From Epilithonimonas zeae (lineage in GTDB: Bacteria; Bacteroidota; Bacteroidia; Flavobacteriales; Weeksellaceae), in the NCBI RefSeq assembly GCF_023278365.1, contig NZ_CP075338.1, positions 3,162,001 to 3,226,000 of the forward strand: DNA of 64,000 nucleotides, written 5' to 3'. The position numbers and the translations under genes were made by a program. The notes under the pieces were generated by a model. That model was not told where the DNA came from. It worked only from the letters and a program-made list of their open reading frames with translations, and searched no databases. Numbering within the stretch: position 1 is the first letter of the stretch; every line of letters starts with the position of its first letter. Of this stretch, positions 1-64,000 are shown in pieces.

Positions 1-1
1 G

Positions 2-1123
2 TTGTGGGATGAGGAGTCTTGGTTTGATCCGTACTTGAGAGTTGGTGCTAACTATTTGAGACATGATTATACTGCTTTAACTTTCCCTAAAACTGATACA
101 AAAGGAGAATACTATCCTGCTTATAATGAAGATGGTGATTTGACTGGAAAAGCAAACCACTTCACTGTTAGTACAGGTGCAGGTATCAATTTCTGGGTAA
201 CTAAAAACTTCGGTTTAGGTGTTCAAGGAGATTATGTAACTACTCCTGTAGATAAGTCTAATGTTGCTAACTTCTGGCAAGCTTCTGCTTCATTGTTGTT
301 CAGATTTGGTAACACAGATAGAGATAAAGATGGTATCCCTGATAAAGATGATGCTTGTCCAGACACTCCAGGTTTACCAGAATTCCAAGGATGTCCGGAT
401 ACAGATGGTGACGGAGTTCCAGATAAAGACGATCAATGTCCAGATGTAGCAGGTCCAAAAGAAAACAACGGTTGTCCTTGGCCAGATACTGACGGAGACG
501 GAGTATTAGACAAAGATGATGCTTGTGTTGACGTTCCTGGTCCAGCTGAAAACAAAGGTTGTCCTTGGCCAGATACTGACGGAGACGGAGTATTAGACAA
601 AGATGATGCTTGTCCTACAGTTCCTGGATTAAAAGAATACCAAGGTTGTCCTAAACCTGCTGAAGCTTATGCTACTGAAGCAACAGGTGCTCTTACAAAC
701 ATTTTATTTGATTTCAACAAAGCAACGTTAAGACCAGAATCTGCTGGTAAAATTAACCAAGCTGCTGAAATTCTTAAAGGTGCTAAAGATGCTACTTTCT
801 TAGTAACGGGTCACACTGATGCTAAAGGAGCTGAGGCTTATAACTTGAAATTATCTAGACAAAGAGCTGCTTCTGTAGTTGCTGCTTTAGAAGCTCAAGG
901 TGTATCTGCAAGCCAATTGAAATCAGTTGGAGTTGGAGAAAGAGATGCTAAAGTTTCTGAAAAAGCTTCTGATGCTGAAAGACAAGCTGATAGAAAAGTA
1001 GTTGTTGAAGCTGTAAATGGTGCAGCTTGGGATGCTCTTCAAAAATCAGATCTTCCAGTTGTAGAGAAAAAAGTAGTTAAAAAAGCTCCTGCTAAAAAGA
1101 AAGCTACTAAAAAAAGAAAATAA
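2..1123 (+). CDS. OmpA family outer-membrane protein, 5' end missing
   Basis: This is the C-terminal 373 codons of an OmpA-type porin; the reading frame is open at the left edge, so the signal peptide and most of the barrel lie outside the window. Residues 1-103 look like the last strands of a beta-barrel ending in SLLFRF. Residues about 105-217 are thrombospondin type 3 calcium-binding repeats of the DTDGDGVPDKDD type. Residues about 230-340 are an OmpA peptidoglycan-binding domain with FDFNKATLRPES, TGHTDAKG and LSRQRA. The last 20 residues are a lysine-rich tail, which is unusual beyond the OmpA domain. It should anchor the outer membrane to peptidoglycan. The family call is secure. Confidence 0.95.
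   Translation: MWDEESWFDPYLRVGANYLRHDYTALTFPKTDTKGEYYPAYNEDGDLTGKANHFTVSTGAGINFWVTKNFGLGVQGDYVTTPVDKSNVANFWQASASLLFRFGNTDRDKDGIPDKDDACPDTPGLPEFQGCPDTDGDGVPDKDDQCPDVAGPKENNGCPWPDTDGDGVLDKDDACVDVPGPAENKGCPWPDTDGDGVLDKDDACPTVPGLKEYQGCPKPAEAYATEATGALTNILFDFNKATLRPESAGKINQAAEILKGAKDATFLVTGHTDAKGAEAYNLKLSRQRAASVVAALEAQGVSASQLKSVGVGERDAKVSEKASDAERQADRKVVVEAVNGAAWDALQKSDLPVVEKKVVKKAPAKKKATKKRK
470..613 (+). repeat. Exact 57-bp direct repeat in the OmpA linker
   Basis: Bases 470-526 and 557-613 are identical, with a period of 87 bp (29 codons). Each copy encodes a cysteine-bounded thrombospondin type 3 unit. The neighbouring units encode similar protein but differ in codons, so this pair looks like a recent in-frame duplication or a gene-converted copy. 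Confidence 0.9.
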
Positions 1124-1145
1124 TTAAACATTATTTCTAAATATA

Positions 1146-1178
1146 AATACCTCCAATTTTATTGGAGGTATTTTTTTT
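1146..1178 (+). terminator. Rho-independent terminator after the OmpA gene
   Basis: The arms AATACCTCCAAT and ATTGGAGGTATT form a 12-bp stem with a three-base loop, followed by a run of T. It lies 22 bases after the stop codon. Confidence 0.9.
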
Positions 1179-1193
1179 GTTTTCAGATTTCAG

Positions 1194-1201
1194 TACTTTT
1201 G
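1194..1201 (+). promoter_or_regulatory. Putative -7 box of the yebC promoter
   Basis: TACTTTTG matches the Bacteroidetes -7 consensus TAnnTTTG and lies 21 bases before the yebC start codon. No TTG sits at the ideal -33 distance, so the call rests on one box and its position. Confidence 0.45.
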
Positions 1202-1222
1202 TAGTATAAAATAAAAACTGTA

Positions 1223-1963
1223 ATGGGAAGAGCGTTCGAATATAGAAAAGCTTCAAAAATGGCCAGATGGGATAAGATGGCCAAAACATTTTCAAAGATT
1301 GGAAAGGACATTGCTTTGGCTGTGAAAGCTGGTGGTCCTGATCCAGATTCCAATCCTGCTCTTAAAAGATGCATCCAGAATGCTAAAGGCGCTAATATGC
1401 CAAAAGACAATGTCGAAAGAGCAATTAAAAAGGCAAGTGGCGCAGATGCAGAAAACTATGAGGAAGTCACTTATGAAGGATACGGACAAGGAGGTGTTGC
1501 TTTCTTTGTAGAATGTACAACAAACAATCCTACGAGAACTGTGGCTAACGTAAGAGCTATTTTTAACAAGTTTGACGGAAGTCTCGGTAAAAATGGTGAA
1601 TTAGCATTCATTTTTGATAGAAAAGGAATTTTTACTATTGATTTGGCTCAAGTTAAAATGGATTGGGATGACTTCGAAATGGAAATGATTGATGGTGGGG
1701 CAGAGGATGTAGAAAAAGACGAGGAAGAAGTAATGATTACTACGGCATTTGAAGATTTTGGATCATTGTCGCATAAATTAGATGAACTCGGAATCGAAGC
1801 TAAAAGTGCCGAATTACAAAGAATTCCGAATAATACAAAAGGAATGACAGAAGATCAATTCAAAGCTAATATGAAGATGCTGGAGCGGTTTGAAGAAGAT
1901 GATGACGTTCAGAATGTTTTCCATAACATGGAGTTTACAGACGAACAATTAGAATCACTTTAG
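1223..1963 (+). CDS. YebC/PmpR family regulator (TACO1-like)
   Basis: The 246-residue protein is a full-length YebC/TACO1 family member. The typical N-terminus MGRAFEYRKASKMARWDKMA and the segment GGPDPDSNPALKRCIQNAK are present, followed by the conserved YEGYGQGGVAFFVECTTNN region near residue 88. Family members bind DNA as regulators, and some are reported to help ribosomes through difficult sequences; which role applies here cannot be seen. It is a single-gene unit between two terminators. The start is the only ATG that gives the conserved N-terminus. Confidence 0.93.
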   Translation: MGRAFEYRKASKMARWDKMAKTFSKIGKDIALAVKAGGPDPDSNPALKRCIQNAKGANMPKDNVERAIKKASGADAENYEEVTYEGYGQGGVAFFVECTTNNPTRTVANVRAIFNKFDGSLGKNGELAFIFDRKGIFTIDLAQVKMDWDDFEMEMIDGGAEDVEKDEEEVMITTAFEDFGSLSHKLDELGIEAKSAELQRIPNNTKGMTEDQFKANMKMLERFEEDDDVQNVFHNMEFTDEQLESL

Positions 1964-1988
1964 AATAAGTCTCGCTACAAATAAAATA

Positions 1989-2016
1989 AAAAATCCCAAC
2001 AAAAGTCGGGATTTTT
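1989..2016. terminator. Bidirectional terminator between yebC and rpmA
   Basis: AAATCCC at 1991 pairs with GGGATTT at 2008, with T runs on both sides. It sits between convergent genes and probably ends both transcripts. Confidence 0.8.
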
Positions 2017-2038
2017 TATTTTATAAAACGCTTGTGAT

Positions 2039-2296
2039 TTATGCGTTTGGCTCAACAGATACAAAAGATCTATTGTTTGCTTTCTTTCTGAAAACTACAG
2101 TACCGTCAACAAGAGCGTGTAAAGTGTGATCTTTACCCATTCCTACGTTTTCACCTGGGTGGTGTTGAGTACCTCTTTGTCTGATGATGATGTTCCCTGC
2201 AACTGCAGTTTGTCCTCCGAAAATCTTAACACCTAGTCTTTTAGAATGAGATTCTCTACCGTTCTTGGAACTACCAACTCCTTTCTTATGTGCCAT
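2039..2296 (-). CDS. rpmA: 50S ribosomal protein bL27
   Basis: This 85-residue protein is bL27 of the large ribosomal subunit, located near the peptidyl transferase centre. It begins [16 protein letters not shown] and contains [21 protein letters not shown]. There is no N-terminal extension of the Firmicutes type that needs proteolytic trimming. It follows rplU after 27 bases, which is the conserved bacterial gene order, and shares its promoter. Confidence 0.97.
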
Positions 2297-2323
2297 TTTA
2301 TTTTAAGCTTTTTGGGTTAAAAA

Positions 2324-2719
2324 TTATTCAGCAGTTTCGCTGGTTTCTGTTACTTCAGCTTTAGCGGCTTTCTTAGGAGCTGCTTTTTTAGCCTCTTTTT
2401 TCGCACCGTCAAAACCAGTGATAGAAACAATCTGGATTTGAGTTAATTGTTGTCTGTGACCATTTTTCTTAGCATAACCTTTTCTTCTTTTCTTTTTGAA
2501 AACGATTACTTTGTCAGCTTGAACGTGGTCAAGAATTTCTACTTCTACGGCGATACCGTTTACAGCCGGGGCACCTACAGTTACTGCACCGTTTACAGTA
2601 AGAAGAACTTTGTCAAAAGAAACTTTCGCACCTTTATCTCCTTTCAAACGGTTCACAAACAACTTTTGGTTTTGCTCAACTTTGTATTGAAGCCCTGCTA
2701 TTTCTACAATTGCAAACAT
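2324..2719 (-). CDS. rplU: 50S ribosomal protein bL21, with extended C-terminus
   Basis: This is bL21 of the large subunit, starting MFAIVEIAGLQYKVEQNQ and with the family core up to about residue 104 (KKRRKGYAKKNGHRQQLT). The remaining 27 residues are a Lys/Ala/Glu-rich tail that ordinary bL21 (about 103 residues) lacks; similar tails are known in Bacteroidetes. It is the first gene of the rplU-rpmA operon, and a strong promoter lies 32 bases upstream. Autoregulation through its leader is possible but the leader is only about 25 bases. Confidence 0.96.
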   Translation of the reverse strand: MFAIVEIAGLQYKVEQNQKLFVNRLKGDKGAKVSFDKVLLTVNGAVTVGAPAVNGIAVEVEILDHVQADKVIVFKKKRRKGYAKKNGHRQQLTQIQIVSITGFDGAKKEAKKAAPKKAAKAEVTETSETAE

Positions 2720-2750
2720 TGTTTATAAATTTTTATAATTATTCGAGGTG

Positions 2751-2781
2751 CAAAAGTAATCATTTTATTTAAAAAACACAA
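2751..2781 (-). promoter_or_regulatory. Promoter of rplU-rpmA
   Basis: On the minus strand TTG (2781-2779), a 20-base spacer and TACTTTTG (2758-2751) match the Bacteroidetes TTG/TAnnTTTG promoter in both boxes and in spacing. Transcription should start near 2745. Confidence 0.75.
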
Positions 2782-2855
2782 AACTATTTGTAAATATTTA
2801 GTCCTGTGTTTATTAATATTTATTTGACTCCGTAGAATATATTTTCAATAATAAC

Positions 2856-2886
2856 AAAAAACCTTTGCGGACTTTGCGTTTAAAAA
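2856..2886. repeat. Dispersed CTTTGCG-CTTTGCGTTTAAA motif, copy 1
   Basis: CCTTTGCGGACTTTGCGTTT followed by AAAAAA is one of four near-identical intergenic copies here (others at 27657, 54967 and 56239). This one lies 63 bases before the GH3 start. Its function is unknown. Confidence 0.6.
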
Positions 2887-2948
2887 ATACACATATACAC
2901 AACTATTACACTGGAAAACTCTAAATTTGACAATTGAAAATTTCATCA

Positions 2949-4451
2949 ATGCTAAATTTCATCAAGAAAAATATTGCCCTTATTTGGGCAAAAAAACATA
3001 TAGAAAAATCCAAAAATTTTAAAATCAATGCGATCAAAGATCAGCAGGATTTGCTTTTAGATTTGGTCAAAACAGCGGAGAAAACATTATTCGGAAGAGA
3101 ACATCAGTTTGAAACTATACAATCTATTGAAGATTTCCAGAAGAATGTTCCTGTTGCAGATTATGAAGATTTGAAACCTTACATCGAAAAAGTAAAAAAA
3201 GGTCAATCTAAAATCCTTTGGCCTGATTTACCTGAATATTTTGCCAAAACATCCGGAACAACTTCAGGCTCCAAATACATTCCGATTTCTAAAGAAGCGA
3301 TGCCTTTTCAGGTTGCTGCTGCTCAAAGTGCTATTTTCCATTACATCGGGAAAAAGAATAATGCAGATTTTGTTGGAGGGAAAATGATTTTTCTTCAAGG
3401 TTCTCCGGAACTGGAAGAAGTCAATGGTATAAAAACCGGAAGATTATCAGGAATTGTCGCCCATCATATTCCGAATTATCTTCAGAAGAACAGACTGCCA
3501 AGCTGGGAAACCAATTGCATTGAAGATTGGGAAACAAAAGTCGATAAAATTGTAGAAGAAACCGAGAATGAAAATATGACTTTGATTTCCGGAATACCAC
3601 CTTGGTTGATTATGTACTTTGAAAAACTAATTGACAGACACAACAAAAAAATCACTGAAATTTTTCCGAATCTTCAACTGATTATTACAGGTGGAGTAAA
3701 CTATGAACCTTATCGAGACAAGATGAACGAATTGTTGGGAAAACCGGTTGACATCGTTCAGACTTTTCCGGCTTCGGAAGGTTTTTTTGCGTTTCAGGAT
3801 GATTATACAAAAGAAGGATTATTGCTTTTGACCAATCACGGAATTTTCTACGAATTTATTCCACTCGAACAATACGGAAAGCCAAATGCAGAACGATTAA
3901 CATTGAAAGACGTTGAACGGAATAAAGATTACGCTTTGATTTTGACGACTAATTCAGGTCTATGGGCTTATTCGATTGGAGATGTTGTACGGTTTATTGA
4001 TAAAAATCCGTACAGGATTTTGGTAAGTGGAAGAACGAAACATTTTACATCTGCTTTTGGAGAACACGTGATTGCGTTTGAAGTGGAAGAAGCTTTGAAA
4101 GCAACGGTTGAGAAATTTCCGGCTCAGATTACAGAATTCCATCTCGCGCCGCAAGTGAATCCAGTGGAAGGATTACCTTATCACGAATGGTTCATCGAGT
4201 TTGAAAAGGAACCACAAAATTTTGACGCTTTCAAATCTGAATTGGATTTACAACTCAGACAAAGAAATACCTATTATGATGATTTGATTTCCGGAAATAT
4301 TCTGCAGCCTTTGATTATTACAAAATTGAAGAAGAATGCTTTTCAGGATTATGCCAAATCTGAAGGAAAATTAGGCGGACAAAATAAAATTCCGCGCCTG
4401 GCAAATGATAGGAAAATTGCAGTATATTTGGCGAAACTAAATTTACAATGA
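2949..4451 (+). CDS. GH3-family acyl-acid amido synthetase-like protein
   Basis: The 500-residue protein belongs to the GH3 branch of adenylate-forming enzymes. In plants these join amino acids to acyl acids such as auxin; the bacterial substrate is unknown. The ATP-binding motif AKTSGTTSGSKYIPIS (near residue 100), the second motif QTFPASEGFFAFQ and the third segment NSGLWAYSIGDVVRF are all intact, so the enzyme should be active. The ATG at 2949 is preferred to the TTG at 2934 because it gives the usual MLNFIKKN start. Its stop overlaps the start of the next gene in ATGA, so the two are translationally coupled. Confidence 0.88.
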   Translation: MLNFIKKNIALIWAKKHIEKSKNFKINAIKDQQDLLLDLVKTAEKTLFGREHQFETIQSIEDFQKNVPVADYEDLKPYIEKVKKGQSKILWPDLPEYFAKTSGTTSGSKYIPISKEAMPFQVAAAQSAIFHYIGKKNNADFVGGKMIFLQGSPELEEVNGIKTGRLSGIVAHHIPNYLQKNRLPSWETNCIEDWETKVDKIVEETENENMTLISGIPPWLIMYFEKLIDRHNKKITEIFPNLQLIITGGVNYEPYRDKMNELLGKPVDIVQTFPASEGFFAFQDDYTKEGLLLLTNHGIFYEFIPLEQYGKPNAERLTLKDVERNKDYALILTTNSGLWAYSIGDVVRFIDKNPYRILVSGRTKHFTSAFGEHVIAFEVEEALKATVEKFPAQITEFHLAPQVNPVEGLPYHEWFIEFEKEPQNFDAFKSELDLQLRQRNTYYDDLISGNILQPLIITKLKKNAFQDYAKSEGKLGGQNKIPRLANDRKIAVYLAKLNLQ

Positions 4452-4813
4452 AAACTTTTTCTTTTCTTATTTCTTTGCTTCTGCTTTTACAATCTTGCAC
4501 TACAGCTATCTACAGAAATAACATCAATAAGAATGATTTTTCTGCAGTCGAAACAGGAAAAAGATATACATTCTATGAGAACAATAAACCTAAATATAAG
4601 GTTCGGGTTTCTGCTGTAGAAGATGACAAAATTGTCGGCGTTGCTAATAACCAGGAAGTGACTATTGCAAAAAATGATATCAGAGTCATCAAAAAGAATA
4701 ATTCCAAAGGAACAACTGCTATTGTTGTTGGCTCCGTTGTGGGTGTAGCTGGTTTTGTTGCGCTAATCGCCGCATTAGTTAACAATTCTACATCTGATTA
4801 TTATTACTACTAA
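4448..4813 (+). CDS. Small putative lipoprotein coupled to the GH3 gene
   Basis: The 121-residue protein has a hydrophobic leader and lipobox LLQSC (cysteine about residue 17), so it should be a lipid-anchored envelope protein. A short, polar, probably beta-rich region (residues 35-80) is followed by a second hydrophobic segment rich in Gly, Val and Ala (about 91-110) and a terminal run of four tyrosines. I do not recognise the family. The four-base overlap with the GH3 gene implies coupled translation and perhaps a joint role at the envelope. Confidence 0.75.
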   Translation: MKTFSFLISLLLLLQSCTTAIYRNNINKNDFSAVETGKRYTFYENNKPKYKVRVSAVEDDKIVGVANNQEVTIAKNDIRVIKKNNSKGTTAIVVGSVVGVAGFVALIAALVNNSTSDYYYY

Positions 4814-4884
4814 AATTTTATAATCTGAGAATGTTCAATCTGATTTGGTTGAAAATATTCTGATTTTTGACAAACGGTTCTGAC

Positions 4885-4995
4885 TAGCCCCGATAGAAGC
4901 GGTTACCCCGCAGTGGAGTGGGAGAGTTGGAGGATTTGGGTTTGGCAAAGCGCTGGGACGAGGAGTATGAGCGGATAGCGGGAAATAGCTCCTGA
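4885..4995 (+). ncRNA. Dispersed structured element, family 1, copy 1
   Basis: This GC-rich block in an AT-rich gap starts TAGCCCCGATAGAAGCGG and ends GCGGATAGCGGGAAATAGC. The same two ends, with a quite different middle, occur on the minus strand at 33405-33508. CCCG near the start can pair with CGGG near the end. The pattern resembles the flavobacterial structured-RNA class I recall as Flavo-1, but that match is from memory. The rest of the 235-base gap (4814-5048) shows nothing else I can name. Confidence 0.6.
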
Positions 4996-5048
4996 AAATT
5001 TATGGTTTTATGTGGAAGTAATTGGCGTACAACGACTACTTTTGCATA

Positions 5049-6284
5049 ATGATTTCTTTTACACCACTTCGAGTTTTAAAAAATATAGAATTTCGTCATC
5101 TTCTTACAGGAAGATTTTTCCTTATCATCGCTTTCAGGATGCTCGCAACCTTGCTAGGTTGGTGGGTTTATCAACTTACAAAAGATCCTTTTTCCATTGG
5201 ATTAATTGGTCTTTCTGAAGTAATTCCGGCAGTTTCTTGCGCTCTTTACGCTGGTCATATTATCGATATGAACGAGAAGAAAAAACTGTTGTTGATTTGT
5301 AATTATGCTTATGTGATTTTGATAAGTCTGCTTCTCATTCCTGCTTTTTTCGGACACAGAATGCATTTTACGGGACACCAGATTACTTATTTTATTTATG
5401 CTGTGATTTTTTTTACAGGCATTTCGCGTTCGTTTTTAGGGCCGCTTGTTCCATCTATGATTCCGAGGATTGTGAAGCAGGAAAATCTGCCCTATGCTGT
5501 GACGTTGAATCAAGCGACTTTTCTGATTGCATCCGTTTCGGGGCACGCTTTAGGTGGATTTTTGATTGCTTTGATTAGCATCAAATGGACTTTGGTTGTG
5601 ATTGTATCCAGTATGGCCATTGCTTCTTTGTTTTTCTGGACAGTCAATAAACAACAGTCTGAGAATAAAAAGAAGGATGTAAAAGTTTTTGAAAGTATGA
5701 AAGAAGGTTTGGCTTATATTTTTAAAACGAAGGAAATTCTTGGTGCTCAAATGCTGGATATGTTTGCTGTTCTTTTTGGTGGTGCAGTGGCGATGATTCC
5801 GGTTTTTGCAAGTGATATACTGAAGGTTGGGTCGGAAGGTTTTGGATTGCTGAATGCGGCGTCTGATATCGGTTCAATGTTGATTATAATTACATTATCG
5901 CTAGTTCCATTGAAGAAAAATCAAGGGAAGATTTTGCTTTGTGTTGCAACAGGTTTTGGATTATGTATTATTGGATTTGGATTGTCAAAACTATATTGGC
6001 TATCATTTGGATTCTTAGTTTTAAGTGGAATGTTGGACGGAATAAGTGTAGTGATTAGAGGAACAATTGTCCAGTTGAAAACCCCGGAAGAAATCCGTGG
6101 ACGTGTTCTGAGTGTAAATTCGATTTTCATTATGTCGAGTAATGAATTGGGTCAGTTTGAAAGCGGATTGACGGCAAAACTGATGGGTGTTGTACGTTCT
6201 GTAGTTTTTGGCGGAACAATGACGGTTTTGACAGCTTTATTTATTGGAGCGACTTCTAAGAAGTTGAGGAAAATGGAGTATTAA
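5049..6284 (+). CDS. MFS transporter (exporter type)
   Basis: The 411-residue protein is an integral membrane carrier with about 11-12 hydrophobic segments and a cytoplasmic loop near the middle (residues about 200-220, rich in Lys). The segment GHIIDMNEKKKLLL after the second helix is the MFS loop-2/3 motif in variant form, and FFTGISRSFLGPLVPSMIPR follows in helix 4. The layout resembles the enterobactin exporter-like MFS_3 group. The substrate cannot be told. The ATG at 5049 is preferred over the upstream TTG at 5022 because the protein then starts just before helix 1. Confidence 0.85.
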   Translation: MISFTPLRVLKNIEFRHLLTGRFFLIIAFRMLATLLGWWVYQLTKDPFSIGLIGLSEVIPAVSCALYAGHIIDMNEKKKLLLICNYAYVILISLLLIPAFFGHRMHFTGHQITYFIYAVIFFTGISRSFLGPLVPSMIPRIVKQENLPYAVTLNQATFLIASVSGHALGGFLIALISIKWTLVVIVSSMAIASLFFWTVNKQQSENKKKDVKVFESMKEGLAYIFKTKEILGAQMLDMFAVLFGGAVAMIPVFASDILKVGSEGFGLLNAASDIGSMLIIITLSLVPLKKNQGKILLCVATGFGLCIIGFGLSKLYWLSFGFLVLSGMLDGISVVIRGTIVQLKTPEEIRGRVLSVNSIFIMSSNELGQFESGLTAKLMGVVRSVVFGGTMTVLTALFIGATSKKLRKMEY

Positions 6285-6297
6285 TCCCAAATTCTTG

Positions 6298-6864
6298 ATG
6301 CAAAGATTTTATAAAATAATTAAATCGATTTTGTTAGTGATTGTCGTTTGGTTTTTAATCCATTCGATTTATATGACAATTGACGGACTTAATGATAAAC
6401 ATCAAAATGCAGATGTCGCCGTTGTTCTGGGAAATAAAATTAATGGAGATGGAACTTTGTCCGAAAGATTGAAAGCCCGTCTTGATAAGAGTATAGAATT
6501 ATACAATCAACAACGTGTTAAGACAATAATTGTTAGTGGCGGATTAGGTAAAGAAGGTTTTTGGGAAGCAAACAAAATGCAGGAATATTTGATTGGAAAT
6601 AAAATCCCCAAAGAGAAAATATTAGTCGATAATTACGGAAATGATACAGAGAAAACTGTTGAGAATACGTTAAGAATGATGGATAGTTTGAAGTTCAAAA
6701 GTGCAATTTCTGTTTCTCAGTATTTTCATCAAACCAGAACGAAGAAACTGTTTAGAAATAAAGGTTTTAAGAATATTGAAAGTGCGAGTCCAGATTATTT
6801 CGAAATGAGAGATTTTTATTCAATATTGCGTGAGTTTGTAGCTTATTATAAAGAAGCGATTTAA
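6298..6864 (+). CDS. DUF218 (ElyC/SanA/YdcF-like) membrane-anchored protein
   Basis: The 188-residue protein has one N-terminal membrane segment (residues about 9-27) and then a DUF218 domain: ADVAVVLGNKINGDGTLSERLKARLD, TIIVSGG and ENTLRMMD are the conserved stretches. Family members such as SanA and ElyC affect envelope integrity and peptidoglycan or lipid-carrier metabolism in Enterobacteria. It lies 13 bases after the MFS gene and probably shares its transcript. The ATG at 6298 is used rather than the TTG three bases earlier. Confidence 0.85.
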   Translation: MQRFYKIIKSILLVIVVWFLIHSIYMTIDGLNDKHQNADVAVVLGNKINGDGTLSERLKARLDKSIELYNQQRVKTIIVSGGLGKEGFWEANKMQEYLIGNKIPKEKILVDNYGNDTEKTVENTLRMMDSLKFKSAISVSQYFHQTRTKKLFRNKGFKNIESASPDYFEMRDFYSILREFVAYYKEAI

Positions 6865-6870
6865 CTAAAT

Positions 6871-6902
6871 AAAAAAGGAAGCAAATTTTGCTTCCTTTTT
6901 TT
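6871..6902. terminator. Bidirectional terminator
   Basis: A near-perfect 15-bp stem (GGAAGCAAA with TTGCTTCC at its core) has A and T runs on both sides. It separates the DUF218 gene from the convergent toxin gene and overlaps the toxin stop codon. Confidence 0.9.
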
Positions 6903-7185
6903 ATAATGAATTTGGATTTCTTCGGTTGTCAAAGAATGCATTGATTTTAACTGAATTCTTATTAGCTCGGTAAACGATTGAAAAATTCTCAAGTACCAAA
7001 ACTCTTCTTGAATTGCTTGAAACAATTTCGCCAACTAAAGGATTCTCTGCAATAAGATTTATCTTTTTAAGTGTTTCATCTAATAATCTTTCAGAATAAC
7101 TATCAGATTTATTGTGATTAATCCAAAAATTGAATGTGTTGTCAAATTCTTTCCTTGCCCGGTTTGTCCATTCTATTTTTCTCAT
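6901..7185 (-). CDS. ParE/RelE-superfamily toxin
   Basis: The 94-residue protein has the ParE/RelE fold pattern: an N-terminal strand (KIEWTNRARKEF), a helical hairpin, PLVGEIVSSNSRRVLVLENFSIVYR, and the characteristic ending INAFFDNRRNP. RelE members cleave mRNA on ribosomes and ParE members poison gyrase; sequence alone does not decide which applies. It overlaps the upstream antitoxin gene by four bases, the usual antitoxin-first order. The length is normal, so the toxin looks intact. Confidence 0.87.
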   Translation of the reverse strand: MRKIEWTNRARKEFDNTFNFWINHNKSDSYSERLLDETLKKINLIAENPLVGEIVSSNSRRVLVLENFSIVYRANKNSVKINAFFDNRRNPNSL

Positions 7186-7403
7186 CTATCGTAAGATTTC
7201 AAAAAATCTTCGTGCGATATTACTCTTCCTTCCTCTATATCTTTCTCTCCTTCTTTTATTAATTCAATTTGCCAATCCGTTAGTTTCGTATCGTCATAAT
7301 TTTCATTCTTTGAAATTAATGTCTTAATAAAAAGGTGAAGTTCTTCCAATTTATTCACCGGAACATCTTTTATTTCTTCAAGAATTGTATTGAGGGTAAG
7401 CAT
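7182..7403 (-). CDS. Antitoxin of the ParE/RelE-type pair
   Basis: The 73-residue protein is small and acidic, with a helical N-terminus (TLNTILEEIKDVPVNKLEELHLFIKTL style) and a charged C-terminal half (EGEKDIEEGRVISHEDFLKS) of the kind that wraps a toxin. I cannot see a clear DNA-binding motif, so autoregulation is unproven. It starts 35 bases after the glmM stop on the same strand and may be transcribed partly by read-through. The antitoxin role is inferred from position and size. Confidence 0.75.
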   Translation of the reverse strand: MLTLNTILEEIKDVPVNKLEELHLFIKTLISKNENYDDTKLTDWQIELIKEGEKDIEEGRVISHEDFLKSYDR

Positions 7404-7438
7404 CTTATATAATTTTTATTAAAATTAATGAAAATATT

Positions 7439-8821
7439 TTATATCAGACTTCTGATTTTCGCAATCATATCATCGCCCAATTTATCCGCTTCTTCTTGAG
7501 AAAAAGCTTCGGTATAAATCCTGATAATCGGTTCTGTATTAGATTTTCTCAAGTGAACCCAATTTTCAGCAAAATCAATTTTCACGCCGTCTACTGTTGA
7601 GATTTCTTCGTTTTTATATTCTTCCTGAACTTTGATTAATAAAGCATCAACGTCGATATCCGGTGTCAATTCTATTTTCTTTTTACCCATAAAATAACTT
7701 GGGTAAGTTGCTCTCAGTTCAGAAACGGTTTTGTTTTCTTTAGCCAAATGCGTCAAAAATAAAGCAACGCCTACTAAAGAATCTCTTCCGTAATGTAACT
7801 CTGGATAGATGATTCCACCGTTTCCTTCGCCACCAATGACAGCATTTTTTTCTTTCATTAAATTTACCACATTCACTTCTCCAACAGCACTTGCAAAATA
7901 TTCTGAATCCAGATTTTTAGCAACATCTCTCAAAGCTCGACTTGAAGAAAGATTAGAAATAGCAATACCTTTTTTCAGCTTCAAAAGATAATCTGCAACA
8001 GCAACCAACGTATATTCTTCGCCAAACATTTCACCTTTTTCATCAATCAAAGCTAATCTGTCAACATCTGGATCTACCACGATTCCCATATCTGCACCTT
8101 CTTTTTTTACCAAGTCGCAGATGTCGCCAAGATGCTCTTTCAAAGGTTCCGGATTGTGGGGGAAATGTCCTGTTGGTTCGCAATATAACTTCACAACTTC
8201 AACACCCAATTTTTCCAAAAGTGGTGGAATAGAAATTCCTCCCGTAGAATTAACCGCATCCAAAACTACTTTGAATTTCTTAGCTTTTATTGCTTCTACA
8301 TCTACAGTAGGCAATTCCAAAATCTTCTGAATATGAATATCAAAACCGTCTTCTCTGGTTTCATATTTTCCCAGATCATCCACTTCTGCATAATTGAAGT
8401 CTTCATTTTCTGCCAAAGCCAAAACTTCTGCACCGTTTTCTCCGTTGATGAATTCGCCCTTATCATTCAGTAATTTCAAAGCATTCCATTGTTTTGGATT
8501 GTGAGAAGCGGTCAGGATAATTCCGCCGTCAGCATTTAGTTCAGGAACCATTACTTCTACAGTTGGCGTTGTGGAAAGACCTAAATCAATTACATTAATT
8601 CCCAAACCTTGCAATGTAGAAGCGACCAAAGAAGAAACCATTTGACCAGAGATTCTAGCATCTCTTCCGATAACTAGGGTTAAGTTTTTTTTATTTTTAT
8701 TATTCTGAAGCCAAGTTCCGAATGCCGAAGCAAATTTTACCACATCAAGCGGCGTCAAGTTATCATTTACTTTTCCGCCGATAGTACCTCGGATTCCGGA
8801 GATTGATTTTATTAATGACAT
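7439..8821 (-). CDS. glmM: Phosphoglucosamine mutase
   Basis: The 460-residue protein belongs to the alpha-D-phosphohexomutases and should convert glucosamine 6-phosphate to glucosamine 1-phosphate for cell-wall precursor synthesis. The phosphoserine loop TASHNP has its Ser at residue 106. The metal loop DPDVDRLA, the sugar loop GGEGNGG and the phosphate loop RKSNTEPIIRIYTEA are all intact and in order. Phosphomannomutase or phosphoglucomutase activity cannot be excluded from sequence, but the length and SGIRGTIGGKVNDNLTP start are those of flavobacterial GlmM. Confidence 0.9.
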   Translation of the reverse strand: MSLIKSISGIRGTIGGKVNDNLTPLDVVKFASAFGTWLQNNKNKKNLTLVIGRDARISGQMVSSLVASTLQGLGINVIDLGLSTTPTVEVMVPELNADGGIILTASHNPKQWNALKLLNDKGEFINGENGAEVLALAENEDFNYAEVDDLGKYETREDGFDIHIQKILELPTVDVEAIKAKKFKVVLDAVNSTGGISIPPLLEKLGVEVVKLYCEPTGHFPHNPEPLKEHLGDICDLVKKEGADMGIVVDPDVDRLALIDEKGEMFGEEYTLVAVADYLLKLKKGIAISNLSSSRALRDVAKNLDSEYFASAVGEVNVVNLMKEKNAVIGGEGNGGIIYPELHYGRDSLVGVALFLTHLAKENKTVSELRATYPSYFMGKKKIELTPDIDVDALLIKVQEEYKNEEISTVDGVKIDFAENWVHLRKSNTEPIIRIYTEAFSQEEADKLGDDMIAKIRSLI

Positions 8822-8847
8822 TTATTTTAAGGTTTTTTTTCTGATTG

Positions 8848-8855
8848 CAAATGTA
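8848..8855 (-). promoter_or_regulatory. Putative -7 box of glmM
   Basis: TACATTTG on the minus strand lies 26 bases upstream of the glmM ATG. No clear -33 TTG is present at the standard spacing. Confidence 0.45.
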
Positions 8856-8888
8856 TTAAAAAGAAGTGATTTGAGTTTTAACTTAAGA

Positions 8889-9887
8889 TTACAACGCTGG
8901 GATTTTGTCTTTAATTTTATCATAAATTCTCTTCACTTTAGCTGGCGGATTCAATCTATATCCAATAAAAAAGAGAACGTAGAAATCATTTTCATAAATG
9001 TTTGAACCATTATCTTTATAATGATTTCCAGCGTAATTGAACTTGGATCCAAAAAATATTTTCTCTGAATTGTAACCTAAATGAAGTCCGGCGCCAAAGT
9101 TTTGAGTGAAATAGTTAGCTTTATCTCTTTCACTTTGATTGACATCATTTTTATAATTGCTCCATTTTTTTCCCAATCCACCATATAAATAAGGCGCAAT
9201 ATTGATTTTTTCTGTAAGAAGATAATTGTAATGATAACCCAAATCTACACTCAGATCCAAACGTTTTTCACGAGATTTTATATCATTCTGAATGTCGGAG
9301 AATATAACATATTCATAATTGAAAGCAGGAACGAAACTTCCATTGCTTTTCGTTTGCCATTCTTTTTTATAGTAAATTCCTTTCAAGGAAAAATCTTTAT
9401 TAATAATGTAAGAAGTGGAACCTCCGAAGCTCTGAAATCTCAAATTAGGAAAAGTCAAATAAGAATCTCTATTTTTTCTCCAGTTATCAATATAATCCTG
9501 TGTATTTCTCAAATAATAACCTTTGCTGTTTTTGTAAGAAATTGTCTGGATCAAGTTTTTTGGAAAAAATCTGAAAGTATAACTGGTAAAACTGCTTTTT
9601 CCCTTTAGGTGATTATTGTTTCCGATTATAAATTTTGGCGCAAAAGATATGCTTGCACTTACGAATTTGTAATCGACGCCAATCGTTGTATTAATCTGAT
9701 TGTTGAGTGCTAATCTTGGAGTAATGCTTAAGTCTTTGGATATGATGACGAGTTCATTTGTATTCGTATCAATATTTAGCCGAAGCATCAATTTTTCATG
9801 GTAAGAAATCAAATTATTATTAATGCTGTCATTTTGTGCAAGTGTAAAAATGCAGAAATGAAGCAAAATAATAGCAAGAATCCGCAT
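8889..9887 (-). CDS. Putative outer-membrane beta-barrel protein
   Basis: The 332-residue protein begins with a signal peptide ending near LHFCIFTLAQ. It then shows alternating polar and hydrophobic residues with many aromatics, as in a porin-like barrel (for example YKFVSASISFAPKF, YLYGGLGKKWSNY, FYVLFFIGYRL). It resembles flavobacterial DUF4421-type proteins in layout, but I do not assign the family firmly. The last 20 residues are a basic, non-barrel tail. It is transcribed toward glmM and follows the feo operon on the same strand after a 47-base gap. Confidence 0.7.
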   Translation of the reverse strand: MRILAIILLHFCIFTLAQNDSINNNLISYHEKLMLRLNIDTNTNELVIISKDLSITPRLALNNQINTTIGVDYKFVSASISFAPKFIIGNNNHLKGKSSFTSYTFRFFPKNLIQTISYKNSKGYYLRNTQDYIDNWRKNRDSYLTFPNLRFQSFGGSTSYIINKDFSLKGIYYKKEWQTKSNGSFVPAFNYEYVIFSDIQNDIKSREKRLDLSVDLGYHYNYLLTEKINIAPYLYGGLGKKWSNYKNDVNQSERDKANYFTQNFGAGLHLGYNSEKIFFGSKFNYAGNHYKDNGSNIYENDFYVLFFIGYRLNPPAKVKRIYDKIKDKIPAL

Positions 9888-9934
9888 TGTTTAGTTCTAA
9901 TTTTCTAAAACTAAAATACTAAAAACATTCTGGA

Positions 9935-10078
9935 TTAAGAACATCCGCAATCCGGACCGCAGTTTTTTCCTTTGTCTTTCTTAGAAAACGTTTTTGAGAA
10001 TTTTCGGACAATCGCATAAACAGCAGCTAAAACGATAACGCCAACTATAATATATTGTATAAGTAATGAATTGTCCAT
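9935..10078 (-). CDS. FeoB-associated Cys-rich membrane protein
   Basis: This short gene encodes 47 residues. It starts MDNSLLIQYIIVGVIVLAAV, giving one membrane helix (about residues 7-23), then a basic stretch and a cysteine tail with Cys40, Cys44 and Cys46 in NCGPDCGCS. Both size and tail match the FeoB-associated Cys-rich family, whose members sit next to feoB and may bind iron or a redox cofactor as FeoC does in Enterobacteria. It begins seven bases after the feoB stop, so it is the third gene of the operon. Confidence 0.85.
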   Translation of the reverse strand: MDNSLLIQYIIVGVIVLAAVYAIVRKFSKTFSKKDKGKNCGPDCGCS

Positions 10079-10085
10079 TTTAAAA

Positions 10086-12113
10086 TTACTTTAAAATCTG
10101 ATAAACAATCAACGCCGAAAAGTATGCCAAAAAGGTCATTGAAACAGTTTGTAACATTGTCCACTTCAAGCTTCTTGTTTCTCTATAAACTACGGCAATT
10201 GTCGAAATACATTGCATCGCAAATGCATAGAAAATCAAAATCGAAACGCCTGTTGCAAAGCTGAAAACTTTTTCGCCGTTTGGATGAACGTCTAGTCTCA
10301 TTTTCTCGATCAGTTTTCCTTCAGGTGCTTCATCATCCAGACTGTAAAGTGTTGATAATGTACCAACGAAAACCTCTCTTGCTGCAAAACTTGTCAGGAT
10401 TCCAATTCCCATTTTCCAATCATAACCAAGCGGAGCAATCGCAGGCTCCATCGTTCTTCCGATTCTTCCAAGATAAGAATGGTCAAGTGAAGAATCTGTT
10501 GCTAAAACTTCGTTTTTATGTTGTGGCGGACCAAAATAACTCAAAGCCCAAAGAATAATACTGACTGTGAAAATTACTTTTCCGGCTCCCGAAATGAATT
10601 CCCAAACTTTACCCAATACCAATTTGAAATCATATCCGAACAAAGGCATTTTGTAAGTTGGTAGATCCATTACCAAGAAACTTTTAATTTTAGTTTTAAT
10701 GAAACTTTTCAGAACAAATGATGATAACAAAGCCATTAGAAAACCTAACAGATACATTATCATCAAGGCGATTGCTCTGTATTTGATACCATAAAAATTC
10801 TCGTCAGGAATAATCAATCCGATGATAATACTATAAATCGGAAGTCTCGCAGAACACGTCATAAAAGGTGTTACAAGAATCGTAATCAATCTTTCTTTAA
10901 CGTTTTCGATGTTTCTTGTAGACATAATCGCCGGAATTGCACAAGCTGTCCCGGAAACCAAAGGAACGATACTTTTTCCATTGAGTCCGAAAGGTCTCAG
11001 CATTCTATCCATCAGGAAAACAACTCTCGCCATATATCCCGAATCTTCCAAAAGATAAAGGAAATATAAAAGAATTCCAATTTGAGGCGCAAAAACCAAA
11101 ATCCCACCAATTCCCGGAATAATTCCGCTGGAAACTAAAGAATTGATTGGTCCTTCCGGAAGATGCTTACCTGAAAATTCTGATAACCAAGTGAAGAAAT
11201 CCTCAATCCAAGTCATTGGATATTCTGCTAGGAAGAAAACACTTTGGAAAATCAATAATAGGATTAATAAGAAAACAACGTAACCCCAAAATTTGTGAAC
11301 CAAAACTTTGTCCAATTTTTCAGTTAATAACTCTTTTAACTGAGGTTTTTTCTCCGTTATTTCAGAAGTAATTTTATCAATATTCTGATAACGTCTTACC
11401 GTTTCTGTGATTTGTAATCTTTTTGGAACACTACATTTGTTATCTTCCTGAGTGATGATTTCGTGGATATTTTCAATTTTTCCAAGATAAGTGTCGGCTG
11501 CTAACAGTGTCCAGATTTTGTAAAGATTCTTTTCTGAGGTATTAGACGAAATCTTATAAACCAAAGACTTCTGTTCTAATGGAATTTCGAAAGAGTTGGT
11601 CTTGGCAATTTTGAACTCGTTATTGAAAACCGCTTCGCGAACCGTTTCTATTCCAACATTATTTTTGGCGTTAGTCTCAAAAACCGGAATGTTCAGAACC
11701 TCTGAAAGCTTGGAAATATCAATTTTAATCCCTCGTTTTTCAGCTTCATCCACTTGATTGACAACCAAAATCGCAGGAATTCCCAAATCCTGAATCTGCT
11801 GAAAGAGAAGTAAACTTCTTCTCATATTGATTGCGTCGACAATGTAAACAACACCAGAATAATCTTCCTGAATCAGATAACGAGAAAAAATAGCTTCGTC
11901 CTCAGAAGTTGGATAGATGCTGTAAGAACCAGGCAAATCGATAACCTCGACTTCCTCGTTTTTGTAAATGTAATTTCCGGAATGGCTGGCAACTGTAACA
12001 CCAGCATAGTTTCCCGTTTTTTGTTTTCTGTTACAAAGGATATTAAAAAGAGTAGATTTCCCAACATTGGGATTCCCTACCAAAAGAATTTGTTTTTGCT
12101 TTTTGTCCTGCAT
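10086..12113 (-). CDS. feoB: Ferrous iron transport protein B
   Basis: The 675-residue protein is the membrane permease of the Feo system, which imports Fe(II) across the inner membrane. The N-terminal G domain has G1 GNPNVGKS (13-20), the switch region around TVAS, G3 DLPG (59-62) and G4 NQVD. A helical spacer follows, then about eight to ten membrane segments from residue 275, with the Gate repeats around CSARLPIYSIIIG and FAAREVFVGTLST. The length is slightly below the E. coli protein. Its ATG overlaps the feoA stop in TAATG, so translation is coupled. Confidence 0.97.
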   Translation of the reverse strand: MQDKKQKQILLVGNPNVGKSTLFNILCNRKQKTGNYAGVTVASHSGNYIYKNEEVEVIDLPGSYSIYPTSEDEAIFSRYLIQEDYSGVVYIVDAINMRRSLLLFQQIQDLGIPAILVVNQVDEAEKRGIKIDISKLSEVLNIPVFETNAKNNVGIETVREAVFNNEFKIAKTNSFEIPLEQKSLVYKISSNTSEKNLYKIWTLLAADTYLGKIENIHEIITQEDNKCSVPKRLQITETVRRYQNIDKITSEITEKKPQLKELLTEKLDKVLVHKFWGYVVFLLILLLIFQSVFFLAEYPMTWIEDFFTWLSEFSGKHLPEGPINSLVSSGIIPGIGGILVFAPQIGILLYFLYLLEDSGYMARVVFLMDRMLRPFGLNGKSIVPLVSGTACAIPAIMSTRNIENVKERLITILVTPFMTCSARLPIYSIIIGLIIPDENFYGIKYRAIALMIMYLLGFLMALLSSFVLKSFIKTKIKSFLVMDLPTYKMPLFGYDFKLVLGKVWEFISGAGKVIFTVSIILWALSYFGPPQHKNEVLATDSSLDHSYLGRIGRTMEPAIAPLGYDWKMGIGILTSFAAREVFVGTLSTLYSLDDEAPEGKLIEKMRLDVHPNGEKVFSFATGVSILIFYAFAMQCISTIAVVYRETRSLKWTMLQTVSMTFLAYFSALIVYQILK

Positions 12114-12367
12114 TATTCTGAAACTTCTACCTGGATAAATCTTGCTTCTGCTTCTCTCAGGGCGATTTTGGTTTTATCCGAACCATATTCTATATAAAGC
12201 GGTCCGTTAAAAGGAGCTTGATATAGAACTCTGAAAGTGGTTTCCGGAAGCAATCCCATTTCGATGATTTTGGTTGGCATCTGAAGGTTTTCATTATCAT
12301 AACCAAGAATTTTCCCGATTTTATTTTTCGGAAAACAACAGAGTTTATCGATGTGTTTTGTTTGCAA
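12113..12367 (-). CDS. feoA: Ferrous iron transport protein A
   Basis: The 84-residue protein is a small SH3-like FeoA that probably binds the FeoB cytoplasmic domain. It shows the family pattern with EMGLLPETTFRVLYQAPFNG and IALREAEARFIQV near the end. The start codon is TTG: no ATG lies in frame before residue 30, and a TAnnTTTG box 19 bases upstream places the transcript start just ahead of it. A Cys pair (LCCFP) occurs near residue 10. It leads the feoA-feoB operon, usually iron- or oxygen-regulated, but I see no Fur-like palindrome that I can defend. Confidence 0.9.
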   Translation of the reverse strand: MQTKHIDKLCCFPKNKIGKILGYDNENLQMPTKIIEMGLLPETTFRVLYQAPFNGPLYIEYGSDKTKIALREAEARFIQVEVSE

Positions 12368-12386
12368 GACTAAAATTTTTGGACTA

Positions 12387-12394
12387 CAAAGATA
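12387..12394 (-). promoter_or_regulatory. Putative -7 box of the feo operon
   Basis: TATCTTTG on the minus strand fits TAnnTTTG and supports the TTG start of feoA. The -33 region is AT-rich without an exact TTG at standard spacing. Confidence 0.5.
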
Positions 12395-12431
12395 GCTTAT
12401 TTCAAATTAATCTAAATAAGATGTTTGTCAT

Positions 12432-12460
12432 AAAAAAAGCCGGAATTAATTTCCGGCTTT
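12432..12460 (-). terminator. Apparent hairpin terminator between feoA and the GLPGLI gene
   Basis: AAAGCCGGAA (12436) pairs with TTCCGGCTTT (12451). The T run of the minus-strand transcript follows the stem, so it terminates the GLPGLI gene before the feo promoter. Confidence 0.85.
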
Positions 12461-12464
12461 ATGT

Positions 12465-13361
12465 TTATTTTTTCTTTTTCTCTGTAACCTGCTGAACTTC
12501 TATTGGGTTGTCTGTAGATTTGAAGAAATCGTTTAGCATTTTCTCCTGATTCTTCAACATTTCTCCAATGGTAAGGTCGCTTCCTGGCATTTTCATAGAA
12601 AGCATATTTTGCGGAACCTGAGTTCTTACTTCTGCCATCGGATCTTGTTTGAAGGCAGCATAAGCTTTTTCGAATTTATCTTTAGCAATCGTTTTCTTCT
12701 CATTGCTCATCCCGTATTTTGCATTAACTTCTTCAGCGTAAGTGAATTCTTTCCAGTCTTTCACCGATTTGTTACCAGATAATAACCAAGAGTAATTTTT
12801 TTCATCATCTTCAATCTTCACAATTAATCCTGGCAATCCGTAGAATTTGTAAGGTCCATCTTGGAAAGGAATATCAGTTGAGAACCAAGCAGTCCATTTT
12901 CTTCCTCCAAACTCAGTTGTAGCTTTTTGGGTGTTGTAAGTTCCAATTTTTTCTTTGTCAGTCAGGATTTTCCAATCAAATTTTAGACTTTCCTCGTAGG
13001 CAAAAAGATTTCTGTTGATTCTGTCAACGTACATTTCTGCCATTGCAGGATAATTCTTGTAGATTTTATAGGAAAATTTAGGCCATTTTATCATTTTGGA
13101 CATATCCTTGAAGGTTTTTGTTTTCTCCATTTCTTCAACTGCAGATTTGATGATAGAATCTTGCGCAGGCAAAGTAAAATCCTGATAAATCGATTTGTCT
13201 TTAGCAATGTCAAGCGTTGTCATTACTTTATCCAATCTTGTTGAATCTTTTTTCGGTTTATATGTCAGTTCATAGAAGAAACGGTTGGCTGTTTCTTGTG
13301 CGGAAACCATTAATCCTAATAATAACAAAGGAAGAATGACTAATTTTTTGAGAGATTTCAT
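12465..13361 (-). CDS. GLPGLI family secreted protein
   Basis: The 298-residue protein has a signal peptide (MKSLKKLVILPLLLLGLMVS, cleavage near SAQ) and the diagnostic GLPGLI motif in YKFYGLPGLIVKIED near residue 185. GLPGLI proteins are periplasmic or surface proteins confined largely to Bacteroidetes; their function is unknown, and they often accompany TonB-dependent receptors, which are absent here. The tail is rich in Lys. The ATG at 13361 is chosen because the upstream in-frame start at 13385 is TTG and would hide the signal peptide. Confidence 0.9.
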   Translation of the reverse strand: MKSLKKLVILPLLLLGLMVSAQETANRFFYELTYKPKKDSTRLDKVMTTLDIAKDKSIYQDFTLPAQDSIIKSAVEEMEKTKTFKDMSKMIKWPKFSYKIYKNYPAMAEMYVDRINRNLFAYEESLKFDWKILTDKEKIGTYNTQKATTEFGGRKWTAWFSTDIPFQDGPYKFYGLPGLIVKIEDDEKNYSWLLSGNKSVKDWKEFTYAEEVNAKYGMSNEKKTIAKDKFEKAYAAFKQDPMAEVRTQVPQNMLSMKMPGSDLTIGEMLKNQEKMLNDFFKSTDNPIEVQQVTEKKKK

Positions 13362-13420
13362 AATTTCTATATTTTCTGTTTTCAAATAATTAGTGTAAGA
13401 TTATAGAAAATGTTACAGAA

Positions 13421-14170
13421 TTATTGATACATTTTTTTAATTGATTCATTCATCAGTTTATAAATCTTCAAATGCTCTTCATCTGCAATCAAGTCTTCGT
13501 GAAGCTTCAGGACTCTTTCGTCACCTCTTACTGCCGGACCGGTTTGAGCCAATTTTGGTTCCAAATGATGAATCTTCTCAACAGTTTCATCAATCAACGG
13601 AATAAAATAATTGAAATCTAAATTCTGAGAATCTGAAATTTCTTTAGCTCTTGCAAAAAGATGATTCACGAAATTGCACGCAAAAACGGCTGTCAGATGA
13701 ATGTATTTTCTCTTTTTATAGTCTGAGGTTTCGACATTCTCAGAAATAATTGAGGCCAGTTCAAATAATGATTTTTCATCAATCTGATTTTCAGCCTCAA
13801 CGAAAAAAGGGATTTTGGAATAATCCAGATTTTTGGTCTTAGAAAAAGTCTGTAGAGGATAGAAACTTGCTTTCCTATAATTACCTTTCAGTATTTCCAT
13901 TGGCAACGAACCGGAAGTGTGGGCAACTAAAGCATTTTCTTTTTTAATTAATTCAGAAACATTTTCCACGGCAGAATCGGAAACGGCAATAATATAAAGT
14001 TCTGCATCTCCCAATTGATTAGTTGAAAAAGGAATGTTGAATTCAGTCGAAATTTTTAATAATTCAGCTTCATTTCTGCCAAATATCTGATGAATTTCAA
14101 TATTATTTTGCTTAAAAGCTTTCACAAGATGATAAGCTACATTCCCCGAACCGATAATTACTGTTTGCAT
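13421..14170 (-). CDS. Rossmann-fold / DUF2520 protein
   Basis: The 249-residue protein starts with a dinucleotide-binding loop, MQTVIIGSGNVAYHLVKAF, followed by a Rossmann half and a helical DUF2520 half (IHLTAVFACNFVNHLFARA, then AQTGPAVRGDERVLKLH). The layout is that of small NADP-dependent dehydrogenases related to ketopantoate reductase and pyrroline-5-carboxylate reductase. The substrate is not known. A -7 box four bases before its ATG suggests a leaderless transcript. GLPGLI lies 59 bases downstream. Confidence 0.85.
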   Translation of the reverse strand: MQTVIIGSGNVAYHLVKAFKQNNIEIHQIFGRNEAELLKISTEFNIPFSTNQLGDAELYIIAVSDSAVENVSELIKKENALVAHTSGSLPMEILKGNYRKASFYPLQTFSKTKNLDYSKIPFFVEAENQIDEKSLFELASIISENVETSDYKKRKYIHLTAVFACNFVNHLFARAKEISDSQNLDFNYFIPLIDETVEKIHHLEPKLAQTGPAVRGDERVLKLHEDLIADEEHLKIYKLMNESIKKMYQ

Positions 14171-14174
14171 CTAA

Positions 14175-14182
14175 CAAAGGTA
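14175..14182 (-). promoter_or_regulatory. Putative -7 box directly before the DUF2520 gene
   Basis: TACCTTTG on the minus strand ends four bases before the ATG. If this is the promoter, the mRNA starts at or next to the start codon. The same spacing recurs at the helicase and ruvC genes. Confidence 0.5.
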
Positions 14183-14266
14183 ATAATTTGATGAATTGAA
14201 ACCACCTATTAATAGGAAAGGCTTGATTTTGGATAGAGGTTTTCAGAGAAAATTGAAAAAATAATT

Positions 14267-14274
14267 TAACTTTG
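14267..14274 (+). promoter_or_regulatory. Putative -7 box of the ECF sigma operon
   Basis: TAACTTTG fits TAnnTTTG and lies 35 bases before the sigma gene. The -33 position lacks TTG, which is compatible with control by an alternative sigma factor. Confidence 0.4.
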
Positions 14275-14309
14275 GTTTTATTTTTTAATCAAAACAACGA
14301 AACATCTGA

Positions 14310-14867
14310 ATGAAGCTCAAGGATGAGGACATTGTAAAGCTTTTAACTGCACCTCAGACTGTAGAGAAAGGTCTGCGCGCGATGATGGATAACTATCAGA
14401 GTCGCCTTTATTGGCATATCAGACGGTTGATTGTGGATCACGACCAAGCTCAGGATGTTTTGCAGGATACTTTCATCAAGGCGTATCAGAATATTCACCA
14501 GTTCAAGAGTGACAGCAAATTGTACACTTGGCTCTACAGAATTGCAACCAATGAGGCTTTGCAGCAACTCAACAAAATGAACCGGATGAGGAAGACAGAT
14601 GAGGATGCAGAATATTATATGCAGAATCTAGTCGCTGATAATGCTGGAAGAGATGGAGAAGAGATTATGATATTGCTCCAAAAAGCAATTCAGACGTTGC
14701 CAGAAAAGCAGAAGTTGGTTTTCAACATGCGTTATTATGATGATTTACCTTATGAAGAGATTTCGAAGATTTTGGATATGTCCGTTGGAACTTTGAAAAC
14801 CAATTATCATTACGCCAAAGATAAGGTAGAGCAGTATATAAAGGACAATTACTCGGAAGAGTTTTAA
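14310..14867 (+). CDS. ECF-type RNA polymerase sigma factor
   Basis: The 185-residue protein has sigma region 2 (DHDQAQDVLQDTFIKAY and KLYTWLYRIATNEALQQL, residues about 50-95) and region 4 (LPEKQKLVFNMRYYDDLPYEEISKIL with a helix-turn-helix, residues about 130-175). It lacks regions 1 and 3, as expected for group 4 factors. It directs polymerase to stress or envelope promoters; targets are unknown. The next two genes encode a probable membrane anti-sigma factor and a Spy-like periplasmic protein, a common three-part signalling unit. Confidence 0.92.
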   Translation: MKLKDEDIVKLLTAPQTVEKGLRAMMDNYQSRLYWHIRRLIVDHDQAQDVLQDTFIKAYQNIHQFKSDSKLYTWLYRIATNEALQQLNKMNRMRKTDEDAEYYMQNLVADNAGRDGEEIMILLQKAIQTLPEKQKLVFNMRYYDDLPYEEISKILDMSVGTLKTNYHYAKDKVEQYIKDNYSEEF

Positions 14868-14933
14868 AATAATAAGAGAATAATGATGAAATGTTTTTGA
14901 CATTTCATTTGATAAAAAATAAAATAAGAGCAA

Positions 14934-15509
14934 ATGAAAATTGATATAGAAAAACTGAACAGAAAAACACCGTATCCTGAACCTTCGGATGAGTTTTTCA
15001 AAACGCTTCAGGATCAGGTGATTTCGAAAACGATTGGTGAGAAAACTCCTGTCGTTCAGAAAGAAGCAAAAGTTTTCTCTCTGAATTTCAAATGGATGGC
15101 TGCCGCTGCAGTTGTTTTGATTGCGGGACTTACAGCGTTTTTAGGCTTCGATAATTCTTCTGAAACACAGAGCTTTGCTAGTCAAAAACCAATTGTAGAT
15201 TCTGTTTATAATATTAATGAGCCTAAAAGCAATACATCGGAACAATTGGCAAATAACACTGTGACTGAAGATCATCATACAGATGTTATCAAAAAACAAA
15301 ATGTTAAAAATCATCACATCACTTCTGCTAAAGTAAATGTTTCTAATGCAAAATCTTTTAATAATACCGACCGACAAGATTACGCTGTAGAAACTAAAAG
15401 AAAATCTGAGTCAGAAGTGGAGAAGGTTTTAGTGGCTTTTACGCCAGACCAGTTGAAAGACTTAGATAGAAATAGTGAGCAAGATGTTTATCTTGATCTT
15501 TATAATTAA
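14934..15509 (+). CDS. Probable membrane-bound anti-sigma factor
   Basis: The 191-residue protein has about 45 cytoplasmic residues (MKIDIEKLNRKTPYPEPSDE), one membrane helix near residues 52-67 (MAAAAVVLIAGLTAFLGF) and a polar, low-complexity periplasmic tail rich in Asn, Ser and Lys. I do not see a zinc-binding HxxxCxxC anti-sigma motif. Its role is inferred from topology and from lying 66 bases after the sigma gene. The C-terminus, FTPDQLKDLDRNSEQDVYLDLYN, is conserved-looking and may be the sensor end. Confidence 0.65.
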   Translation: MKIDIEKLNRKTPYPEPSDEFFKTLQDQVISKTIGEKTPVVQKEAKVFSLNFKWMAAAAVVLIAGLTAFLGFDNSSETQSFASQKPIVDSVYNINEPKSNTSEQLANNTVTEDHHTDVIKKQNVKNHHITSAKVNVSNAKSFNNTDRQDYAVETKRKSESEVEKVLVAFTPDQLKDLDRNSEQDVYLDLYN

Positions 15510-15526
15510 TAACAAAATAGAGAGAA

Positions 15527-16126
15527 ATGAAAAAATTGTTATTGACTATTTTAATTGCCGGATTCTTTTCTGCTCACACAGTTAGTGGACAAGACAGAAG
15601 ATCCGGGACTACAAATTTAAGGTCTAATTCGGGTTCGAATTCTAGCTTGCGTGGCACTTCTTCATCGTTATCGCCAGTTGGAACTATGCAAAGACAGACC
15701 AATATTCCTAGAACTTCTGAGTGGAGAAGTATGAATACACAGGAGAAAAGAGAAGTGGTGAACAATATGTCTACAAAAGAACGCTCTCTTTTTCTACAAA
15801 AAATGAAGGAAAATATTGTCATCGATGATATTGATATTTCTGCAGATAAACAAGACGAGTTCAAGGCGCTTTATGCTGAATATCAAACCAATCAGAAGCA
15901 GATTAAAGAAAAATTCCTTGTAGAAAATAACATTGGAAATCTTTCGGACGAAGAAGCTACGAGAAGACTTAATCAAAGTTTTGATGTTGGTCAGCAACTT
16001 CTAAACAACAGAAGAACTTATGCTGATAAATTTTTAAAAATTCTTACACCACAACAGGTTCTGAAATTATTCCAGACGGAAGGAAAAATGCGGGAAAAAG
16101 TTCTCGATAAGAAAAACGATAAGTAA
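15527..16126 (+). CDS. Periplasmic Spy/CpxP-like protein
   Basis: The 199-residue protein has a signal peptide ending near HTVSGQ, a Ser/Arg/Gly-rich linker (residues 22-65) and a helical domain. That domain contains an LTPQQ motif near residue 178 (ILTPQQVLKLFQTEGKMREK), the hallmark of LTxxQ proteins such as Spy and CpxP, and heptad-like acidic helices before it. LTxxQ proteins are periplasmic chaperones or stress sensors. It lies 17 bases after the putative anti-sigma gene, so it may be the ligand-sensing or effector partner. Confidence 0.7.
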   Translation: MKKLLLTILIAGFFSAHTVSGQDRRSGTTNLRSNSGSNSSLRGTSSSLSPVGTMQRQTNIPRTSEWRSMNTQEKREVVNNMSTKERSLFLQKMKENIVIDDIDISADKQDEFKALYAEYQTNQKQIKEKFLVENNIGNLSDEEATRRLNQSFDVGQQLLNNRRTYADKFLKILTPQQVLKLFQTEGKMREKVLDKKNDK

Positions 16127-16130
16127 ACAA

Positions 16131-16156
16131 AAAACCTCTAAATCTAGAGGTTTTTC
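16131..16156 (+). terminator. Terminator of the sigma operon
   Basis: AAACCTCTA and TAGAGGTTT form a 9-bp stem with loop AATC and a short T run, just after the stop codon at 16126. Confidence 0.85.
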
Positions 16157-16254
16157 TTATTTTATATTGCACATTCACAAATGTATCCAAATAATTTTCC
16201 TATTCTGCTAAAAATATGTATTTTCGCAAACTGATTATAAACACATAATATAAA

Positions 16255-18399
16255 ATGGCAATTTTAGGCGAAATTAGAAAGAGATCATGGCTTCTGTTAG
16301 GTGTAATAGCCTTAGGGTTGGTGTCGTTTCTTTTCAACGCAGATACTTTTGATAAGATGTTCTCAAAAAACCCGAATGTTTTTGGTAAAGTGAATGGCGA
16401 AGATATTACAAGAGATGAGTACAACGACCAGTTATTCATCATGCAGCAACAGGCTCAGCAGCAGGGTCAACCTACAAAAGGTCTTGAAGAGCAGGCTTGG
16501 CAGATTCTTGTACAGTCAAAATTAATCAAACAGCAGTTTGATAAAATGGGTCTTCAGTTGACTGATGATATTTTCTGGAGCCAATTGCAATATGATCCAA
16601 TGTTCGCTCAGAATCAACAATATTTTGATGAGAAAGGTAATTTCAAACTTCAGGAAATTAAATCTGAAATAGAAAAGGCACAAGCGTCTAGCCCTGAAAA
16701 TTATTCTTATTGGTTGAAAAATAAAAAGTCTATCGAGTACAGAATGATGGCCAGAATGTTATTCGGAAATATCACTTCAGGAATCACAACCAGCAAAAAA
16801 GAAGCTGAATTGATGATCAAATTCCGTGATGATATGGCAAACATCGATTTTGTGAAAGTTGACTACCTTGAGTTTGCTAAAAAGAATAACGTAAAAGTGA
16901 CGACTCAAGATCTTGCAGATTATATCAAATTGCATCCAACAAGATTCAAAGCTACGGCTAGCAGAAATTTGGCTTATGCTTATTTCCCAGCTGCACCAAG
17001 TGCTCAGGATGATGCTGCAACTTTGAACGAAATCAACAAATTATACCTTAAAGGAACAGATGCTTCTAATGGAGCAGAAAATTTCCAGAATACAAAGAAC
17101 GATTCTATGTTCGTAGAATTGAATTCTGATGTACCTTTCATTCCTCAGTATGTAAGCCCTGCTCAATTGCCAGCTGAATTGAAAGATAAAATTGCAACTG
17201 CAGCGATTGGACAAACTTTTGGTCCTTATAAAGAGCAAACGCTTTATGTTGTTTCTAAATTGCTAGATAAAAAAGCGTCTGATTCTACATTGTCAAAACA
17301 TATCTTGATTGGATACAAAGGAGCGGAAAGATCTACAGCAACCAGAACAAAAGAAGCAGCGAAGAAAACTGCAGATAGTTTGTTAGCAGTAATCAAAGCT
17401 GATCCTACAAAATTCGCTGAAGGACTAAAATTGTCTGATGAGCCAAATGCCGTAGAAAGAAACGGAAGTGTGGGTTGGACAACACCAGCAAGTCAGTTTG
17501 CGCCAGGTTATTTAAGCTTTTTAGCAAATAATCCTAAAGGAGCAACTGGATTACAAGAAACAGCTTTCGGATACCATATCATCAATATTGAAGATAAAAA
17601 AAGTGGTGCTATGACTTATAAAATTGCACACTTAGCTAAAAATATCAAAGCTTCTGACAAAACAGAAAATCAAGTTCTTACTCAGGCAACGAGATTTATT
17701 CAACAAACTGAAGGTAAAAGTTTCAATCAATTCAAAAGCTTAGCTGAGAAAAACAAATACAGATTTGATAATCCTAAAACAGTTGGTCGTTTCCAAGGAA
17801 CGCTTCCAGGTCTTAACACAGACAAGGATGGAGATGTGATTGCGTGGGCTTTCGATAAGAAAAGAAATATTGGAGATACAGATATCTTCACAGTGGAAGG
17901 AACAGGTGACAGAATTGTGGCTTACGTTGTAGGAAAACAGGATGAAGGTCTTGCTGATCCGGAAACTGTAAGAGATCAAATTGAGCCAATTGTAAAAAAT
18001 AAAGTTCTTGCTAAGAAAATCATTGAGAAAATCAACTCAGGGAAGTATTCTACTCTTGACCAAGCAGCGAAAGCATTTGGAACTACAAAAGGAAATGCAG
18101 ATGTTAACTTGTTCAACCCAGCTGTAAATGGCGCTATGGAACCTAAAGTTGCAGGTGCAGCATTTGGAGTAGCAACAAACAAATTGTCTCAGCCAGTTGA
18201 AGGGATGACAGGTGTTTATCTGGTGGTTAAAAAATCTGTTAAGACTAACAAATTGCCAGGTGATATCAAACAGATTACAGAATCTATCAACCAGCAAAAC
18301 TCTCAGCAGTTTACAGGTGCATTCTTGAAGAGTCTTCAGGATAATGCTAACATCAAAGATTTTAGAATCGAAGTTTGGGATAAGGCAGCTCAGCAATAA
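16255..18399 (+). CDS. PpiD-like periplasmic peptidyl-prolyl isomerase
   Basis: The 714-residue protein is anchored by one N-terminal helix (residues about 11-28, preceded by KRS) and faces the periplasm. A SurA/PpiD N-domain (GKVNGEDITRDEYNDQL onward, residues 45-200) is followed by a parvulin domain near residues 343-445 (SKHILIGYKG, GSVGWTTPASQFAPG, TAFGYHIINIED), then a second parvulin-like, degenerate region. It should help fold outer-membrane and secreted proteins leaving the Sec channel. The length matches flavobacterial PpiD homologues rather than the 620-residue E. coli protein. Confidence 0.9.
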   Translation: MAILGEIRKRSWLLLGVIALGLVSFLFNADTFDKMFSKNPNVFGKVNGEDITRDEYNDQLFIMQQQAQQQGQPTKGLEEQAWQILVQSKLIKQQFDKMGLQLTDDIFWSQLQYDPMFAQNQQYFDEKGNFKLQEIKSEIEKAQASSPENYSYWLKNKKSIEYRMMARMLFGNITSGITTSKKEAELMIKFRDDMANIDFVKVDYLEFAKKNNVKVTTQDLADYIKLHPTRFKATASRNLAYAYFPAAPSAQDDAATLNEINKLYLKGTDASNGAENFQNTKNDSMFVELNSDVPFIPQYVSPAQLPAELKDKIATAAIGQTFGPYKEQTLYVVSKLLDKKASDSTLSKHILIGYKGAERSTATRTKEAAKKTADSLLAVIKADPTKFAEGLKLSDEPNAVERNGSVGWTTPASQFAPGYLSFLANNPKGATGLQETAFGYHIINIEDKKSGAMTYKIAHLAKNIKASDKTENQVLTQATRFIQQTEGKSFNQFKSLAEKNKYRFDNPKTVGRFQGTLPGLNTDKDGDVIAWAFDKKRNIGDTDIFTVEGTGDRIVAYVVGKQDEGLADPETVRDQIEPIVKNKVLAKKIIEKINSGKYSTLDQAAKAFGTTKGNADVNLFNPAVNGAMEPKVAGAAFGVATNKLSQPVEGMTGVYLVVKKSVKTNKLPGDIKQITESINQQNSQQFTGAFLKSLQDNANIKDFRIEVWDKAAQQ

Positions 18400-18424
18400 T
18401 TTCCCAACATTTATCAATATAAAC

Positions 18425-18457
18425 AAAAGCGGCATAATTGTCGCTTTTGTTGTTTTT
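18425..18457 (+). terminator. Terminator after the PpiD-like gene
   Basis: AAAAGCGGCA pairs with TGTCGCTTTT (one G-T pair) around loop TAAT and is followed by a T-rich tract. Confidence 0.75.
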
Positions 18458-18487
18458 TATTTATATCAATTATAAACCCAATATTCT

Positions 18488-18495
18488 TATATTTG
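18488..18495 (+). promoter_or_regulatory. Putative -7 box of the MCE operon
   Basis: TATATTTG fits TAnnTTTG and lies 25 bases before the GTG start of the MCE gene, just after a terminator. No TTG is at -33. Confidence 0.45.
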
Positions 18496-18520
18496 CTAAT
18501 TAGTAAAACCCAAATAAAAC

Positions 18521-19474
18521 GTGAAGTTAAGTAAAGAATTAAAAACAGGATTAATCGCTATATTCGCCATAATTGGTTTCGTTGTACTTTATCAGTTTAT
18601 GAAAGGAAAAAACCTTTTTACAACAGATAATGCTTTCTATGCCAAGTATGATAATGTAGAAGGACTTTCTGTTTCCAATCCGGTTTCTATAAATGGATTG
18701 AAGGTAGGACAAGTAGATGAGATAAAACCGATAACTACAAAAGATGGCAGATTACATTTTGTTGTTAAGTTGACAATAGATGATAATTTTGAGTTTTCAA
18801 AAAATTCTACATTAGAGATTTTTGAACCAGGATTGATGTCTGGGAAAGAAATGAAAATCAATCTTGCTTATGGAGGAGGAATTGCAAAAGATGGTGATAC
18901 GCTGAAAGGAAATTATCAATTGTCTATGCTTAACTCTCTTTCTTCACAAGTAAAACCAGTTAAAGATCAACTTTCCGGAGTACTACTGAAGTTGGATTCA
19001 ACTTTAGCAAGTACAAACAAAATTGTCGATGAGCAAAACAGAAGAGAGATCAAATTATTATTAATGAATCTCAACAGAACCATCGAGTCTTTCAAAGGCG
19101 CATCTGACAGAACAAATGCTATCCTTGCCAACAATGAAAAAGGTCTGCACGAAGTTGTGGCTAATGCTAACAATGCGATGATGACAGCCAATAAAACTTT
19201 GGATAAATTTGGATCTGTTGCAGAACGTGTAGATATTGATAAACTGAACGGCACAATTGACCAATTCAACCAAACCGCAGGGAAACTGAATAACGTTATT
19301 TCCGGCATACAAAACGGTGAAGGTTCTCTTGGTAAATTGGCGAAAGATGAAGAGCTTTACAATAATCTTGAAAAGACTTCTAAAAACCTGAATGCTCTGG
19401 TAGAAGATTTCAAGGCTAATCCGAAAAGATATGTGAACTTCTCGGTTTTTGGTAAAAACGCTGATAAAAAATAA
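18521..19474 (+). CDS. MCE/MlaD-family lipid transport protein
   Basis: The 317-residue protein begins at GTG. It has one N-terminal membrane helix (residues about 10-27), a single MCE domain (about 37-117; YDNVEGLSVSNPVSINGLKVGQV) and a long helical C-terminal region with coiled-coil character (residues 130-290). MlaD-type proteins form hexameric rings that carry phospholipids between the two membranes with an MlaFE ABC transporter, which is not in the window. It ends three bases before the next gene, so both are cotranscribed. Confidence 0.88.
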   Translation: MKLSKELKTGLIAIFAIIGFVVLYQFMKGKNLFTTDNAFYAKYDNVEGLSVSNPVSINGLKVGQVDEIKPITTKDGRLHFVVKLTIDDNFEFSKNSTLEIFEPGLMSGKEMKINLAYGGGIAKDGDTLKGNYQLSMLNSLSSQVKPVKDQLSGVLLKLDSTLASTNKIVDEQNRREIKLLLMNLNRTIESFKGASDRTNAILANNEKGLHEVVANANNAMMTANKTLDKFGSVAERVDIDKLNGTIDQFNQTAGKLNNVISGIQNGEGSLGKLAKDEELYNNLEKTSKNLNALVEDFKANPKRYVNFSVFGKNADKK

Positions 19475-19477
19475 TCT

Positions 19478-20794
19478 ATGCAATATATTGACAATGTAAT
19501 ATTTCTGATTTTATTGATTGCAGGTTTCGGCTTATTTGCTAAAAGCCTGAAAGAATTATATCGCAATATAAAACTCGGAAGAGAAATTGACCGAACCGAC
19601 AGAAAAGCGGAACGCTGGGCAATAATGACCAGAGTGGCGCTAGGACAGAGCAAAATGGTGAAACGTCCTATTGCAGGGATTTTACACATTTTCGTTTATG
19701 TTGGGTTTGTCATTATCAATATCGAGTTATTAGAAATTATCATTGATGGTATTTTTGGAACGCACAGATTTTTGCAAAGTGTTTTAGGAGATTCTTTCTA
19801 TGCATTTTTCACAGGATTTTTAGAAATTTTAGCGGCTTTGGTTGTCTTAGCAGTGGTCGTATTTTTTATCAGAAGAAATTTCTATGGTGTCAAAAGATTA
19901 ACGATGAAAGAATTATTCGGTTGGCCAAAACAAGATGCCAATTGGATCTTGATTATTGAGTTTGCTTTGATGGTTGCTTTCTTCACAATGAACGGAGCAG
20001 ATTTCTATGCAGATTCAACTCGTTTCAGTTCAAACTTTCCAATCTCAAAACATCTATTTCCATTCTTTGGAAATTTCAGTATAGAAACACTTCATATTTT
20101 TGAAAAATCAGCTTGGTGGTTTCATTTTGTCGGCATTCTTTTCTTTATGAATTATCTATATTATTCTAAGCACCTTCATATTATTTTAGCGTTTCCTAAT
20201 ACTTGGTTTGCGAATCTTGAGAAAAAAGGGAAATTCAATAATCTGGATTCTGTAACTAAAGAAATCAAGTTAATGATGGATCCGAATGCTGATCCTTATG
20301 CAGCTCCTGCAGAAGGCGAGGCAGAAATTCCTTCAAAATTCGGAGCAGAAGATATTTTTGATCTGAATCAACATCAATTGATGAGCGCTTATTCTTGTAC
20401 CGAATGTGGAAGATGTACTTCGGTTTGTCCGGCTAATATCACTGGCAAAAAATTATCTCCAAGATTGATTATGATGAAAACCAGAGATCGTCTGGAAGAA
20501 GTCGGAAAAAACCTTAATAAAAACGGAGGTAAGTTCGTCGATGATGGCAAAAAGCTACTGAACGATTATATTACCAAAGAAGAACTTTGGGCTTGTACGA
20601 CTTGTAACGCTTGTGTAGAAGCTTGTCCTGTTTTGATTGATCCACTTTCCATCATTTTTGAAATGAGGAGATTCTTGGTAATGGAACAATCTGCAGCACC
20701 ACAAGAATTAAACTTAATGATGACAAACGTCGAAAATAATGCTGCACCTTGGCAATATAATCAGGCTGACAGATTGAATTGGGCTAACGATTAA
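19478..20794 (+). CDS. Membrane-bound HdrC-like 4Fe-4S protein
   Basis: The 438-residue protein has about five membrane segments (residues 2-20, 65-85, 100-130, 155-175, 215-235) and a cytoplasmic ferredoxin domain. That domain carries two 4Fe-4S clusters: CTECGRCTSVCP near residue 306 and CTTCNACVEACP near residue 373. The arrangement resembles a fused HdrE-like cytochrome and HdrC subunit, or GlpC. It probably moves electrons between quinone and the soluble partner encoded next. The electron donor is unknown. Confidence 0.85.
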   Translation: MQYIDNVIFLILLIAGFGLFAKSLKELYRNIKLGREIDRTDRKAERWAIMTRVALGQSKMVKRPIAGILHIFVYVGFVIINIELLEIIIDGIFGTHRFLQSVLGDSFYAFFTGFLEILAALVVLAVVVFFIRRNFYGVKRLTMKELFGWPKQDANWILIIEFALMVAFFTMNGADFYADSTRFSSNFPISKHLFPFFGNFSIETLHIFEKSAWWFHFVGILFFMNYLYYSKHLHIILAFPNTWFANLEKKGKFNNLDSVTKEIKLMMDPNADPYAAPAEGEAEIPSKFGAEDIFDLNQHQLMSAYSCTECGRCTSVCPANITGKKLSPRLIMMKTRDRLEEVGKNLNKNGGKFVDDGKKLLNDYITKEELWACTTCNACVEACPVLIDPLSIIFEMRRFLVMEQSAAPQELNLMMTNVENNAAPWQYNQADRLNWAND

Positions 20795-20844
20795 TTTTGA
20801 AGTAAAAGTACATCTTACATTAATACAAAATACATTTATAACAA

Positions 20845-21630
20845 ATGGATTTCACTATAAAAACAATGGCAGATTATGCTGCTGAAGGCAAATCTCCCGA
20901 AGTTCTCTTCTGGGTAGGTTGCGCTGGAAGTTTTGATGATCGTGCGAAAAAAATAACACGGGCATTCTGCAAAATCCTTAATAAAATCAATGTGGAATTT
21001 GCTGTTCTGGGACAAGAAGAATCTTGTACGGGCGATCCTGCAAAACGTGCCGGAAACGAGTTTGTCTTCCAAATGATGGCTTTGACCAACATCGAAGTTC
21101 TGAATGCTTACGAAGTCAAAAAAATAGTTACAGCCTGTCCGCATTGTTTCAATACTTTGAAGAACGAATATCCAAGTCTTGGCGGAAATTATCAAGTTTT
21201 GCATCATACTCAATTCCTGAAAGATTTGATGAATGAAGGCCGATTGAAAATCGAAGGCGGAAGTTTCAAAGGAAAAAAAATCACATTCCACGATCCTTGT
21301 TACCTTGGAAGAGCTAATGACGAATATGAAGCGCCAAGAATGCTTTTGGAAAAACTTGATGCAGAATTAGTAGAAATGAAGCGTTGCAAAACCAATGGAC
21401 TATGTTGTGGAGCTGGTGGGGCGCAAATGTTTAAAGAACCTGAAAAAGGAAATAAAGACATCAATATCGAAAGAACAGAAGAAGCACTTTCATTCGAACC
21501 TAAAGTGATTGCTACTGGTTGTCCGTTTTGTAATACAATGATGACAGATGGTGTGAAGCACTTCAATAAAAATACAGAAGTAGAAGTTAAAGATATTGTA
21601 GAACTTTTGGCAGAAGCGGAAGATCTCTGA
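20845..21630 (+). CDS. HdrB-like CCG-domain iron-sulfur protein
   Basis: The 261-residue protein has two cysteine-rich CCG domains, the signature of HdrB, GlpC, LutA and SdhE subunits. The first is GCAGSFDDR, SCTGDPAKRAG and CPHCF; the second is CYLGRANDEYEAPR, CCGAGGAQMF and CPFCN. The second is complete; the first has a variant CAG start. Such domains bind a noncubane 4Fe-4S cluster. It follows the membrane iron-sulfur gene after 50 bases, and the two probably form one complex. Confidence 0.87.
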   Translation: MDFTIKTMADYAAEGKSPEVLFWVGCAGSFDDRAKKITRAFCKILNKINVEFAVLGQEESCTGDPAKRAGNEFVFQMMALTNIEVLNAYEVKKIVTACPHCFNTLKNEYPSLGGNYQVLHHTQFLKDLMNEGRLKIEGGSFKGKKITFHDPCYLGRANDEYEAPRMLLEKLDAELVEMKRCKTNGLCCGAGGAQMFKEPEKGNKDINIERTEEALSFEPKVIATGCPFCNTMMTDGVKHFNKNTEVEVKDIVELLAEAEDL

Positions 21631-21658
21631 TTAATTCTTTGGTTTTGATTTATTATTC

Positions 21659-22795
21659 ATGAAAAGTAAATGGACATTTTCTTTTTTCTTTTTGTTACCT
21701 GTTTTATTTGTTCTTTGTCTTTGGAATTATAATAATAGAGTCTATGATTGGGATATGCCAGGCTATATTGGCAGTATGTACACTTCTCAATATCCCAACA
21801 ATCCAGAAAAAGTAAAAGAATTAACCTTTAGTTCCATACAAAAAGAAGCGCCAATAGATCAATATAATGATGTTATTGGCAAAAATCCTAAAGATGTTGC
21901 AAGACAATATTTTGAAAAAAGTACCAAAGCTTTTTCCGAACAACTTCCTTATTTTCAGATAAAAGTCGGGTATAATCTTGCAATTACCATTTTATACAAA
22001 ATAGGTTTTACTGCCCCTATGTCGGTTCTTTTTTTGAGCCTTCTCTCGTATTTTTTCTCAGGAATACTTTTGTTTTTTGTATTTAAGATTATTTTTCCAA
22101 ATAACATTTTAATAGTTTTTTTCATAACATTGGCAATTTTATTATTACCACCTATGACATATATGGCCAGAGTTTCTACACCAGATATGTTTATTCTGCA
22201 ATTTTTATTAATCTTTATGATAGGATTGTTTAGCCGGTGGAAAAGATGGATAATGTTTTCCATTTTATTTGCGATTACTTTTATAAGACCAGATTATATT
22301 ACGTTTACATTGACTTATCTTATTACTGATTTTCTTTTTAATTTTTATGAAAGAAAGAAAATAAATTTTAATGTTATTTTACAAACAAGTATTCTCTTTT
22401 TCTTATATATTTTCATAGTGAAGTTTTATCATTACCCAGGTTGGAAAAATCTTTTCTATGATTCTTTTATTTGCAGACGACCAATTATTTCTGAAGAACT
22501 TGCAGACTTTGGGATAACTGATTATTTAAGAATATTATTAAGAAAAATTATCTATTTTAAGAAAGTAAGTTTAATTGCATTTGGTAGTCTAGGATTGATT
22601 TTCTATCTATCGAAAGATAAGTGGACAAGATTTTATTCAGTTTTTATTTTTGCTAATATCTATATCAAATTTGTTTTTTTTCCACATTCTTCTGGACTAA
22701 GATTTTTCTTTGGATTTATTTTATTATTACTAATCATGCTGATGTATTCTATCAGTCAAAGATATAATCGGTATGAACTCGATAAAAATTCTTAA
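21659..22795 (+). CDS. Polytopic membrane protein, GT-C-like
   Basis: The 378-residue protein has about nine or ten membrane helices, beginning with residues 7-22, and a periplasmic-looking loop at about 30-105. A short DWDMP motif follows the first helix, as in GT-C glycosyltransferases where an Asp is catalytic. I do not recognise the family. It starts 28 bases after the iron-sulfur gene and is two genes upstream of a glycosyltransferase, so a surface-glycan role is possible. The GC content is lower than in its neighbours, suggesting relaxed constraint or transfer. Confidence 0.6.
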   Translation: MKSKWTFSFFFLLPVLFVLCLWNYNNRVYDWDMPGYIGSMYTSQYPNNPEKVKELTFSSIQKEAPIDQYNDVIGKNPKDVARQYFEKSTKAFSEQLPYFQIKVGYNLAITILYKIGFTAPMSVLFLSLLSYFFSGILLFFVFKIIFPNNILIVFFITLAILLLPPMTYMARVSTPDMFILQFLLIFMIGLFSRWKRWIMFSILFAITFIRPDYITFTLTYLITDFLFNFYERKKINFNVILQTSILFFLYIFIVKFYHYPGWKNLFYDSFICRRPIISEELADFGITDYLRILLRKIIYFKKVSLIAFGSLGLIFYLSKDKWTRFYSVFIFANIYIKFVFFPHSSGLRFFFGFILLLLIMLMYSISQRYNRYELDKNS

Positions 22796-22819
22796 TTTTA
22801 CTTATTTAAAATCATTATA

Positions 22820-23308
22820 ATGAAAATCGAGGCATCCAGTATTGTAGAAACAAACGATTACCGTGTAATTATATATCCAGCGTCTAGACCCTTTACAGCA
22901 AAAGAGAGTAAAGTGATTGCAGAGAGATTGTATGATTTCTTGGGCGATTGGGCAGCTCACGGAAAAGAATTATCTTCTTCTTTCAAAATTGAAAAAAATC
23001 AATTTATTATTATTTGTGTTGACGAAGAGAAAGAAGCAGCTTCTGGCTGTAGTATAGATGCACTTGGGAAAGTAATGAGAGAGCTGGACGCCCAATTTGA
23101 TCTTGGATTATTTGATAGGATGAAAGCAAGCTACGTAGAAAATGGAGAGGTGAAAACTTTGAAATTATCAGACTTTAAAAGTAAGATTAGAAATGGTGAA
23201 ATATCAAAAGATATCGAGGTTTTCGATTTCTCTAAAAACACTTACCTAGACTTTCTTAGTCACTTCTTACAACCTTTTGCAAGAAGTTGGGCTTCAACAA
23301 TTTCTTAA
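22820..23308 (+). CDS. Conserved flavobacterial protein, not an ABC ATPase
   Basis: The 162-residue soluble protein is highly structured with short strands and helices (TNDYRVIIYPASRPFTAKES, FIIICVDEEKEAASGCSID, FDRMKASYVENGEV). Homologues in public records are often labelled ABC transporter ATPase, as far as I recall, but no Walker A, signature or Walker B motif is present here. A Cys lies near residue 77 (SGCS). The function is unknown. It sits 24 bases after the membrane gene in a plus-strand run. Confidence 0.7.
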   Translation: MKIEASSIVETNDYRVIIYPASRPFTAKESKVIAERLYDFLGDWAAHGKELSSSFKIEKNQFIIICVDEEKEAASGCSIDALGKVMRELDAQFDLGLFDRMKASYVENGEVKTLKLSDFKSKIRNGEISKDIEVFDFSKNTYLDFLSHFLQPFARSWASTIS

Positions 23309-23344
23309 TCTTTAATTAATTTCTATTAATTTCAAAATAATACT

Positions 23345-24472
23345 TTGAAAGTACTTTTTCTGACTACGGCTCACAAATATAATGATGATCGTATATATTA
23401 TCATCAAGCAACGGAACTTGTGAAACGAGGTTTTGATGTGAAAATTTGTAGTTTGTGTTCAGATTTCCAAGGAGATTTTAATAATATTAAAATCGAATCT
23501 TATCCAATTCTGGATTCTAATGCAAAAGAAAAAATTAATACTTTTCTGAAGGTTTGTCAGGATTATCAGCCGGATTCTATTATTTGCTCAGAGCCTCTTG
23601 CTGTCATTGCAGCAGGAAAATTCAACAAAAAGAAAAAAACAAATATCACTTATGATATTACAGAATGGTATCCATCTTTTAGGATGATAGAAGAATATTC
23701 TATCTTTTTAAGATTTATTCACGCTATCAAATTTTTTCTTATCCAGATTTATGCAGGCTTCTTAAGTCATAATTTTATTTTTGGCGAGAAAACAAAAAAA
23801 TTTCCATTAGCATATTTTTTTCCATTTAAAAAAAGTATGATTCTGCCTTATTACCCAGATCATATTTATATTCATGAAAATAAAAAAAGTTTAGATCCTA
23901 ATAAAATAAATCTTTGTTATACAGGAGTTTTCTCAAAAGAAAAGGGAATTGGCAATTTCTTTGAAACGGTCAATCAATTACAACAAGAAAGACCGAATTT
24001 ACAAATTGACATTACATTGATTGGTGGTTCTCGCAGGAAGAAAGACGAAGATTATTTTTCAGAATTACTTAAGAAATATAATAAGTTTAATATCAATATA
24101 AAAAAGCCTACATCATTTGAAAATTTTACAAAAGCTTATGCTAATGCGGATATTTGTTTTGACTTAAGGGAAATCAGTTTGGAAAATCATCATTGTTTAC
24201 CAATTAAAATATTCTATTATGCCGCTTCTGGGAAACCTGTAATTTATACAGATTTGAAAGCTACCAGACAGTTTGTAGAAGTTTCAAAGTTTGGATTTTT
24301 GGTTGATCCTGAAAACGCTTTTCAGATTGCGGATTGTATTGGGAAATATATTGATAATCCTAATTTATATAGTACTCACGTCCATAATGCAAGAATGTTG
24401 TATGAGGAAAAATATAATTGGGATATGATTCGGGATTCTTTTGTAGATTTTGTAAAAAGCTCAATAAAATAA
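23345..24472 (+). CDS. Glycosyltransferase, group 1 type (GT4-like)
   Basis: The 375-residue protein has the two-domain GT-B layout. MKVLFLTTAHKYNDDRIYYH is an acceptor-side N-terminus and the second half carries INLCYTGVFSKEKGIGNFFE and LPIKIFYYAASGKPVIYTDL, where GT4 enzymes bind the nucleotide sugar. It should transfer a sugar to a glycan or lipid on the cytoplasmic side. The start is TTG, accepted because residue 1 begins the first beta strand with no better codon nearby. A flippase gene follows after 11 bases. Confidence 0.82.
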   Translation: MKVLFLTTAHKYNDDRIYYHQATELVKRGFDVKICSLCSDFQGDFNNIKIESYPILDSNAKEKINTFLKVCQDYQPDSIICSEPLAVIAAGKFNKKKKTNITYDITEWYPSFRMIEEYSIFLRFIHAIKFFLIQIYAGFLSHNFIFGEKTKKFPLAYFFPFKKSMILPYYPDHIYIHENKKSLDPNKINLCYTGVFSKEKGIGNFFETVNQLQQERPNLQIDITLIGGSRRKKDEDYFSELLKKYNKFNINIKKPTSFENFTKAYANADICFDLREISLENHHCLPIKIFYYAASGKPVIYTDLKATRQFVEVSKFGFLVDPENAFQIADCIGKYIDNPNLYSTHVHNARMLYEEKYNWDMIRDSFVDFVKSSIK

Positions 24473-24483
24473 AATTTCAGAGG

Positions 24484-25731
24484 ATGAATATTATCCAGAC
24501 TTTTGTTTCTCGATTCTTGATATTGATTCTCAATTTTGGTCTTGTCATCTATTCTACTAATATGTGGGGGAGTGATGGTAAAGGTATTATTTCTATTGTT
24601 ATTGCAGATCTTACGATTATCAGTTTCATTAGTAATATTTTCTCAGGAAGCAGCGTTACCTATTTTGCATCAAAATATAAATCCGAACAGATTTTATTAT
24701 ATGGATATCTTTGGTCTCTCACAGTTGGTATTTTAGTTCCACTGATACTTCTATTATTTCATGATTCAGAATACACTTTTTATCTCATAGCATTATCAAT
24801 TTTATCATCTTTATTAACTACCAATATCAATCTTTTTGTAGGGCAGAAGAATATAAAAATGTTCAATTTATACACAATTCTGCAACAAGCTGTTCATATT
24901 GTTTTTCTGATATTAATAATCTATGCTTTAGGTATTCTGTCTGTTAAGGCCTATTTTATGGCACAAATTGCATGTTGTGCAATTTTGTTTTTGGTAAGTT
25001 CTTATCAGATTCTGAAAAACTGTAGATTTTCAAAAATTAGATTCTCTGGTAAAGTCCAGAATTTACTCTTTAGCTATGGTTGGAAAACACAGCTTAGTGC
25101 ATTTATTCAATTCCTAAATTACAGGTTGTCATTTTATTTTTTAGAATTTTATAAAGGTATTGCTAGTGTTGGTATTTTCTCAATTGGTGTAGCATTCTCA
25201 GAAGCCATTTGGACAGTCAGTAGGAGTTTGTCGGTTATTCTATACTCAGATGTCGTTAATAATAGCAATGAAAACGAGATTTTGGTCAAAGCCAAAACTT
25301 CTCTCAAAATAAGTTTTCTGATCACCTTAGTATTCATTATTTTTGTTGTAATAATACCATCACAATTTTACTCGATGATATTTGGCAAAGATTTTAGTCA
25401 GACGAAAAAGATTATTTTGCTTTTGTCACCCGGTATTTTGGCAATAGCTGTAAGTAATATTATTGGTTTTTATTTTGCAGGAATTAATAAACTTCGGATA
25501 CTGAATATTAAATCTATATTTGGATTGATATTCACAGTAATAGCTTCTGTTTTTATAATTCCAAGATGGGGTATTGTAGGTGCTTGTATTGTTACATCTA
25601 TTTCATATTGCTTATCTTCGTCAGTATTATTTTGGAAATTTTATCAAATAACGGATTTTCGAATCAAAGATTTTTTCTTTTCGAAGTTGGAAATTCAAAT
25701 ATTGACTCAAAAATTATCCGGAAAAAAATAG
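24484..25731 (+). CDS. Oligosaccharide flippase (MOP/Wzx-like)
   Basis: The 415-residue protein has about 12 membrane helices evenly spaced along its length and the overall plan of polysaccharide flippases (MOP superfamily). It probably moves lipid-linked sugars to the periplasmic face. The ATG at 24484, preceded by AGAGG, is preferred to the ATG at 24418 inside the preceding gene, because the first helix then starts at residue 8. It pairs with the glycosyltransferase just upstream. No polymerase gene of the Wzy type is evident except perhaps the membrane protein at 21659. Confidence 0.78.
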   Translation: MNIIQTFVSRFLILILNFGLVIYSTNMWGSDGKGIISIVIADLTIISFISNIFSGSSVTYFASKYKSEQILLYGYLWSLTVGILVPLILLLFHDSEYTFYLIALSILSSLLTTNINLFVGQKNIKMFNLYTILQQAVHIVFLILIIYALGILSVKAYFMAQIACCAILFLVSSYQILKNCRFSKIRFSGKVQNLLFSYGWKTQLSAFIQFLNYRLSFYFLEFYKGIASVGIFSIGVAFSEAIWTVSRSLSVILYSDVVNNSNENEILVKAKTSLKISFLITLVFIIFVVIIPSQFYSMIFGKDFSQTKKIILLLSPGILAIAVSNIIGFYFAGINKLRILNIKSIFGLIFTVIASVFIIPRWGIVGACIVTSISYCLSSSVLFWKFYQITDFRIKDFFFSKLEIQILTQKLSGKK

Positions 25732-25737
25732 CGATAA

Positions 25738-26247
25738 ATGAAACTAAGAATATCCATAATTTTAACAGCAGTTGTTTTATTATTTTCTTGTAGAGGAGAT
25801 GAGGAAAATGTACAGGCAATTGACCAAGTTTTGATGCTTTATGTTAGAAGTGCGACTAATAATCAGGACTTATTGAACTCAAAAATTGATGGTTCCTACT
25901 CAACTGTTGCTTTGTTGGACCAATTGGATGAAACGACTGCGAATAAACCAATTACGGGATATTCTCTTCTCAAAGATGCAGATACAGTTGTTTATATGGA
26001 TTACGCTGCAGGAGCAGTGAGGGAACTTAAGGATTCTATCAGCCCTGAGCTAAAAACCTACAGATCCAGATTTATAATTCGATATTCAAAGACTGTGAAT
26101 TCGCAGACTGTAAATGACGACGACATTATTGAAATCGAATATAACTGGACTCCGTCATTGTTTCAAATATCAAAACTTTGGTACGACAATGAACTAAAAT
26201 TCACAAAAGTTCCAGGTCAGAGAAATGTGGTTCAAATCGTGAAATAA
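25738..26247 (+). CDS. Putative lipoprotein of unknown function
   Basis: The 169-residue protein has a leader and lipobox (LLFSC, cysteine about residue 18), so it is probably lipid-anchored. The rest is soluble, with alternating strands; no known family is visible to me. It begins six bases after the flippase stop and is likely cotranscribed, but it precedes serS after 77 bases and could also relate to it. The calculated family call is weak; the lipobox is clear. Confidence 0.65.
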   Translation: MKLRISIILTAVVLLFSCRGDEENVQAIDQVLMLYVRSATNNQDLLNSKIDGSYSTVALLDQLDETTANKPITGYSLLKDADTVVYMDYAAGAVRELKDSISPELKTYRSRFIIRYSKTVNSQTVNDDDIIEIEYNWTPSLFQISKLWYDNELKFTKVPGQRNVVQIVK

Positions 26248-26253
26248 AATCCT

Positions 26254-26261
26254 TAAATTTG
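26254..26261 (+). promoter_or_regulatory. Putative -7 box of serS
   Basis: TAAATTTG fits TAnnTTTG and lies 63 bases before the serS ATG. A perfect 14-bp palindrome, AGAATAATTATTCT, lies in the leader at 26278-26291. Confidence 0.4.
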
Positions 26262-26324
26262 CAATTGTCGGAAAATTAGAATAATTATTCTGATAACGAA
26301 ATACTATCAACCAACAACCAAACT

Positions 26325-27593
26325 ATGTTACAGGTTAATTTTTTGCGCGAGAACAAAGAGCGCGTTTTGGAAGGCTTGAAGAAAAGAAACTTCAAGGAAT
26401 TAGATTTGGTCGATGCAGCGGTAAATGCTGACGACGAAAGAAAAAGATTACAGTTTGAGCTAGACTCACAACTTTCCGAAATGAACAGAATTTCCAAAGA
26501 AATTGGAATTCTGATGAAAGAGGGAAAGAAAGAGGAAGCAGAAGCTGCTAAATCCCAAACGTCGCAATACAAAGAGTCCAGCAAAGAATTACAAAATGAA
26601 TTGAATGAAGCTGAGAAAACACTTCTCAATATTCTTTATCAAATTCCGAATATCCCTTACGAAAAAGTAGTTGCCGGAGTTTCTGCCGATGACAACGAGA
26701 TTGTTTACGAATCTACAACTGTGGAAGGTCTTGGTGAAGGTGCAATTCCACATTGGGAGTTGGCTAAAAAATATAATTTGATTGATTTTGAATTAGGAGT
26801 GAAAGTCGCTGGTGCTGGTTTTCCTGTTTATTTCGGGAAAGGTGCTAGATTGCAGAGAGCTTTGGTTCAATATTTCTTAGACAAAAATATAGATGCAGGT
26901 TATCAGGAAGTGAACGTTCCACATGTTGTGAACGAAGCTTCTGGTTACGGAACTGGACAATTGCCTGATAAAGAAGGACAGATGTACTATGTTGGAGCAG
27001 ATGATTTGTACTTGATTCCAACTGCTGAAGTTCCAGTGACCAATATCTACAGAGATGTGATTATTGACGAGAAAGATTTGCCAATCAAGAATACCGCTTT
27101 TTCGCAGTGTTATAGAAGAGAAGCGGGAAGTTACGGTGCGCACGTAAGAGGTTTGAACAGACTTCACCAATTTGAAAAAGTGGAGATTGTAAGAATCGAG
27201 AAGCCTGAAAATTCTTATGCTGTTTTGGAAGAAATGGTAGAGCACGTAAAATCTATTTTGGAAGATTTGGAGTTGCCTTACAGAATATTAAGACTTTGCG
27301 GTGGTGACACAGGTTTTGCATCTGCAATGACTTACGATTTCGAAGTTTGGAGCGCTGCACAGGAAAAATGGTTGGAAGTAAGTTCTGTTTCCAACTTCGA
27401 AACTTTCCAGGCAACTCGTTTGAAATGCCGTTACAAAGGTGATGGCAAAACTCAGTTGGTTCATACACTGAACGGTTCTGCAATGGCTTTGCCAAGAATT
27501 ATGGCTGCTCTTTTGGAAAATAACCAAACACCAGACGGAATCAAATTGCCAAAGAAAATCGCAGAATATGCAAGATTTGAATTGATTAATTAA
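26325..27593 (+). CDS. serS: Seryl-tRNA synthetase
   Basis: The 422-residue protein charges tRNA-Ser. The N-terminal region (residues about 27-105) is the antiparallel coiled coil that grips the long tRNA arm. The catalytic domain shows class II motif 2 (FSQCYRREAGSYGAHVRGL) and motif 3 (LNGSAMALPRIMAALLENNQ). Length and order are normal. It has its own terminator and probably its own promoter. Confidence 0.97.
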   Translation: MLQVNFLRENKERVLEGLKKRNFKELDLVDAAVNADDERKRLQFELDSQLSEMNRISKEIGILMKEGKKEEAEAAKSQTSQYKESSKELQNELNEAEKTLLNILYQIPNIPYEKVVAGVSADDNEIVYESTTVEGLGEGAIPHWELAKKYNLIDFELGVKVAGAGFPVYFGKGARLQRALVQYFLDKNIDAGYQEVNVPHVVNEASGYGTGQLPDKEGQMYYVGADDLYLIPTAEVPVTNIYRDVIIDEKDLPIKNTAFSQCYRREAGSYGAHVRGLNRLHQFEKVEIVRIEKPENSYAVLEEMVEHVKSILEDLELPYRILRLCGGDTGFASAMTYDFEVWSAAQEKWLEVSSVSNFETFQATRLKCRYKGDGKTQLVHTLNGSAMALPRIMAALLENNQTPDGIKLPKKIAEYARFELIN

Positions 27594-27615
27594 TTTGAAT
27601 TTTTTTAATAATATG

Positions 27616-27646
27616 AAAGTCGCAAAGTAAAATTTGCGACTTTTTT
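27616..27646 (+). terminator. Terminator of serS
   Basis: AAAGTCGCAAA and TTTGCGACTTT form an 11-bp stem with loop GTAAAA and a six-base T run. Confidence 0.9.
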
Positions 27647-27656
27647 GTTCAATATT

Positions 27657-27688
27657 TAAAAAAACTTTGTCGCCTTTGCGTTTAAAAC
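27657..27688. repeat. Dispersed CTTTGCG motif, copy 2
   Basis: ACTTTGTCGCCTTTGCGTTT lies between the convergent serS and helicase genes. It touches the helicase stop codon, so here it cannot be a leader of a downstream gene. Confidence 0.55.
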
Positions 27689-29814
27689 TACTTCTTCAAA
27701 TTCAAAAAGTAATTCCAAATCAATCGGATCTCACCATAATCAAAATCCGAAGGCAAGACAGACTTCCAATCATTGATATTCTCTTTTGGATCAGCCTTGA
27801 ATTGTTTTTCGAAAGCTTCAACTTTATTTTTCGGATAAATTCTTAAAAGGTCACTTCTGTCCAGTAAACTTTGCTCAGCATATTTTGAAAGATGCCCGAA
27901 AATAGTCGAATTCACCAAACCTCTTTCTTTTGCAATCTCAGAAACCGTTTTTCCATTTTGGAATAGTTGGTAAGTCAAAACGTGCGTCGGAACTTTCTTG
28001 ATGGCCATAGAAACTTCAACATCTTTTTCTTTATCGAATAATGGCGTTTCCAAAAGATAAACATCTTTCAGATCCTTCAGGTAATCTTCTATATCATCCA
28101 GCCATACACGAAAATCTTCGTTGAAGGCTTTCAAACCTTTTACGCCTTTGGTTTCAGAATAGAAATCTTTGAGTGGAGAAAATATTTTCTCATTCACATT
28201 CGAGAAAAAGAAATTGACAGCACCTTTTGCCTTGATTTCAATCTCTGGCCATTCTTCTTCTCCCTGAAGGAATTTTTGGGTTTTCTGAATTAGTATTCGT
28301 TCAAATTTTTGGAAAATAGTAATGTAATTTTCGATATCAGCTTTTAAACAATGATAGAGATAATCTGCTTTTTCTTTGTCAATGAATTTGCTGCTTCGGC
28401 TGATGACCATCCAGTTTTCCAAAGCGGACTGAAACCAAACACAGTCAATCCTTCTAATGACTTTTTGGATGCTGTAATCGTATTTTTCAGAATTAAGGAT
28501 TTCCTCGATTTTTGCGTTAGCGTGCGTCTCATCCTGAAATTTAGAAACTCGTTTGTCAGAGAAAATCACTTCAGGCGTAATCTTAGATTTCAAGACGATT
28601 CCTTCCAAAGTTCGGCAACGTGACAATGCAACATAAACCTGTCCGGAAGCAAAACTTTTTCCTGCATCAATAATTAATCTATCAAATGTCAAACCTTGAC
28701 TTTTATGAATCGTAACCGCCCAAGCTAAGCGAATCGGAAACTGTTTGAAACTCCCCAAAACTTCTTCCTTGATGTTCTTTTCATCATCCAAAGAATATTT
28801 TTTCTGTTCCCAAGTCTCTGCTTTTAGCGTGATTTCTTCTTCACTTCCATCTAGAATTACCGAGATTTCATCTTCATCGAGATAAGAAATCTGAGCTAGT
28901 TTTCCGTTGTAATATTTTTTGTCAGGCGAAGTGTCATTTCGGATAAACATAATCTGTGCACCGACTTTCAGTTCCAGAACCTCATCATTTGGATATTGTG
29001 TTTCCTTGAAATCTCCAACAACATCGGCTGTATAAGAATGAGCTTTTCCGCCCAACTCTTTTATTTTTTTCTGGTTGATGTCATCTGCAATCTTGTTGTG
29101 CGAACAGAGGTAAACGTAAGCTTCATCTTTCGGGTCGAAGTCAGGCTGATATCTTTCGTTCAAAGCTTCAAAGTCTATATCTTCTGTTATTCCGTCACGG
29201 ATGGCATTGAGAATTTCAAGAAAATGTTCATCGGTTTGTCGGTAAACTTTGGTCAGTTCCAGCGTGATGAAATTACTTTCTTCCAAAGCTTTAGCGTGAA
29301 AGAAAAACGGAGAAGAATAATACATTGATAAAATGTATTCGTCTCTTACAACTGGTGGTAACTGATAAAGGTCGCCAATAAACAACATCTGAACTCCACC
29401 GAATTTCTGCTGATTTCTACGAACGTGACGGAGAGAAAAATCCATCATATCCAGAACATCTGCTCTCAACATTGATGCTTCATCAATAATAATGATTTCG
29501 ATTTCACGGAGAAGTTTTAGTTTGTCTTTTCGGTACTTGAAATGTGGCATCAAGTCGGCAATGTTGTTTGCCAGATTTTGATCGATTCTTTCCGTAGTTG
29601 GAAGAAAAGTTCTAAGCGGCAAACCGAACATAGAATGGATAGTTACGCCACCAGCGTTGATGGCAGCAATCCCAGTTGGCGCTACAACAATGTGTTTTTT
29701 CTTGGTTTTTTTTACAAAATCATTTAGAAATGTAGTCTTTCCGGTTCCTGCTTTCCCGGTGAGAAAAATGTTTCGGTTGGTGTGTTCTACGATTTCAAAA
29801 AGAGAGTCATTCAT
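27688..29814 (-). CDS. PIF1-like superfamily 1 DNA helicase with C-terminal HTH
   Basis: The 708-residue protein has a PIF1/RecD-like ATPase core: Walker A GKAGTGKTT (20-28), PTGIAAINAGGVTIHSMF, Walker B IIIIDEASM, motif III GDLYQLPPV, and the late motifs AVTIHKSQGLTFDRL and VYVALSRCRTLEG near residues 365-415. The C-terminal part (about residues 590-640, VSEIAKERGLVNSTIFGHLSKYA) is a helix-turn-helix of the type that follows RecQ-like helicases. It probably unwinds structured DNA such as G-quadruplexes or R-loops. It is next to ruvC, which suits recombination repair. Confidence 0.88.
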   Translation of the reverse strand: MNDSLFEIVEHTNRNIFLTGKAGTGKTTFLNDFVKKTKKKHIVVAPTGIAAINAGGVTIHSMFGLPLRTFLPTTERIDQNLANNIADLMPHFKYRKDKLKLLREIEIIIIDEASMLRADVLDMMDFSLRHVRRNQQKFGGVQMLFIGDLYQLPPVVRDEYILSMYYSSPFFFHAKALEESNFITLELTKVYRQTDEHFLEILNAIRDGITEDIDFEALNERYQPDFDPKDEAYVYLCSHNKIADDINQKKIKELGGKAHSYTADVVGDFKETQYPNDEVLELKVGAQIMFIRNDTSPDKKYYNGKLAQISYLDEDEISVILDGSEEEITLKAETWEQKKYSLDDEKNIKEEVLGSFKQFPIRLAWAVTIHKSQGLTFDRLIIDAGKSFASGQVYVALSRCRTLEGIVLKSKITPEVIFSDKRVSKFQDETHANAKIEEILNSEKYDYSIQKVIRRIDCVWFQSALENWMVISRSSKFIDKEKADYLYHCLKADIENYITIFQKFERILIQKTQKFLQGEEEWPEIEIKAKGAVNFFFSNVNEKIFSPLKDFYSETKGVKGLKAFNEDFRVWLDDIEDYLKDLKDVYLLETPLFDKEKDVEVSMAIKKVPTHVLTYQLFQNGKTVSEIAKERGLVNSTIFGHLSKYAEQSLLDRSDLLRIYPKNKVEAFEKQFKADPKENINDWKSVLPSDFDYGEIRLIWNYFLNLKK

Positions 29815-29819
29815 CGATT

Positions 29820-29827
29820 CAAAGATA
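29820..29827 (-). promoter_or_regulatory. Putative -7 box directly before the helicase gene
   Basis: TATCTTTG on the minus strand ends five bases before the helicase ATG, the same leaderless spacing as at ruvC and the DUF2520 gene. Confidence 0.5.
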
Positions 29828-29831
29828 GAGA

Positions 29832-29868
29832 ATCAGGAGACAAGAATCAAGAGATAAGAATCAAGAAA
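29832..29868. repeat. Short A-rich direct repeat
   Basis: CAAGAATCAAGAGAT and TAAGAATCAAGAAA follow one another in the gap between the helicase and ruvC. It is an AT-rich, low-complexity unit common between flavobacterial genes, with no assigned function. Confidence 0.5.
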
Positions 29869-29890
29869 AAAGGAAAAAGATTTAATGAAA

Positions 29891-29912
29891 TGGCTTCGAG
29901 AGCCTGAGCTTA
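29891..29912. repeat. Single GGCTTCGAGAGCC...CTGAG element
   Basis: GGCTTCGAGAGCCTGAGC lies after the ruvC stop codon (minus strand). The core GGCTTCGAGAGCCT matches the minus-strand element at 37461-37482, and the family resembles the GCTTCGACTCCGCTCAG pairs. Confidence 0.6.
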
Positions 29913-29936
29913 ACAAAAATAATTACTTTTAAGAAA

Positions 29937-30491
29937 TTACTTAATCCTATCCGGATTCTGTTTCAAAAAACTATCCCAACCAGAGTAAGATTTATCTGTG
30001 GCAATACTTCCTGAGTTGAAGTGGTGACAAACAGCAACTGCTAATCCATCAGAGGCATCAAGGTATTTTGTAGGGAATTCTTTCAGTTTCAAAAGATTCT
30101 GGAGCATTCCTGCAACTTGTTCCTTGCTGGCATTTCCATTACCCGTGATAGCCATTTTGATTTTCTTGGGAGAATACTCGATGATGGGAATGTTTCTGTG
30201 GAGACTTGCTGCCATTGCAACGCCTTGAGCTCTTCCCAATTTTAGCATACTCTGGACATTCTTTCCAAAAAAAGGTGCTTCCAAAGCGGTTTCGTCGGGA
30301 TGATATTCATCAATCAAAGCTAAGGTTTTATCGAAAATAACTTTAAGTTTAGTCTCGTGGTTCTCATATTTTTTTAGGATCAATTCGTGGATAGCTATTA
30401 ACTCCATTTTACTCCCTTTTACGGAAATAATTCCAAAACCCATAATACTTGTTCCAGGGTCAATCCCTAAAATGACTTTTTCAACTAACAT
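29937..30491 (-). CDS. ruvC: Crossover junction endodeoxyribonuclease RuvC
   Basis: The 184-residue protein resolves Holliday junctions. The catalytic acids are visible: Asp11 in LGIDPGTS, Glu71 in ALEAPFF, and Asp145 and Asp148 in YLDASDGLA. The loop MLKLGRAQGVAMA is also conserved. A -7 box five bases from the ATG suggests a leaderless mRNA. The divergent M16 protease gene begins about 100 bases away. Confidence 0.95.
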   Translation of the reverse strand: MLVEKVILGIDPGTSIMGFGIISVKGSKMELIAIHELILKKYENHETKLKVIFDKTLALIDEYHPDETALEAPFFGKNVQSMLKLGRAQGVAMAASLHRNIPIIEYSPKKIKMAITGNGNASKEQVAGMLQNLLKLKEFPTKYLDASDGLAVAVCHHFNSGSIATDKSYSGWDSFLKQNPDRIK

Positions 30492-30496
30492 ATCGG

Positions 30497-30504
30497 CAAA
30501 ATTA
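30497..30504 (-). promoter_or_regulatory. Putative -7 box directly before ruvC
   Basis: TAATTTTG on the minus strand lies five bases upstream of the ruvC ATG, so the transcript would begin at or near the A of ATG. Confidence 0.5.
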
Positions 30505-30592
30505 CGTTAAGATTTTCATAAATATCGAATCCAAAATGTATTTTAAACGAAAAGTATTTAATTTTAGAAACTTAAAAATTAACAATCAAAAT

Positions 30593-33325
30593 ATGAAGAA
30601 TCTTCTACTGACTGCGGCGGTCGTATTTTATGCAGGTTATGCGACACCTGTGTTTTCTCAAAAAGCCGAAACACCCAAATTTATTAGTAATACAGAAGGA
30701 ATCAAAGAATATTCCTTGAGCAACGGAATGAAAGTTCTTTTGCTATCAGACCCATCTCAAAGTAACGCCGTTGTGAATATCGTTTATAATGTTGGTTCTA
30801 AACACGAAGGCTATGGAGAGAAAGGTATGGCTCACTTGCTGGAACATATGTTGTTCAAAAGCACAAAAAAATTAGGTGATATCAAAAAAATGTTGTCTGA
30901 CAAAGGTGGAAACGCCAACGGAACAACTTGGTATGACAGAACCAATTATTATGAAGTTTTCCCTTCTAATGATGAGAATTTAAAATGGTTCTTGGAAATG
31001 GAAGCAGACAGAATGATTAATGCAACCATTCTTCAATCCGATCTGGACAAAGAGTTCTCTGTGGTGAGAAATGAATTTGAAATTGGGGAAAATAGCCCGA
31101 GTGGTGTTTTGATGGAGCGGGTTATTTCTGCCGCTTATCTATGGCACAACTACGGAAACAGCACGATTGGAAGCAAAGAAGATGTAGAAAGAGTAAAAGC
31201 GGTAACGCTTAGAAAATTCTATGAAAAATATTATCAGCCAGACAATGCAACTTTGATAGTTGCGGGAAAATTTGATGAGAAAAAAGCATTGGAATATATT
31301 TCCCAGTATTTTTCAACTATTGCAAAACCAGCGAGAGTTTTGGATGCGCCTTATACAGTAGAACCAGCTCAGGATGGAGAACGTTTTGTAGAGCTGAAAC
31401 GTGCCGGGGACAGCAAAGTGATTGGAGCGCTTTATCACACTGCGCCTTACGCAGATAAAGACTATGCAGCGTTGGATGCTTTGCAGGAGATTTTAACGGC
31501 TGACCCTTCCGGTTACCTTTACAAAGCGATGATTGATTCTCACAAAGCAGCTTCTGTTTATGCTTATCAGCCATTGGTGAGAGATGCGAGTTTTATGTAC
31601 TTTGGTTTGGATATTCCGGCGGATAAAGATTTGAAAATAACGGAGAATGATTTCCGGGCCGAGTTGGACAAAATCGCCACTATCAAATATACAGACCAAG
31701 ACGTTGCAAGAGCAAAAGCAAAAATCCTTAAGCAAGTAGAAAATATCAAGAACAACACAATTGGTTATGCTGTTAATTTGACAGAAATTGTTGGCGCTGG
31801 AAACTATAAATTGGGAATGATTTATCGTGACACAGTGGAGAAGCTAACAGCCGCAGATATTCAGAGAGTAGCTGCCAAGTATTTCAAGACCAACAACAGA
31901 ACGGTTGGTGTTTTCATCCCTTCAAAAGATGAGGTAAGAGTCAAAAATGTAGAATATACAGATGACCAAATTGCTACTTTGACCAAAGATTATAAAGGAA
32001 AAGCATTGGAAAAAGAAGCTGCACCTTTCGAAGCAAGCATCAAAAATCTGAAAGCTAATTTGACAGAAGGCAAACTGAGCAACGGAATGAAATACGGCTT
32101 AATCAAAAAAGATATCAAAGGAGGTAAGGTTCTTGGAAGTTTCAAATTCCCGGTAAGTAATGCTAAAGATTTGAACGGAAAATCTGATGTAGGCTCTCTA
32201 ATGGCGCAAGTTCTGAAAACAGGAACTAAGTCTCACACCAAAGAACAAATCCAGGACATGTTGGATGAGTGGAAATCTAATATTAACTTTGGATTCAGCG
32301 GTCAGACTTTGTTTGTGAACTTTAGTACTTATAAAGACAGCTTGCCAAAAGTAATGTCATTAATTAAAGAAATCTTGACCGAATCTACTTTCCCGGATGC
32401 AGAATTGGCAAAAACAGTGAACGAGTACAATACTTATCTCGAAAGTTCTTTGAATGACCCTCAGTCTATCGCTTTCACAGAAATAGAAAAAATCACTGAG
32501 AATTACCCTAAAGAAAGCATCTATTATACAGCTTCTACTCAGGAACAAATTGATAATAACAAGAAAGTGAAGAGAGAGCAATTGGTAGATTTCTATAACA
32601 AAATCTTAGGAAGTAACAATGGTGTAGGTTCTGTAATTGGTGATGTAGATGCAAAAACAACGGCTGCATTATTAGAATCGACTTTCGGAAAATGGAATTC
32701 CAAATCCAATTACGAATACATTAAGCCAGAATTATTTGCAACAAAAAAACAAGATAAAGATTATCTGACGCCGGACAAAGAAAATGGTGCTGCAGTTGGA
32801 AAAATCAGTTTCTCTATGGATAGAAAATCTCCTGATTATCCAGCTTTCGTTATTGCCAACGAAATGTTAGGAAGCGGTGGTTTCTTGACTGCGAGAATAC
32901 CTACAAGACTTCGTGAGAAAGAAGGAATCAGTTATGGTGCAGGTTCTTACGTTAATATTCCTATTGATAATAATGTAGCGTCTTGGGCTTGGTATGCGTT
33001 CTTTAACCCAACCAAGAAAGATGCAGTGAACAAGGCTTTGAAAGAAGAAGTTAACAAAGCGGTGAAAGATGGTTTCACAGAAGAAGAATTCAAATCCAAT
33101 TTGACTTCTTGGTTAAACTCCAGAAAAACAGGCTTAGGAAACGACAATACTTTGATGGGATTAGTCAATTCTCAGCTTCAGTACGGTCAATCTTTGGATG
33201 AGTATGACGCTTTGGAGGCGAAAGTTTCTGCGTTGAAAGTTTCTCAAGTGAATGATGTTCTTAGAAAGTACATCAGCGAAGATAAAATGACTTCCGTATT
33301 CGCAGGAGATTTTAATAAGAAATAA
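30593..33325 (+). CDS. Two-domain M16 metalloprotease (insulinase family)
   Basis: The 910-residue secreted protein has a signal peptide ending at TPVFSQ. The first half carries the inverted zinc motif HLLEH (about residue 79) and the downstream Glu in FSVVRNEFEIGENSP. The second half (residues about 480-900) is an M16 homologue with no HxxEH and should be the inactive partner domain. M16 enzymes degrade peptides in the periplasm. The ATG at 30593 is preferred to the codon at 30536 because it gives the signal peptide. Confidence 0.92.
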   Translation: MKNLLLTAAVVFYAGYATPVFSQKAETPKFISNTEGIKEYSLSNGMKVLLLSDPSQSNAVVNIVYNVGSKHEGYGEKGMAHLLEHMLFKSTKKLGDIKKMLSDKGGNANGTTWYDRTNYYEVFPSNDENLKWFLEMEADRMINATILQSDLDKEFSVVRNEFEIGENSPSGVLMERVISAAYLWHNYGNSTIGSKEDVERVKAVTLRKFYEKYYQPDNATLIVAGKFDEKKALEYISQYFSTIAKPARVLDAPYTVEPAQDGERFVELKRAGDSKVIGALYHTAPYADKDYAALDALQEILTADPSGYLYKAMIDSHKAASVYAYQPLVRDASFMYFGLDIPADKDLKITENDFRAELDKIATIKYTDQDVARAKAKILKQVENIKNNTIGYAVNLTEIVGAGNYKLGMIYRDTVEKLTAADIQRVAAKYFKTNNRTVGVFIPSKDEVRVKNVEYTDDQIATLTKDYKGKALEKEAAPFEASIKNLKANLTEGKLSNGMKYGLIKKDIKGGKVLGSFKFPVSNAKDLNGKSDVGSLMAQVLKTGTKSHTKEQIQDMLDEWKSNINFGFSGQTLFVNFSTYKDSLPKVMSLIKEILTESTFPDAELAKTVNEYNTYLESSLNDPQSIAFTEIEKITENYPKESIYYTASTQEQIDNNKKVKREQLVDFYNKILGSNNGVGSVIGDVDAKTTAALLESTFGKWNSKSNYEYIKPELFATKKQDKDYLTPDKENGAAVGKISFSMDRKSPDYPAFVIANEMLGSGGFLTARIPTRLREKEGISYGAGSYVNIPIDNNVASWAWYAFFNPTKKDAVNKALKEEVNKAVKDGFTEEEFKSNLTSWLNSRKTGLGNDNTLMGLVNSQLQYGQSLDEYDALEAKVSALKVSQVNDVLRKYISEDKMTSVFAGDFNKK

Positions 33326-33340
33326 TTATTTGTCACGTCC

Positions 33341-33376
33341 AAAAAAACCGTCTCATTATTGAGACGGTTTTTTTAT
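33341..33376 (+). terminator. Terminator of the M16 protease gene
   Basis: AAACCGTCTCA and TGAGACGGTTT form an 11-bp stem, loop TTAT, followed by a long T run. Confidence 0.92.
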
Positions 33377-33404
33377 TTTTTTTAATTTACAAATTACTTT
33401 TCGA

Positions 33405-33508
33405 AGCCGGGAACCTGCTTTCCGCTGCAATCTTTTTTGCATCACATTTAGTCAATCAAAATATCCGAAAGTAAACGCAAAAAAGGATTTCCACTACAAT
33501 CAGGGCTA
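33405..33508 (-). ncRNA. Dispersed structured element, family 1, copy 2
   Basis: Read on the minus strand it begins TAGCCCTGATTGTAGTGG and later has GCAGCGGAAAGCAGG, the same ends as copy 1 at 4885 but with an unrelated centre. The centre is a hairpin with CTTTTTTGC and GCAAAAAAG as arms. It fills part of the 320-base gap 33326-33645, which has no gene. Confidence 0.6.
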
Positions 33509-33596
33509 TGTGTTTTCAGGGTAAAATGAGATTCTTTGATTTTTTTTATTACGTCAAGTTTTGGCGTTGGCTCCATATACATTTGTTTCAGAAAAT

Positions 33597-33612
33597 AATT
33601 CTTGCAAGAATT
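33597..33612. promoter_or_regulatory. Perfect 16-bp palindrome before the beta-helix gene
   Basis: AATTCTTGCAAGAATT is a perfect palindrome 34 bases before the ATG at 33646, well placed for an operator. The remainder of the gap from 33509 to 33596 shows no gene that I can support. Confidence 0.5.
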
Positions 33613-33645
33613 CAATTAATTATTAACACTTAAAAATTTTATAAA

Positions 33646-35760
33646 ATGACATATACAGAAGATTTTTTCATCTATGGCTATTCTAATCAAAATGATGATT
33701 TAGTACAATTAATAGACAGCTACACAAAAGAAAATGTAAATTACATCAAAACAACATTAGGCTTCGATGGATTACCCGCCGATCCAAATAATCCAGCTGG
33801 GAGCAATCTGGATGGTATCATATACAGACAAAAAGGACCAAATCTTTACTATAAGCGAGTATTTGAAAATGAAATTAATGTTTTATGGTTTAAAGCGAAA
33901 GCAGGTGGTGTTGCCAGCGATTGGGAAGCATTTCAAACAGCGCATTTTTTTGCTTCTAAAACAAATCACAAAACTATTTTGATTCCAGAAACTTGCGATT
34001 TAGATTTTGGGGGAGCATCTCAATCCTTTGGTAGCAACATTACCTTAAAATTTGATGGTGGGACTATCAAAAATGCAATACTTACAGGCGGACAAACGAT
34101 GATAATAGCCGCCCCTTATCATATTTTTGACAATGTAACACTTGATGGGAGCTGGAAAACCCCAGACAATTTTGCGTACCCTGAATGGTTTGGGACTATT
34201 GCTAATGATAAAACATCTGTAGACCTTAAAGTAAGTCTTGAAAAATTAAATGTATTTTGGAATATTAAATTTGGGCATGGAGAGTATTTTTCAAAATTAG
34301 GAGAAATCCCTGTTAGACATTTTGAAGGTACATCAAGAAAATTATCCAATATAACAATACTTCTTGACGAGACTAATCAGCAGATAAAATATGGTTTGTG
34401 TCTTGGAGAATACGAGGGACTTGTTCTTAGCCCTCATACAAGGAGTGAGTATAATACATTGAAAGAAATAATTGTTAGAACAGATTCTACTGTCAGAAAG
34501 ACACATTATTCTGGAGTTGTAATGGGGAATGCTCATATGGGAAGAATTGAAGATATAACTGTTTTGCAGAATACACCCGAAATGCAGTTGTCAAAATCCG
34601 AATTGGAATTTTTGCTAGAAGATGTTGAAAATAATTATAAAATGGCAAATATTGGCGTTGAGTTCAGAGGTTGTTCGGAGCTTTGCATAATCAATAATTT
34701 AGAAACTTACTCTGATGTAGGAATTGGATTCAATACAACATTGATTGACTCATCACAGATTCAGGGTGTTGATTTTCCATCCATCTATAATTTTTATTCT
34801 GCTTGTGGAATTTTTGGTTTAGCTAGTGTTTTCTTTGGAGCTCCAAATGTTTTTAATCTAACTATGAAAGGAATACAAAGCTGGGCTCAAGGAATGTACG
34901 GTCTATATTCTTGTAAAAGTCCAGCGGGTATGTATACCTCTTTAATGCATTGCGAAATCAACAATGTAAGAGTAGAACAATTGACCCAACTAAAAGATTC
35001 CAACAACAGAACCAGATCAACAAGTATCTACATCGATGAACAGGATAATATTGAAAATTTTATTATTAATAATATTAGATTTTCTGGTCTTTCTAATGGA
35101 TTATATCTTGGTGGTGCAGTCCGTGGATATTTTGAAATTAATAACGTTTCAATAGGAGGTGATAATGTGGCGCTTCAATATTTCATCCAAACCAACCATA
35201 GTGAATATTCTTCATTTGCTGTGAAAATGAGAAATGTCACTGCTGATATGAATTATCCAATTTTGCATAACAACGGAACAGTTATAGATAATCATTATTA
35301 TGAAAAATCTCCAGTTGCCCCGGATAAAATTAATTATCATGATGTTACCGTTCTTAGAAAAACAAACGCAATTTTTAAGAAGGAGATTGATGGCACTAGA
35401 AAATTTGTACAGACAGATGTAAGTCCATCACAGCAATGGGTGAAACTTTATCATGGACATATTAAAAATCTAAATCCTAGTTTGAACTATGAAATTTGGG
35501 ATGCAGATGAAGATTTCACAGTGTTTAATATTGAAGCTATTGCATCATCTTTTTATGCCAAGGCTACAATGACTTTGTTTAAAGATGGATCCCATACTAA
35601 TGAACCTTATGATTCTAATAAAATTCATATTGGAGAGACATCAAATATTCAATCTGAAAAAATTAATATTGTTTACGAAAACTCCACTGGATTTTGGTTC
35701 TTAATTAATACTTTGACCAACAAAGAGGTACAATATAATATTGAAGGTTTAATTAACTAA
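33646..35760 (+). CDS. Orphan beta-helix protein, phage tail-spike-like
   Basis: The 704-residue protein has no signal peptide. Residues 110-190 show the pattern ILIPETCDLDFGG, ITLKFDGGTIKN, YHIFDNVTLDGSW and YPEWFG, which I recognise from tail spikes of Bacteroidetes phages just ahead of a pectate-lyase-like beta-helix. Repeating short strands with Asn and Gly turns continue to about residue 540, then a distinct C-terminal domain. No catalytic residues can be named. It is alone between a terminator on each side, with no phage genes in the window. A host surface-glycan depolymerase or a prophage remnant are both possible. Confidence 0.6.
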   Translation: MTYTEDFFIYGYSNQNDDLVQLIDSYTKENVNYIKTTLGFDGLPADPNNPAGSNLDGIIYRQKGPNLYYKRVFENEINVLWFKAKAGGVASDWEAFQTAHFFASKTNHKTILIPETCDLDFGGASQSFGSNITLKFDGGTIKNAILTGGQTMIIAAPYHIFDNVTLDGSWKTPDNFAYPEWFGTIANDKTSVDLKVSLEKLNVFWNIKFGHGEYFSKLGEIPVRHFEGTSRKLSNITILLDETNQQIKYGLCLGEYEGLVLSPHTRSEYNTLKEIIVRTDSTVRKTHYSGVVMGNAHMGRIEDITVLQNTPEMQLSKSELEFLLEDVENNYKMANIGVEFRGCSELCIINNLETYSDVGIGFNTTLIDSSQIQGVDFPSIYNFYSACGIFGLASVFFGAPNVFNLTMKGIQSWAQGMYGLYSCKSPAGMYTSLMHCEINNVRVEQLTQLKDSNNRTRSTSIYIDEQDNIENFIINNIRFSGLSNGLYLGGAVRGYFEINNVSIGGDNVALQYFIQTNHSEYSSFAVKMRNVTADMNYPILHNNGTVIDNHYYEKSPVAPDKINYHDVTVLRKTNAIFKKEIDGTRKFVQTDVSPSQQWVKLYHGHIKNLNPSLNYEIWDADEDFTVFNIEAIASSFYAKATMTLFKDGSHTNEPYDSNKIHIGETSNIQSEKINIVYENSTGFWFLINTLTNKEVQYNIEGLIN

Positions 35761-35802
35761 TGAAATGAAAATATTCTAAAAATACTCTATTAAACCAAAC
35801 AA

Positions 35803-35832
35803 AAACCACTTCAACTAGTTGAAGTGGTTTCT
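35803..35832. terminator. Bidirectional terminator
   Basis: AAACCACTTCAAC and GTTGAAGTGGTTT form a perfect 13-bp stem with loop TA and T or A runs at either side. It serves both the beta-helix gene and the convergent DinB gene. Confidence 0.9.
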
Positions 35833-35846
35833 ATTTTTATAAATTT

Positions 35847-36296
35847 CTAGTACTTTTCTATCAATCGTCTGTGGTAATTGATTTGTCCTAAATGATAATT
35901 CAAATGCGTTGCGAGATGAACTAAGAAATATTCGGTTGAAGTTTTCCCCGACAACACCAAAAGCGGATATTCTTTCTTCAAATCATCATCTGATACAGAT
36001 TTCAAAGAATCTTTTATTATCACAATCGTATTCCTCAAATCGACAACGATTTTTTCTCTCAGAACATTCTTATCTGAAAACTCCAAATCCCTGTTTCGCA
36101 CATAGTCAAATTTCCCAATCTCTTTCCCTATATAAGTTTTGAGATTCCCAACAAGATGCAAAGCTAGATTTCCTGCCGAATTAGAAATATTCCCTTCAAC
36201 TTGCCAAATATTAGACTCCGATTGATAAAGATTAAGTTCATCAATCACTTTATTCAAATCTCGTTCGAAAAGAGAGATTAAGGTATTGGATAACAT
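35847..36296 (-). CDS. DinB/DUF1572-like protein
   Basis: The 149-residue protein is helical with three histidines placed as in DinB-fold metal sites: one in LALHLVGNLKTY (residue about 46) and two in HLATHLNYHLGQINYHRR near the end. DinB-superfamily proteins bind a divalent metal; known members are thiol-S-transferases and similar enzymes, and none can be assigned here. It lies 17 bases after hemH and may be its operon partner. Confidence 0.8.
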   Translation of the reverse strand: MLSNTLISLFERDLNKVIDELNLYQSESNIWQVEGNISNSAGNLALHLVGNLKTYIGKEIGKFDYVRNRDLEFSDKNVLREKIVVDLRNTIVIIKDSLKSVSDDDLKKEYPLLVLSGKTSTEYFLVHLATHLNYHLGQINYHRRLIEKY

Positions 36297-36313
36297 AATT
36301 CTATTAGTATAAA

Positions 36314-37348
36314 TTAAAATTCAGCTAACTTCTCCTCACTCAAAGTCTTTACCACATTCACCCAATTTGAGTCTTCATTCAGGCAAGGGATATAGTCGAA
36401 TCTCTCGCCTCCACCGTGTAGGAAAATCTCTTTCCCTTCTACAGAAATCTCCTCCAGAGTCTCAAGACAATCAGAAACAAAAGCTGGACAAACAATCGCC
36501 AGTTTCTTGATGCCTTTCTTTCCAAGACCTTCCAAAGTAGTGTCGGTGTAAGGTTCCATCCATTTGTCTTTCCCCAACCTAGATTGGAAAGTGACTAAAA
36601 CTTTCTCCTTAGGCAAACCTAATTTCTCACGAACCAACTCCGTCACTTTATAACATTGATGTCTATAACAGAATTTATGCGACGGATGATCATCTTTTTG
36701 ACAACAGTTGTCCATACTACAGGTCTTCGTTGGGTCGGTTTTATAAATATGTCTTTCCGGAACACCGTGATAAGAAAACTGAAGCAAATCATAATCTGAC
36801 GGCAACTTTTCGCCAATACTTTTCGCCAAAGCATCGATATAAATCTCACGATTATAAAACGGCTGAACATAATTGATTTTAATATCGGGAAAGAATTTCA
36901 GTCGAACTTCTTCGGCTTTATCAATCACAGTTTCTGTCGTGCTCATCGCATATTGTGGATAAAGCGGAACCAAAGTGATTTCTGTAATACCTTTGTCAAC
37001 CAACTCCTGAATTCCGGTTTGTATAGATGGTTCGGCATAACGCATTCCCAATCCAACAGGAACATCCACTAATTTCTGAAGTTCTTTCTGCAGATTCTTA
37101 GAAATCACAATCAAAGGTGAACCTTCATCTGTCCAAACCGTTTTGTAAGCTTCTGCAGATTTTTTCGGCCTGGTTTTCAGGATAATTCCTTGAACCAATA
37201 ATGCTCGGAAAATCCAACGGTAATCAATGACTTTTTCATCCATCAGAAACTCGTCCAGATAGTCTTTTACATCTTTTACATCAGTCGATTTTGGCGAACC
37301 TAGGTTTACGAGTAGAATTCCTTTTTTGTTATGAACTGGTTGATTCAA
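36314..37348 (-). CDS. hemH: Ferrochelatase with a cysteine-rich insert
   Basis: The 344-residue protein inserts Fe(II) into porphyrin, the last step of heme synthesis. LLVNLGSPKS opens the protein; the metal-side His194 (SYHGVPERH) and the acidic ETLEE at about 296-300 are present. An insert at residues 210-232 carries Cys210, Cys215, Cys216, Cys227 and Cys232 with three histidines nearby, which could hold a 2Fe-2S cluster as in some other bacterial ferrochelatases. The start codon is TTG; no ATG precedes LGSP. Confidence 0.93.
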   Translation of the reverse strand: MNQPVHNKKGILLVNLGSPKSTDVKDVKDYLDEFLMDEKVIDYRWIFRALLVQGIILKTRPKKSAEAYKTVWTDEGSPLIVISKNLQKELQKLVDVPVGLGMRYAEPSIQTGIQELVDKGITEITLVPLYPQYAMSTTETVIDKAEEVRLKFFPDIKINYVQPFYNREIYIDALAKSIGEKLPSDYDLLQFSYHGVPERHIYKTDPTKTCSMDNCCQKDDHPSHKFCYRHQCYKVTELVREKLGLPKEKVLVTFQSRLGKDKWMEPYTDTTLEGLGKKGIKKLAIVCPAFVSDCLETLEEISVEGKEIFLHGGGERFDYIPCLNEDSNWVNVVKTLSEEKLAEF

Positions 37349-37380
37349 AATAATATATTTTTAGAAATAAACGCAAATTT

Positions 37381-37424
37381 GTCATTCCGTAGGAATCTCT
37401 ATTATCTAGATTTCTTTGGAATGA
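37381..37424. repeat. GTCATTCC inverted repeat
   Basis: GTCATTCCGTAGGAATCTC and the inverted partner TTTGGAATGAC enclose a 20-base spacer. The motif is typical of flavobacterial intergenic palindromes and lies between hemH and the NifU gene. Confidence 0.55.
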
Positions 37425-37460
37425 CAAATTTAAGATTAAATTAATTCTTTTTACACATTG

Positions 37461-37482
37461 TCAGGCTGAGGCTCTCGAAGCC
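37461..37482 (-). repeat. GGCTTCGAGAGCCTCAGCC element abutting a stop codon
   Basis: Read on the minus strand, GGCTTCGAGAGCCTCAGCCT starts within two bases of the NifU gene stop. It matches the motif at 29891-29912. Confidence 0.6.
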
Positions 37483-37483
37483 A

Positions 37484-38362
37484 TTATCCATTTACTGCTT
37501 CCACGTTCTCTACCAATTCAGGTACGAACTGTTTCAGAATGTTCTGGATGCCGTTTTTCAAAGTTGCTGTGGAAGATGGGCAACCACTGCAAGCGCCTTG
37601 TAGAAGCATTCTGGCGGTTTTGTTTTCTCCGTCGTATTCAATCAGAGAGATTTTCCCACCGTCATTTTCTACTGCAGGCGCAACATATTCGTTAAGAATA
37701 TCACTGATTTTCTGCTCGTCATTCGTATATTCTCTGTTGATGATTTTCAAAACAGGATTCTCGTGCTGATGAGGTTCTGCATTAGAAATTGTTTTTCCAG
37801 CCTGCAAAAATTCTGCGATGAAAGAACGAACTCTGTTCATAATTTCGTGCCATTCAAATTGACTGTCTCTGGTTACCGCCACGAAGTTGTCACTCACATA
37901 AATTTCTTTCACAAAATCAAAAGCTTCATATAATTCTTTTGCCAAAGGCACTTCATCGGCTTCTTCTCTGTTTTTAACTTCTATAAATCCATCCATCAGC
38001 ATTTTGCTGGAAATGAATTTCATAACAGCAGGATTTGGTGTCATCTCAGAATAGATTTGATACATCTCTTTTCTTTTCTGAAGATAGATTCTTGGGTTTG
38101 CCAGTAATTCGTCTTCGATGACGTTCTTCAGACTTTCTGCAACGTGTTCCCATTCTACAGTGTCTTCTTTTGCTACCGCAATGAAATTGGCTGTAATGAA
38201 AATTCTGTTCACGAATGGATAATTGAACAACTCTTGAGCTAACGGAATTTCAGAAACGTCAGAATCTCTGTCTAATTCCAATGAACCGGGAATCAAAGTG
38301 TAGTCCGTCACGAACTTCATCACTTTTTTATTTTCCGTAGGTTCTATAATGATTTCTCTCAT
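37484..38362 (-). CDS. NifU-type iron-sulfur scaffold, two Nfu_N domains
   Basis: The 292-residue protein ends in a NifU C-terminal domain with the cluster-binding pair in LLQGACSGCPSSTATL (CxxC, residues about 259-262). The first 190 residues are two Nfu_N-like domains in tandem (NKKVMKFVTDYTLIPG and NPAVMKFISSKMLMDG begin each). Duplication of Nfu_N is unusual for the family, where one copy is the norm, and may be lineage-specific. It delivers clusters to target enzymes. A minus-strand -7 box lies upstream. Confidence 0.88.
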   Translation of the reverse strand: MREIIIEPTENKKVMKFVTDYTLIPGSLELDRDSDVSEIPLAQELFNYPFVNRIFITANFIAVAKEDTVEWEHVAESLKNVIEDELLANPRIYLQKRKEMYQIYSEMTPNPAVMKFISSKMLMDGFIEVKNREEADEVPLAKELYEAFDFVKEIYVSDNFVAVTRDSQFEWHEIMNRVRSFIAEFLQAGKTISNAEPHQHENPVLKIINREYTNDEQKISDILNEYVAPAVENDGGKISLIEYDGENKTARMLLQGACSGCPSSTATLKNGIQNILKQFVPELVENVEAVNG

Positions 38363-38380
38363 TTTAAGTAAATTGAACTA

Positions 38381-38388
38381 CAAAATTA
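38381..38388 (-). promoter_or_regulatory. Putative -7 box of the NifU gene
   Basis: TAATTTTG on the minus strand lies 18 bases upstream of the ATG. A TTG on that strand occurs with a 16-base spacer, shorter than the standard 19-21. Confidence 0.4.
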
Positions 38389-38531
38389 TCGTAATTTGGT
38401 GGAACAAAAAAGCTGATAAATCCCAATGTTATGTTAAGTTTTGATTATGAGAAGCTTTGCGGATTTTCGATTTTTTCTATTGGTTTGATTTTGGCTCAAT
38501 GAATACCGAAATTGGATTGAAAGACCAATCT

Positions 38532-38612
38532 GCGCCCCGGCCTGAACGGAGCTCTTTTTATTTTTTCTTTGGAAAAATAAAAAAGCGGGAGTGGAGGACG
38601 GATAAAGGCGCC
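38532..38612 (+). ncRNA. Dispersed structured element, family 2, copy 1
   Basis: The element starts GCGCCCCGGCCTGAACGGAGC and ends GCGGGAGTGGAGGACGG, then GGCGCC. The outer arms GCGCC and GGCGC pair, and a T-rich and A-rich arm close a central hairpin. Copy 2 (56104-56187, opposite strand) keeps the unpaired consensus but changes both stems consistently. It lies in a 279-base gap between the divergent NifU and carbonic anhydrase genes. Confidence 0.65.
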
Positions 38613-38641
38613 CAAAATAATTAACATAAATCAGTTAAAAA

Positions 38642-39160
38642 ATGGCAATTATTAGAGAACTTTTAGGCAAGACGCCTCAACTTGGAGAGAATACTTTTGT
38701 AGCAGAAACGGCTGTGATTATCGGCGATGTGACAATGGGTAAGGATTGCAGTATCTGGTACAATGCAGTTTTGAGAGGCGATGTTCATTTCATCAAAATG
38801 GGAGATAAAGTGAATGTTCAGGACAATGCGATGATACACTGTACTTATCAAAAAAGCCCAACGACAATTGGAAATAGTGTTTCGATTGGTCACAATGCGA
38901 TTGTGCATGGCTGTACAATAAAAGATAATGTTCTGATAGGAATGGGCGCTATTGTAATGGATGACTGCATTGTAGAAAGCAACTCGATTGTAGCCGCAGG
39001 CGCTGTGGTAACGGCCAATACACACATCAAAGAAGGCGAAATCTGGGCTGGCGTTCCGGCAAAAAAAGTGAAGGATGTGTCTCAAAATCTGATTACAGGC
39101 GAGATTGATAGAATCGCCAATAATTATGTTAAATACTCCAGCTGGTACAAAGAAGACTAA
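38642..39160 (+). CDS. Gamma-class carbonic anhydrase family protein
   Basis: The 172-residue protein is a left-handed beta-helix with hexapeptide repeats throughout. The zinc-binding histidines expected for active gamma enzymes are present: one in AMIHCTYQKS and two in IGHNAIVHG (residues about 65-90). It resembles YrdA/PaaY-type proteins. PaaY is a phenylacetate-linked thioesterase in Enterobacteria, but this gene is 14 kb from the paa operon, so no link is claimed. It starts 38 bases before the next gene. Confidence 0.87.
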   Translation: MAIIRELLGKTPQLGENTFVAETAVIIGDVTMGKDCSIWYNAVLRGDVHFIKMGDKVNVQDNAMIHCTYQKSPTTIGNSVSIGHNAIVHGCTIKDNVLIGMGAIVMDDCIVESNSIVAAGAVVTANTHIKEGEIWAGVPAKKVKDVSQNLITGEIDRIANNYVKYSSWYKED

Positions 39161-39198
39161 GTTGGTATAAAGATTGAATTTCCCAATAAAAATAAGCA

Positions 39199-40143
39199 AT
39201 GAAAAAACTTAATTCTTTTTGGGAAGTTCTCAAACAAACCTTCGGTGAATGGATGTCTTCCTCTGCAGCCAAAGACAGTGCAAGTATGGCTTACAATGCG
39301 ATATTTTCTTTGCCCGGTTTGATGATTATCGTGATTTGGGTTGCAGGACATTTCTTTGGCGAAGAAGCTGTAAATGGTGAAATCCGCCGACAACTGCAAG
39401 GTATAATGGGCTATGACGGCGCAAAAAGCATTCAGGATATTATCAAAAGTGCAATGGTTGATAAACAGAATTTCTGGATGAAAGCTCTTGGAGTTGGAAC
39501 CTTGGTTTTTGGTGCCACCAGCTTATTTTTTCAAATGCAGAGCACGCTTAACAATCTTTGGGATGTAGAAGCGGCTCCTAAAAAAGCCTGGCAAAAATTC
39601 ATTCTTGATAGAGCTAATTCTCTGGGAATGATTCTTATTATCGCATTTCTTCTTCTCGTAAGTATGCTTTTATCTTCTGCTATTGGACTTGCAAATAATT
39701 TAATTACTCAATATTTTGGACTGGAAACTTATGTGATTATCCAGGCAAGTAATTTTATTTTAGGATTAGCAATCGTTACTATTTTATTTGCTTTTATGTT
39801 CAAGGTTTTGCCCGATGTGGAAATCAAATGGAAATCTGTTTGGATTGGTGCAATTGTAACGGCATTGCTTTTTAATCTTGGAAAAATGCTGATGAGTTTC
39901 TACTTCGATGTTTCTAAGCCAACTTCCATTTTTGGAGCAGCAGGAACAGTGATTTTATTAATGATGTGGATTAATTATTCTTGTCAATTAATATTTTTTG
40001 GTGCTGAGTTTACCAAGATTTATGCATATAGAAAAGGACACACAATTATTCCTTCCAAACACGCCAAATGGAGTAAAGAAAAATTATACAGAGATTCTGA
40101 AGCACAAAAGATTACGCCTCAGAATCCGGATTCTAATATTTGA
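39199..40143 (+). CDS. YihY/BrkB-family membrane protein
   Basis: The 314-residue protein has six membrane helices starting near residue 43 (FSLPGLMIIVIWVAGHFF) and the family stretches ASMAYNAIFSLPG, GATSLFFQMQSTLNNLWDVE and TSIFGAAGTVILLMMWINY. The family was once called ribonuclease BN, but that is a misannotation; the true role is unknown, possibly transport. The last ten bases overlap the convergent lipoprotein gene. Confidence 0.87.
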   Translation: MKKLNSFWEVLKQTFGEWMSSSAAKDSASMAYNAIFSLPGLMIIVIWVAGHFFGEEAVNGEIRRQLQGIMGYDGAKSIQDIIKSAMVDKQNFWMKALGVGTLVFGATSLFFQMQSTLNNLWDVEAAPKKAWQKFILDRANSLGMILIIAFLLLVSMLLSSAIGLANNLITQYFGLETYVIIQASNFILGLAIVTILFAFMFKVLPDVEIKWKSVWIGAIVTALLFNLGKMLMSFYFDVSKPTSIFGAAGTVILLMMWINYSCQLIFFGAEFTKIYAYRKGHTIIPSKHAKWSKEKLYRDSEAQKITPQNPDSNI

Positions 40144-40573
40144 AGACAGGATTTCCGTTTTCACACTCGATTTTTTCGGGTGGCATTACCAGCATACAAT
40201 CTGAAACCAGATTGTATTTTTTATTATATTCTGTTGATTTCTGATTATATAAATTGACTTTTTCCAAAAATCTGGCTTCATCTATTTTTGACGAATAAGC
40301 AATATAAGAAACAGGTCCACCACAAGCTTTCACACCTAACCCGACAGTTTTCCAATCAGCAGAGCTGGTGCATTTTTCACTTTTTGCCATTGTGAGAATT
40401 TCTGATTTCAAACCCTCCATTTCCTGCTCTTCTTGTTGCGTCAGATTTGTTGTATCATCCGGGTTTTGTTTTGGTCTTTCTGGAAGAGGTTTTGGGAGAT
40501 TATCTGGATTAATTGTGGATTTACAAGACAATGAAATCGTTGCAATTGCTGCTAAGAACAGTAGATTTTTCAT
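40133..40573 (-). CDS. Putative lipoprotein
   Basis: The 146-residue protein has a leader with ISLSC lipobox (cysteine about residue 17), a Pro/Asn-rich linker, and a globular half with Cys residues at about 68, 84, 125 and 136. It begins with no family I know. The stop overlaps the convergent BrkB gene by 11 bases without a terminator between them. Confidence 0.65.
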   Translation of the reverse strand: MKNLLFLAAIATISLSCKSTINPDNLPKPLPERPKQNPDDTTNLTQQEEQEMEGLKSEILTMAKSEKCTSSADWKTVGLGVKACGGPVSYIAYSSKIDEARFLEKVNLYNQKSTEYNKKYNLVSDCMLVMPPEKIECENGNPVFKY

Positions 40574-40595
40574 AAAACATTTTTAAATCTGTCAT

Positions 40596-40603
40596 CAAAT
40601 ATA
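40596..40603 (-). promoter_or_regulatory. Putative -7 box of the lipoprotein gene at 40133
   Basis: TATATTTG on the minus strand fits TAnnTTTG and lies 22 bases before the ATG. No good -33 box is present. Confidence 0.4.
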
Positions 40604-40651
40604 ATACCTACAAATTTAATACTAATAAAAATAAATTGGTACAGATTTAGT

Positions 40652-40670
40652 TATTAGGTAAAACCTAATA
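40652..40670. promoter_or_regulatory. Inverted repeat before the DUF4407 gene
   Basis: TATTAGG and CCTAATA are separated by five bases, 55 bases before the DUF4407 ATG. It may be an operator or simply a hairpin; no regulator is nearby. Confidence 0.4.
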
Positions 40671-40724
40671 CTATTTGTAACAAATTAACGTTTTAAATGA
40701 CAAATTATGATGAATTGTAATTAA

Positions 40725-41807
40725 ATGAAAAATACTAACACACATAAAATGAATTGGTTTCAGCATTTTCTGATGATTTGTTCCGGAGGGAATATTCATC
40801 TGCTGAAAAAATCGCCATCCGAATGGAACAAGTTTGCCGGAATCGGCGGTATCGTTTTGTTCACTGCTATTTTTGCGACGTTGTCTGCGGGATATGCAAT
40901 GTTTACAGTTTTCGATAATCTTTGGGCATCTGTAGGATTCGGGGTTCTTTGGGGATTGATGATTTTCAATTTGGACAGATATATTGTTTCCTCAATCAAA
41001 AAAACTGGAACTTGGTGGAATCAGGTTTTGATGACTATTCCGCGTTTGATTTTAGCGACTTTTCTTGGAATCATTATTTCAAAACCTTTGGAGTTGAAAA
41101 TCTTTGAGAAAGAAGTTAACAAACAACTGAATACAATTATTCAAAGGAATAAAAAACAATTGCAGGCAGAAATGAGCGGAAGAATTCTGCAACAATCCGG
41201 GCCTTTTGATTTGGAAAAGAAACAAATCCAAAATCAAATCAAAAATTATCAGATGGCTTATGATTCTGCTTCTGTAGAATTAGAGAAAGAAATTCTTGGA
41301 AAACAATCTGGCTTAACCAGTGGAAAAGTGGGTTACGGAACCAATGCCAAAAGAAAAGCAGAACTTAAAGAACAAAAACGAGCTGACCTAGAAAATTACC
41401 AAAAGCGACAACAGGAAAGATTGCAATATCTCGATAAAGAAATTTCGAAAGTTTATTCTAATCTTGAAACCGAAAGAAAATCGACTGAAGGAGTTGAAGA
41501 TAAATTCAATGGTTTTGCAGCGAGATTGCAGGCTTTGGATGAATTAGGAAAGAATTCAGCCATCATCGCTCTGGCGGCAAGTTTCATTATGGGATTATTT
41601 GTCTGTCTGGAAATTTCGCCGGTTTTGATTAAACTGATTTCTTCGGTTGGCCCTTACGATTTTCTTTTGGAAAAAACGGAGAATGAATTCAAACTTTATT
41701 CTAAAGAGAAAATCAGAAAAGGAAACTCATTGACGGATTATCGGATTGATGATTTTGAAGATGACCTGAAAATCAGGAAAGAAAGAAAACGACATCAAAA
41801 TACATAA
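40725..41807 (+). CDS. DUF4407 membrane protein
   Basis: The 360-residue protein has three membrane helices near the N-terminus (residues about 37-60, 66-85 and 100-122), a charged coiled-coil stretch from about 130 to 255 (Lys, Gln and Glu rich) and a fourth helix near 280-305. This is the DUF4407 layout; the function is unknown. The coiled coil probably lies outside the membrane between helices 3 and 4. It is a single gene with its own terminator. Confidence 0.85.
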   Translation: MKNTNTHKMNWFQHFLMICSGGNIHLLKKSPSEWNKFAGIGGIVLFTAIFATLSAGYAMFTVFDNLWASVGFGVLWGLMIFNLDRYIVSSIKKTGTWWNQVLMTIPRLILATFLGIIISKPLELKIFEKEVNKQLNTIIQRNKKQLQAEMSGRILQQSGPFDLEKKQIQNQIKNYQMAYDSASVELEKEILGKQSGLTSGKVGYGTNAKRKAELKEQKRADLENYQKRQQERLQYLDKEISKVYSNLETERKSTEGVEDKFNGFAARLQALDELGKNSAIIALAASFIMGLFVCLEISPVLIKLISSVGPYDFLLEKTENEFKLYSKEKIRKGNSLTDYRIDDFEDDLKIRKERKRHQNT

Positions 41808-41843
41808 AAGAAAAGCTTCCAAATTTGGAAGCTTTTCTTTTAT
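41806..41843. terminator. Bidirectional terminator
   Basis: The long palindrome around GAAAAGCTTCCAAA and TTTGGAAGCTTTTC begins in the DUF4407 stop codon and ends within the stop of the convergent gene. Confidence 0.9.
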
Positions 41844-42187
41844 TTTAAATTACCTACAACAAAAGGCTGTTCGGCATTGTCATTATAGTCTCGCATAAAA
41901 CCAATTTCTGTGTTTTTTGTAATCACAGATTTTGACGTTCCTGAAAAACCATCCCCAAAATCGATACTGAAATCGATATAACTCAATCTATTTTTAGTGA
42001 ATTTCATTTTGTTAAAAACCAGGATGATGTTTTTATCCTTCAGGTTTTTCTGAAGACTCATTAGGTCCTGTCTTGTCATCTCTTTGTTGAAAACAACGGC
42101 AATTACTTTCTTGTTTGATGTGAAAGAAAGCATTCCGAAAACAAAAACGGTTAAGAATAATAGTGGGAAAAGTGTAGTCTTCTTCAT
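41840..42187 (-). CDS. Short secreted or membrane-anchored protein
   Basis: The 115-residue protein has an N-terminal hydrophobic segment (residues about 5-24), which is either a signal peptide or an anchor. A soluble part follows with KEMTRQDLMSLQKNLKDKNIILV and FSIDFGDGFSG. It resembles the small domain found after M56 (BlaR1-like) peptidases in Bacteroidetes, but no peptidase is present. I do not assign a function. Confidence 0.65.
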   Translation of the reverse strand: MKKTTLFPLLFLTVFVFGMLSFTSNKKVIAVVFNKEMTRQDLMSLQKNLKDKNIILVFNKMKFTKNRLSYIDFSIDFGDGFSGTSKSVITKNTEIGFMRDYNDNAEQPFVVGNLK

Positions 42188-42289
42188 TGGTTTAATAACG
42201 CTGCAAAATTATAAAATTATCATCAAACTTGACACCAAAGTTTTTGTTTTTTAATGATTTATAGGAATATTTTTTGTAATTAAGAAATT

Positions 42290-42490
42290 ATGCCTTCGTC
42301 AGTTGTCAACAATTACAATTATCTCGAGGATAAAAAAATACTCCGAATCGTTTACCAATCCGGAGCAGTTTATGATTATCTGAATGTGTCTCAGAAAATT
42401 TTTGATGAATTCAAATCGGCTTTCTCAAAAGGAATTTATCTGAATAAAGTGATTAAACCAAAATTCAAATTCAAGAAAATCAGCGATTGA
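42290..42490 (+). CDS. KTSC-domain protein
   Basis: The 66-residue protein is nearly all a KTSC domain: a strand-rich fold seen in YLEDKKILRIVYQSGAVYDY and LNVSQKIFDEFKSAFSKGIYLN. KTSC is a small domain, sometimes fused to a lysyl-tRNA synthetase and sometimes alone; its function is unknown. It ends one base before the convergent guaB stop with no terminator between them. Confidence 0.75.
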   Translation: MPSSVVNNYNYLEDKKILRIVYQSGAVYDYLNVSQKIFDEFKSAFSKGIYLNKVIKPKFKFKKISD

Positions 42491-42491
42491 A

Positions 42492-43952
42492 TTACAAAGA
42501 ATAATTCGGCGCTTCTTGCGTAATAATCACATCGTGTGGATGCGATTCTTTCAATCCGCTTCCGGTAATCATAACCAATTTTGAATCTTTCTGCAACGCT
42601 TCGATATCTTTCGCACCACAATAGCCCATTCCAGCACGTAAACCACCTGTTAATTGGAAAATCACATCTTCCAATTTTCCTTTGTGAGGAACTCTGCCTT
42701 CGATGCCTTCCGGAACAAATTTCTTCGCTTCACTTTGGAAATAACGCTCTTTTCCGCCACGTTTCATTGCCGAAAGAGAACCCATTCCCTGATAAGATTT
42801 GAATTTTCTTCCCTGGAAAATAATTTCTTCTCCCGGAGCTTCATCTGTTCCAGCTAAAAGAGAACCAAGCATTACAGCACCTGCACCACTCGCAATAGCT
42901 TTTACAATATCACCAGACAATTTGATTCCACCATCAGCGATAACAGCAACATTTTTCTTTTTAGCGAATTCGTAAACGTTGTAGATGGCTGATAATTGAG
43001 GAACTCCAACTCCGGCAACAACTCTGGTTGTACAAATTGAACCTGGTCCAACACCAACTTTCAAAACATTAGCTCCTGCTTTTATCAAATCTTTAGCAGC
43101 ATCAGCGGTTACAATATTTCCACCAACGATATCTAAATCTGGAAACGTTTTTCTGATTTCAGAGATTTTGTCCAAAACACCTTTCGAATGTCCGTGAGCT
43201 GAATCAATTGCAACAATGTCAACGCCTGCTTTTACCAATGCTGTGATTCTTTCGATTGTATCTTCGCCAACGCCAACGCCAGCGCCAACAATCAATCTTC
43301 CGTTTTGATCTTTGTTGGCATTTGGGTATTCTAATTGATTGTCAATATCTTTAATGGTAATCAATCCAACCAGTTTATTTTTCTTATCAACGATTGGAAG
43401 TTTCTCGATTCTGTTTTTTAGCAAAATTTCTTTCGCCTTTTCAAGATTCGTGTTTTTATCAGAAGTAATGAGATTTTCTTTGGTCATAATTTCCTCAACT
43501 TTAATATCAAGGTTTTCCTGATATTTCACATCACGGTTGGTAATGATCCCGATAAGGTAATTGTTTTTGTCTACAACGGGAAGTCCGGAGATTTTATAAT
43601 TTGCCATCAGCGCTTTAGCTTCTGCCAAAGTATGGTCTTTTGACAAAGTGACTGGGTCGGCAATCATCCCGTTTTCGGAACGTTTTACGCTGTTGACCTG
43701 CGCAGCCTGTTCTTCGATGGTCATATTTTTATGAATAAAACCCAAACCACCAACTCTTGCCAATGCAATTGCCAAATCTGCTTCCGTAACTGTATCCATC
43801 GCTGCGGAAACTATCGGAACATTAAGCGAAATTTTGTCTGTAAGTCTTGATTTTAGGGAAACCTGATTAGGTAAAACTTCTGAATAAGAAGGAACTAGAA
43901 GCACGTCATCGAAAGTGATGGCTGTCTCTACAATTTTGTTATGAATAGACAT
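42492..43952 (-). CDS. guaB: Inosine-5'-monophosphate dehydrogenase
   Basis: The 486-residue protein converts IMP to XMP in the guanine branch of purine synthesis. A TIM-barrel half ([15 protein letters not shown] at the start) is split by two CBS domains (residues about 95-205). The catalytic Cys lies in [15 protein letters not shown], with IADGGIK and the flap [11 protein letters not shown] after it. The length is normal. The CBS domains may bind purine nucleotides and regulate the enzyme. Confidence 0.97.
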
Positions 43953-43966
43953 CTTTACTTTCTTTG

Positions 43967-43974
43967 CAAAATTA
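43967..43974 (-). promoter_or_regulatory. Putative -7 box of guaB
   Basis: TAATTTTG on the minus strand lies 14 bases before the guaB ATG, giving a leader of about eight bases. The -33 region is poor. Confidence 0.45.
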
Positions 43975-44120
43975 AGTTATTTTTATTGAATTTGAAAATA
44001 TCATAATTTATTTGATAAATAATTAATATTCAGAGAAATGATGACGAATTAAATTGATGGTTGATAAATGATTTTCAAATTCTTATTAGTATCAACTATC
44101 ATTTTATAGTTTATCAATTA

Positions 44121-45728
44121 TCAAAACCTACTGAGGATTCCCCAATGAATTTTAATTTCATTGAATTTGAAAGGATTACCAAATTCATTTCCATTGGAAA
44201 TCTGAAAACTCATCAAACCGACGGGAAGAAAAAAGTTGAAACCTAAACCTAAGCTATAAAGCTTGGGCGTGATTCCAAGTGCTTTGTTGGACATTTGTCC
44301 GTACTGTGCAAAGATGTCGAAAAATGCCTGATCATTGACGAGATAGCGATATTCAGCGCCGGCAAATGCATAAAAATCGCTGATGAGACTTTGTTCATTG
44401 AAACCTCGCATCGAGTTCCAGCCTCCAAACCGAAAAAGTTCGTTGGTTGATAATTCGTTTTTGGAACTGAGCAAAGCGGATTCTCCTTTGATGTTGAGAA
44501 AGTGATTTCCTGACAAATTGAAGTTATGCTCCGCAAAAAGAAAATACCGGATTTGGTCAAATTTTTCCTGCGTATCGTCATAAGTTGTTTTGAGAAAATC
44601 AGCTTCAAGACGAATGTTGCTCTTGTTGATGAACAGCGGAATGTCGCTTCCTTCCTGATATTGATAATAAACACCAATCCCTTTTTTGCTGTAATCTCGA
44701 CCGCTTGTATAAAGTGAATCCAGAATTGCAGAAGATTCGAAAGTTCCTTTGAGACCGAGTTTTTGTTTCGGAGAAAGATGATAATAAACCGCGGGCAGAA
44801 ATTTGACATTTGCAAAAGTGGAATCCTGACGGAAAATATTGACATTGACATTCAAGCCGACGTTGCTTCCAAATGTGTAAGGGATATCGGTCTGCAAATC
44901 AAAAGTCTGGCCTTTGTCAGGATTTCTTTGCCAATAGATACCAATGCTTTCGAAGCTGTTGAACATATTTTTCATCTGGACATTCAAAGTTCCGTTGACT
45001 GTGAATTTTTCTGTTTTATCGTTTCCGAAGCCAATCATTCCGTCAAACGTGTTGGTTTTTCGTTTCTGAGTGAAGAGAAAAACTTGCGTGGAATCTTTGG
45101 TAAATAATGTCTGTGGTGGTTTTTCCAAAGCGACAAACTGATGATTTTGCAAAGATTGATTCATCGAAACCAAATTCCTGTCATCATAGTTTTTACCAAG
45201 ATATTGCTTGTTGAGGTTTTTAACGAATTGTTTCGGTAAACGTGTGTAACCTTTAAAAACAATGCCATCAATTTTTCTTTGAGAAGCCGGAACAACTGAG
45301 ATTTTAACCGATGGGATTCCATTTTCCATTTTCCGGAATTTGGTTTTCACACGGTTGAAAGCGAAACCTTTATCGCGGTATTTTTGATTAATGTTTTTCT
45401 TAAGTGAATCTAAATTCTTGGTGTAAATTTCATTCTTCTGCAACTTCAAATCTGTCATCAAAGAATCTGAAAACTGGACTTTAGCCTGATTGAAATTGGG
45501 GCCTTTGTCATAATAGATTTCTGTCCGATTGTCTATTCTTTTGACTTCTTTCAGTTCTGTAAAGAAGTAAGAGGTTTCTGCTAAAGAATCAAGAAATTTG
45601 ACTGCTTTTGCTGAATCGGAAACGATTTTTTTTGCGCTGGTTTCTTTATCGATGAGCCAATATTCTTTTTTCTGTGCATAAGAAAGTACGCTCAGTAAAA
45701 AGAAAAATATGTAAAATGTTTTTTTCAA
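44121..45728 (-). CDS. BamA/TamA-like outer-membrane protein with short POTRA region
   Basis: The 535-residue protein has a signal peptide ending near LSYAQ, a periplasmic region of about 200 residues with one or two POTRA-like segments, and an Omp85-type barrel ending in a terminal Phe (LSRF). The motif GGWNSMRGFNEQS near residue 425 resembles the Omp85 loop-6 RGF motif, so it belongs to the superfamily. It is far shorter than BamA, and more like TamA or patatin-linked D15 proteins. Start is TTG; the nearest upstream ATG (CAACCCTAA) hits a stop. Confidence 0.8.
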   Translation of the reverse strand: MKKTFYIFFFLLSVLSYAQKKEYWLIDKETSAKKIVSDSAKAVKFLDSLAETSYFFTELKEVKRIDNRTEIYYDKGPNFNQAKVQFSDSLMTDLKLQKNEIYTKNLDSLKKNINQKYRDKGFAFNRVKTKFRKMENGIPSVKISVVPASQRKIDGIVFKGYTRLPKQFVKNLNKQYLGKNYDDRNLVSMNQSLQNHQFVALEKPPQTLFTKDSTQVFLFTQKRKTNTFDGMIGFGNDKTEKFTVNGTLNVQMKNMFNSFESIGIYWQRNPDKGQTFDLQTDIPYTFGSNVGLNVNVNIFRQDSTFANVKFLPAVYYHLSPKQKLGLKGTFESSAILDSLYTSGRDYSKKGIGVYYQYQEGSDIPLFINKSNIRLEADFLKTTYDDTQEKFDQIRYFLFAEHNFNLSGNHFLNIKGESALLSSKNELSTNELFRFGGWNSMRGFNEQSLISDFYAFAGAEYRYLVNDQAFFDIFAQYGQMSNKALGITPKLYSLGLGFNFFLPVGLMSFQISNGNEFGNPFKFNEIKIHWGILSRF

Positions 45729-45748
45729 TTAGGGTTGCATCTTTAAAC

Positions 45749-45827
45749 GCTTCGACTCCGCTCAGCGTGACATCTCTAGTATTAAACGGTTTGTTTTAAA
45801 CAGTGTCAGGCTGAGCGGAGTCGAAGC
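45749..45827. repeat. GCTTCGACTCCGCTCAG inverted pair, left of the GIY-YIG gene
   Basis: The arms GCTTCGACTCCGCTCAGC (45749) and GCTGAGCGGAGTCGAAGC (45810-45827) are perfect inverses with about 43 bases between. The second arm is inside the last codons of the GIY-YIG gene. Confidence 0.85.
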
Positions 45828-46140
45828 CTTTATACATATTATCTGAGTGGCTATTATTTCGACAAATAGATAATCCTTTTAATTTCTCCCAATTGTCATT
45901 GATAATAGCTTCCTTTTTCTTTTTACTCCAACCTTTTACCTGTTTTTCGAAAGCAATAGCTTGTTCAATTTCATTAAATTCATTGTATAAAACCAATTGA
46001 ACAGGTCTTCTACTATGTGTATAACTTTCAGGATAATATCCTGATTGATGTTTGATAAGTCGAGACTCAAAATCGCTTGTAACTCCTGTGTAATAAGAGT
46101 TATCAGAACATTTTAATATGAAAAGAAAATATTGTTTCAT
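45796..46140 (-). CDS. GIY-YIG nuclease-family protein
   Basis: The 114-residue protein is a stand-alone GIY-YIG domain. The YFLFILKCSDNSYYTGVTSD start holds the variant motif YFLF...YYTGVT, Arg27 follows in FESRLIKHQSG and Glu64 in NEIEQAIAFEKQ is placed to bind metal. Such small proteins are related to YhbQ and UPF0213. The last residues KGFDSAQPDTV are translated from the palindromic repeat, so the original C-terminus is probably shorter. Both ends of the gene are flanked by inverted pairs of the same family. Confidence 0.85.
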   Translation of the reverse strand: MKQYFLFILKCSDNSYYTGVTSDFESRLIKHQSGYYPESYTHSRRPVQLVLYNEFNEIEQAIAFEKQVKGWSKKKKEAIINDNWEKLKGLSICRNNSHSDNMYKGFDSAQPDTV

Positions 46141-46153
46141 TTTGTGGGAAGCA

Positions 46154-46221
46154 CTTCGACTCCGCTCAGTGTGACATCGCTAATACCAAATGTTTTCAAT
46201 TCCGGTCTGAGTGGAGTCGAA
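46154..46221. repeat. CTTCGACTCCGCTCAG inverted pair, right of the GIY-YIG gene
   Basis: CTTCGACTCCGCTCAGTGTG (46154) and GTCTGAGTGGAGTCGAA (46205) form an imperfect inverted pair upstream of the GIY-YIG gene. The single C-to-T changes relative to the other copies fall in the pairing arm. Confidence 0.75.
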
Positions 46222-46247
46222 TACTTTGTCAATTTAAAAACAAAAAA

Positions 46248-47042
46248 TCAATCCATTTTATTATACTTCTTCATCAGATTTTCGTAAGTATTCTGAGGAA
46301 GAATCCATTTCAAAGGAACACCAATTTTTTGTCCGAATTTACCAAAATAATAATGGGCTTTCCATTTTGACTTTCCTAAAAGCTGGTCCACGTAAACTGC
46401 AACATCCAAAGGTTCTGTTCCGTCACCAACGTGAGAATTCATCAAAGCATAAACTTTATCAAAGACATTTTTATAAGGCTCAGAAACTTTTGTTTTCACA
46501 CGGTTTTCTGCAATATTGGTTTTGATATCGCCTAAATGAAGCGAGCAAACGTGGATGTTCCAAGGATAAACTTCGTAGCGCATTGCTTCCGTCACTTTAT
46601 CTAATGCCGATTTGGAAGCAGAATAAAATCCACGGAAGGGCAATCCCATTTCTGAACCGATGCTGGAAACATTGATGATTTTTCCGGATTTCTGTTCTCT
46701 CATCTTTGGAAGAACAGCCGTCATCATTTGGACAGAACCAATTAAATTAAGGTTGAATAATTTCGAAATATCTTCTTTCGTAGAATCTTCAACTGCACCT
46801 ACCATTCCCATCCCGGCGTTATTAATCAGAATATCAATTCTGGTTTCCGTTTTCAGTATTTCAGAAATCGCATTATCGATCTGTTCTTTCTCTGTAATAT
46901 CCGTTGGAATCGAAACGAAATAATCGGAGCTGACGACTTTTCTGCTCAACCCGTAGACTTTGTTGCCTTTCTTTCCAAAATATTCTGCCAAGGCATACCC
47001 AATTCCGGATGAAGCGCCTGTGATGATAATAACTTTTGACAT
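46248..47042 (-). CDS. Short-chain dehydrogenase/reductase (SDR)
   Basis: The 264-residue protein has the classical SDR motifs: nucleotide loop TGASSGIG (residues 8-15), NNAG near residue 75, the catalytic Ser in INVSSIGSEMG, and YSASK (Tyr and Lys near residues 140-144). It should oxidise or reduce a small alcohol or ketone with NAD(P). The substrate cannot be told. It starts immediately after the stop of the preceding gene, with no gap. Confidence 0.87.
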   Translation of the reverse strand: MSKVIIITGASSGIGYALAEYFGKKGNKVYGLSRKVVSSDYFVSIPTDITEKEQIDNAISEILKTETRIDILINNAGMGMVGAVEDSTKEDISKLFNLNLIGSVQMMTAVLPKMREQKSGKIINVSSIGSEMGLPFRGFYSASKSALDKVTEAMRYEVYPWNIHVCSLHLGDIKTNIAENRVKTKVSEPYKNVFDKVYALMNSHVGDGTEPLDVAVYVDQLLGKSKWKAHYYFGKFGQKIGVPLKWILPQNTYENLMKKYNKMD

Positions 47043-47702
47043 TTAGTAATTAAATGATTTTGTTGAATTAGGGATTTTGATTTCATTTTCACCAATCCTG
47101 AAATCGTTCATCTTGATGAGTTTAGGAAATTTTTGCGTAAATTCTTTGTAATAGTTTTCCGGTATTTTTCTATCTGAGCCGTCATCACAATATGAAAATT
47201 GCTCATCAATAATGATTTTTCCTGTCGAGAAATTAACTTCATTTTTAAAGTTAAATTCACAAGTATCATCAAACTGAATCGATGCGCCTATCAAATAAAA
47301 ATCGCCGTTTTGAAAACGGAAAGTGTATTTTGACGTATCGGTATGACGCGAATTGGTAAAATACATTTGAGAAATATTAAGGCTGTTATTTTTGATGTTG
47401 ATGTTCAGTTCGTTGTCAACAGGATAAAATCCCAATTTGTTGTCAAAAATCAAGGTTGAGTTTTCTTTCCAGATTTTGAGTTTTCCATTGATGTTTTTAA
47501 GGATGTAAAATTTCCTTCCCGAAACTTCTGCTTTTGGAGTTGTATTGAAAACCATCACGACTTCATCTTTTCCATCTTTATCCAAATCACCTTTTGTTTC
47601 CAAGATTTTTTCATAAGTTTTTGGAATTGCGAAATCTTTCAATTCCTGAGATTGGAGAACTGAACAAAGTACTAAGGCTAAAAAAGAAAAGAGATATTTC
47701 AT
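47043..47702 (-). CDS. Secreted protein of unknown function
   Basis: The 219-residue protein has a signal peptide (MKYLFSFLALVLCSVLQSQ) and a short FG-GAP-like segment, GDLDKDGKDEVVMVFNT, near residue 35. A mostly beta, Asn-rich region follows. I do not recognise a family beyond that repeat-like motif, which can bind calcium in FG-GAP proteins. It lies between another secreted-protein gene (ten bases upstream) and the SDR gene with no gap. Confidence 0.7.
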   Translation of the reverse strand: MKYLFSFLALVLCSVLQSQELKDFAIPKTYEKILETKGDLDKDGKDEVVMVFNTTPKAEVSGRKFYILKNINGKLKIWKENSTLIFDNKLGFYPVDNELNINIKNNSLNISQMYFTNSRHTDTSKYTFRFQNGDFYLIGASIQFDDTCEFNFKNEVNFSTGKIIIDEQFSYCDDGSDRKIPENYYKEFTQKFPKLIKMNDFRIGENEIKIPNSTKSFNY

Positions 47703-47712
47703 TTTCTGTGAT

Positions 47713-48207
47713 TTAAAAACTTAATCCAATATCTTCTATTTCAATCATTCCCGTGTCTTGCAAATTGCATATGCAACCTTTTACGGTCTTATAATTTCCA
47801 ATGATCCGAGTTGTTTTTTTAGTTTTATTAGTGACAATTATTCCCGCTGAATATACCTCACCTTCAGCATGATAAGTTCTAAAAAGTAAATATTCTACAC
47901 CATTATTGAAGAATTGCAGATTATCTATTTCCATTCCTGCATTGGCTACACCGCCACCACGCCAATAAGAATTGTAGTGGAACTGTTTCCAACTTTCTTT
48001 TGTTCTCTCTTTCGGAAATTCCATTTCAATTTTACTTTTGGTTCCAAAGCGGTACTGAATGTACTTGTTGGTTTTATCCTTGACCAAAGCCATTTTCTTC
48101 CCATTCTTTGTTTCAAAAGAATACACGATTTCCTCATTTGGTAAAAGATATTGAGACCAAATCGTGGATGGAATTAGAAACAGTAAAATGAGAATATAGT
48201 TTTTCAT
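47713..48207 (-). CDS. Secreted protein of unknown function
   Basis: The 164-residue protein has a signal peptide ending at STIWSQ and then a compact, probably beta-rich body with Cys residues near positions 148 and 150 (GCICN). No family is recognised. It begins ten bases after the aroA stop on the same strand, so it is probably read from the aroA transcript. Confidence 0.65.
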   Translation of the reverse strand: MKNYILILLFLIPSTIWSQYLLPNEEIVYSFETKNGKKMALVKDKTNKYIQYRFGTKSKIEMEFPKERTKESWKQFHYNSYWRGGGVANAGMEIDNLQFFNNGVEYLLFRTYHAEGEVYSAGIIVTNKTKKTTRIIGNYKTVKGCICNLQDTGMIEIEDIGLSF

Positions 48208-48217
48208 TAATGTAAAA

Positions 48218-49435
48218 TTAATTCGTTGTTACCTTCTCAAAATCCTCCCAAAATTCGGGATAAGATTTTTCTACAACATCTTCGTTTTCGATATTCAATT
48301 CCTTAATCAGAGCAAACGGCGCAAAAGCCATCGCCATTCTATGGTCATTGTAAGTCGCAATAGAGATATTTTCTTCTGGTTCGATGAATTCACAAGATTC
48401 AATTTTCTCAACCGTAATATGTGTTTTTCCTCCGATTTTCAATAATTCATTTTGAAGCGCCACCAATCTATCTGTTTCTTTCACTTTCAAAGTGTGAAGT
48501 CCTGTGATGACAAAAGGGATTTTCAATGCCGTCGCCGTCACACAAAGCGTTTGAGCGATGTCCGGACAATCGTTCATATCCAAAGAAATCGATTCAGGAT
48601 ATTGAAAGGCCGGTTCTGGCAACAATGAAATCGAATTTTCCGCATAATCCGAAACTGTATTGATTCCGAAATATTTCCAGTAGATTTCCTTAATCACGCT
48701 ATCGCCTTGTAAAGACAATGTGTGATAACTTCTAAGGTTGATAGATTTTCTACCAATTGCCGCCAAAGAATAAAAATAGGAAGCTGAAGACCAGTCGCTT
48801 TCTACTTCGTAATGTTCGATTCTTGCATTTTCAGGGTGAGGTAGGATTTCAATTGTATTTTCAGCAAAATGAGACTTGATTCCGATTTCGTTTAGGATTT
48901 TCAAAGTCATTTCCAGATAAGGACGAGACGTAATTTCGCCTTCCAATTCCAATGTTAATCCGTTTTCTAATTTTCCTCCAATTAAAATCAAAGAAGTTAA
49001 AAACTGGCTTGAAACATTGGCGGAAATTTTAACCGAATCTTTTTCAATCTTTTTTCCGATGATTTGTAATGGTGGATAACCTTCTTTTTCAAGGTAAGTA
49101 ATATCAGCACCAAGCAATTGAAGAGCGTCTACCAAAGGTTTGATAGGGCGATTTTTCATCCTGTCAGAACCTGTCAAAATGGTTTTTCTGCCTTCAAAAA
49201 TGGAATAATAAGAAGTCAGAAATCTCATCGCAGTTCCAGCGTGGTGAATATCAATGGTTTCGGAATCTGATTCCAAAGCTTTTTTCAATAAAGTTGTGTC
49301 CTGAGAATTGGAAAGATTAAGCATATCAATATTCCCAAACAATTTCCCTAAAATCAAAAGACGGTTCGAAATACTTTTCGAACCGGTAATTTGTATATTT
49401 TTTCCGTCTATTAATTCTGATTTTTTTAATATCAT
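48218..49435 (-). CDS. aroA: 3-phosphoshikimate 1-carboxyvinyltransferase (EPSP synthase)
   Basis: The 405-residue protein makes EPSP from shikimate 3-phosphate and PEP in aromatic amino-acid synthesis. GSKSISNRLLILGKL near the start binds the substrates, GTAMRFL follows near residue 70, DWSSASYF near residue 215 and DHRMAMAFAP near residue 368. All are conserved. The ATG at 49435 is preferred to the upstream start at 49474, because the latter adds 13 residues that precede the conserved start. The 73-base gap to the MazG gene contains an inverted pair of GTAAAATGTAA and TTACATTTTAC. Confidence 0.95.
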   Translation of the reverse strand: MILKKSELIDGKNIQITGSKSISNRLLILGKLFGNIDMLNLSNSQDTTLLKKALESDSETIDIHHAGTAMRFLTSYYSIFEGRKTILTGSDRMKNRPIKPLVDALQLLGADITYLEKEGYPPLQIIGKKIEKDSVKISANVSSQFLTSLILIGGKLENGLTLELEGEITSRPYLEMTLKILNEIGIKSHFAENTIEILPHPENARIEHYEVESDWSSASYFYSLAAIGRKSINLRSYHTLSLQGDSVIKEIYWKYFGINTVSDYAENSISLLPEPAFQYPESISLDMNDCPDIAQTLCVTATALKIPFVITGLHTLKVKETDRLVALQNELLKIGGKTHITVEKIESCEFIEPEENISIATYNDHRMAMAFAPFALIKELNIENEDVVEKSYPEFWEDFEKVTTN

Positions 49436-49508
49436 AGTTTTGTAAGATGTGAAAAGTAAAATGTAAAAGGTCAATAAAATTTTTTGAATTCTTACATTTT
49501 ACCTCTCT

Positions 49509-49835
49509 CTATTTTAATTTTTCATTATTGGCGTGTCGGTCTCTGTCACGCTCTGTTTTAACTTTTAATTTTTTATCAAATGCTGACTGCAAATCCGTTC
49601 CTGTTTGATTCGCTAAACAAAGTGTCACAAAAAGGACATCAGCCAATTCTTCGCCCAAATCTTTGGATTTGTCTGATTCCTTTTCAGATTGTTCGCCGTA
49701 TCTTCTGGCAATGATTCTGGCAACTTCACCTACTTCTTCTGTCAGCATTGCCATATTTGTCAATTCATTGAAATAACGAACACCAATGGTTTTTATCCAT
49801 TCATCAACCTGATTTTGTAGTGTTGTGATTTCCAT
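49509..49835 (-). CDS. MazG-like nucleotide pyrophosphohydrolase
   Basis: The 108-residue protein is a single MazG-type all-alpha NTP pyrophosphohydrolase. The metal-binding acids are in MLTEEVGEVARI (EExxE) and in LGEELADVLFVTLCL, the EExxD pair. The family cleaves NTPs or dNTPs to monophosphates to sanitise the pool. Its ATG overlaps the stop of the preceding lipoprotein gene (TAATG), so they are coupled. Confidence 0.88.
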   Translation of the reverse strand: MEITTLQNQVDEWIKTIGVRYFNELTNMAMLTEEVGEVARIIARRYGEQSEKESDKSKDLGEELADVLFVTLCLANQTGTDLQSAFDKKLKVKTERDRDRHANNEKLK

Positions 49836-51226
49836 TATTGATAAGCCCCTAAAGTTGCAGGATAAGTCCGAGTGATTCCGACAATATCTTTTGTAGTATT
49901 GTTATTATTTAGATTTGTGCCCTTCTTTTTTGCAGGCGAGTCATCCTTCACTCGAAGATTCATTTTCTGAGTGAAATAGTTTTGGAATTTTGGGTCTTCG
50001 TTTTTGATTATGTTATCCCCAATCGGAGTGAAGGCTGAGTTAGAACTTAGTTTCAGTAAAGTATTATCAAAACGCGCACTGATTGCTGTCCCAGCCGAAT
50101 TATTGCTTAAAGAAACTAAATCTAAAGTGTCTCCATAAATAATAGAATTCTTTACATTTAAAGTTACAAGACCAGATTCTAATTCACCATTTTCATTTTC
50201 CCAAGTATTGCTCGCAAAGATTCCAACCGCAGACATAGAAGAGTTAAGGTTCCAATAATTAGCCAATGTAGAATAATTTATATTGTAAGTTCCGCTTCCT
50301 GCAATAGCAAGGTCTGCTTCTCCACAATTGTTCATTACTAGGTTGTTAGCTGTGATGTTCGAATGAATTCCATAGATTCCGGCATTTTGGAATGTATGGA
50401 AAATAGAATTATTAATTTCTGCAGTACTTTCTTTTAATTGAAGTCCAACATTCCCACCGAAAACTCTGGCGTAATTCATATTAAGAAGAGAACCTTCTTC
50501 CATTTTGATTCCGTTCCAGTTGGCAGGGAGAGTGTCATACTTCGTGTCGCTTCTATCACCTCGAAAAATCACTTCTTCACCTAAAACACCTTTTACATCA
50601 AGAATCGAATTTTTTGCGAAATTCATTCCGCTATTTTTTCGGAAATAGACTTTCGTCCCTTGTTCCATTGTCAGAGTTTTACCTTCGGCAATAGTCAAAT
50701 CTCCAAAAATCACTTTCACTTTATCTTTTGTCCAAGTGGTATTTTCAGAAATGATGTTAGGATTCGTATCCGTTTTGATAAAATATTCTGCATCTTGAAC
50801 CACGGAAAGAAGTGTTACTTTTTGTTCGCCCGCTGGTGTGTTGAAAACTACCTTGTCTTCAGCAATCATTTCTGGAGCACTGGCAACTGGCGCAATTTCT
50901 ACGAAAACATAAAGACTGTCTTTTTTTCTCAAAGCTACATTTTCGAAACTCGTTCCGACTTTTCCATCCACATTGATTCTGTAAAGCGAACCACTTCCGC
51001 CTTCCAAAGCAATTCTTGGAATGAGAACATCCTTATTTTCATTATTGTAAACCTTCACGGCATAAGTTTCCGAACGCATTTGGTTGTAAACTGTATCACA
51101 GAAAACCGTGTCAGTAGAGAATCTCAAAAGTTGAGTGGGTGAATCAAAGGAAATATCATCACGATTACAGCCTGCTAATAGCAAAAGTGACCAAAATGCA
51201 ATTCCAAAAAGTATTTTAATTTTCAT
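49835..51226 (-). CDS. Lipoprotein with a right-handed parallel beta-helix
   Basis: The 463-residue protein has a lipobox (LLLLAGC, cysteine about residue 20). The first domain (residues 30-135) is beta-rich. Residues about 170-420 are parallel beta-helix turns (LTIAEGKTLTMEQGTKVYF, then repeated NNSIFH-like coils). The family is common in Bacteroidetes and is usually annotated as hypothetical. It begins a run of minus-strand genes that includes MazG and aroA. Confidence 0.78.
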   Translation of the reverse strand: MKIKILFGIAFWSLLLLAGCNRDDISFDSPTQLLRFSTDTVFCDTVYNQMRSETYAVKVYNNENKDVLIPRIALEGGSGSLYRINVDGKVGTSFENVALRKKDSLYVFVEIAPVASAPEMIAEDKVVFNTPAGEQKVTLLSVVQDAEYFIKTDTNPNIISENTTWTKDKVKVIFGDLTIAEGKTLTMEQGTKVYFRKNSGMNFAKNSILDVKGVLGEEVIFRGDRSDTKYDTLPANWNGIKMEEGSLLNMNYARVFGGNVGLQLKESTAEINNSIFHTFQNAGIYGIHSNITANNLVMNNCGEADLAIAGSGTYNINYSTLANYWNLNSSMSAVGIFASNTWENENGELESGLVTLNVKNSIIYGDTLDLVSLSNNSAGTAISARFDNTLLKLSSNSAFTPIGDNIIKNEDPKFQNYFTQKMNLRVKDDSPAKKKGTNLNNNNTTKDIVGITRTYPATLGAYQ

Positions 51227-51254
51227 CTATTCTTATTTATCTTTTTTATATGGT

Positions 51255-51323
51255 CAGATGGAACGCCAATAATTGTTTTTATTAATAATATTAAAGAAGT
51301 TTTGAACGTTGGCGTTTCATCTG
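51255..51323. repeat. Long inverted repeat, CAGATGGAACGCCAA
   Basis: CAGATGGAACGCCAA (51255) and TTGGCGTTTCATCTG (51309) pair with one mismatch around a 39-base AT-rich loop. The gap 51227-51446 has no gene. The structure lies upstream of the lipoprotein gene on the minus strand. Confidence 0.6.
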
Positions 51324-51400
51324 TCTTGTTTAATCTTCAAAACTACAAAATTTAAATTTTTATTTCGTGAAGAGAAAGATATTTTAATAATATTAAACAA

Positions 51401-51427
51401 AAAATCCCTTCAATAGCTGAAAGGATT
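51401..51427 (-). terminator. Terminator of the type IX secreted protein gene
   Basis: On the minus strand AATCCTTTCA pairs with TGAAGGGATT (one wobble) and a run of T follows. It lies 20 bases after the stop codon. Confidence 0.75.
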
Positions 51428-51446
51428 ATATAATTAAGAAAGGAAT

Positions 51447-52061
51447 TTATTCTTTTATAAACTTCTTATTGATGGTTTCTCCCGATTTTGTAGTTGCGGA
51501 AATAATGTAAGTTCCTTTCCCAAGTTTTGAAATATTAAGGGATTTTTCTGAATTGGAAATTTGTTTAACAATCTTTCCGGAAAGGTCTATTATTTTGATA
51601 TTTGAAATTTCTTCTGAAAAGTTGAGAATATCTTTTGCTGGATTTGGAAATATACTTATTGATTTCAATTTAAAATCAGTAACATCCAACATCACACCTC
51701 CTACTTCAAAAGAAAAAGATTCTGATTCAATATTTCCTTCATAAACAGCTTTGACAAAGCCTGTAAATGAGCTGCCATTATTATAATTTAGAAAATCACA
51801 GCCAGAAGTTATACCCCAATCAGGATTGCAACCTACAGATGTTGTTGTCTGAAATTTATATAATTCATTTCCGCGGTAGATATTGTATCCGATCAATTCA
51901 TTATGTGGTGTTTCGGGTGATTGCCAAGAAAGAGAGTAGATATCCCTGTAATTTGTATGATCATAATAATGATTCCAGATTAAATTTTGGATAGGATTTA
52001 TTTGTCCAAATCCAAAACCACAAGTAATTACGATGGAAATAAAAAGGAAAGATTTTTTCAT
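51447..52061 (-). CDS. Type IX secretion substrate with C-terminal sorting domain
   Basis: The 204-residue protein has a signal peptide (MKKSFLFISIVITCGFGFG) and a short FnIII-like domain, with a disulphide-ready Cys pair in VGCNPDWGITSGCDF. The last 70 residues match the T9SS type A sorting domain: SIFPNPAKDILNFS, IKIIDLSGKIV, GTYIISATTKSGETINKKFI. It should be exported across the outer membrane and released or attached to the surface. The activity is unknown. Confidence 0.88.
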   Translation of the reverse strand: MKKSFLFISIVITCGFGFGQINPIQNLIWNHYYDHTNYRDIYSLSWQSPETPHNELIGYNIYRGNELYKFQTTTSVGCNPDWGITSGCDFLNYNNGSSFTGFVKAVYEGNIESESFSFEVGGVMLDVTDFKLKSISIFPNPAKDILNFSEEISNIKIIDLSGKIVKQISNSEKSLNISKLGKGTYIISATTKSGETINKKFIKE

Positions 52062-52119
52062 AGGTTAAGTTTTGATAAAAGTAATGATTTTCAATGAGAT
52101 TCAAAAATTAAGTTCAACT

Positions 52120-52137
52120 AACTAACATTTGTTAGTT
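52120..52137. promoter_or_regulatory. Palindromic operator of the paa operon
   Basis: AACTAACA and TGTTAGTT are perfect 8-bp arms around TT. The palindrome covers the -33 box of the promoter at 52129-52158, and the TetR gene lies two genes downstream. TetR regulators of phenylacetate degradation in other bacteria also bind short palindromes near the start; this one is the natural candidate. Confidence 0.75.
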
Positions 52138-52158
52138 AAATAAAAAAGTGTATTTTTG
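52129..52158 (+). promoter_or_regulatory. Promoter of the paa operon
   Basis: TTG at 52129-52131, a 19-base spacer and TATTTTTG at 52151-52158 match the Bacteroidetes promoter consensus. The transcript should start near 52164, which excludes any start codon upstream and supports the ATG at 52219. Confidence 0.7.
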
Positions 52159-52218
52159 AATAAATCACATTCAATTATCAAAACTGATAATAATAGATTG
52201 AATGTCAAATGTTTAAAT

Positions 52219-54300
52219 ATGGAAATGACCAAAAAACATTTTTTAAACAAAGAAATTAGCCTGACTGATTTACTAAAATCGGCTTATCGATTGATGTTTA
52301 CGGCCAAAACAATGAGCGATTTGTTTGAACAGGAGAAAAAGATCACTTCAAAATACGTGCACGCTACTTCCCGTGGACATGAGGCGATTCAATTGGCTTT
52401 GGGAATGCAATTGTTACCACAGGATTTTGTGAGTCCTTATTACAGAGACGATTCAATTTTGTTGGGCGTTGGATTGACGCCTTACGAATTGATGCTTCAG
52501 CTACTAGCAAAAAAAGACGATCCGTTTTCCGGCGGAAGAACTTATTATTCTCACCCAAGTTTAAGACGGGATGATTTTCCAAAAATGATTCACCAAAGTT
52601 CTGGAACAGGAATGCAAGCCATCCCAACCACAGGAATTGCAATGGGAATGAAATATAAGGAGGAAACCGGAATTGATGACAACCTTGAACAAAAACCAAT
52701 AGCAGTTTGTTCACTCGGCGATGCAAGCTGTACAGAAGGCGAAGTTTCCGAAGCATTTCAAATGGCCGCTTTGAAGCAATTGCCAATTCTTTATCTCGTT
52801 CAGGACAATGAGTGGGATATTTCTGCCAACGCCAAAGAAATCCGTGCACAGGATATCACAGAATATATGAGAGGTTTCAATGGCATCGAAACCAGAACCA
52901 TAGACGGAACTGATTTTATTAAGTCTTATGAAACCGTCAAAGAATGCATCAGAATCATCCGTGAAGAACGCCGACCAATGTTGATTCATGCAAAAGTACC
53001 TTTATTGAATCACCACACGTCTGGTGTTAGAAAAGAATGGTATCGTGATGATTTGGAAGAATGCGCAAAGAATGATCCATTAATCAAATTAAGAAATACA
53101 CTTTCAGAATTTAGTATAGAAGATTCTGAAATTGAAATCATAGAAAAAGAAGTTGCTGAACTGGTACGAACCGATTTTGAAAATACTGTTTTAGCGGAAG
53201 ACCCAAAGCCTGAAGATACTTACAAACACGATTTCGCACCAACACCAATTACCGAAGAAAAAGGAGAACGTTCTCCAAGCGGAAAAATTCCAACCGTAAT
53301 GGTAGATTGTGCGTTATTCGCCATCAGAGAATTGATGCAGAAACATCCGGAAGCTTTATTGTATGGGCAAGATGTAGGTTTAAGATTAGGCGGTGTTTTC
53401 CGTGAAGCGATTACTTTAGCGGCACAATTCGGAGAGAAAAGAGTTTTCAACACACCAATTCAGGAAGCATTTATCGTTGGTTCAACAGTTGGGATGAGCG
53501 CCGTTGGATTGAAACCGATTGTCGAAGTTCAGTTCGCAGATTACATTTGGCCGGGCTTGAACCAGTTATTCACCGAAGTTTCCAGAAGCTATTATTTGTC
53601 TAATGGAAAATGGGCGGTGTCAATGATTCTGCGAGTTCCGATTGGCGCTTACGGAAGTGGCGGACCTTACCACTCGAGTTCTGTGGAAAGTGTTTTGACG
53701 AATATCAAAGGTATTAAAATCGCTTATCCTTCAACAGGCGCAGATTTAAAAGGTTTGATGAAAGCCGCTTTCTATGACCCAAATCCGGTTGTGATGCTGG
53801 AACATAAAGGATTGTATTGGTCAAAAATCGAAGGAACCGAAGCAGCGAAAACCATTGAACCGGACGAGGATTACATCATTCCGTTTGGAAAAGCCAGAGA
53901 AGTTTTGCTTTGTGATAATCAAAAAGATAAGCCAACTGTGACCATCATTACTTATGGAATGGGCGTTTATTGGGCTTCGAATGCAGCGAAACAATTTGAT
54001 AATCAAATTGAAATCATCGATTTAAGAACGCTCGCACCTTTGGATGAAAACCGGGTTTTCGGAAGTGTGAAAAAACATAACCGATGCATCGTTTTGACAG
54101 AAGAACCTGTAAACAATAGCTTTGCACAAAGTCTGGCAGCGAGAATCAGTGAAAATTGTTTCAGACATCTGGATGCGCCTGTAAAAGTAGTTGGTGCAAA
54201 AAATCTTCCTGCAATTCCTATCAATTCTGAATTGGAGAAAGAAATGCTGCCGAACACAGAAAAATTAATTAAAGAAATAGAACAATTGTTGAAGTATTAG
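52219..54300 (+). CDS. Fused E1 alpha-beta subunit of a 2-oxo acid dehydrogenase
   Basis: The 693-residue protein joins the E1 alpha and beta chains of a branched-chain-type 2-oxo acid dehydrogenase. The alpha half (residues 1-340) has the thiamine diphosphate motif GDASCTEGEV...NEWDIS near residue 167; the beta half begins near 360 (LLYGQDVGLRLGG, NTPIQEAFIVGSTVGMSAVG) and ends with a transketolase C-domain. No E2 or E3 gene is close. Position at the head of the paa operon and under its operator suggests a role in making aryl-acetyl-CoA from a 2-oxo acid, but 2-oxoisovalerate is also possible. The ATG at 52219 follows from the promoter. Confidence 0.82.
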   Translation: MEMTKKHFLNKEISLTDLLKSAYRLMFTAKTMSDLFEQEKKITSKYVHATSRGHEAIQLALGMQLLPQDFVSPYYRDDSILLGVGLTPYELMLQLLAKKDDPFSGGRTYYSHPSLRRDDFPKMIHQSSGTGMQAIPTTGIAMGMKYKEETGIDDNLEQKPIAVCSLGDASCTEGEVSEAFQMAALKQLPILYLVQDNEWDISANAKEIRAQDITEYMRGFNGIETRTIDGTDFIKSYETVKECIRIIREERRPMLIHAKVPLLNHHTSGVRKEWYRDDLEECAKNDPLIKLRNTLSEFSIEDSEIEIIEKEVAELVRTDFENTVLAEDPKPEDTYKHDFAPTPITEEKGERSPSGKIPTVMVDCALFAIRELMQKHPEALLYGQDVGLRLGGVFREAITLAAQFGEKRVFNTPIQEAFIVGSTVGMSAVGLKPIVEVQFADYIWPGLNQLFTEVSRSYYLSNGKWAVSMILRVPIGAYGSGGPYHSSSVESVLTNIKGIKIAYPSTGADLKGLMKAAFYDPNPVVMLEHKGLYWSKIEGTEAAKTIEPDEDYIIPFGKAREVLLCDNQKDKPTVTIITYGMGVYWASNAAKQFDNQIEIIDLRTLAPLDENRVFGSVKKHNRCIVLTEEPVNNSFAQSLAARISENCFRHLDAPVKVVGAKNLPAIPINSELEKEMLPNTEKLIKEIEQLLKY

Positions 54301-54301
54301 A

Positions 54302-54901
54302 ATGATGGAAGAAAATGTTCTTATACCGAAAATTAAAATCAATAAAAAAGAATTGATTTTGTCAGAAGCCGCCAAGCTTTTCAAAGAAAAAGGTTTCGGC
54401 GGAACAAGTATGCGCGACTTGGCAGAAAAAGTCGGAATGGAAGCCGCAAGTATGTACAATCACATCAAATCCAAAGATGAAATTCTGGAATTGATTTGTT
54501 TCAAAATTGCCAATCAATATATTTCCCAATTGCAGGAAATCGAAAATACGAATCAAAGTTTTCAGGAAAAACTGAGAGCAATTATTGGACTTCACGTTCA
54601 GTTGATTATAGAAGATTCGGCTTCGGTTTCTGTAGCGAATAACGACTGGAAATATCTTTCGGAAGAGAAGAAAAATCAATATAAGCAAATCAGAAAATCC
54701 TACGAAAAAAGCTTTGCCAATATCATAGAACAGGGAATGGAAAGCGGAGAATTCAAAAAAATGAATGTTTCCGTCGCATTGTTCACAATGCTATCTTCCT
54801 TAAGGTGGATAGAATTATGGTACAAACCAAGCCGCGACATCACACCTCAGGAATTGGAAGAAGATTTGAAAACTTTATTAATGAACGGCTTAAATAATTA
54901 G
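54302..54901 (+). CDS. TetR/AcrR-type regulator of the paa operon
   Basis: The 199-residue protein has the TetR N-terminal helix-turn-helix (residues about 18-62: ILSEAAKLFKEKGFGGTSMR, then LAEKVGMEAASMYNHI) and a helical ligand domain. It follows the E1 gene after a single base and precedes paaE. It probably represses the operon through the palindrome at 52120 and is released by phenylacetyl-CoA, as for PaaR in other bacteria; that is inference from position. Confidence 0.82.
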   Translation: MMEENVLIPKIKINKKELILSEAAKLFKEKGFGGTSMRDLAEKVGMEAASMYNHIKSKDEILELICFKIANQYISQLQEIENTNQSFQEKLRAIIGLHVQLIIEDSASVSVANNDWKYLSEEKKNQYKQIRKSYEKSFANIIEQGMESGEFKKMNVSVALFTMLSSLRWIELWYKPSRDITPQELEEDLKTLLMNGLNN

Positions 54902-54966
54902 AATATAGATTGAATCTTTATTAAGTTTTACGCCTTTGTGAACCTTAAAATATTTTCAATAATTTC

Positions 54967-54998
54967 AAAAAAATCTTTGTGCACTTTGTGTTCAAATA
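54967..54998. repeat. Dispersed CTTTGCG motif, copy 3
   Basis: AATCTTTGTGCACTTTGTGTTC lies 11 bases before the paaE start. A second run, ACGCCTTTGTGAACC, lies about 40 bases earlier. Confidence 0.5.
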
Positions 54999-55008
54999 AA
55001 AAATAAAA

Positions 55009-56091
55009 ATGTCAACAACATTTCATCCATTACGAGTAAAGAAAGTCAAGAAAGAAACACCAGATTGTGTTTCCGTGAGTTTTGATGTTCCTGCAGAATT
55101 ATCGGAACAATTCAAATTCACGCAAGGACAATATTTGACATTCCGGCAAATGAATGGCGAGCAAGAATTGCGTCGTTCTTATTCTATTTGTGCAAGTCCA
55201 TATGAAGGCGAATTAAAAGTCGCTGTGAAAAAAGTTCCCGAAGGTTTGTTCTCTTCTTTTATGAATGAGAATCTGAAAGAAGGCGATGTTTTGGAAGTGA
55301 TGCCGCCAATGGGGAAATTCTACACGGAACTCAACCCTGAAAATAAAAAAACTTATGTTGCTTTTGCTGCAGGAAGCGGAATAACGCCGATTATTTCAAT
55401 TATCAAATCAGTTTTGAAAAACGAGCCTCAAAGCCAATTCATCCTGATTTATGGAAACAAGAATAAAGGAACAATTATTTTCAAAGAAGAAATAGAAGCT
55501 TTGAAAAACCGTTTTATGGAACGATTGAGCATTTATCACATTCTCAGCCGAGAAGTGGCAGATGCTGACTTGTTGAGCGGAAGAATCAATTCTGAAAAAG
55601 CAGAATCTTTTATTAAGAATATCATTCCGGCAGAAAAAATCGATGAAGTTTTCCTTTGCGGACCTGAAGAAATGATTCTGAGCGTGAGAGATACATTAAT
55701 CCAATCAGGAGTTGAAGCTAAGAAAATTCATTTCGAATTATTCTTCAGTGCGGCTTCGGCGGAAAAGAAAAAAGAACACGAGCTGGCAGTTAATAAATCC
55801 GATGATGACTTTAGTAAAGTCACAGTAAAATTAGACGCGACCGCGTTAAAATTGGATTTAGCTTATCACGGACCAACGATTCTGGATGCGGCTTTACAAA
55901 ACGGCGCCGATTTGCCTTACGCCTGCAAAGGCGGTGTTTGTGCCACTTGCAAATGTAAATTAGAGAAAGGCGAAGTAGAAATGGACATCAATTATTCTCT
56001 CGAACCTGATGAGATTGAAGCAGGATTTATCTTGTCTTGTCAGGCACATCCGCGTTCGGAAGAAGTAGTGGTGAATTTTGATATTAAATAG
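55009..56091 (+). CDS. paaE: Phenylacetyl-CoA epoxidase reductase subunit PaaE
   Basis: The 360-residue flavoprotein passes electrons from NAD(P)H to the PaaABC diiron oxygenase. A ferredoxin-reductase FAD domain (RRSYSICASP near residue 58) and an NAD domain (AFAAGSGITPIISI near residue 125) are followed by a plant-type 2Fe-2S domain with Cys306, Cys311, Cys314 (ACKGGVCATCKC) and a fourth Cys near 346. It is the first paa catalytic gene here, placed before paaA, an order different from E. coli. Confidence 0.93.
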   Translation: MSTTFHPLRVKKVKKETPDCVSVSFDVPAELSEQFKFTQGQYLTFRQMNGEQELRRSYSICASPYEGELKVAVKKVPEGLFSSFMNENLKEGDVLEVMPPMGKFYTELNPENKKTYVAFAAGSGITPIISIIKSVLKNEPQSQFILIYGNKNKGTIIFKEEIEALKNRFMERLSIYHILSREVADADLLSGRINSEKAESFIKNIIPAEKIDEVFLCGPEEMILSVRDTLIQSGVEAKKIHFELFFSAASAEKKKEHELAVNKSDDDFSKVTVKLDATALKLDLAYHGPTILDAALQNGADLPYACKGGVCATCKCKLEKGEVEMDINYSLEPDEIEAGFILSCQAHPRSEEVVVNFDIK

Positions 56092-56103
56092 ATAATAATT
56101 ATG

Positions 56104-56187
56104 GCAGCTTAATCCGTCCTCCGTTCCCGCTATTTTTTGCCAAGCTTTTCCAGCCGCAAAAAATGAGCTCCACTCAGGCCGGGCTGC
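56104..56187 (-). ncRNA. Dispersed structured element, family 2, copy 2
   Basis: Read on the minus strand it begins GCAGCCCGGCCTGAGTGGAGC and ends GCGGGAACGGAGGACGG before GCTGC. The outer pair GCAGC/GCTGC replaces GCGCC/GGCGC of copy 1, and the central arms are ATTTTTTGC and GCAAAAAAT. It lies inside the paaE-paaA gap. Confidence 0.65.
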
Positions 56188-56238
56188 GGATTCGGTATAA
56201 AAAAGAGAGGTCGTAATCAAGAAATAAATTTTTAAAAT

Positions 56239-56268
56239 TAAAATCTTTGCGCTCTTTGCGTTTAAATA
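56239..56268. repeat. Dispersed CTTTGCG motif, copy 4
   Basis: AATCTTTGCGCTCTTTGCGT and TTAAATAAA follow in the paaE-paaA gap, 23 bases before the paaA ATG. Confidence 0.55.
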
Positions 56269-56290
56269 AATTCCATTAAACAAAAACATT

Positions 56291-57250
56291 ATGGAAACAA
56301 CAGAAATCAATTTAGAAGAACATTTTCAGAATAAAATAGATAACGAAATCCGTATCGAACCCAAAGACTGGATGCCAGACGCGTACAGAAAAACCTTAAT
56401 TCGTCAGATTTCTCAGCACGCCCATTCCGAGATTGTCGGGATGCTGCCGGAAGCCAATTGGATTACTCGCGCACCAACTTTGAACCGAAAGAAAATCCTT
56501 CTGGCAAAAGTTCAGGACGAGGCCGGACACGGACTTTATCTCTATTGTGCTGCCGAAACTTTAGGCGTTACAAGAGATGAAACCATCAATGATTTGCATT
56601 CAGGAAAAGCCAAATATTCAAGCATTTTCAATTATCCAACTTTGACTTGGGCAGATATGGGTGCCATCGGCTGGCTGGTAGATGGTGCTGCAATTCTGAA
56701 TCAGGTTCCGCTTTGCCGAGCGTCTTACGGACCTTACGCCAGAGCGATGGTTAGGATTTGTAAAGAAGAAAGTTTCCATCAGAGACAAGGTTACGAGCTG
56801 ATGATGAAGTTGGCTCAAGGTTCGCCGGAGCAGAAAGCAATGGCTCAAGATGCATTCAATCGTTGGTGGTGGCCAACTTTGATGATGTTCGGACCCAAGG
56901 ATGCCGACTCTGGAAACACAGAGCTCTCGATGAAATGGAGAATCAAACGTTTCACTAATGACGAGCTGAGACAGCGTTTCGTAGATGTTTCCGTTCCACA
57001 GGCTGAATATCTGGGCTTGACAATTCCAGACCCAGATTTGAAATTCAATGAAGAAACCGGACATTACGAATTCGGAGAAATCGATTGGGACGAGTTTTGG
57101 AAAGTGGTCAAAGGAAACGGACTTTGCAACAAAGAAAGAATCAAAACCCGTAAAAAAGCCTTCGATGATGGTGCTTGGGTAAGAGAAGCAGCAACCGCTT
57201 ATCACGAGAAAAGAAAATTAAGAGAAGAACGAAACAGAAAAACAGTATAA
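56291..57250 (+). CDS. paaA: Phenylacetyl-CoA epoxidase catalytic subunit PaaA
   Basis: The 319-residue protein is the diiron subunit that forms the 1,2-epoxide of phenylacetyl-CoA. Two metal motifs are visible: Glu77/His80 in [10 protein letters not shown] and Glu160/His163 in EESFHQRQ. The substrate pocket lies around [16 protein letters not shown] residues. Length is typical. A hairpin-rich gap separates it from paaB. Confidence 0.95.
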
Positions 57251-57256
57251 ATTATT

Positions 57257-57324
57257 TCTCGCTGATTTTGCAAATTTGACAGATTATGTATTTTAAATTA
57301 GCAAAATTTGTGTAATCTGCGAGA
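57257..57324 (+). repeat. Imperfect long hairpin between paaA and paaB
   Basis: TCTCGCTGATTTTGCAAATT (57257) can pair with AAATTTGTGTAATCTGCGAG near 57304-57323 over about 20 bp with four mismatches or wobbles. The loop is AT-rich. It lies just after the paaA stop. Confidence 0.5.
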
Positions 57325-57339
57325 GATAACTAATAATAT

Positions 57340-57377
57340 ACAAAAAGATTAAGGTCTATTATCTCTAATCTTTTTGT
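57340..57377 (+). repeat. Perfect 12-bp hairpin between paaA and paaB
   Basis: ACAAAAAGATTA (57340) and TAATCTTTTTGT (57366) pair without mismatch around a 14-base loop, 18 bases before the paaB ATG. A T-rich stretch follows, so a weak attenuator is possible. Confidence 0.55.
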
Positions 57378-57394
57378 CTCTAATCTGAAATATT

Positions 57395-57682
57395 ATGCAA
57401 AATACAGAATGGCCGCTTTGGGAGGTTTTTATCAGAAGCAGACAGGGTTTGGACCACAAGCACGTCGGTAGTCTTCATGCTGCTGATGCAGAAATGGCAA
57501 TCCAAAATGCACGTGACGTTTATACGAGAAGGATGGAGGGTATCAGCATTTGGGTTGTAGAATCCAAGCACATCCACGCTACTAATCCCGATGATTCCGA
57601 AGCCTTTTACGAACCTTCGGAAGACAAGGTCTACCGTCATCCGACCTTTTACCACGTTCCGGAAGAAGTGAAGAATATGTAA
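57395..57682 (+). CDS. paaB: Phenylacetyl-CoA epoxidase subunit PaaB
   Basis: The 95-residue protein begins MQNTEWPLWEVFIRSRQGLD and contains HKHVGSLHAADAEMAIQNAR, both characteristic of PaaB, the small bridging subunit needed for assembly of the epoxidase. It carries no metal site. It lies after a hairpin-rich 144-base gap and is followed by a GC-rich double hairpin. Confidence 0.95.
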   Translation: MQNTEWPLWEVFIRSRQGLDHKHVGSLHAADAEMAIQNARDVYTRRMEGISIWVVESKHIHATNPDDSEAFYEPSEDKVYRHPTFYHVPEEVKNM

Positions 57683-57689
57683 AAAAATT

Positions 57690-57740
57690 CCCCTCCCTTG
57701 GAGGGGCAGAATTTCAAATATTTTGAAATTCGGGGTGGTT
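57690..57740 (+). repeat. CCCCTCC double hairpin between paaB and paaC
   Basis: CCCCTCC and GGAGGGG pair around CTT (57690-57706). A second arm pair, GAATTTCAAA and TTTGAAATTC, follows directly (57709-57731), then CGGGGTGGTT. The unit is typical of Bacteroidetes intergenic palindromes. Confidence 0.65.
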
Positions 57741-57757
57741 TATAACGCCAATTACAA

Positions 57758-58522
57758 ATGAAACCAATGAACAATAATTATCTCAATTATATATTACAGC
57801 TCGCCGACACCAGCCTGATACTCGGTCAGCGCCTCTGCGAATGGTGCGGAAAAGGACCAGTTTTGGAGCAGGATATTGCAATGTCGAATATTGCTTTGGA
57901 TTTGTTGGGAGAATCTTCTAACTATTATCAGTATGCAGCCGAAATTCAGAATGAAGGAAAATCAGAAGACGATTTGGCTTTCCTTAGAAACGAACGAGAA
58001 TTCAAAAATCTGCTTTTAGTTGAAAGGGATAATGGACATTTTGGAGATACGATTGCAAGACAATTTTTTTTCGATGCCTATCATCATCTTCTATTGACGG
58101 AACTGAAACATCATTCCGATTTGAAACTCGCTTCCATTGCTGAAAAGTCTTTGAAAGAAGTGACTTATCATTTAAAATGGAGCAGTGAATGGATGATTCG
58201 TTTAGGAGATGGGACAGAAGAAAGTCATAACAGAATTCAAAAATCAGTTGAAAGTATCATTGACTTTACAGACGAAATGTTCATTCCAACCAATTGGGAA
58301 TCAGAATTAATTGAACAAAATATAATTCCGGATATCAGAACGTTCCGAACTCAATGGGAAACCAAAGTTCTTGAAATCCTAAACGAAGCAACTTTATCAG
58401 TTGATTTTTCAAAATCAAGACAATTAACTGGTGGGAAAGATGGAAAACATACCGAGAAAATGGGTTACATCTTAGCAGAAATGCAAATGATGCAGCGCAC
58501 TTATCCTAATATGGAGTGGTAG
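57758..58522 (+). CDS. paaC: Phenylacetyl-CoA epoxidase structural subunit PaaC
   Basis: The 254-residue protein is the structural partner of PaaA. It contains QRLCEWCGKGPVLEQDIAMS and the HHLLLTELKHHSDLKLASIA region typical of PaaC. Family members lack a functional diiron centre, so it should be non-catalytic. The gap to the next gene is 73 bases. Confidence 0.93.
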   Translation: MKPMNNNYLNYILQLADTSLILGQRLCEWCGKGPVLEQDIAMSNIALDLLGESSNYYQYAAEIQNEGKSEDDLAFLRNEREFKNLLLVERDNGHFGDTIARQFFFDAYHHLLLTELKHHSDLKLASIAEKSLKEVTYHLKWSSEWMIRLGDGTEESHNRIQKSVESIIDFTDEMFIPTNWESELIEQNIIPDIRTFRTQWETKVLEILNEATLSVDFSKSRQLTGGKDGKHTEKMGYILAEMQMMQRTYPNMEW

Positions 58523-58595
58523 AGCAGTAAGGCAAAGGCGCACGAGTTGTGAATAAAGAATATTAATTTTTGTGCCTTCGCGATAAAAATAAAAA

Positions 58596-59081
58596 ATGAT
58601 AGTCACAGAAGAACATATCTGGCAAATCTTAGAAGAAGTTCCTGACCCGGAAGTTCCTGTTCTCAATCTCCTAGATTTGGGAATCATTCGTGATGTGAAT
58701 CTCAATGAAGATGAAATCGAAATTGTCGTTACACCAACTTATTCCGGTTGTCCGGCAACCTCGATGATTAATATTGCGATTAAAATGAAGCTGATTGAAA
58801 AAGGTTTCAATAACATTAAAATCACCAATCGGCTAAGCCCGGCCTGGACCACCGATTGGATGACAGAAGAAGGAAAACAAAAACTAAAAGCTTACGGCAT
58901 TGCACCACCTGTTTACTCAAAAAATAATGACGAATTATTTTCAAAAACAGATGAGGTCGAGTGTCCGCTTTGTGGCTCTAAACATACCCATTTAGTCAGT
59001 CAATTTGGTTCCACAGCCTGCAAAGCATTATATCAATGTGATGATTGCAGAGAGCCTTTTGATTATTTTAAATGTCATTAA
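58596..59081 (+). CDS. paaD: PaaD, iron-sulfur/metal-insertion protein of the epoxidase
   Basis: The 161-residue protein has a DUF59/MIP18 domain (EVPDPEVPVLNLLDLGIIRDV, then PTYSGCPATSMI) and a C-terminal four-Cys zinc-like segment (CPLCGSKHTH ... CKALYQCDDC). PaaD is thought to help assemble the metal or iron-sulfur centres of the PaaABCE enzyme. The C-terminal Cys motif is the feature that distinguishes it from other MIP18 proteins. Confidence 0.9.
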   Translation: MIVTEEHIWQILEEVPDPEVPVLNLLDLGIIRDVNLNEDEIEIVVTPTYSGCPATSMINIAIKMKLIEKGFNNIKITNRLSPAWTTDWMTEEGKQKLKAYGIAPPVYSKNNDELFSKTDEVECPLCGSKHTHLVSQFGSTACKALYQCDDCREPFDYFKCH

Positions 59082-59132
59082 CCAAACAAAAAAGTCATTG
59101 TACTTTTTACATAAAACATTTTACAAAAAGGA

Positions 59133-60290
59133 ATGAAAATAGGAATAGTTGGTAGCGGAGCTATGGGGAGCGGAATTGCACAGGTTTTGGCAACAGCCGG
59201 AAATCAGGTTTTGTTGTATGACAGCAATCCAATAGCCGTAGAAATAGCGGGGCAAAATCTTGACGTTCAGTTTCAGAAATTAGCAGAAAAAGGAAAATTG
59301 ACTTATGAAGAGGCGGAAACATATTTCGATAATATCCGATTGAGCGATAAGTTATCTGAACTGAAAGACTCAGAGTTAATAATCGAAGCGATTATAGAAG
59401 ATTTGGAAATCAAGAAAGATTTGTTCCAAAAGTTGGAAAGTCTTGTTTTCGAAGATTGCATTCTGGCAACCAACACTTCATCTTTATCTATAGCATCCAT
59501 TGCGTCGGCTTGTCAAAAACCAAGTCGTGTGATTGGAATCCACTTTTTCAATCCTGCGCCTCTGATGGCTTTGGTAGAAATTATTCCCGCAGTTCAAACG
59601 GATAAAGATTTAATTTCAAAAACTAAAAGCTTAGTAGAAGGCTGGAAAAAACTTCCGGTAATTGCGAAAGATACGCCCGGATTCATCGTCAATCGTGTGG
59701 CAAGATTATTTTACGGCGAAGCAATCCGAATTTTAGAAGAAGGCATTGCCGACTGTGCAACGATTGATTTTGCAATGGCCAGTTTGGGTGGATTCAAAAT
59801 GGGACCATTTCAATTGATGGATTTTATTGGTCACGATGTGAATTACCGAGTGACGGAAAGTGTCTTCAAAGAATTTTTCTTTGATCCGAGATTCAAACCG
59901 TCATTCACTCAAAAACGATTATTCGAAGCGGGATTTTTCGGGAAAAAGACGGGAAGAGGTTTTTATGATTACTCTGAAAATTCTGAACAACCAAAACCAA
60001 ATGACAATCCGGAATTATTAGAATCGATTTTCAAAAGAATCTTAGTAATGCTGATGAACGAAGCTGCAGATGCTTATTTCTTAAATATTGCTTCCGCAGA
60101 AGACATCGATTTGGCAATGACAAAAGGTGTCAATTATCCAAAAGGATTATTGCATTGGGCGGATGAATATGGATTAGAAAATCTTGAAAAAGAATTAGAT
60201 AATCTTTATGATTATTACCACGAAGACCGCTACAGATGCAGTCCAATCATTAGAGATTTAGTAAAACAAAATAGAAAATTCTATAATTAA
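59133..60290 (+). CDS. paaH: 3-hydroxyacyl-CoA dehydrogenase (PaaH-type)
   Basis: The 385-residue protein oxidises 3-hydroxyadipyl-CoA to 3-oxoadipyl-CoA with NAD. It has the Rossmann loop GIVGSGAMGSGIAQ (residues 3-16), GIHFFNPAPLMALVE with the catalytic His near residue 137, and the second Asn/Glu site. A duplicated C-terminal domain (residues 180-280 and 290-385) makes it longer than single-domain enzymes. A RBS-like GGA sits just before the ATG. The GCTTCGA palindrome pair follows the stop. Confidence 0.9.
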   Translation: MKIGIVGSGAMGSGIAQVLATAGNQVLLYDSNPIAVEIAGQNLDVQFQKLAEKGKLTYEEAETYFDNIRLSDKLSELKDSELIIEAIIEDLEIKKDLFQKLESLVFEDCILATNTSSLSIASIASACQKPSRVIGIHFFNPAPLMALVEIIPAVQTDKDLISKTKSLVEGWKKLPVIAKDTPGFIVNRVARLFYGEAIRILEEGIADCATIDFAMASLGGFKMGPFQLMDFIGHDVNYRVTESVFKEFFFDPRFKPSFTQKRLFEAGFFGKKTGRGFYDYSENSEQPKPNDNPELLESIFKRILVMLMNEAADAYFLNIASAEDIDLAMTKGVNYPKGLLHWADEYGLENLEKELDNLYDYYHEDRYRCSPIIRDLVKQNRKFYN

Positions 60291-60300
60291 ATATCATAGA

Positions 60301-60362
60301 CGCTTCGACTCCGCTCAGCGTGACAACGCTCTAAAACAATGTCAGTCTGAGCGGAGTCGAAG
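60301..60362. repeat. GCTTCGACTCCGCTCAG inverted pair in the paa operon
   Basis: GCTTCGACTCCGCTCAGC (60302) and CTGAGCGGAGTCGAAG near 60347 are inverse arms with about 25 bases between. It begins 11 bases after the paaH stop and ends 45 bases before the thiolase. Confidence 0.85.
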
Positions 60363-60407
60363 ACTATAACTAATCATTTATAGATTATCATTTATCAATC
60401 ATAAAAA

Positions 60408-61613
60408 ATGAATAACGTATATATAATAGACGGTGTCCGAACACCAATCGGAAAACTGAAAGGAAGTTTATCTTCCGTTCGTCCCGATGATATGGCGGCT
60501 TTTGTCATCAAAAAATTATTGGAAAGAAATCCAAACATTGACCAAAGCAGAATTTATGATGTTGTGTTAGGCTGTGCCAACCAAGCTGGCGAAGATAACA
60601 GAAACATCGCAAGAATGTCGGCTTTATTGTCTGGTTTGGATTATCACGTTCCTGGTGAAACGGTCAACAGGCTTTGTGCTTCCGGTTTATCTGCTGCAAT
60701 TAATGCGGCGAGAGCAATTCAGGTTGGCGACGCCGGTTTGATGATTTCGGGTGGTGTTGAAAATATGACACGTGGACCATTAGTGATTTCCAAATCTGAA
60801 AGTCCTTTTGGTGGCGATGCAAAAATTTATGATACGACTTTCGGCTGGCGTTTCATCAATCCGAAAATGAAAGAAATGTACGGCGTTGATGCAATGGGCG
60901 AAACGGCTGAAAACCTGGCTGAACGTGACCAAATTTCCAGAGAAGACCAGGATTTGTTTGCTTTTAATTCTCAACAAAAAGCAAAATTTGCTCAGGAAAA
61001 CGGAAGATTGTCTCAAGAAATTGTTGGCGTTAATATTCCTCAAAGAAAAGGCGACGATTTGATTTTCGATAAAGACGAATTTCCGAAAAATGATACCACT
61101 TTGGAAGGCTTATCAAAATTAAGAACGGCTTTTAAAAAAGATGGAACAGTCACTGCGGGAAACGCTTCCGGATTAAATGACGGTGCAGCGGTAAACTTAT
61201 TAGCATCAGACAACGCCATTAAAGAATTTGAATTGATACCAAAAGCAAGAATCGTTTCAAGTGCTGTTGTTGGTGTTGAGCCAAAGTTTATGGGAATTGG
61301 CCCGGTAAAAGCAGCAGAATTGGCATTGCAAAAAGCAGGATTAACCTTTGATGATATCGATGTTATTGAACTGAATGAAGCATTTGCTGCACAAAGTTTA
61401 GCGTGCATCAGAGCTTGGAATTTAGATGATAACGACCCGAGAATAAACCCGAACGGCGGCGCCATTGCGCTTGGGCATCCGCTGGGAATGAGTGGCGCAA
61501 GAATCCTGAATTCTGCAATGTATGAATTACAAAATCAAAATAAAAAATATGCGCTGGCAACAATGTGTGTTGGTTTGGGACAAGGTTTTGCGGTGATTAT
61601 TGAGAAAGTTTAG
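60408..61613 (+). CDS. paaJ: 3-oxoadipyl-CoA/acetyl-CoA thiolase (PaaJ/PcaF type)
   Basis: The 401-residue thiolase should cleave 3-oxoadipyl-CoA to succinyl-CoA and acetyl-CoA at the end of phenylacetate breakdown. The acylated Cys is in NRLCASGLSAAINAAR (near residue 90), His in GGAIALGHPLGMSGAR (near residue 358) and the second Cys in MCVGLGQG (near 388). It has the length of PcaF/PaaJ enzymes. The exact substrate is inferred from the operon. Confidence 0.92.
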   Translation: MNNVYIIDGVRTPIGKLKGSLSSVRPDDMAAFVIKKLLERNPNIDQSRIYDVVLGCANQAGEDNRNIARMSALLSGLDYHVPGETVNRLCASGLSAAINAARAIQVGDAGLMISGGVENMTRGPLVISKSESPFGGDAKIYDTTFGWRFINPKMKEMYGVDAMGETAENLAERDQISREDQDLFAFNSQQKAKFAQENGRLSQEIVGVNIPQRKGDDLIFDKDEFPKNDTTLEGLSKLRTAFKKDGTVTAGNASGLNDGAAVNLLASDNAIKEFELIPKARIVSSAVVGVEPKFMGIGPVKAAELALQKAGLTFDDIDVIELNEAFAAQSLACIRAWNLDDNDPRINPNGGAIALGHPLGMSGARILNSAMYELQNQNKKYALATMCVGLGQGFAVIIEKV

Positions 61614-61726
61614 TGAACTGTAAAATGTATTGATGTAAAAAGTATTCACGATTTGCATCAATATTTGAAGTAGTTACAATAAGTCATAAATACCTTTTAC
61701 ATTATACATAAATACAAAAAGAAATA

Positions 61727-63772
61727 ATGCAACTAGAAAATTACGCGCTCGGAAAATGGATAAAAGGAGAAGGAGAAGGGCAGGCTTTATATAATTCTAT
61801 CAATGGAGAATTGGTGGCAACAGCAACTTCCAAAGGTTTGGATTTTGGTGAAATGATGGATTATGCCAGAAAAATCGGCGGTCCAGCACTTAGAAAACTG
61901 ACGTTTCAGGAAAGAGGGCTGATGTTGAAGAAACTCGCTTTTCATTTGATAGAAAAGAAAGATATTTTCTACAAAGTCAGTTGGGCAACGGGCGCAACCA
62001 AAGCAGATTCCTGGGTAGATATCGAAGGCGGGATTGGAAACCTATTCTCGAATGCATCGCTGAGAAGGCAATTTCCGGACTTACCTTATTATATTGATGG
62101 CGATTCAGTGAAACTTTCGAAGGAAGGAACTTTTATCGGTCATCATATTTGTACACCGAAACACGGTGTTGCGATTCATATTAATGCCTTTAATTTTCCG
62201 GTTTGGGGAATGCTGGAGAAAATTGCAGTCAATCTTTTGGCTGGCGTTCCGGCAATCGTAAAACCTGCGACAGCAACAAGTTTTCTCACCGAAGTCGTCG
62301 TAAAAGAAATTATCGCTTCACAAATTTTACCGGAAGGAAGTCTTCAATTGATTTGCGGCTCAGCCAACGGAATATTGGATAATGTGACAATGGAAGATGT
62401 TGTGACGTTTACAGGTTCTGCTTCTACTGGAAAAATGCTGAAAGCGCATCCAAAAATTATTGAAGAATCGGTTCCTTTTAATTTGGAAGCAGACTCTTTG
62501 AACGCAATGGTTTTAGGAGAGGATGCAAAACCGGGAACTGCTGAATTCGATTTGTTCATCAAAGAAGCAACCCGCGAAATGACCACCAAAGCCGGACAAA
62601 AATGTACGGCAGTCAGACGATTATTAGTTCCTGCAGATTTGGTTGAAGATGTTCAGATTGCGCTTGGACAAAGGCTTTCAACGGTTGTCATCGGAGATCC
62701 GAATGTGGAAGGTGTGAGAATGGGTGCTTTGGCGAATAAAGATCAGGTAAAAGAAGTTTCCGAAAAAGTTCAGGAATTAGCCAAAACTCAGGAAATCGTT
62801 TTTGGAAATCTCGATAATTTTGAGGTGAAAGGCGCGGACAAAAACAAAGGCGCATTCATTTCTCCGATTTTATTCCTTAATTCTGACCCATTTAAATATA
62901 CAGATTGTCATAACATCGAAGCTTTCGGACCTGTGAGTACAATTATTCCATATAATAATCTCGACGAAGCGATTGAGTTGGCAAGAATGGGAAAAGGTTC
63001 GCTTTGTTGTTCAGTTGTGACGGCTGATGACGATTTTGCAAGAGATTTTGTTATCGGAGCTGCATCGATGCACGGACGAATTCTGATTCTCAATTCCGAT
63101 TGTGCGAAAGAAAGTACAGGTCACGGTTCGCCTTTGCCAATGCTGATTCACGGAGGTCCGGGAAGAGCCGGCGGTGGCGAGGAAATGGGCGGAAAGCGAG
63201 GTGTTCTTCATTATATGCAACGTACGGCGATTCAGGGCTCTCCAACGACTTTGACGCACATTACTCAGCAATATCAATACGGTGGAAAACAATGGGAAGA
63301 TAATATTCATCCTTTCAGAAAACATTTTGAAGAACTGAAAATCGGCGAAACTTATATCACTGCGAAACACACGGTTACAGAATCTGATATTACGAATTTT
63401 GCTAATGTTTCCGGTGATAATTTCTATGCGCATATGGATACAACGTCTTTGGAAGGAACGATATTCGAAGGCAGGGTTGCTCACGGCTATTTCATTTTGA
63501 GCAAAGCCGCGGGATTATTTGTTGACCCAAGAAAAGGTCCTGTTCTACTGAATTATGGTTTGGACGAATGTCGTTTTGTAAAGCCTGTTTATCCAGGAAT
63601 GACGATTGGTGTGAAATTTACCTGCAAAGAAAAAATTAATCAGGAAAAACGTGACGAAGAAGATATCGCCAAAGGAATCGTGCGATGGCTAGTCGATGTT
63701 TATGATGAGACTGGAGAGACTGTCGCAATTGCTACGATTTTGACAATGGTAAAAAAACTGAATCAAGAATAA
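61727..63772 (+). CDS. paaZ: Bifunctional ring-opening hydrolase/aldehyde dehydrogenase PaaZ
   Basis: The 681-residue protein fuses an aldehyde dehydrogenase (residues 1-515) and a MaoC-like hydratase (535-675). It opens oxepin-CoA and oxidises the resulting aldehyde. The ALDH half has Glu254 (FNLEADSLN) and Cys293 (GQKCTAVRR); the hydratase half has NFANVSGDNFYAHMD with the expected Asp and His. No frameshift is present. It follows the thiolase after 113 bases of unremarkable DNA. Confidence 0.95.
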   Translation: MQLENYALGKWIKGEGEGQALYNSINGELVATATSKGLDFGEMMDYARKIGGPALRKLTFQERGLMLKKLAFHLIEKKDIFYKVSWATGATKADSWVDIEGGIGNLFSNASLRRQFPDLPYYIDGDSVKLSKEGTFIGHHICTPKHGVAIHINAFNFPVWGMLEKIAVNLLAGVPAIVKPATATSFLTEVVVKEIIASQILPEGSLQLICGSANGILDNVTMEDVVTFTGSASTGKMLKAHPKIIEESVPFNLEADSLNAMVLGEDAKPGTAEFDLFIKEATREMTTKAGQKCTAVRRLLVPADLVEDVQIALGQRLSTVVIGDPNVEGVRMGALANKDQVKEVSEKVQELAKTQEIVFGNLDNFEVKGADKNKGAFISPILFLNSDPFKYTDCHNIEAFGPVSTIIPYNNLDEAIELARMGKGSLCCSVVTADDDFARDFVIGAASMHGRILILNSDCAKESTGHGSPLPMLIHGGPGRAGGGEEMGGKRGVLHYMQRTAIQGSPTTLTHITQQYQYGGKQWEDNIHPFRKHFEELKIGETYITAKHTVTESDITNFANVSGDNFYAHMDTTSLEGTIFEGRVAHGYFILSKAAGLFVDPRKGPVLLNYGLDECRFVKPVYPGMTIGVKFTCKEKINQEKRDEEDIAKGIVRWLVDVYDETGETVAIATILTMVKKLNQE

Positions 63773-63854
63773 ACTTAAGAAACAAAGAGAAAAGAATAAA
63801 GATAAAGGATTACAATTCGAAATTTTTATTCTTTCAATTATTTAATATTAATAA

Positions 63855-64000
63855 ATGGAAGCATACGTAACATCAACCATACAAAACGGAATAGGAACTA
63901 TTGAGTTTTTTCATCCGCAAAGCAACTCGATGCCGAGTTCTCAACTTAAAAATCTGGTAGAAGAAATTAATGACCTCAGTAAAAATGATGAGGTCAAAGT
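63855..64000 (+). CDS. Enoyl-CoA hydratase/isomerase, 3' end outside the window
   Basis: Only the first 48 codons are visible: MEAYVTSTIQNGIGTIEFFH and then PQSNSMPSSQLKNLVEEIND. The TIEFFHPQSNSMPSSQL stretch fits the crotonase-family start (TIxFxxPxxxNxxxxxL). It is probably PaaF (hydratase) or PaaG (isomerase) of the paa operon, which one cannot be told from this portion. The start is 82 bases after the paaZ stop. Confidence 0.75.
   Translation, partial: MEAYVTSTIQNGIGTIEFFHPQSNSMPSSQLKNLVEEINDLSKNDEVK

Follow-up and report, generated by a model that had tools for sequence, protein, structure and literature searches.

Why should a gene for a small nuclease lie between copies of a dispersed palindrome, and take its last codons from one of them? 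We asked whether the enzyme and the repeat that encloses it are partners.

A GIY-YIG nuclease gene enclosed by palindromes

The window, the whole stretch of 64,000 nucleotides analyzed here, comprises bases 3,162,001-3,226,000 of a single-contig genome of 3.94 Mb. An open reading frame on its minus strand (45796..46140) encodes a 114-residue protein whose sole Pfam family is GIY-YIG (PF01541), matched over residues 4-76 with an E-value of 4.1e-14 and a score of 53.1 bits against a cut-off of 22.6. Across 33 alignment rows, Y7, Y17, G19, and E65 are conserved or nearly so and R27 is nearly conserved; we take these to be the catalytic residues of the domain. Profile matches to UPF0213 (PDB 1zg2, E 1.2e-19; 1ywl, E 5.1e-14) involve proteins of the same domain and size, and the AlphaFold model, of fair quality (mean pLDDT 73.5), ranks UPF0213 first among its fold matches, followed by Slx1. 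By sequence and predicted fold the protein is UPF0213-like. Both gene neighbours, an SDR gene and a gene for an outer-membrane protein, are common to seven loci (L040-L046), among whose names Epilithonimonas occurs three times and Chryseobacterium sp. twice, the remaining two being unclassified; on this basis we treat the genome as Epilithonimonas-like.

At the 3' end of the gene lies a palindrome dimer (45747..45829) made of two half-elements with unlike stems, at 45747-45772 with its tag on the minus strand and at 45804-45829 with its tag on the plus strand. Both contain exact copies of the 17-mer GCTTCGACTCCGCTCAG (45749-45765, plus; 45811-45827, minus). A second dimer, upstream of the start codon (46151..46225), consists of a half at 46151-46176, tagged on the minus strand, and a half at approximately 46200-46225; GCTTCGACTCCGCTCAG is found here with 1 mismatch (46153-46169, plus) and with 3 mismatches (46207-46223, minus), and we therefore call this right-hand pair degenerate. 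The inverted pairs that the initial annotation placed at both ends of the gene are thus present, exact on the left and imperfect on the right. The protein ends in GFDSAQPDTV, and because the final codons cross the inner half of the pair on the left, GFDSAQPD is, as had been proposed, the repeat in translation.

Further copies noted earlier near 60301-60362 correspond to a solitary same-class dimer in an intergenic gap (60300..60365), with GCTTCGACTCCGCTCAG at 60302-60318 (plus) and, with 1 mismatch, at 60347-60363 (minus). The related copies near 37461 and 29891 are, respectively, a single half-element on the plus strand (37459..37482) belonging to the GARC loop class, which is found on the flanks of a sister gene in locus L032, and a decayed half-element on the minus strand (29892..29915) one base removed from a GARC core. 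Six matches to GCTTCGACTCCGCTCAG with at most 3 mismatches occur in the window, compared with a shuffle mean of 0.03, and the 16-mer core has 39 matches genome-wide (at most 1 mismatch) compared with 0 for the pattern read backwards. No Rfam family matched between 45000 and 61000.

Two other sites deserve mention. A tandem array at genome positions 2710254-2711026 (L013-L015) has a unit of 163-197 bp and contains half-elements of two loop classes; no nuclease ORF was found in this array (2.7102-2.7110 Mb). Where the window has the solitary dimer, five relatives (L242, L244, L248, L254, and L255) hold an insert of approximately 600 bp, in which a small ORF (NENELAKI...) lies between AAACGCAAAGGCGG repeats of another kind.

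The initial annotation had also considered that the repeat inserted at the gene and shortened it. We rejected this explanation, since the GIY-YIG domain is complete, the median dN/dS of 0.095 over 91 codons (21 pairs from 7 orthologues, one of which has an in-frame stop) indicates purifying selection, and the tail varies among homologues. Among the 78 readable homologues from the best 80 of 206, the core lies within the end of the ORF in 28, no more than 60 nt past the stop in another 28, and in neither place in 22. The FDSAQPD-type protein tails of these genes are explained as translated half-elements.

Architecture of the repeat

Each half-element follows the formula TGTCA-nn-CT-GAGCGGAGTCGA-AG-nn, or its complement, in which the two nn pair with one another, with a stem of approximately 5 bp around a fixed 12-nt loop. 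The variable stem bases covary: both nn pairs are Watson-Crick in 26/28 half-elements of the genome itself (7 distinct stem dinucleotides) and in 223/274 from other loci (11 dinucleotides). Taken singly, each of the two pairs is formed in 27/28 of the genome's own half-elements, compared with shuffle maxima of 18 and 19. Covariation is also seen in GARC halves (5/6 and 44/46) and in CARG halves from other loci (18/22). The next pair outward showed no clear covariation in the genome itself (22 compared with a mean of 20.8).

A TGACA/TGTCA tag follows the stem in 23/28 of the genome's own CTNCG half-elements, and the tags face inward in 10/11 close neighbours from its own loci and in 70/168 from other loci, arrays included. 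Dimers of one class never have identical stems (0/8 own, 0/68 other, 0/76 together). The pooled shuffle means are 2.5 and 8.7, and the corresponding P values of 0.058 (own) and 0.0002 (other) are too small because orthologous dimers are among those counted. Single half-elements fold weakly and no better than shuffles, while the whole solitary dimer folds into one long hairpin with the variable bases mismatched (-23.3 kcal/mol, z -7.6).

Association of gene and repeat across Bacteroidota

We surveyed Bacteroidota homologues that were chosen as the best 80 of 206 by similarity to the window protein and are thus not an even sample; 78 were readable, with L063 (2 codons only) and L092 left out. 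Among these 78, cores occur within 250 bp on both sides of the gene in 58, upstream in 69, downstream in 66, and on neither side in 1. Neighbouring ORFs served as the control, and both-flank cores were found in 2/184; the 96/184 with a core on either side reflect the gaps that they share with the GIY-YIG genes. Core density is 3.37/kb within 250 bp of the gene and 0.28/kb elsewhere in the loci. The 80 loci represent 33 separate neighbourhoods, and in 25 of them there is a gene with cores on either flank. The position of the gene is constant inside a genus (clusters of 19, 14, and 7) and different between genera.

Loop and tag change with the protein

The cores fall into three loop classes, CTNCG, GAGC/GAAC (GARC), and CAGG/CAAG (CARG). 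Mapped on the protein tree, the three classes require two changes, the minimum possible, a count that omits four further rows (3 with another loop, 1 with no core); for each class, 0/500 shuffles were as low. The tree itself is based on 92 columns, has support below 80 at 42/75 inner branches, and lacks L063 and L092. A finer loop label (CTCCG, CTTCG, other CTNCG) requires 18 changes, so that a single loop base does not track the protein. In the genus, all 17 genes of the three classes are flanked by their own class (7 CTNCG, 6 GARC, 4 CARG). Own-class flanks were not found at 11 more distant GIY-YIG loci from the same search, one of which has a single core 246 nt away.

The tag behaves in the same way. 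A sister clade with a YTGST motif (7 loci) has the same kind of hairpin, with a GGT-type tag in 27/34 halves and GTCA in 0/34. Half-elements near non-YTGST genes carry GTCA in 21/27 and GGT in 4, all from L126 and L133. Palindrome loop and tag therefore change along with the protein lineage. That related enzymes are flanked by their own version of the repeat suggests a matched partnership between the two.

Presence, absence, and copy number within the genus

Among 23 same-genus genomes, two of them less than 90% complete, the window locus contains gene and palindromes in 7 and neither in 16 (0 cores); 16 of the 23 genomes have no match of at least 77% identity to the window gene. Exact CTNCG copies are present in all 23 (range 6-71). 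The initial annotation had named genomes with many pairs and no such gene as the case against its proposal, and the 16 gene-less genomes, with 6-46 exact copies, are of this kind. The median copy number is 33 with the gene (7 genomes) and 21 without it (16 genomes; one-sided Mann-Whitney p = 0.20), and we consequently rejected the idea that copy number depends strictly on the gene. The sister class CARG shows a weak association: 58, 40, 17, and 16 copies in the four genomes with its gene compared with 2-24 in the 19 without (p = 0.017), in a class chosen after five of those genomes had been seen. Copy number thus varies weakly with the gene in CARG, and not significantly in CTNCG.

These counts bear directly on a RAYT-like role, in which the main function of the enzyme would be to copy and spread the dimers as its non-autonomous mobile elements. 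Such a role would fit a gene that sits inside its own palindromes, the higher CARG numbers, and the behaviour of the solitary dimer, which is present in 5 and absent from 16 of 21 same-genus genomes, three of the absent sites having short undisturbed flanks; dimers evidently come or go as units. It is opposed by the CTNCG comparison and by genome G059, which among the best matches listed for 60 genomes has only UvrC for PF01541 and yet carries 25 CTNCG and 41 GARC copies. We also know of no strand-transfer activity in GIY-YIG enzymes. We consider this role unlikely. The initial proposal that the gene acts as a RAYT does holds good for the pairing of gene and palindrome, which recurs across genera and protein clades; mobilisation by the window gene is unproven, since many copies are also found in genomes that lack the gene.

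Relatives at tRNA genes and the Y1 transposase

We extended the comparison to small GIY-YIG genes in 60 genomes of the family, using 81 of 95 ORF matches (at least 70 aa) and counting members of one array separately. We scored repeats across the gene against 160 control ORFs and found one above the controls' 95th percentile in 74/81 (inverted 47, direct 61); up to about a tenth would pass this threshold by chance. Some genes have other GTCA-tagged palindromes (TTTGTCATTCCG...GGAATCT and CGTCATTGCGAGG...GAAGCAATC). In the genome itself, palindromes of the GTCATTC and CGTCATTGCGAG types adjoin two more GIY-YIG genes, L031 and L033, the latter interrupted by an in-frame stop.

Another group lies 3' of tRNA genes. 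A same-strand tRNA gene occurs within 200 nt upstream of 21/81 genes, and a copied tRNA piece follows 17 of these 21, a figure that has no control count. A tRNA gene was present at 28/30 loci chosen for their lack of a tagged palindrome, compared with 0/28 others. The genes of L034, L036, and L038 in the genome itself, and of L126-L186, immediately follow the 3' end of a tRNA gene (Met, Arg, Asp, Val, or Phe), and in L143, L147, L155, L165, and L175 the gene and its tRNA piece are repeated in tandem. These tRNA-side GIY-YIG genes are tiny cassettes at tRNA genes.

The copied tRNA pieces, the palindromes on both sides of the gene, and the spread of 80 genes over 33 neighbourhoods that differ between genera would also fit a homing-type selfish cassette, whose nuclease cuts the palindrome so that repair copies the gene into the cut. 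We regard this as improbable: each side of the gene has a whole dimer and not half a site, the 16 empty loci of the genus lack any single intact palindrome, and the place of the gene is constant within a genus.

The genome has one Y1 (IS200-like) transposase gene (L039, 3030945-3031286), which lies beside a GGCTTTAGCC-type palindrome and sits among TTGGCTTTAGCCAA-type palindromes. This gene and its palindromes are a RAYT-like pair unrelated to the CTNCG repeat, and the Y1 transposase was rejected as the CTNCG partner since it adjoins a different palindrome. That another enzyme, a RAYT or an insertion sequence, spread the palindromes and they lodged beside the GIY-YIG gene by coincidence is very improbable: the Y1 gene and the repeats that occur without a GIY-YIG gene could be cited for it, but the enrichment of cores on the flanks, the agreement of classes, and the shared presence or absence at the locus strongly oppose it.

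A candidate cognate pair

We conclude that the product of the window gene is probably a small GIY-YIG nuclease that targets the enclosing TGTCA-tagged palindrome, the two forming a cognate pair by analogy with Ssn/NTS. In favour of this reading we count the cores on both flanks, the match of class and tag, the joint presence and absence, the stem covariation, and the low dN/dS. Against it we count the persistence of the repeat without the gene, the poor folding of single halves, the 18 changes of the finer loop label, and the choice of homologues by similarity to the window protein. In this reading the pairing is an analogue of RAYT/REP in which the enzymes are unrelated.

The enzyme may recognize the tag and the loop when the DNA is single-stranded or forms a cruciform, and then cut, with replication forks, incoming DNA, and extruded repeats as possible substrates. 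Copies beside its own gene would permit self-regulation, and repair might occasionally copy the cassette or the dimers; on this mechanism any spread of dimers would be a rare by-product.

More tentatively, single-domain GIY-YIG nucleases in general could be the missing partners of GTCA-tagged palindromes, each lineage reading its own tag and loop, with dimers that need two different stems and parallel lineages that use tRNA genes likewise. If so, two enzyme families would keep the hairpin repeats of genomes, the HuH enzymes and, as the second, GIY-YIG.

Comparison with known systems

A literature search of titles and the opening lines of abstracts found no link between GIY-YIG enzymes and REP-type palindromes. 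The window locus resembles RAYT/REPIN systems (TnpA-REP; PMC8266576) in that a tagged palindrome encloses the enzyme gene and enzyme lineage matches palindrome; it differs in having a GIY-YIG and not an HuH Y1 enzyme, and the tag GTCA (TGTCA) and not GTAG. The window enzyme is no RAYT.

CGTC/TGTC-tagged REPs have no dedicated transposase according to a 2013 survey, which left open the enzyme that serves them (PMC3733652). The REPs described there share with the window repeat a TGTC tag at the 5' end of the hairpin, facing dimers, and unlike stems within a dimer (PMC3733652). Their stem of 8-9 bp and loop of 4-5 nt contrast with approximately 5 bp and 12 nt here, and because of these lengths we do not file the window repeat among them (PMC3733652). 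A candidate enzyme is now tied, across a phylum, to tagged repeats of the CGTC/TGTC type.

The nearest working model is probably Ssn/NTS of Neisseria, which we take as a lead by analogy. There, a single-domain GIY-YIG enzyme is reportedly matched to a repeat present in hundreds of copies, and many homologues are said to exist, each with its own cognate sequence. Ssn is reported to cut single-stranded DNA at specific sites. As with Ssn, a dispersed repeat surrounds the window gene. Unlike Ssn/NTS, the pair described here belongs to Bacteroidota and combines a free stem with a fixed loop and tag in dimers of unlike stems. It also occurs in several matched classes within one genome, which makes specificity testable by loop and tag swaps.
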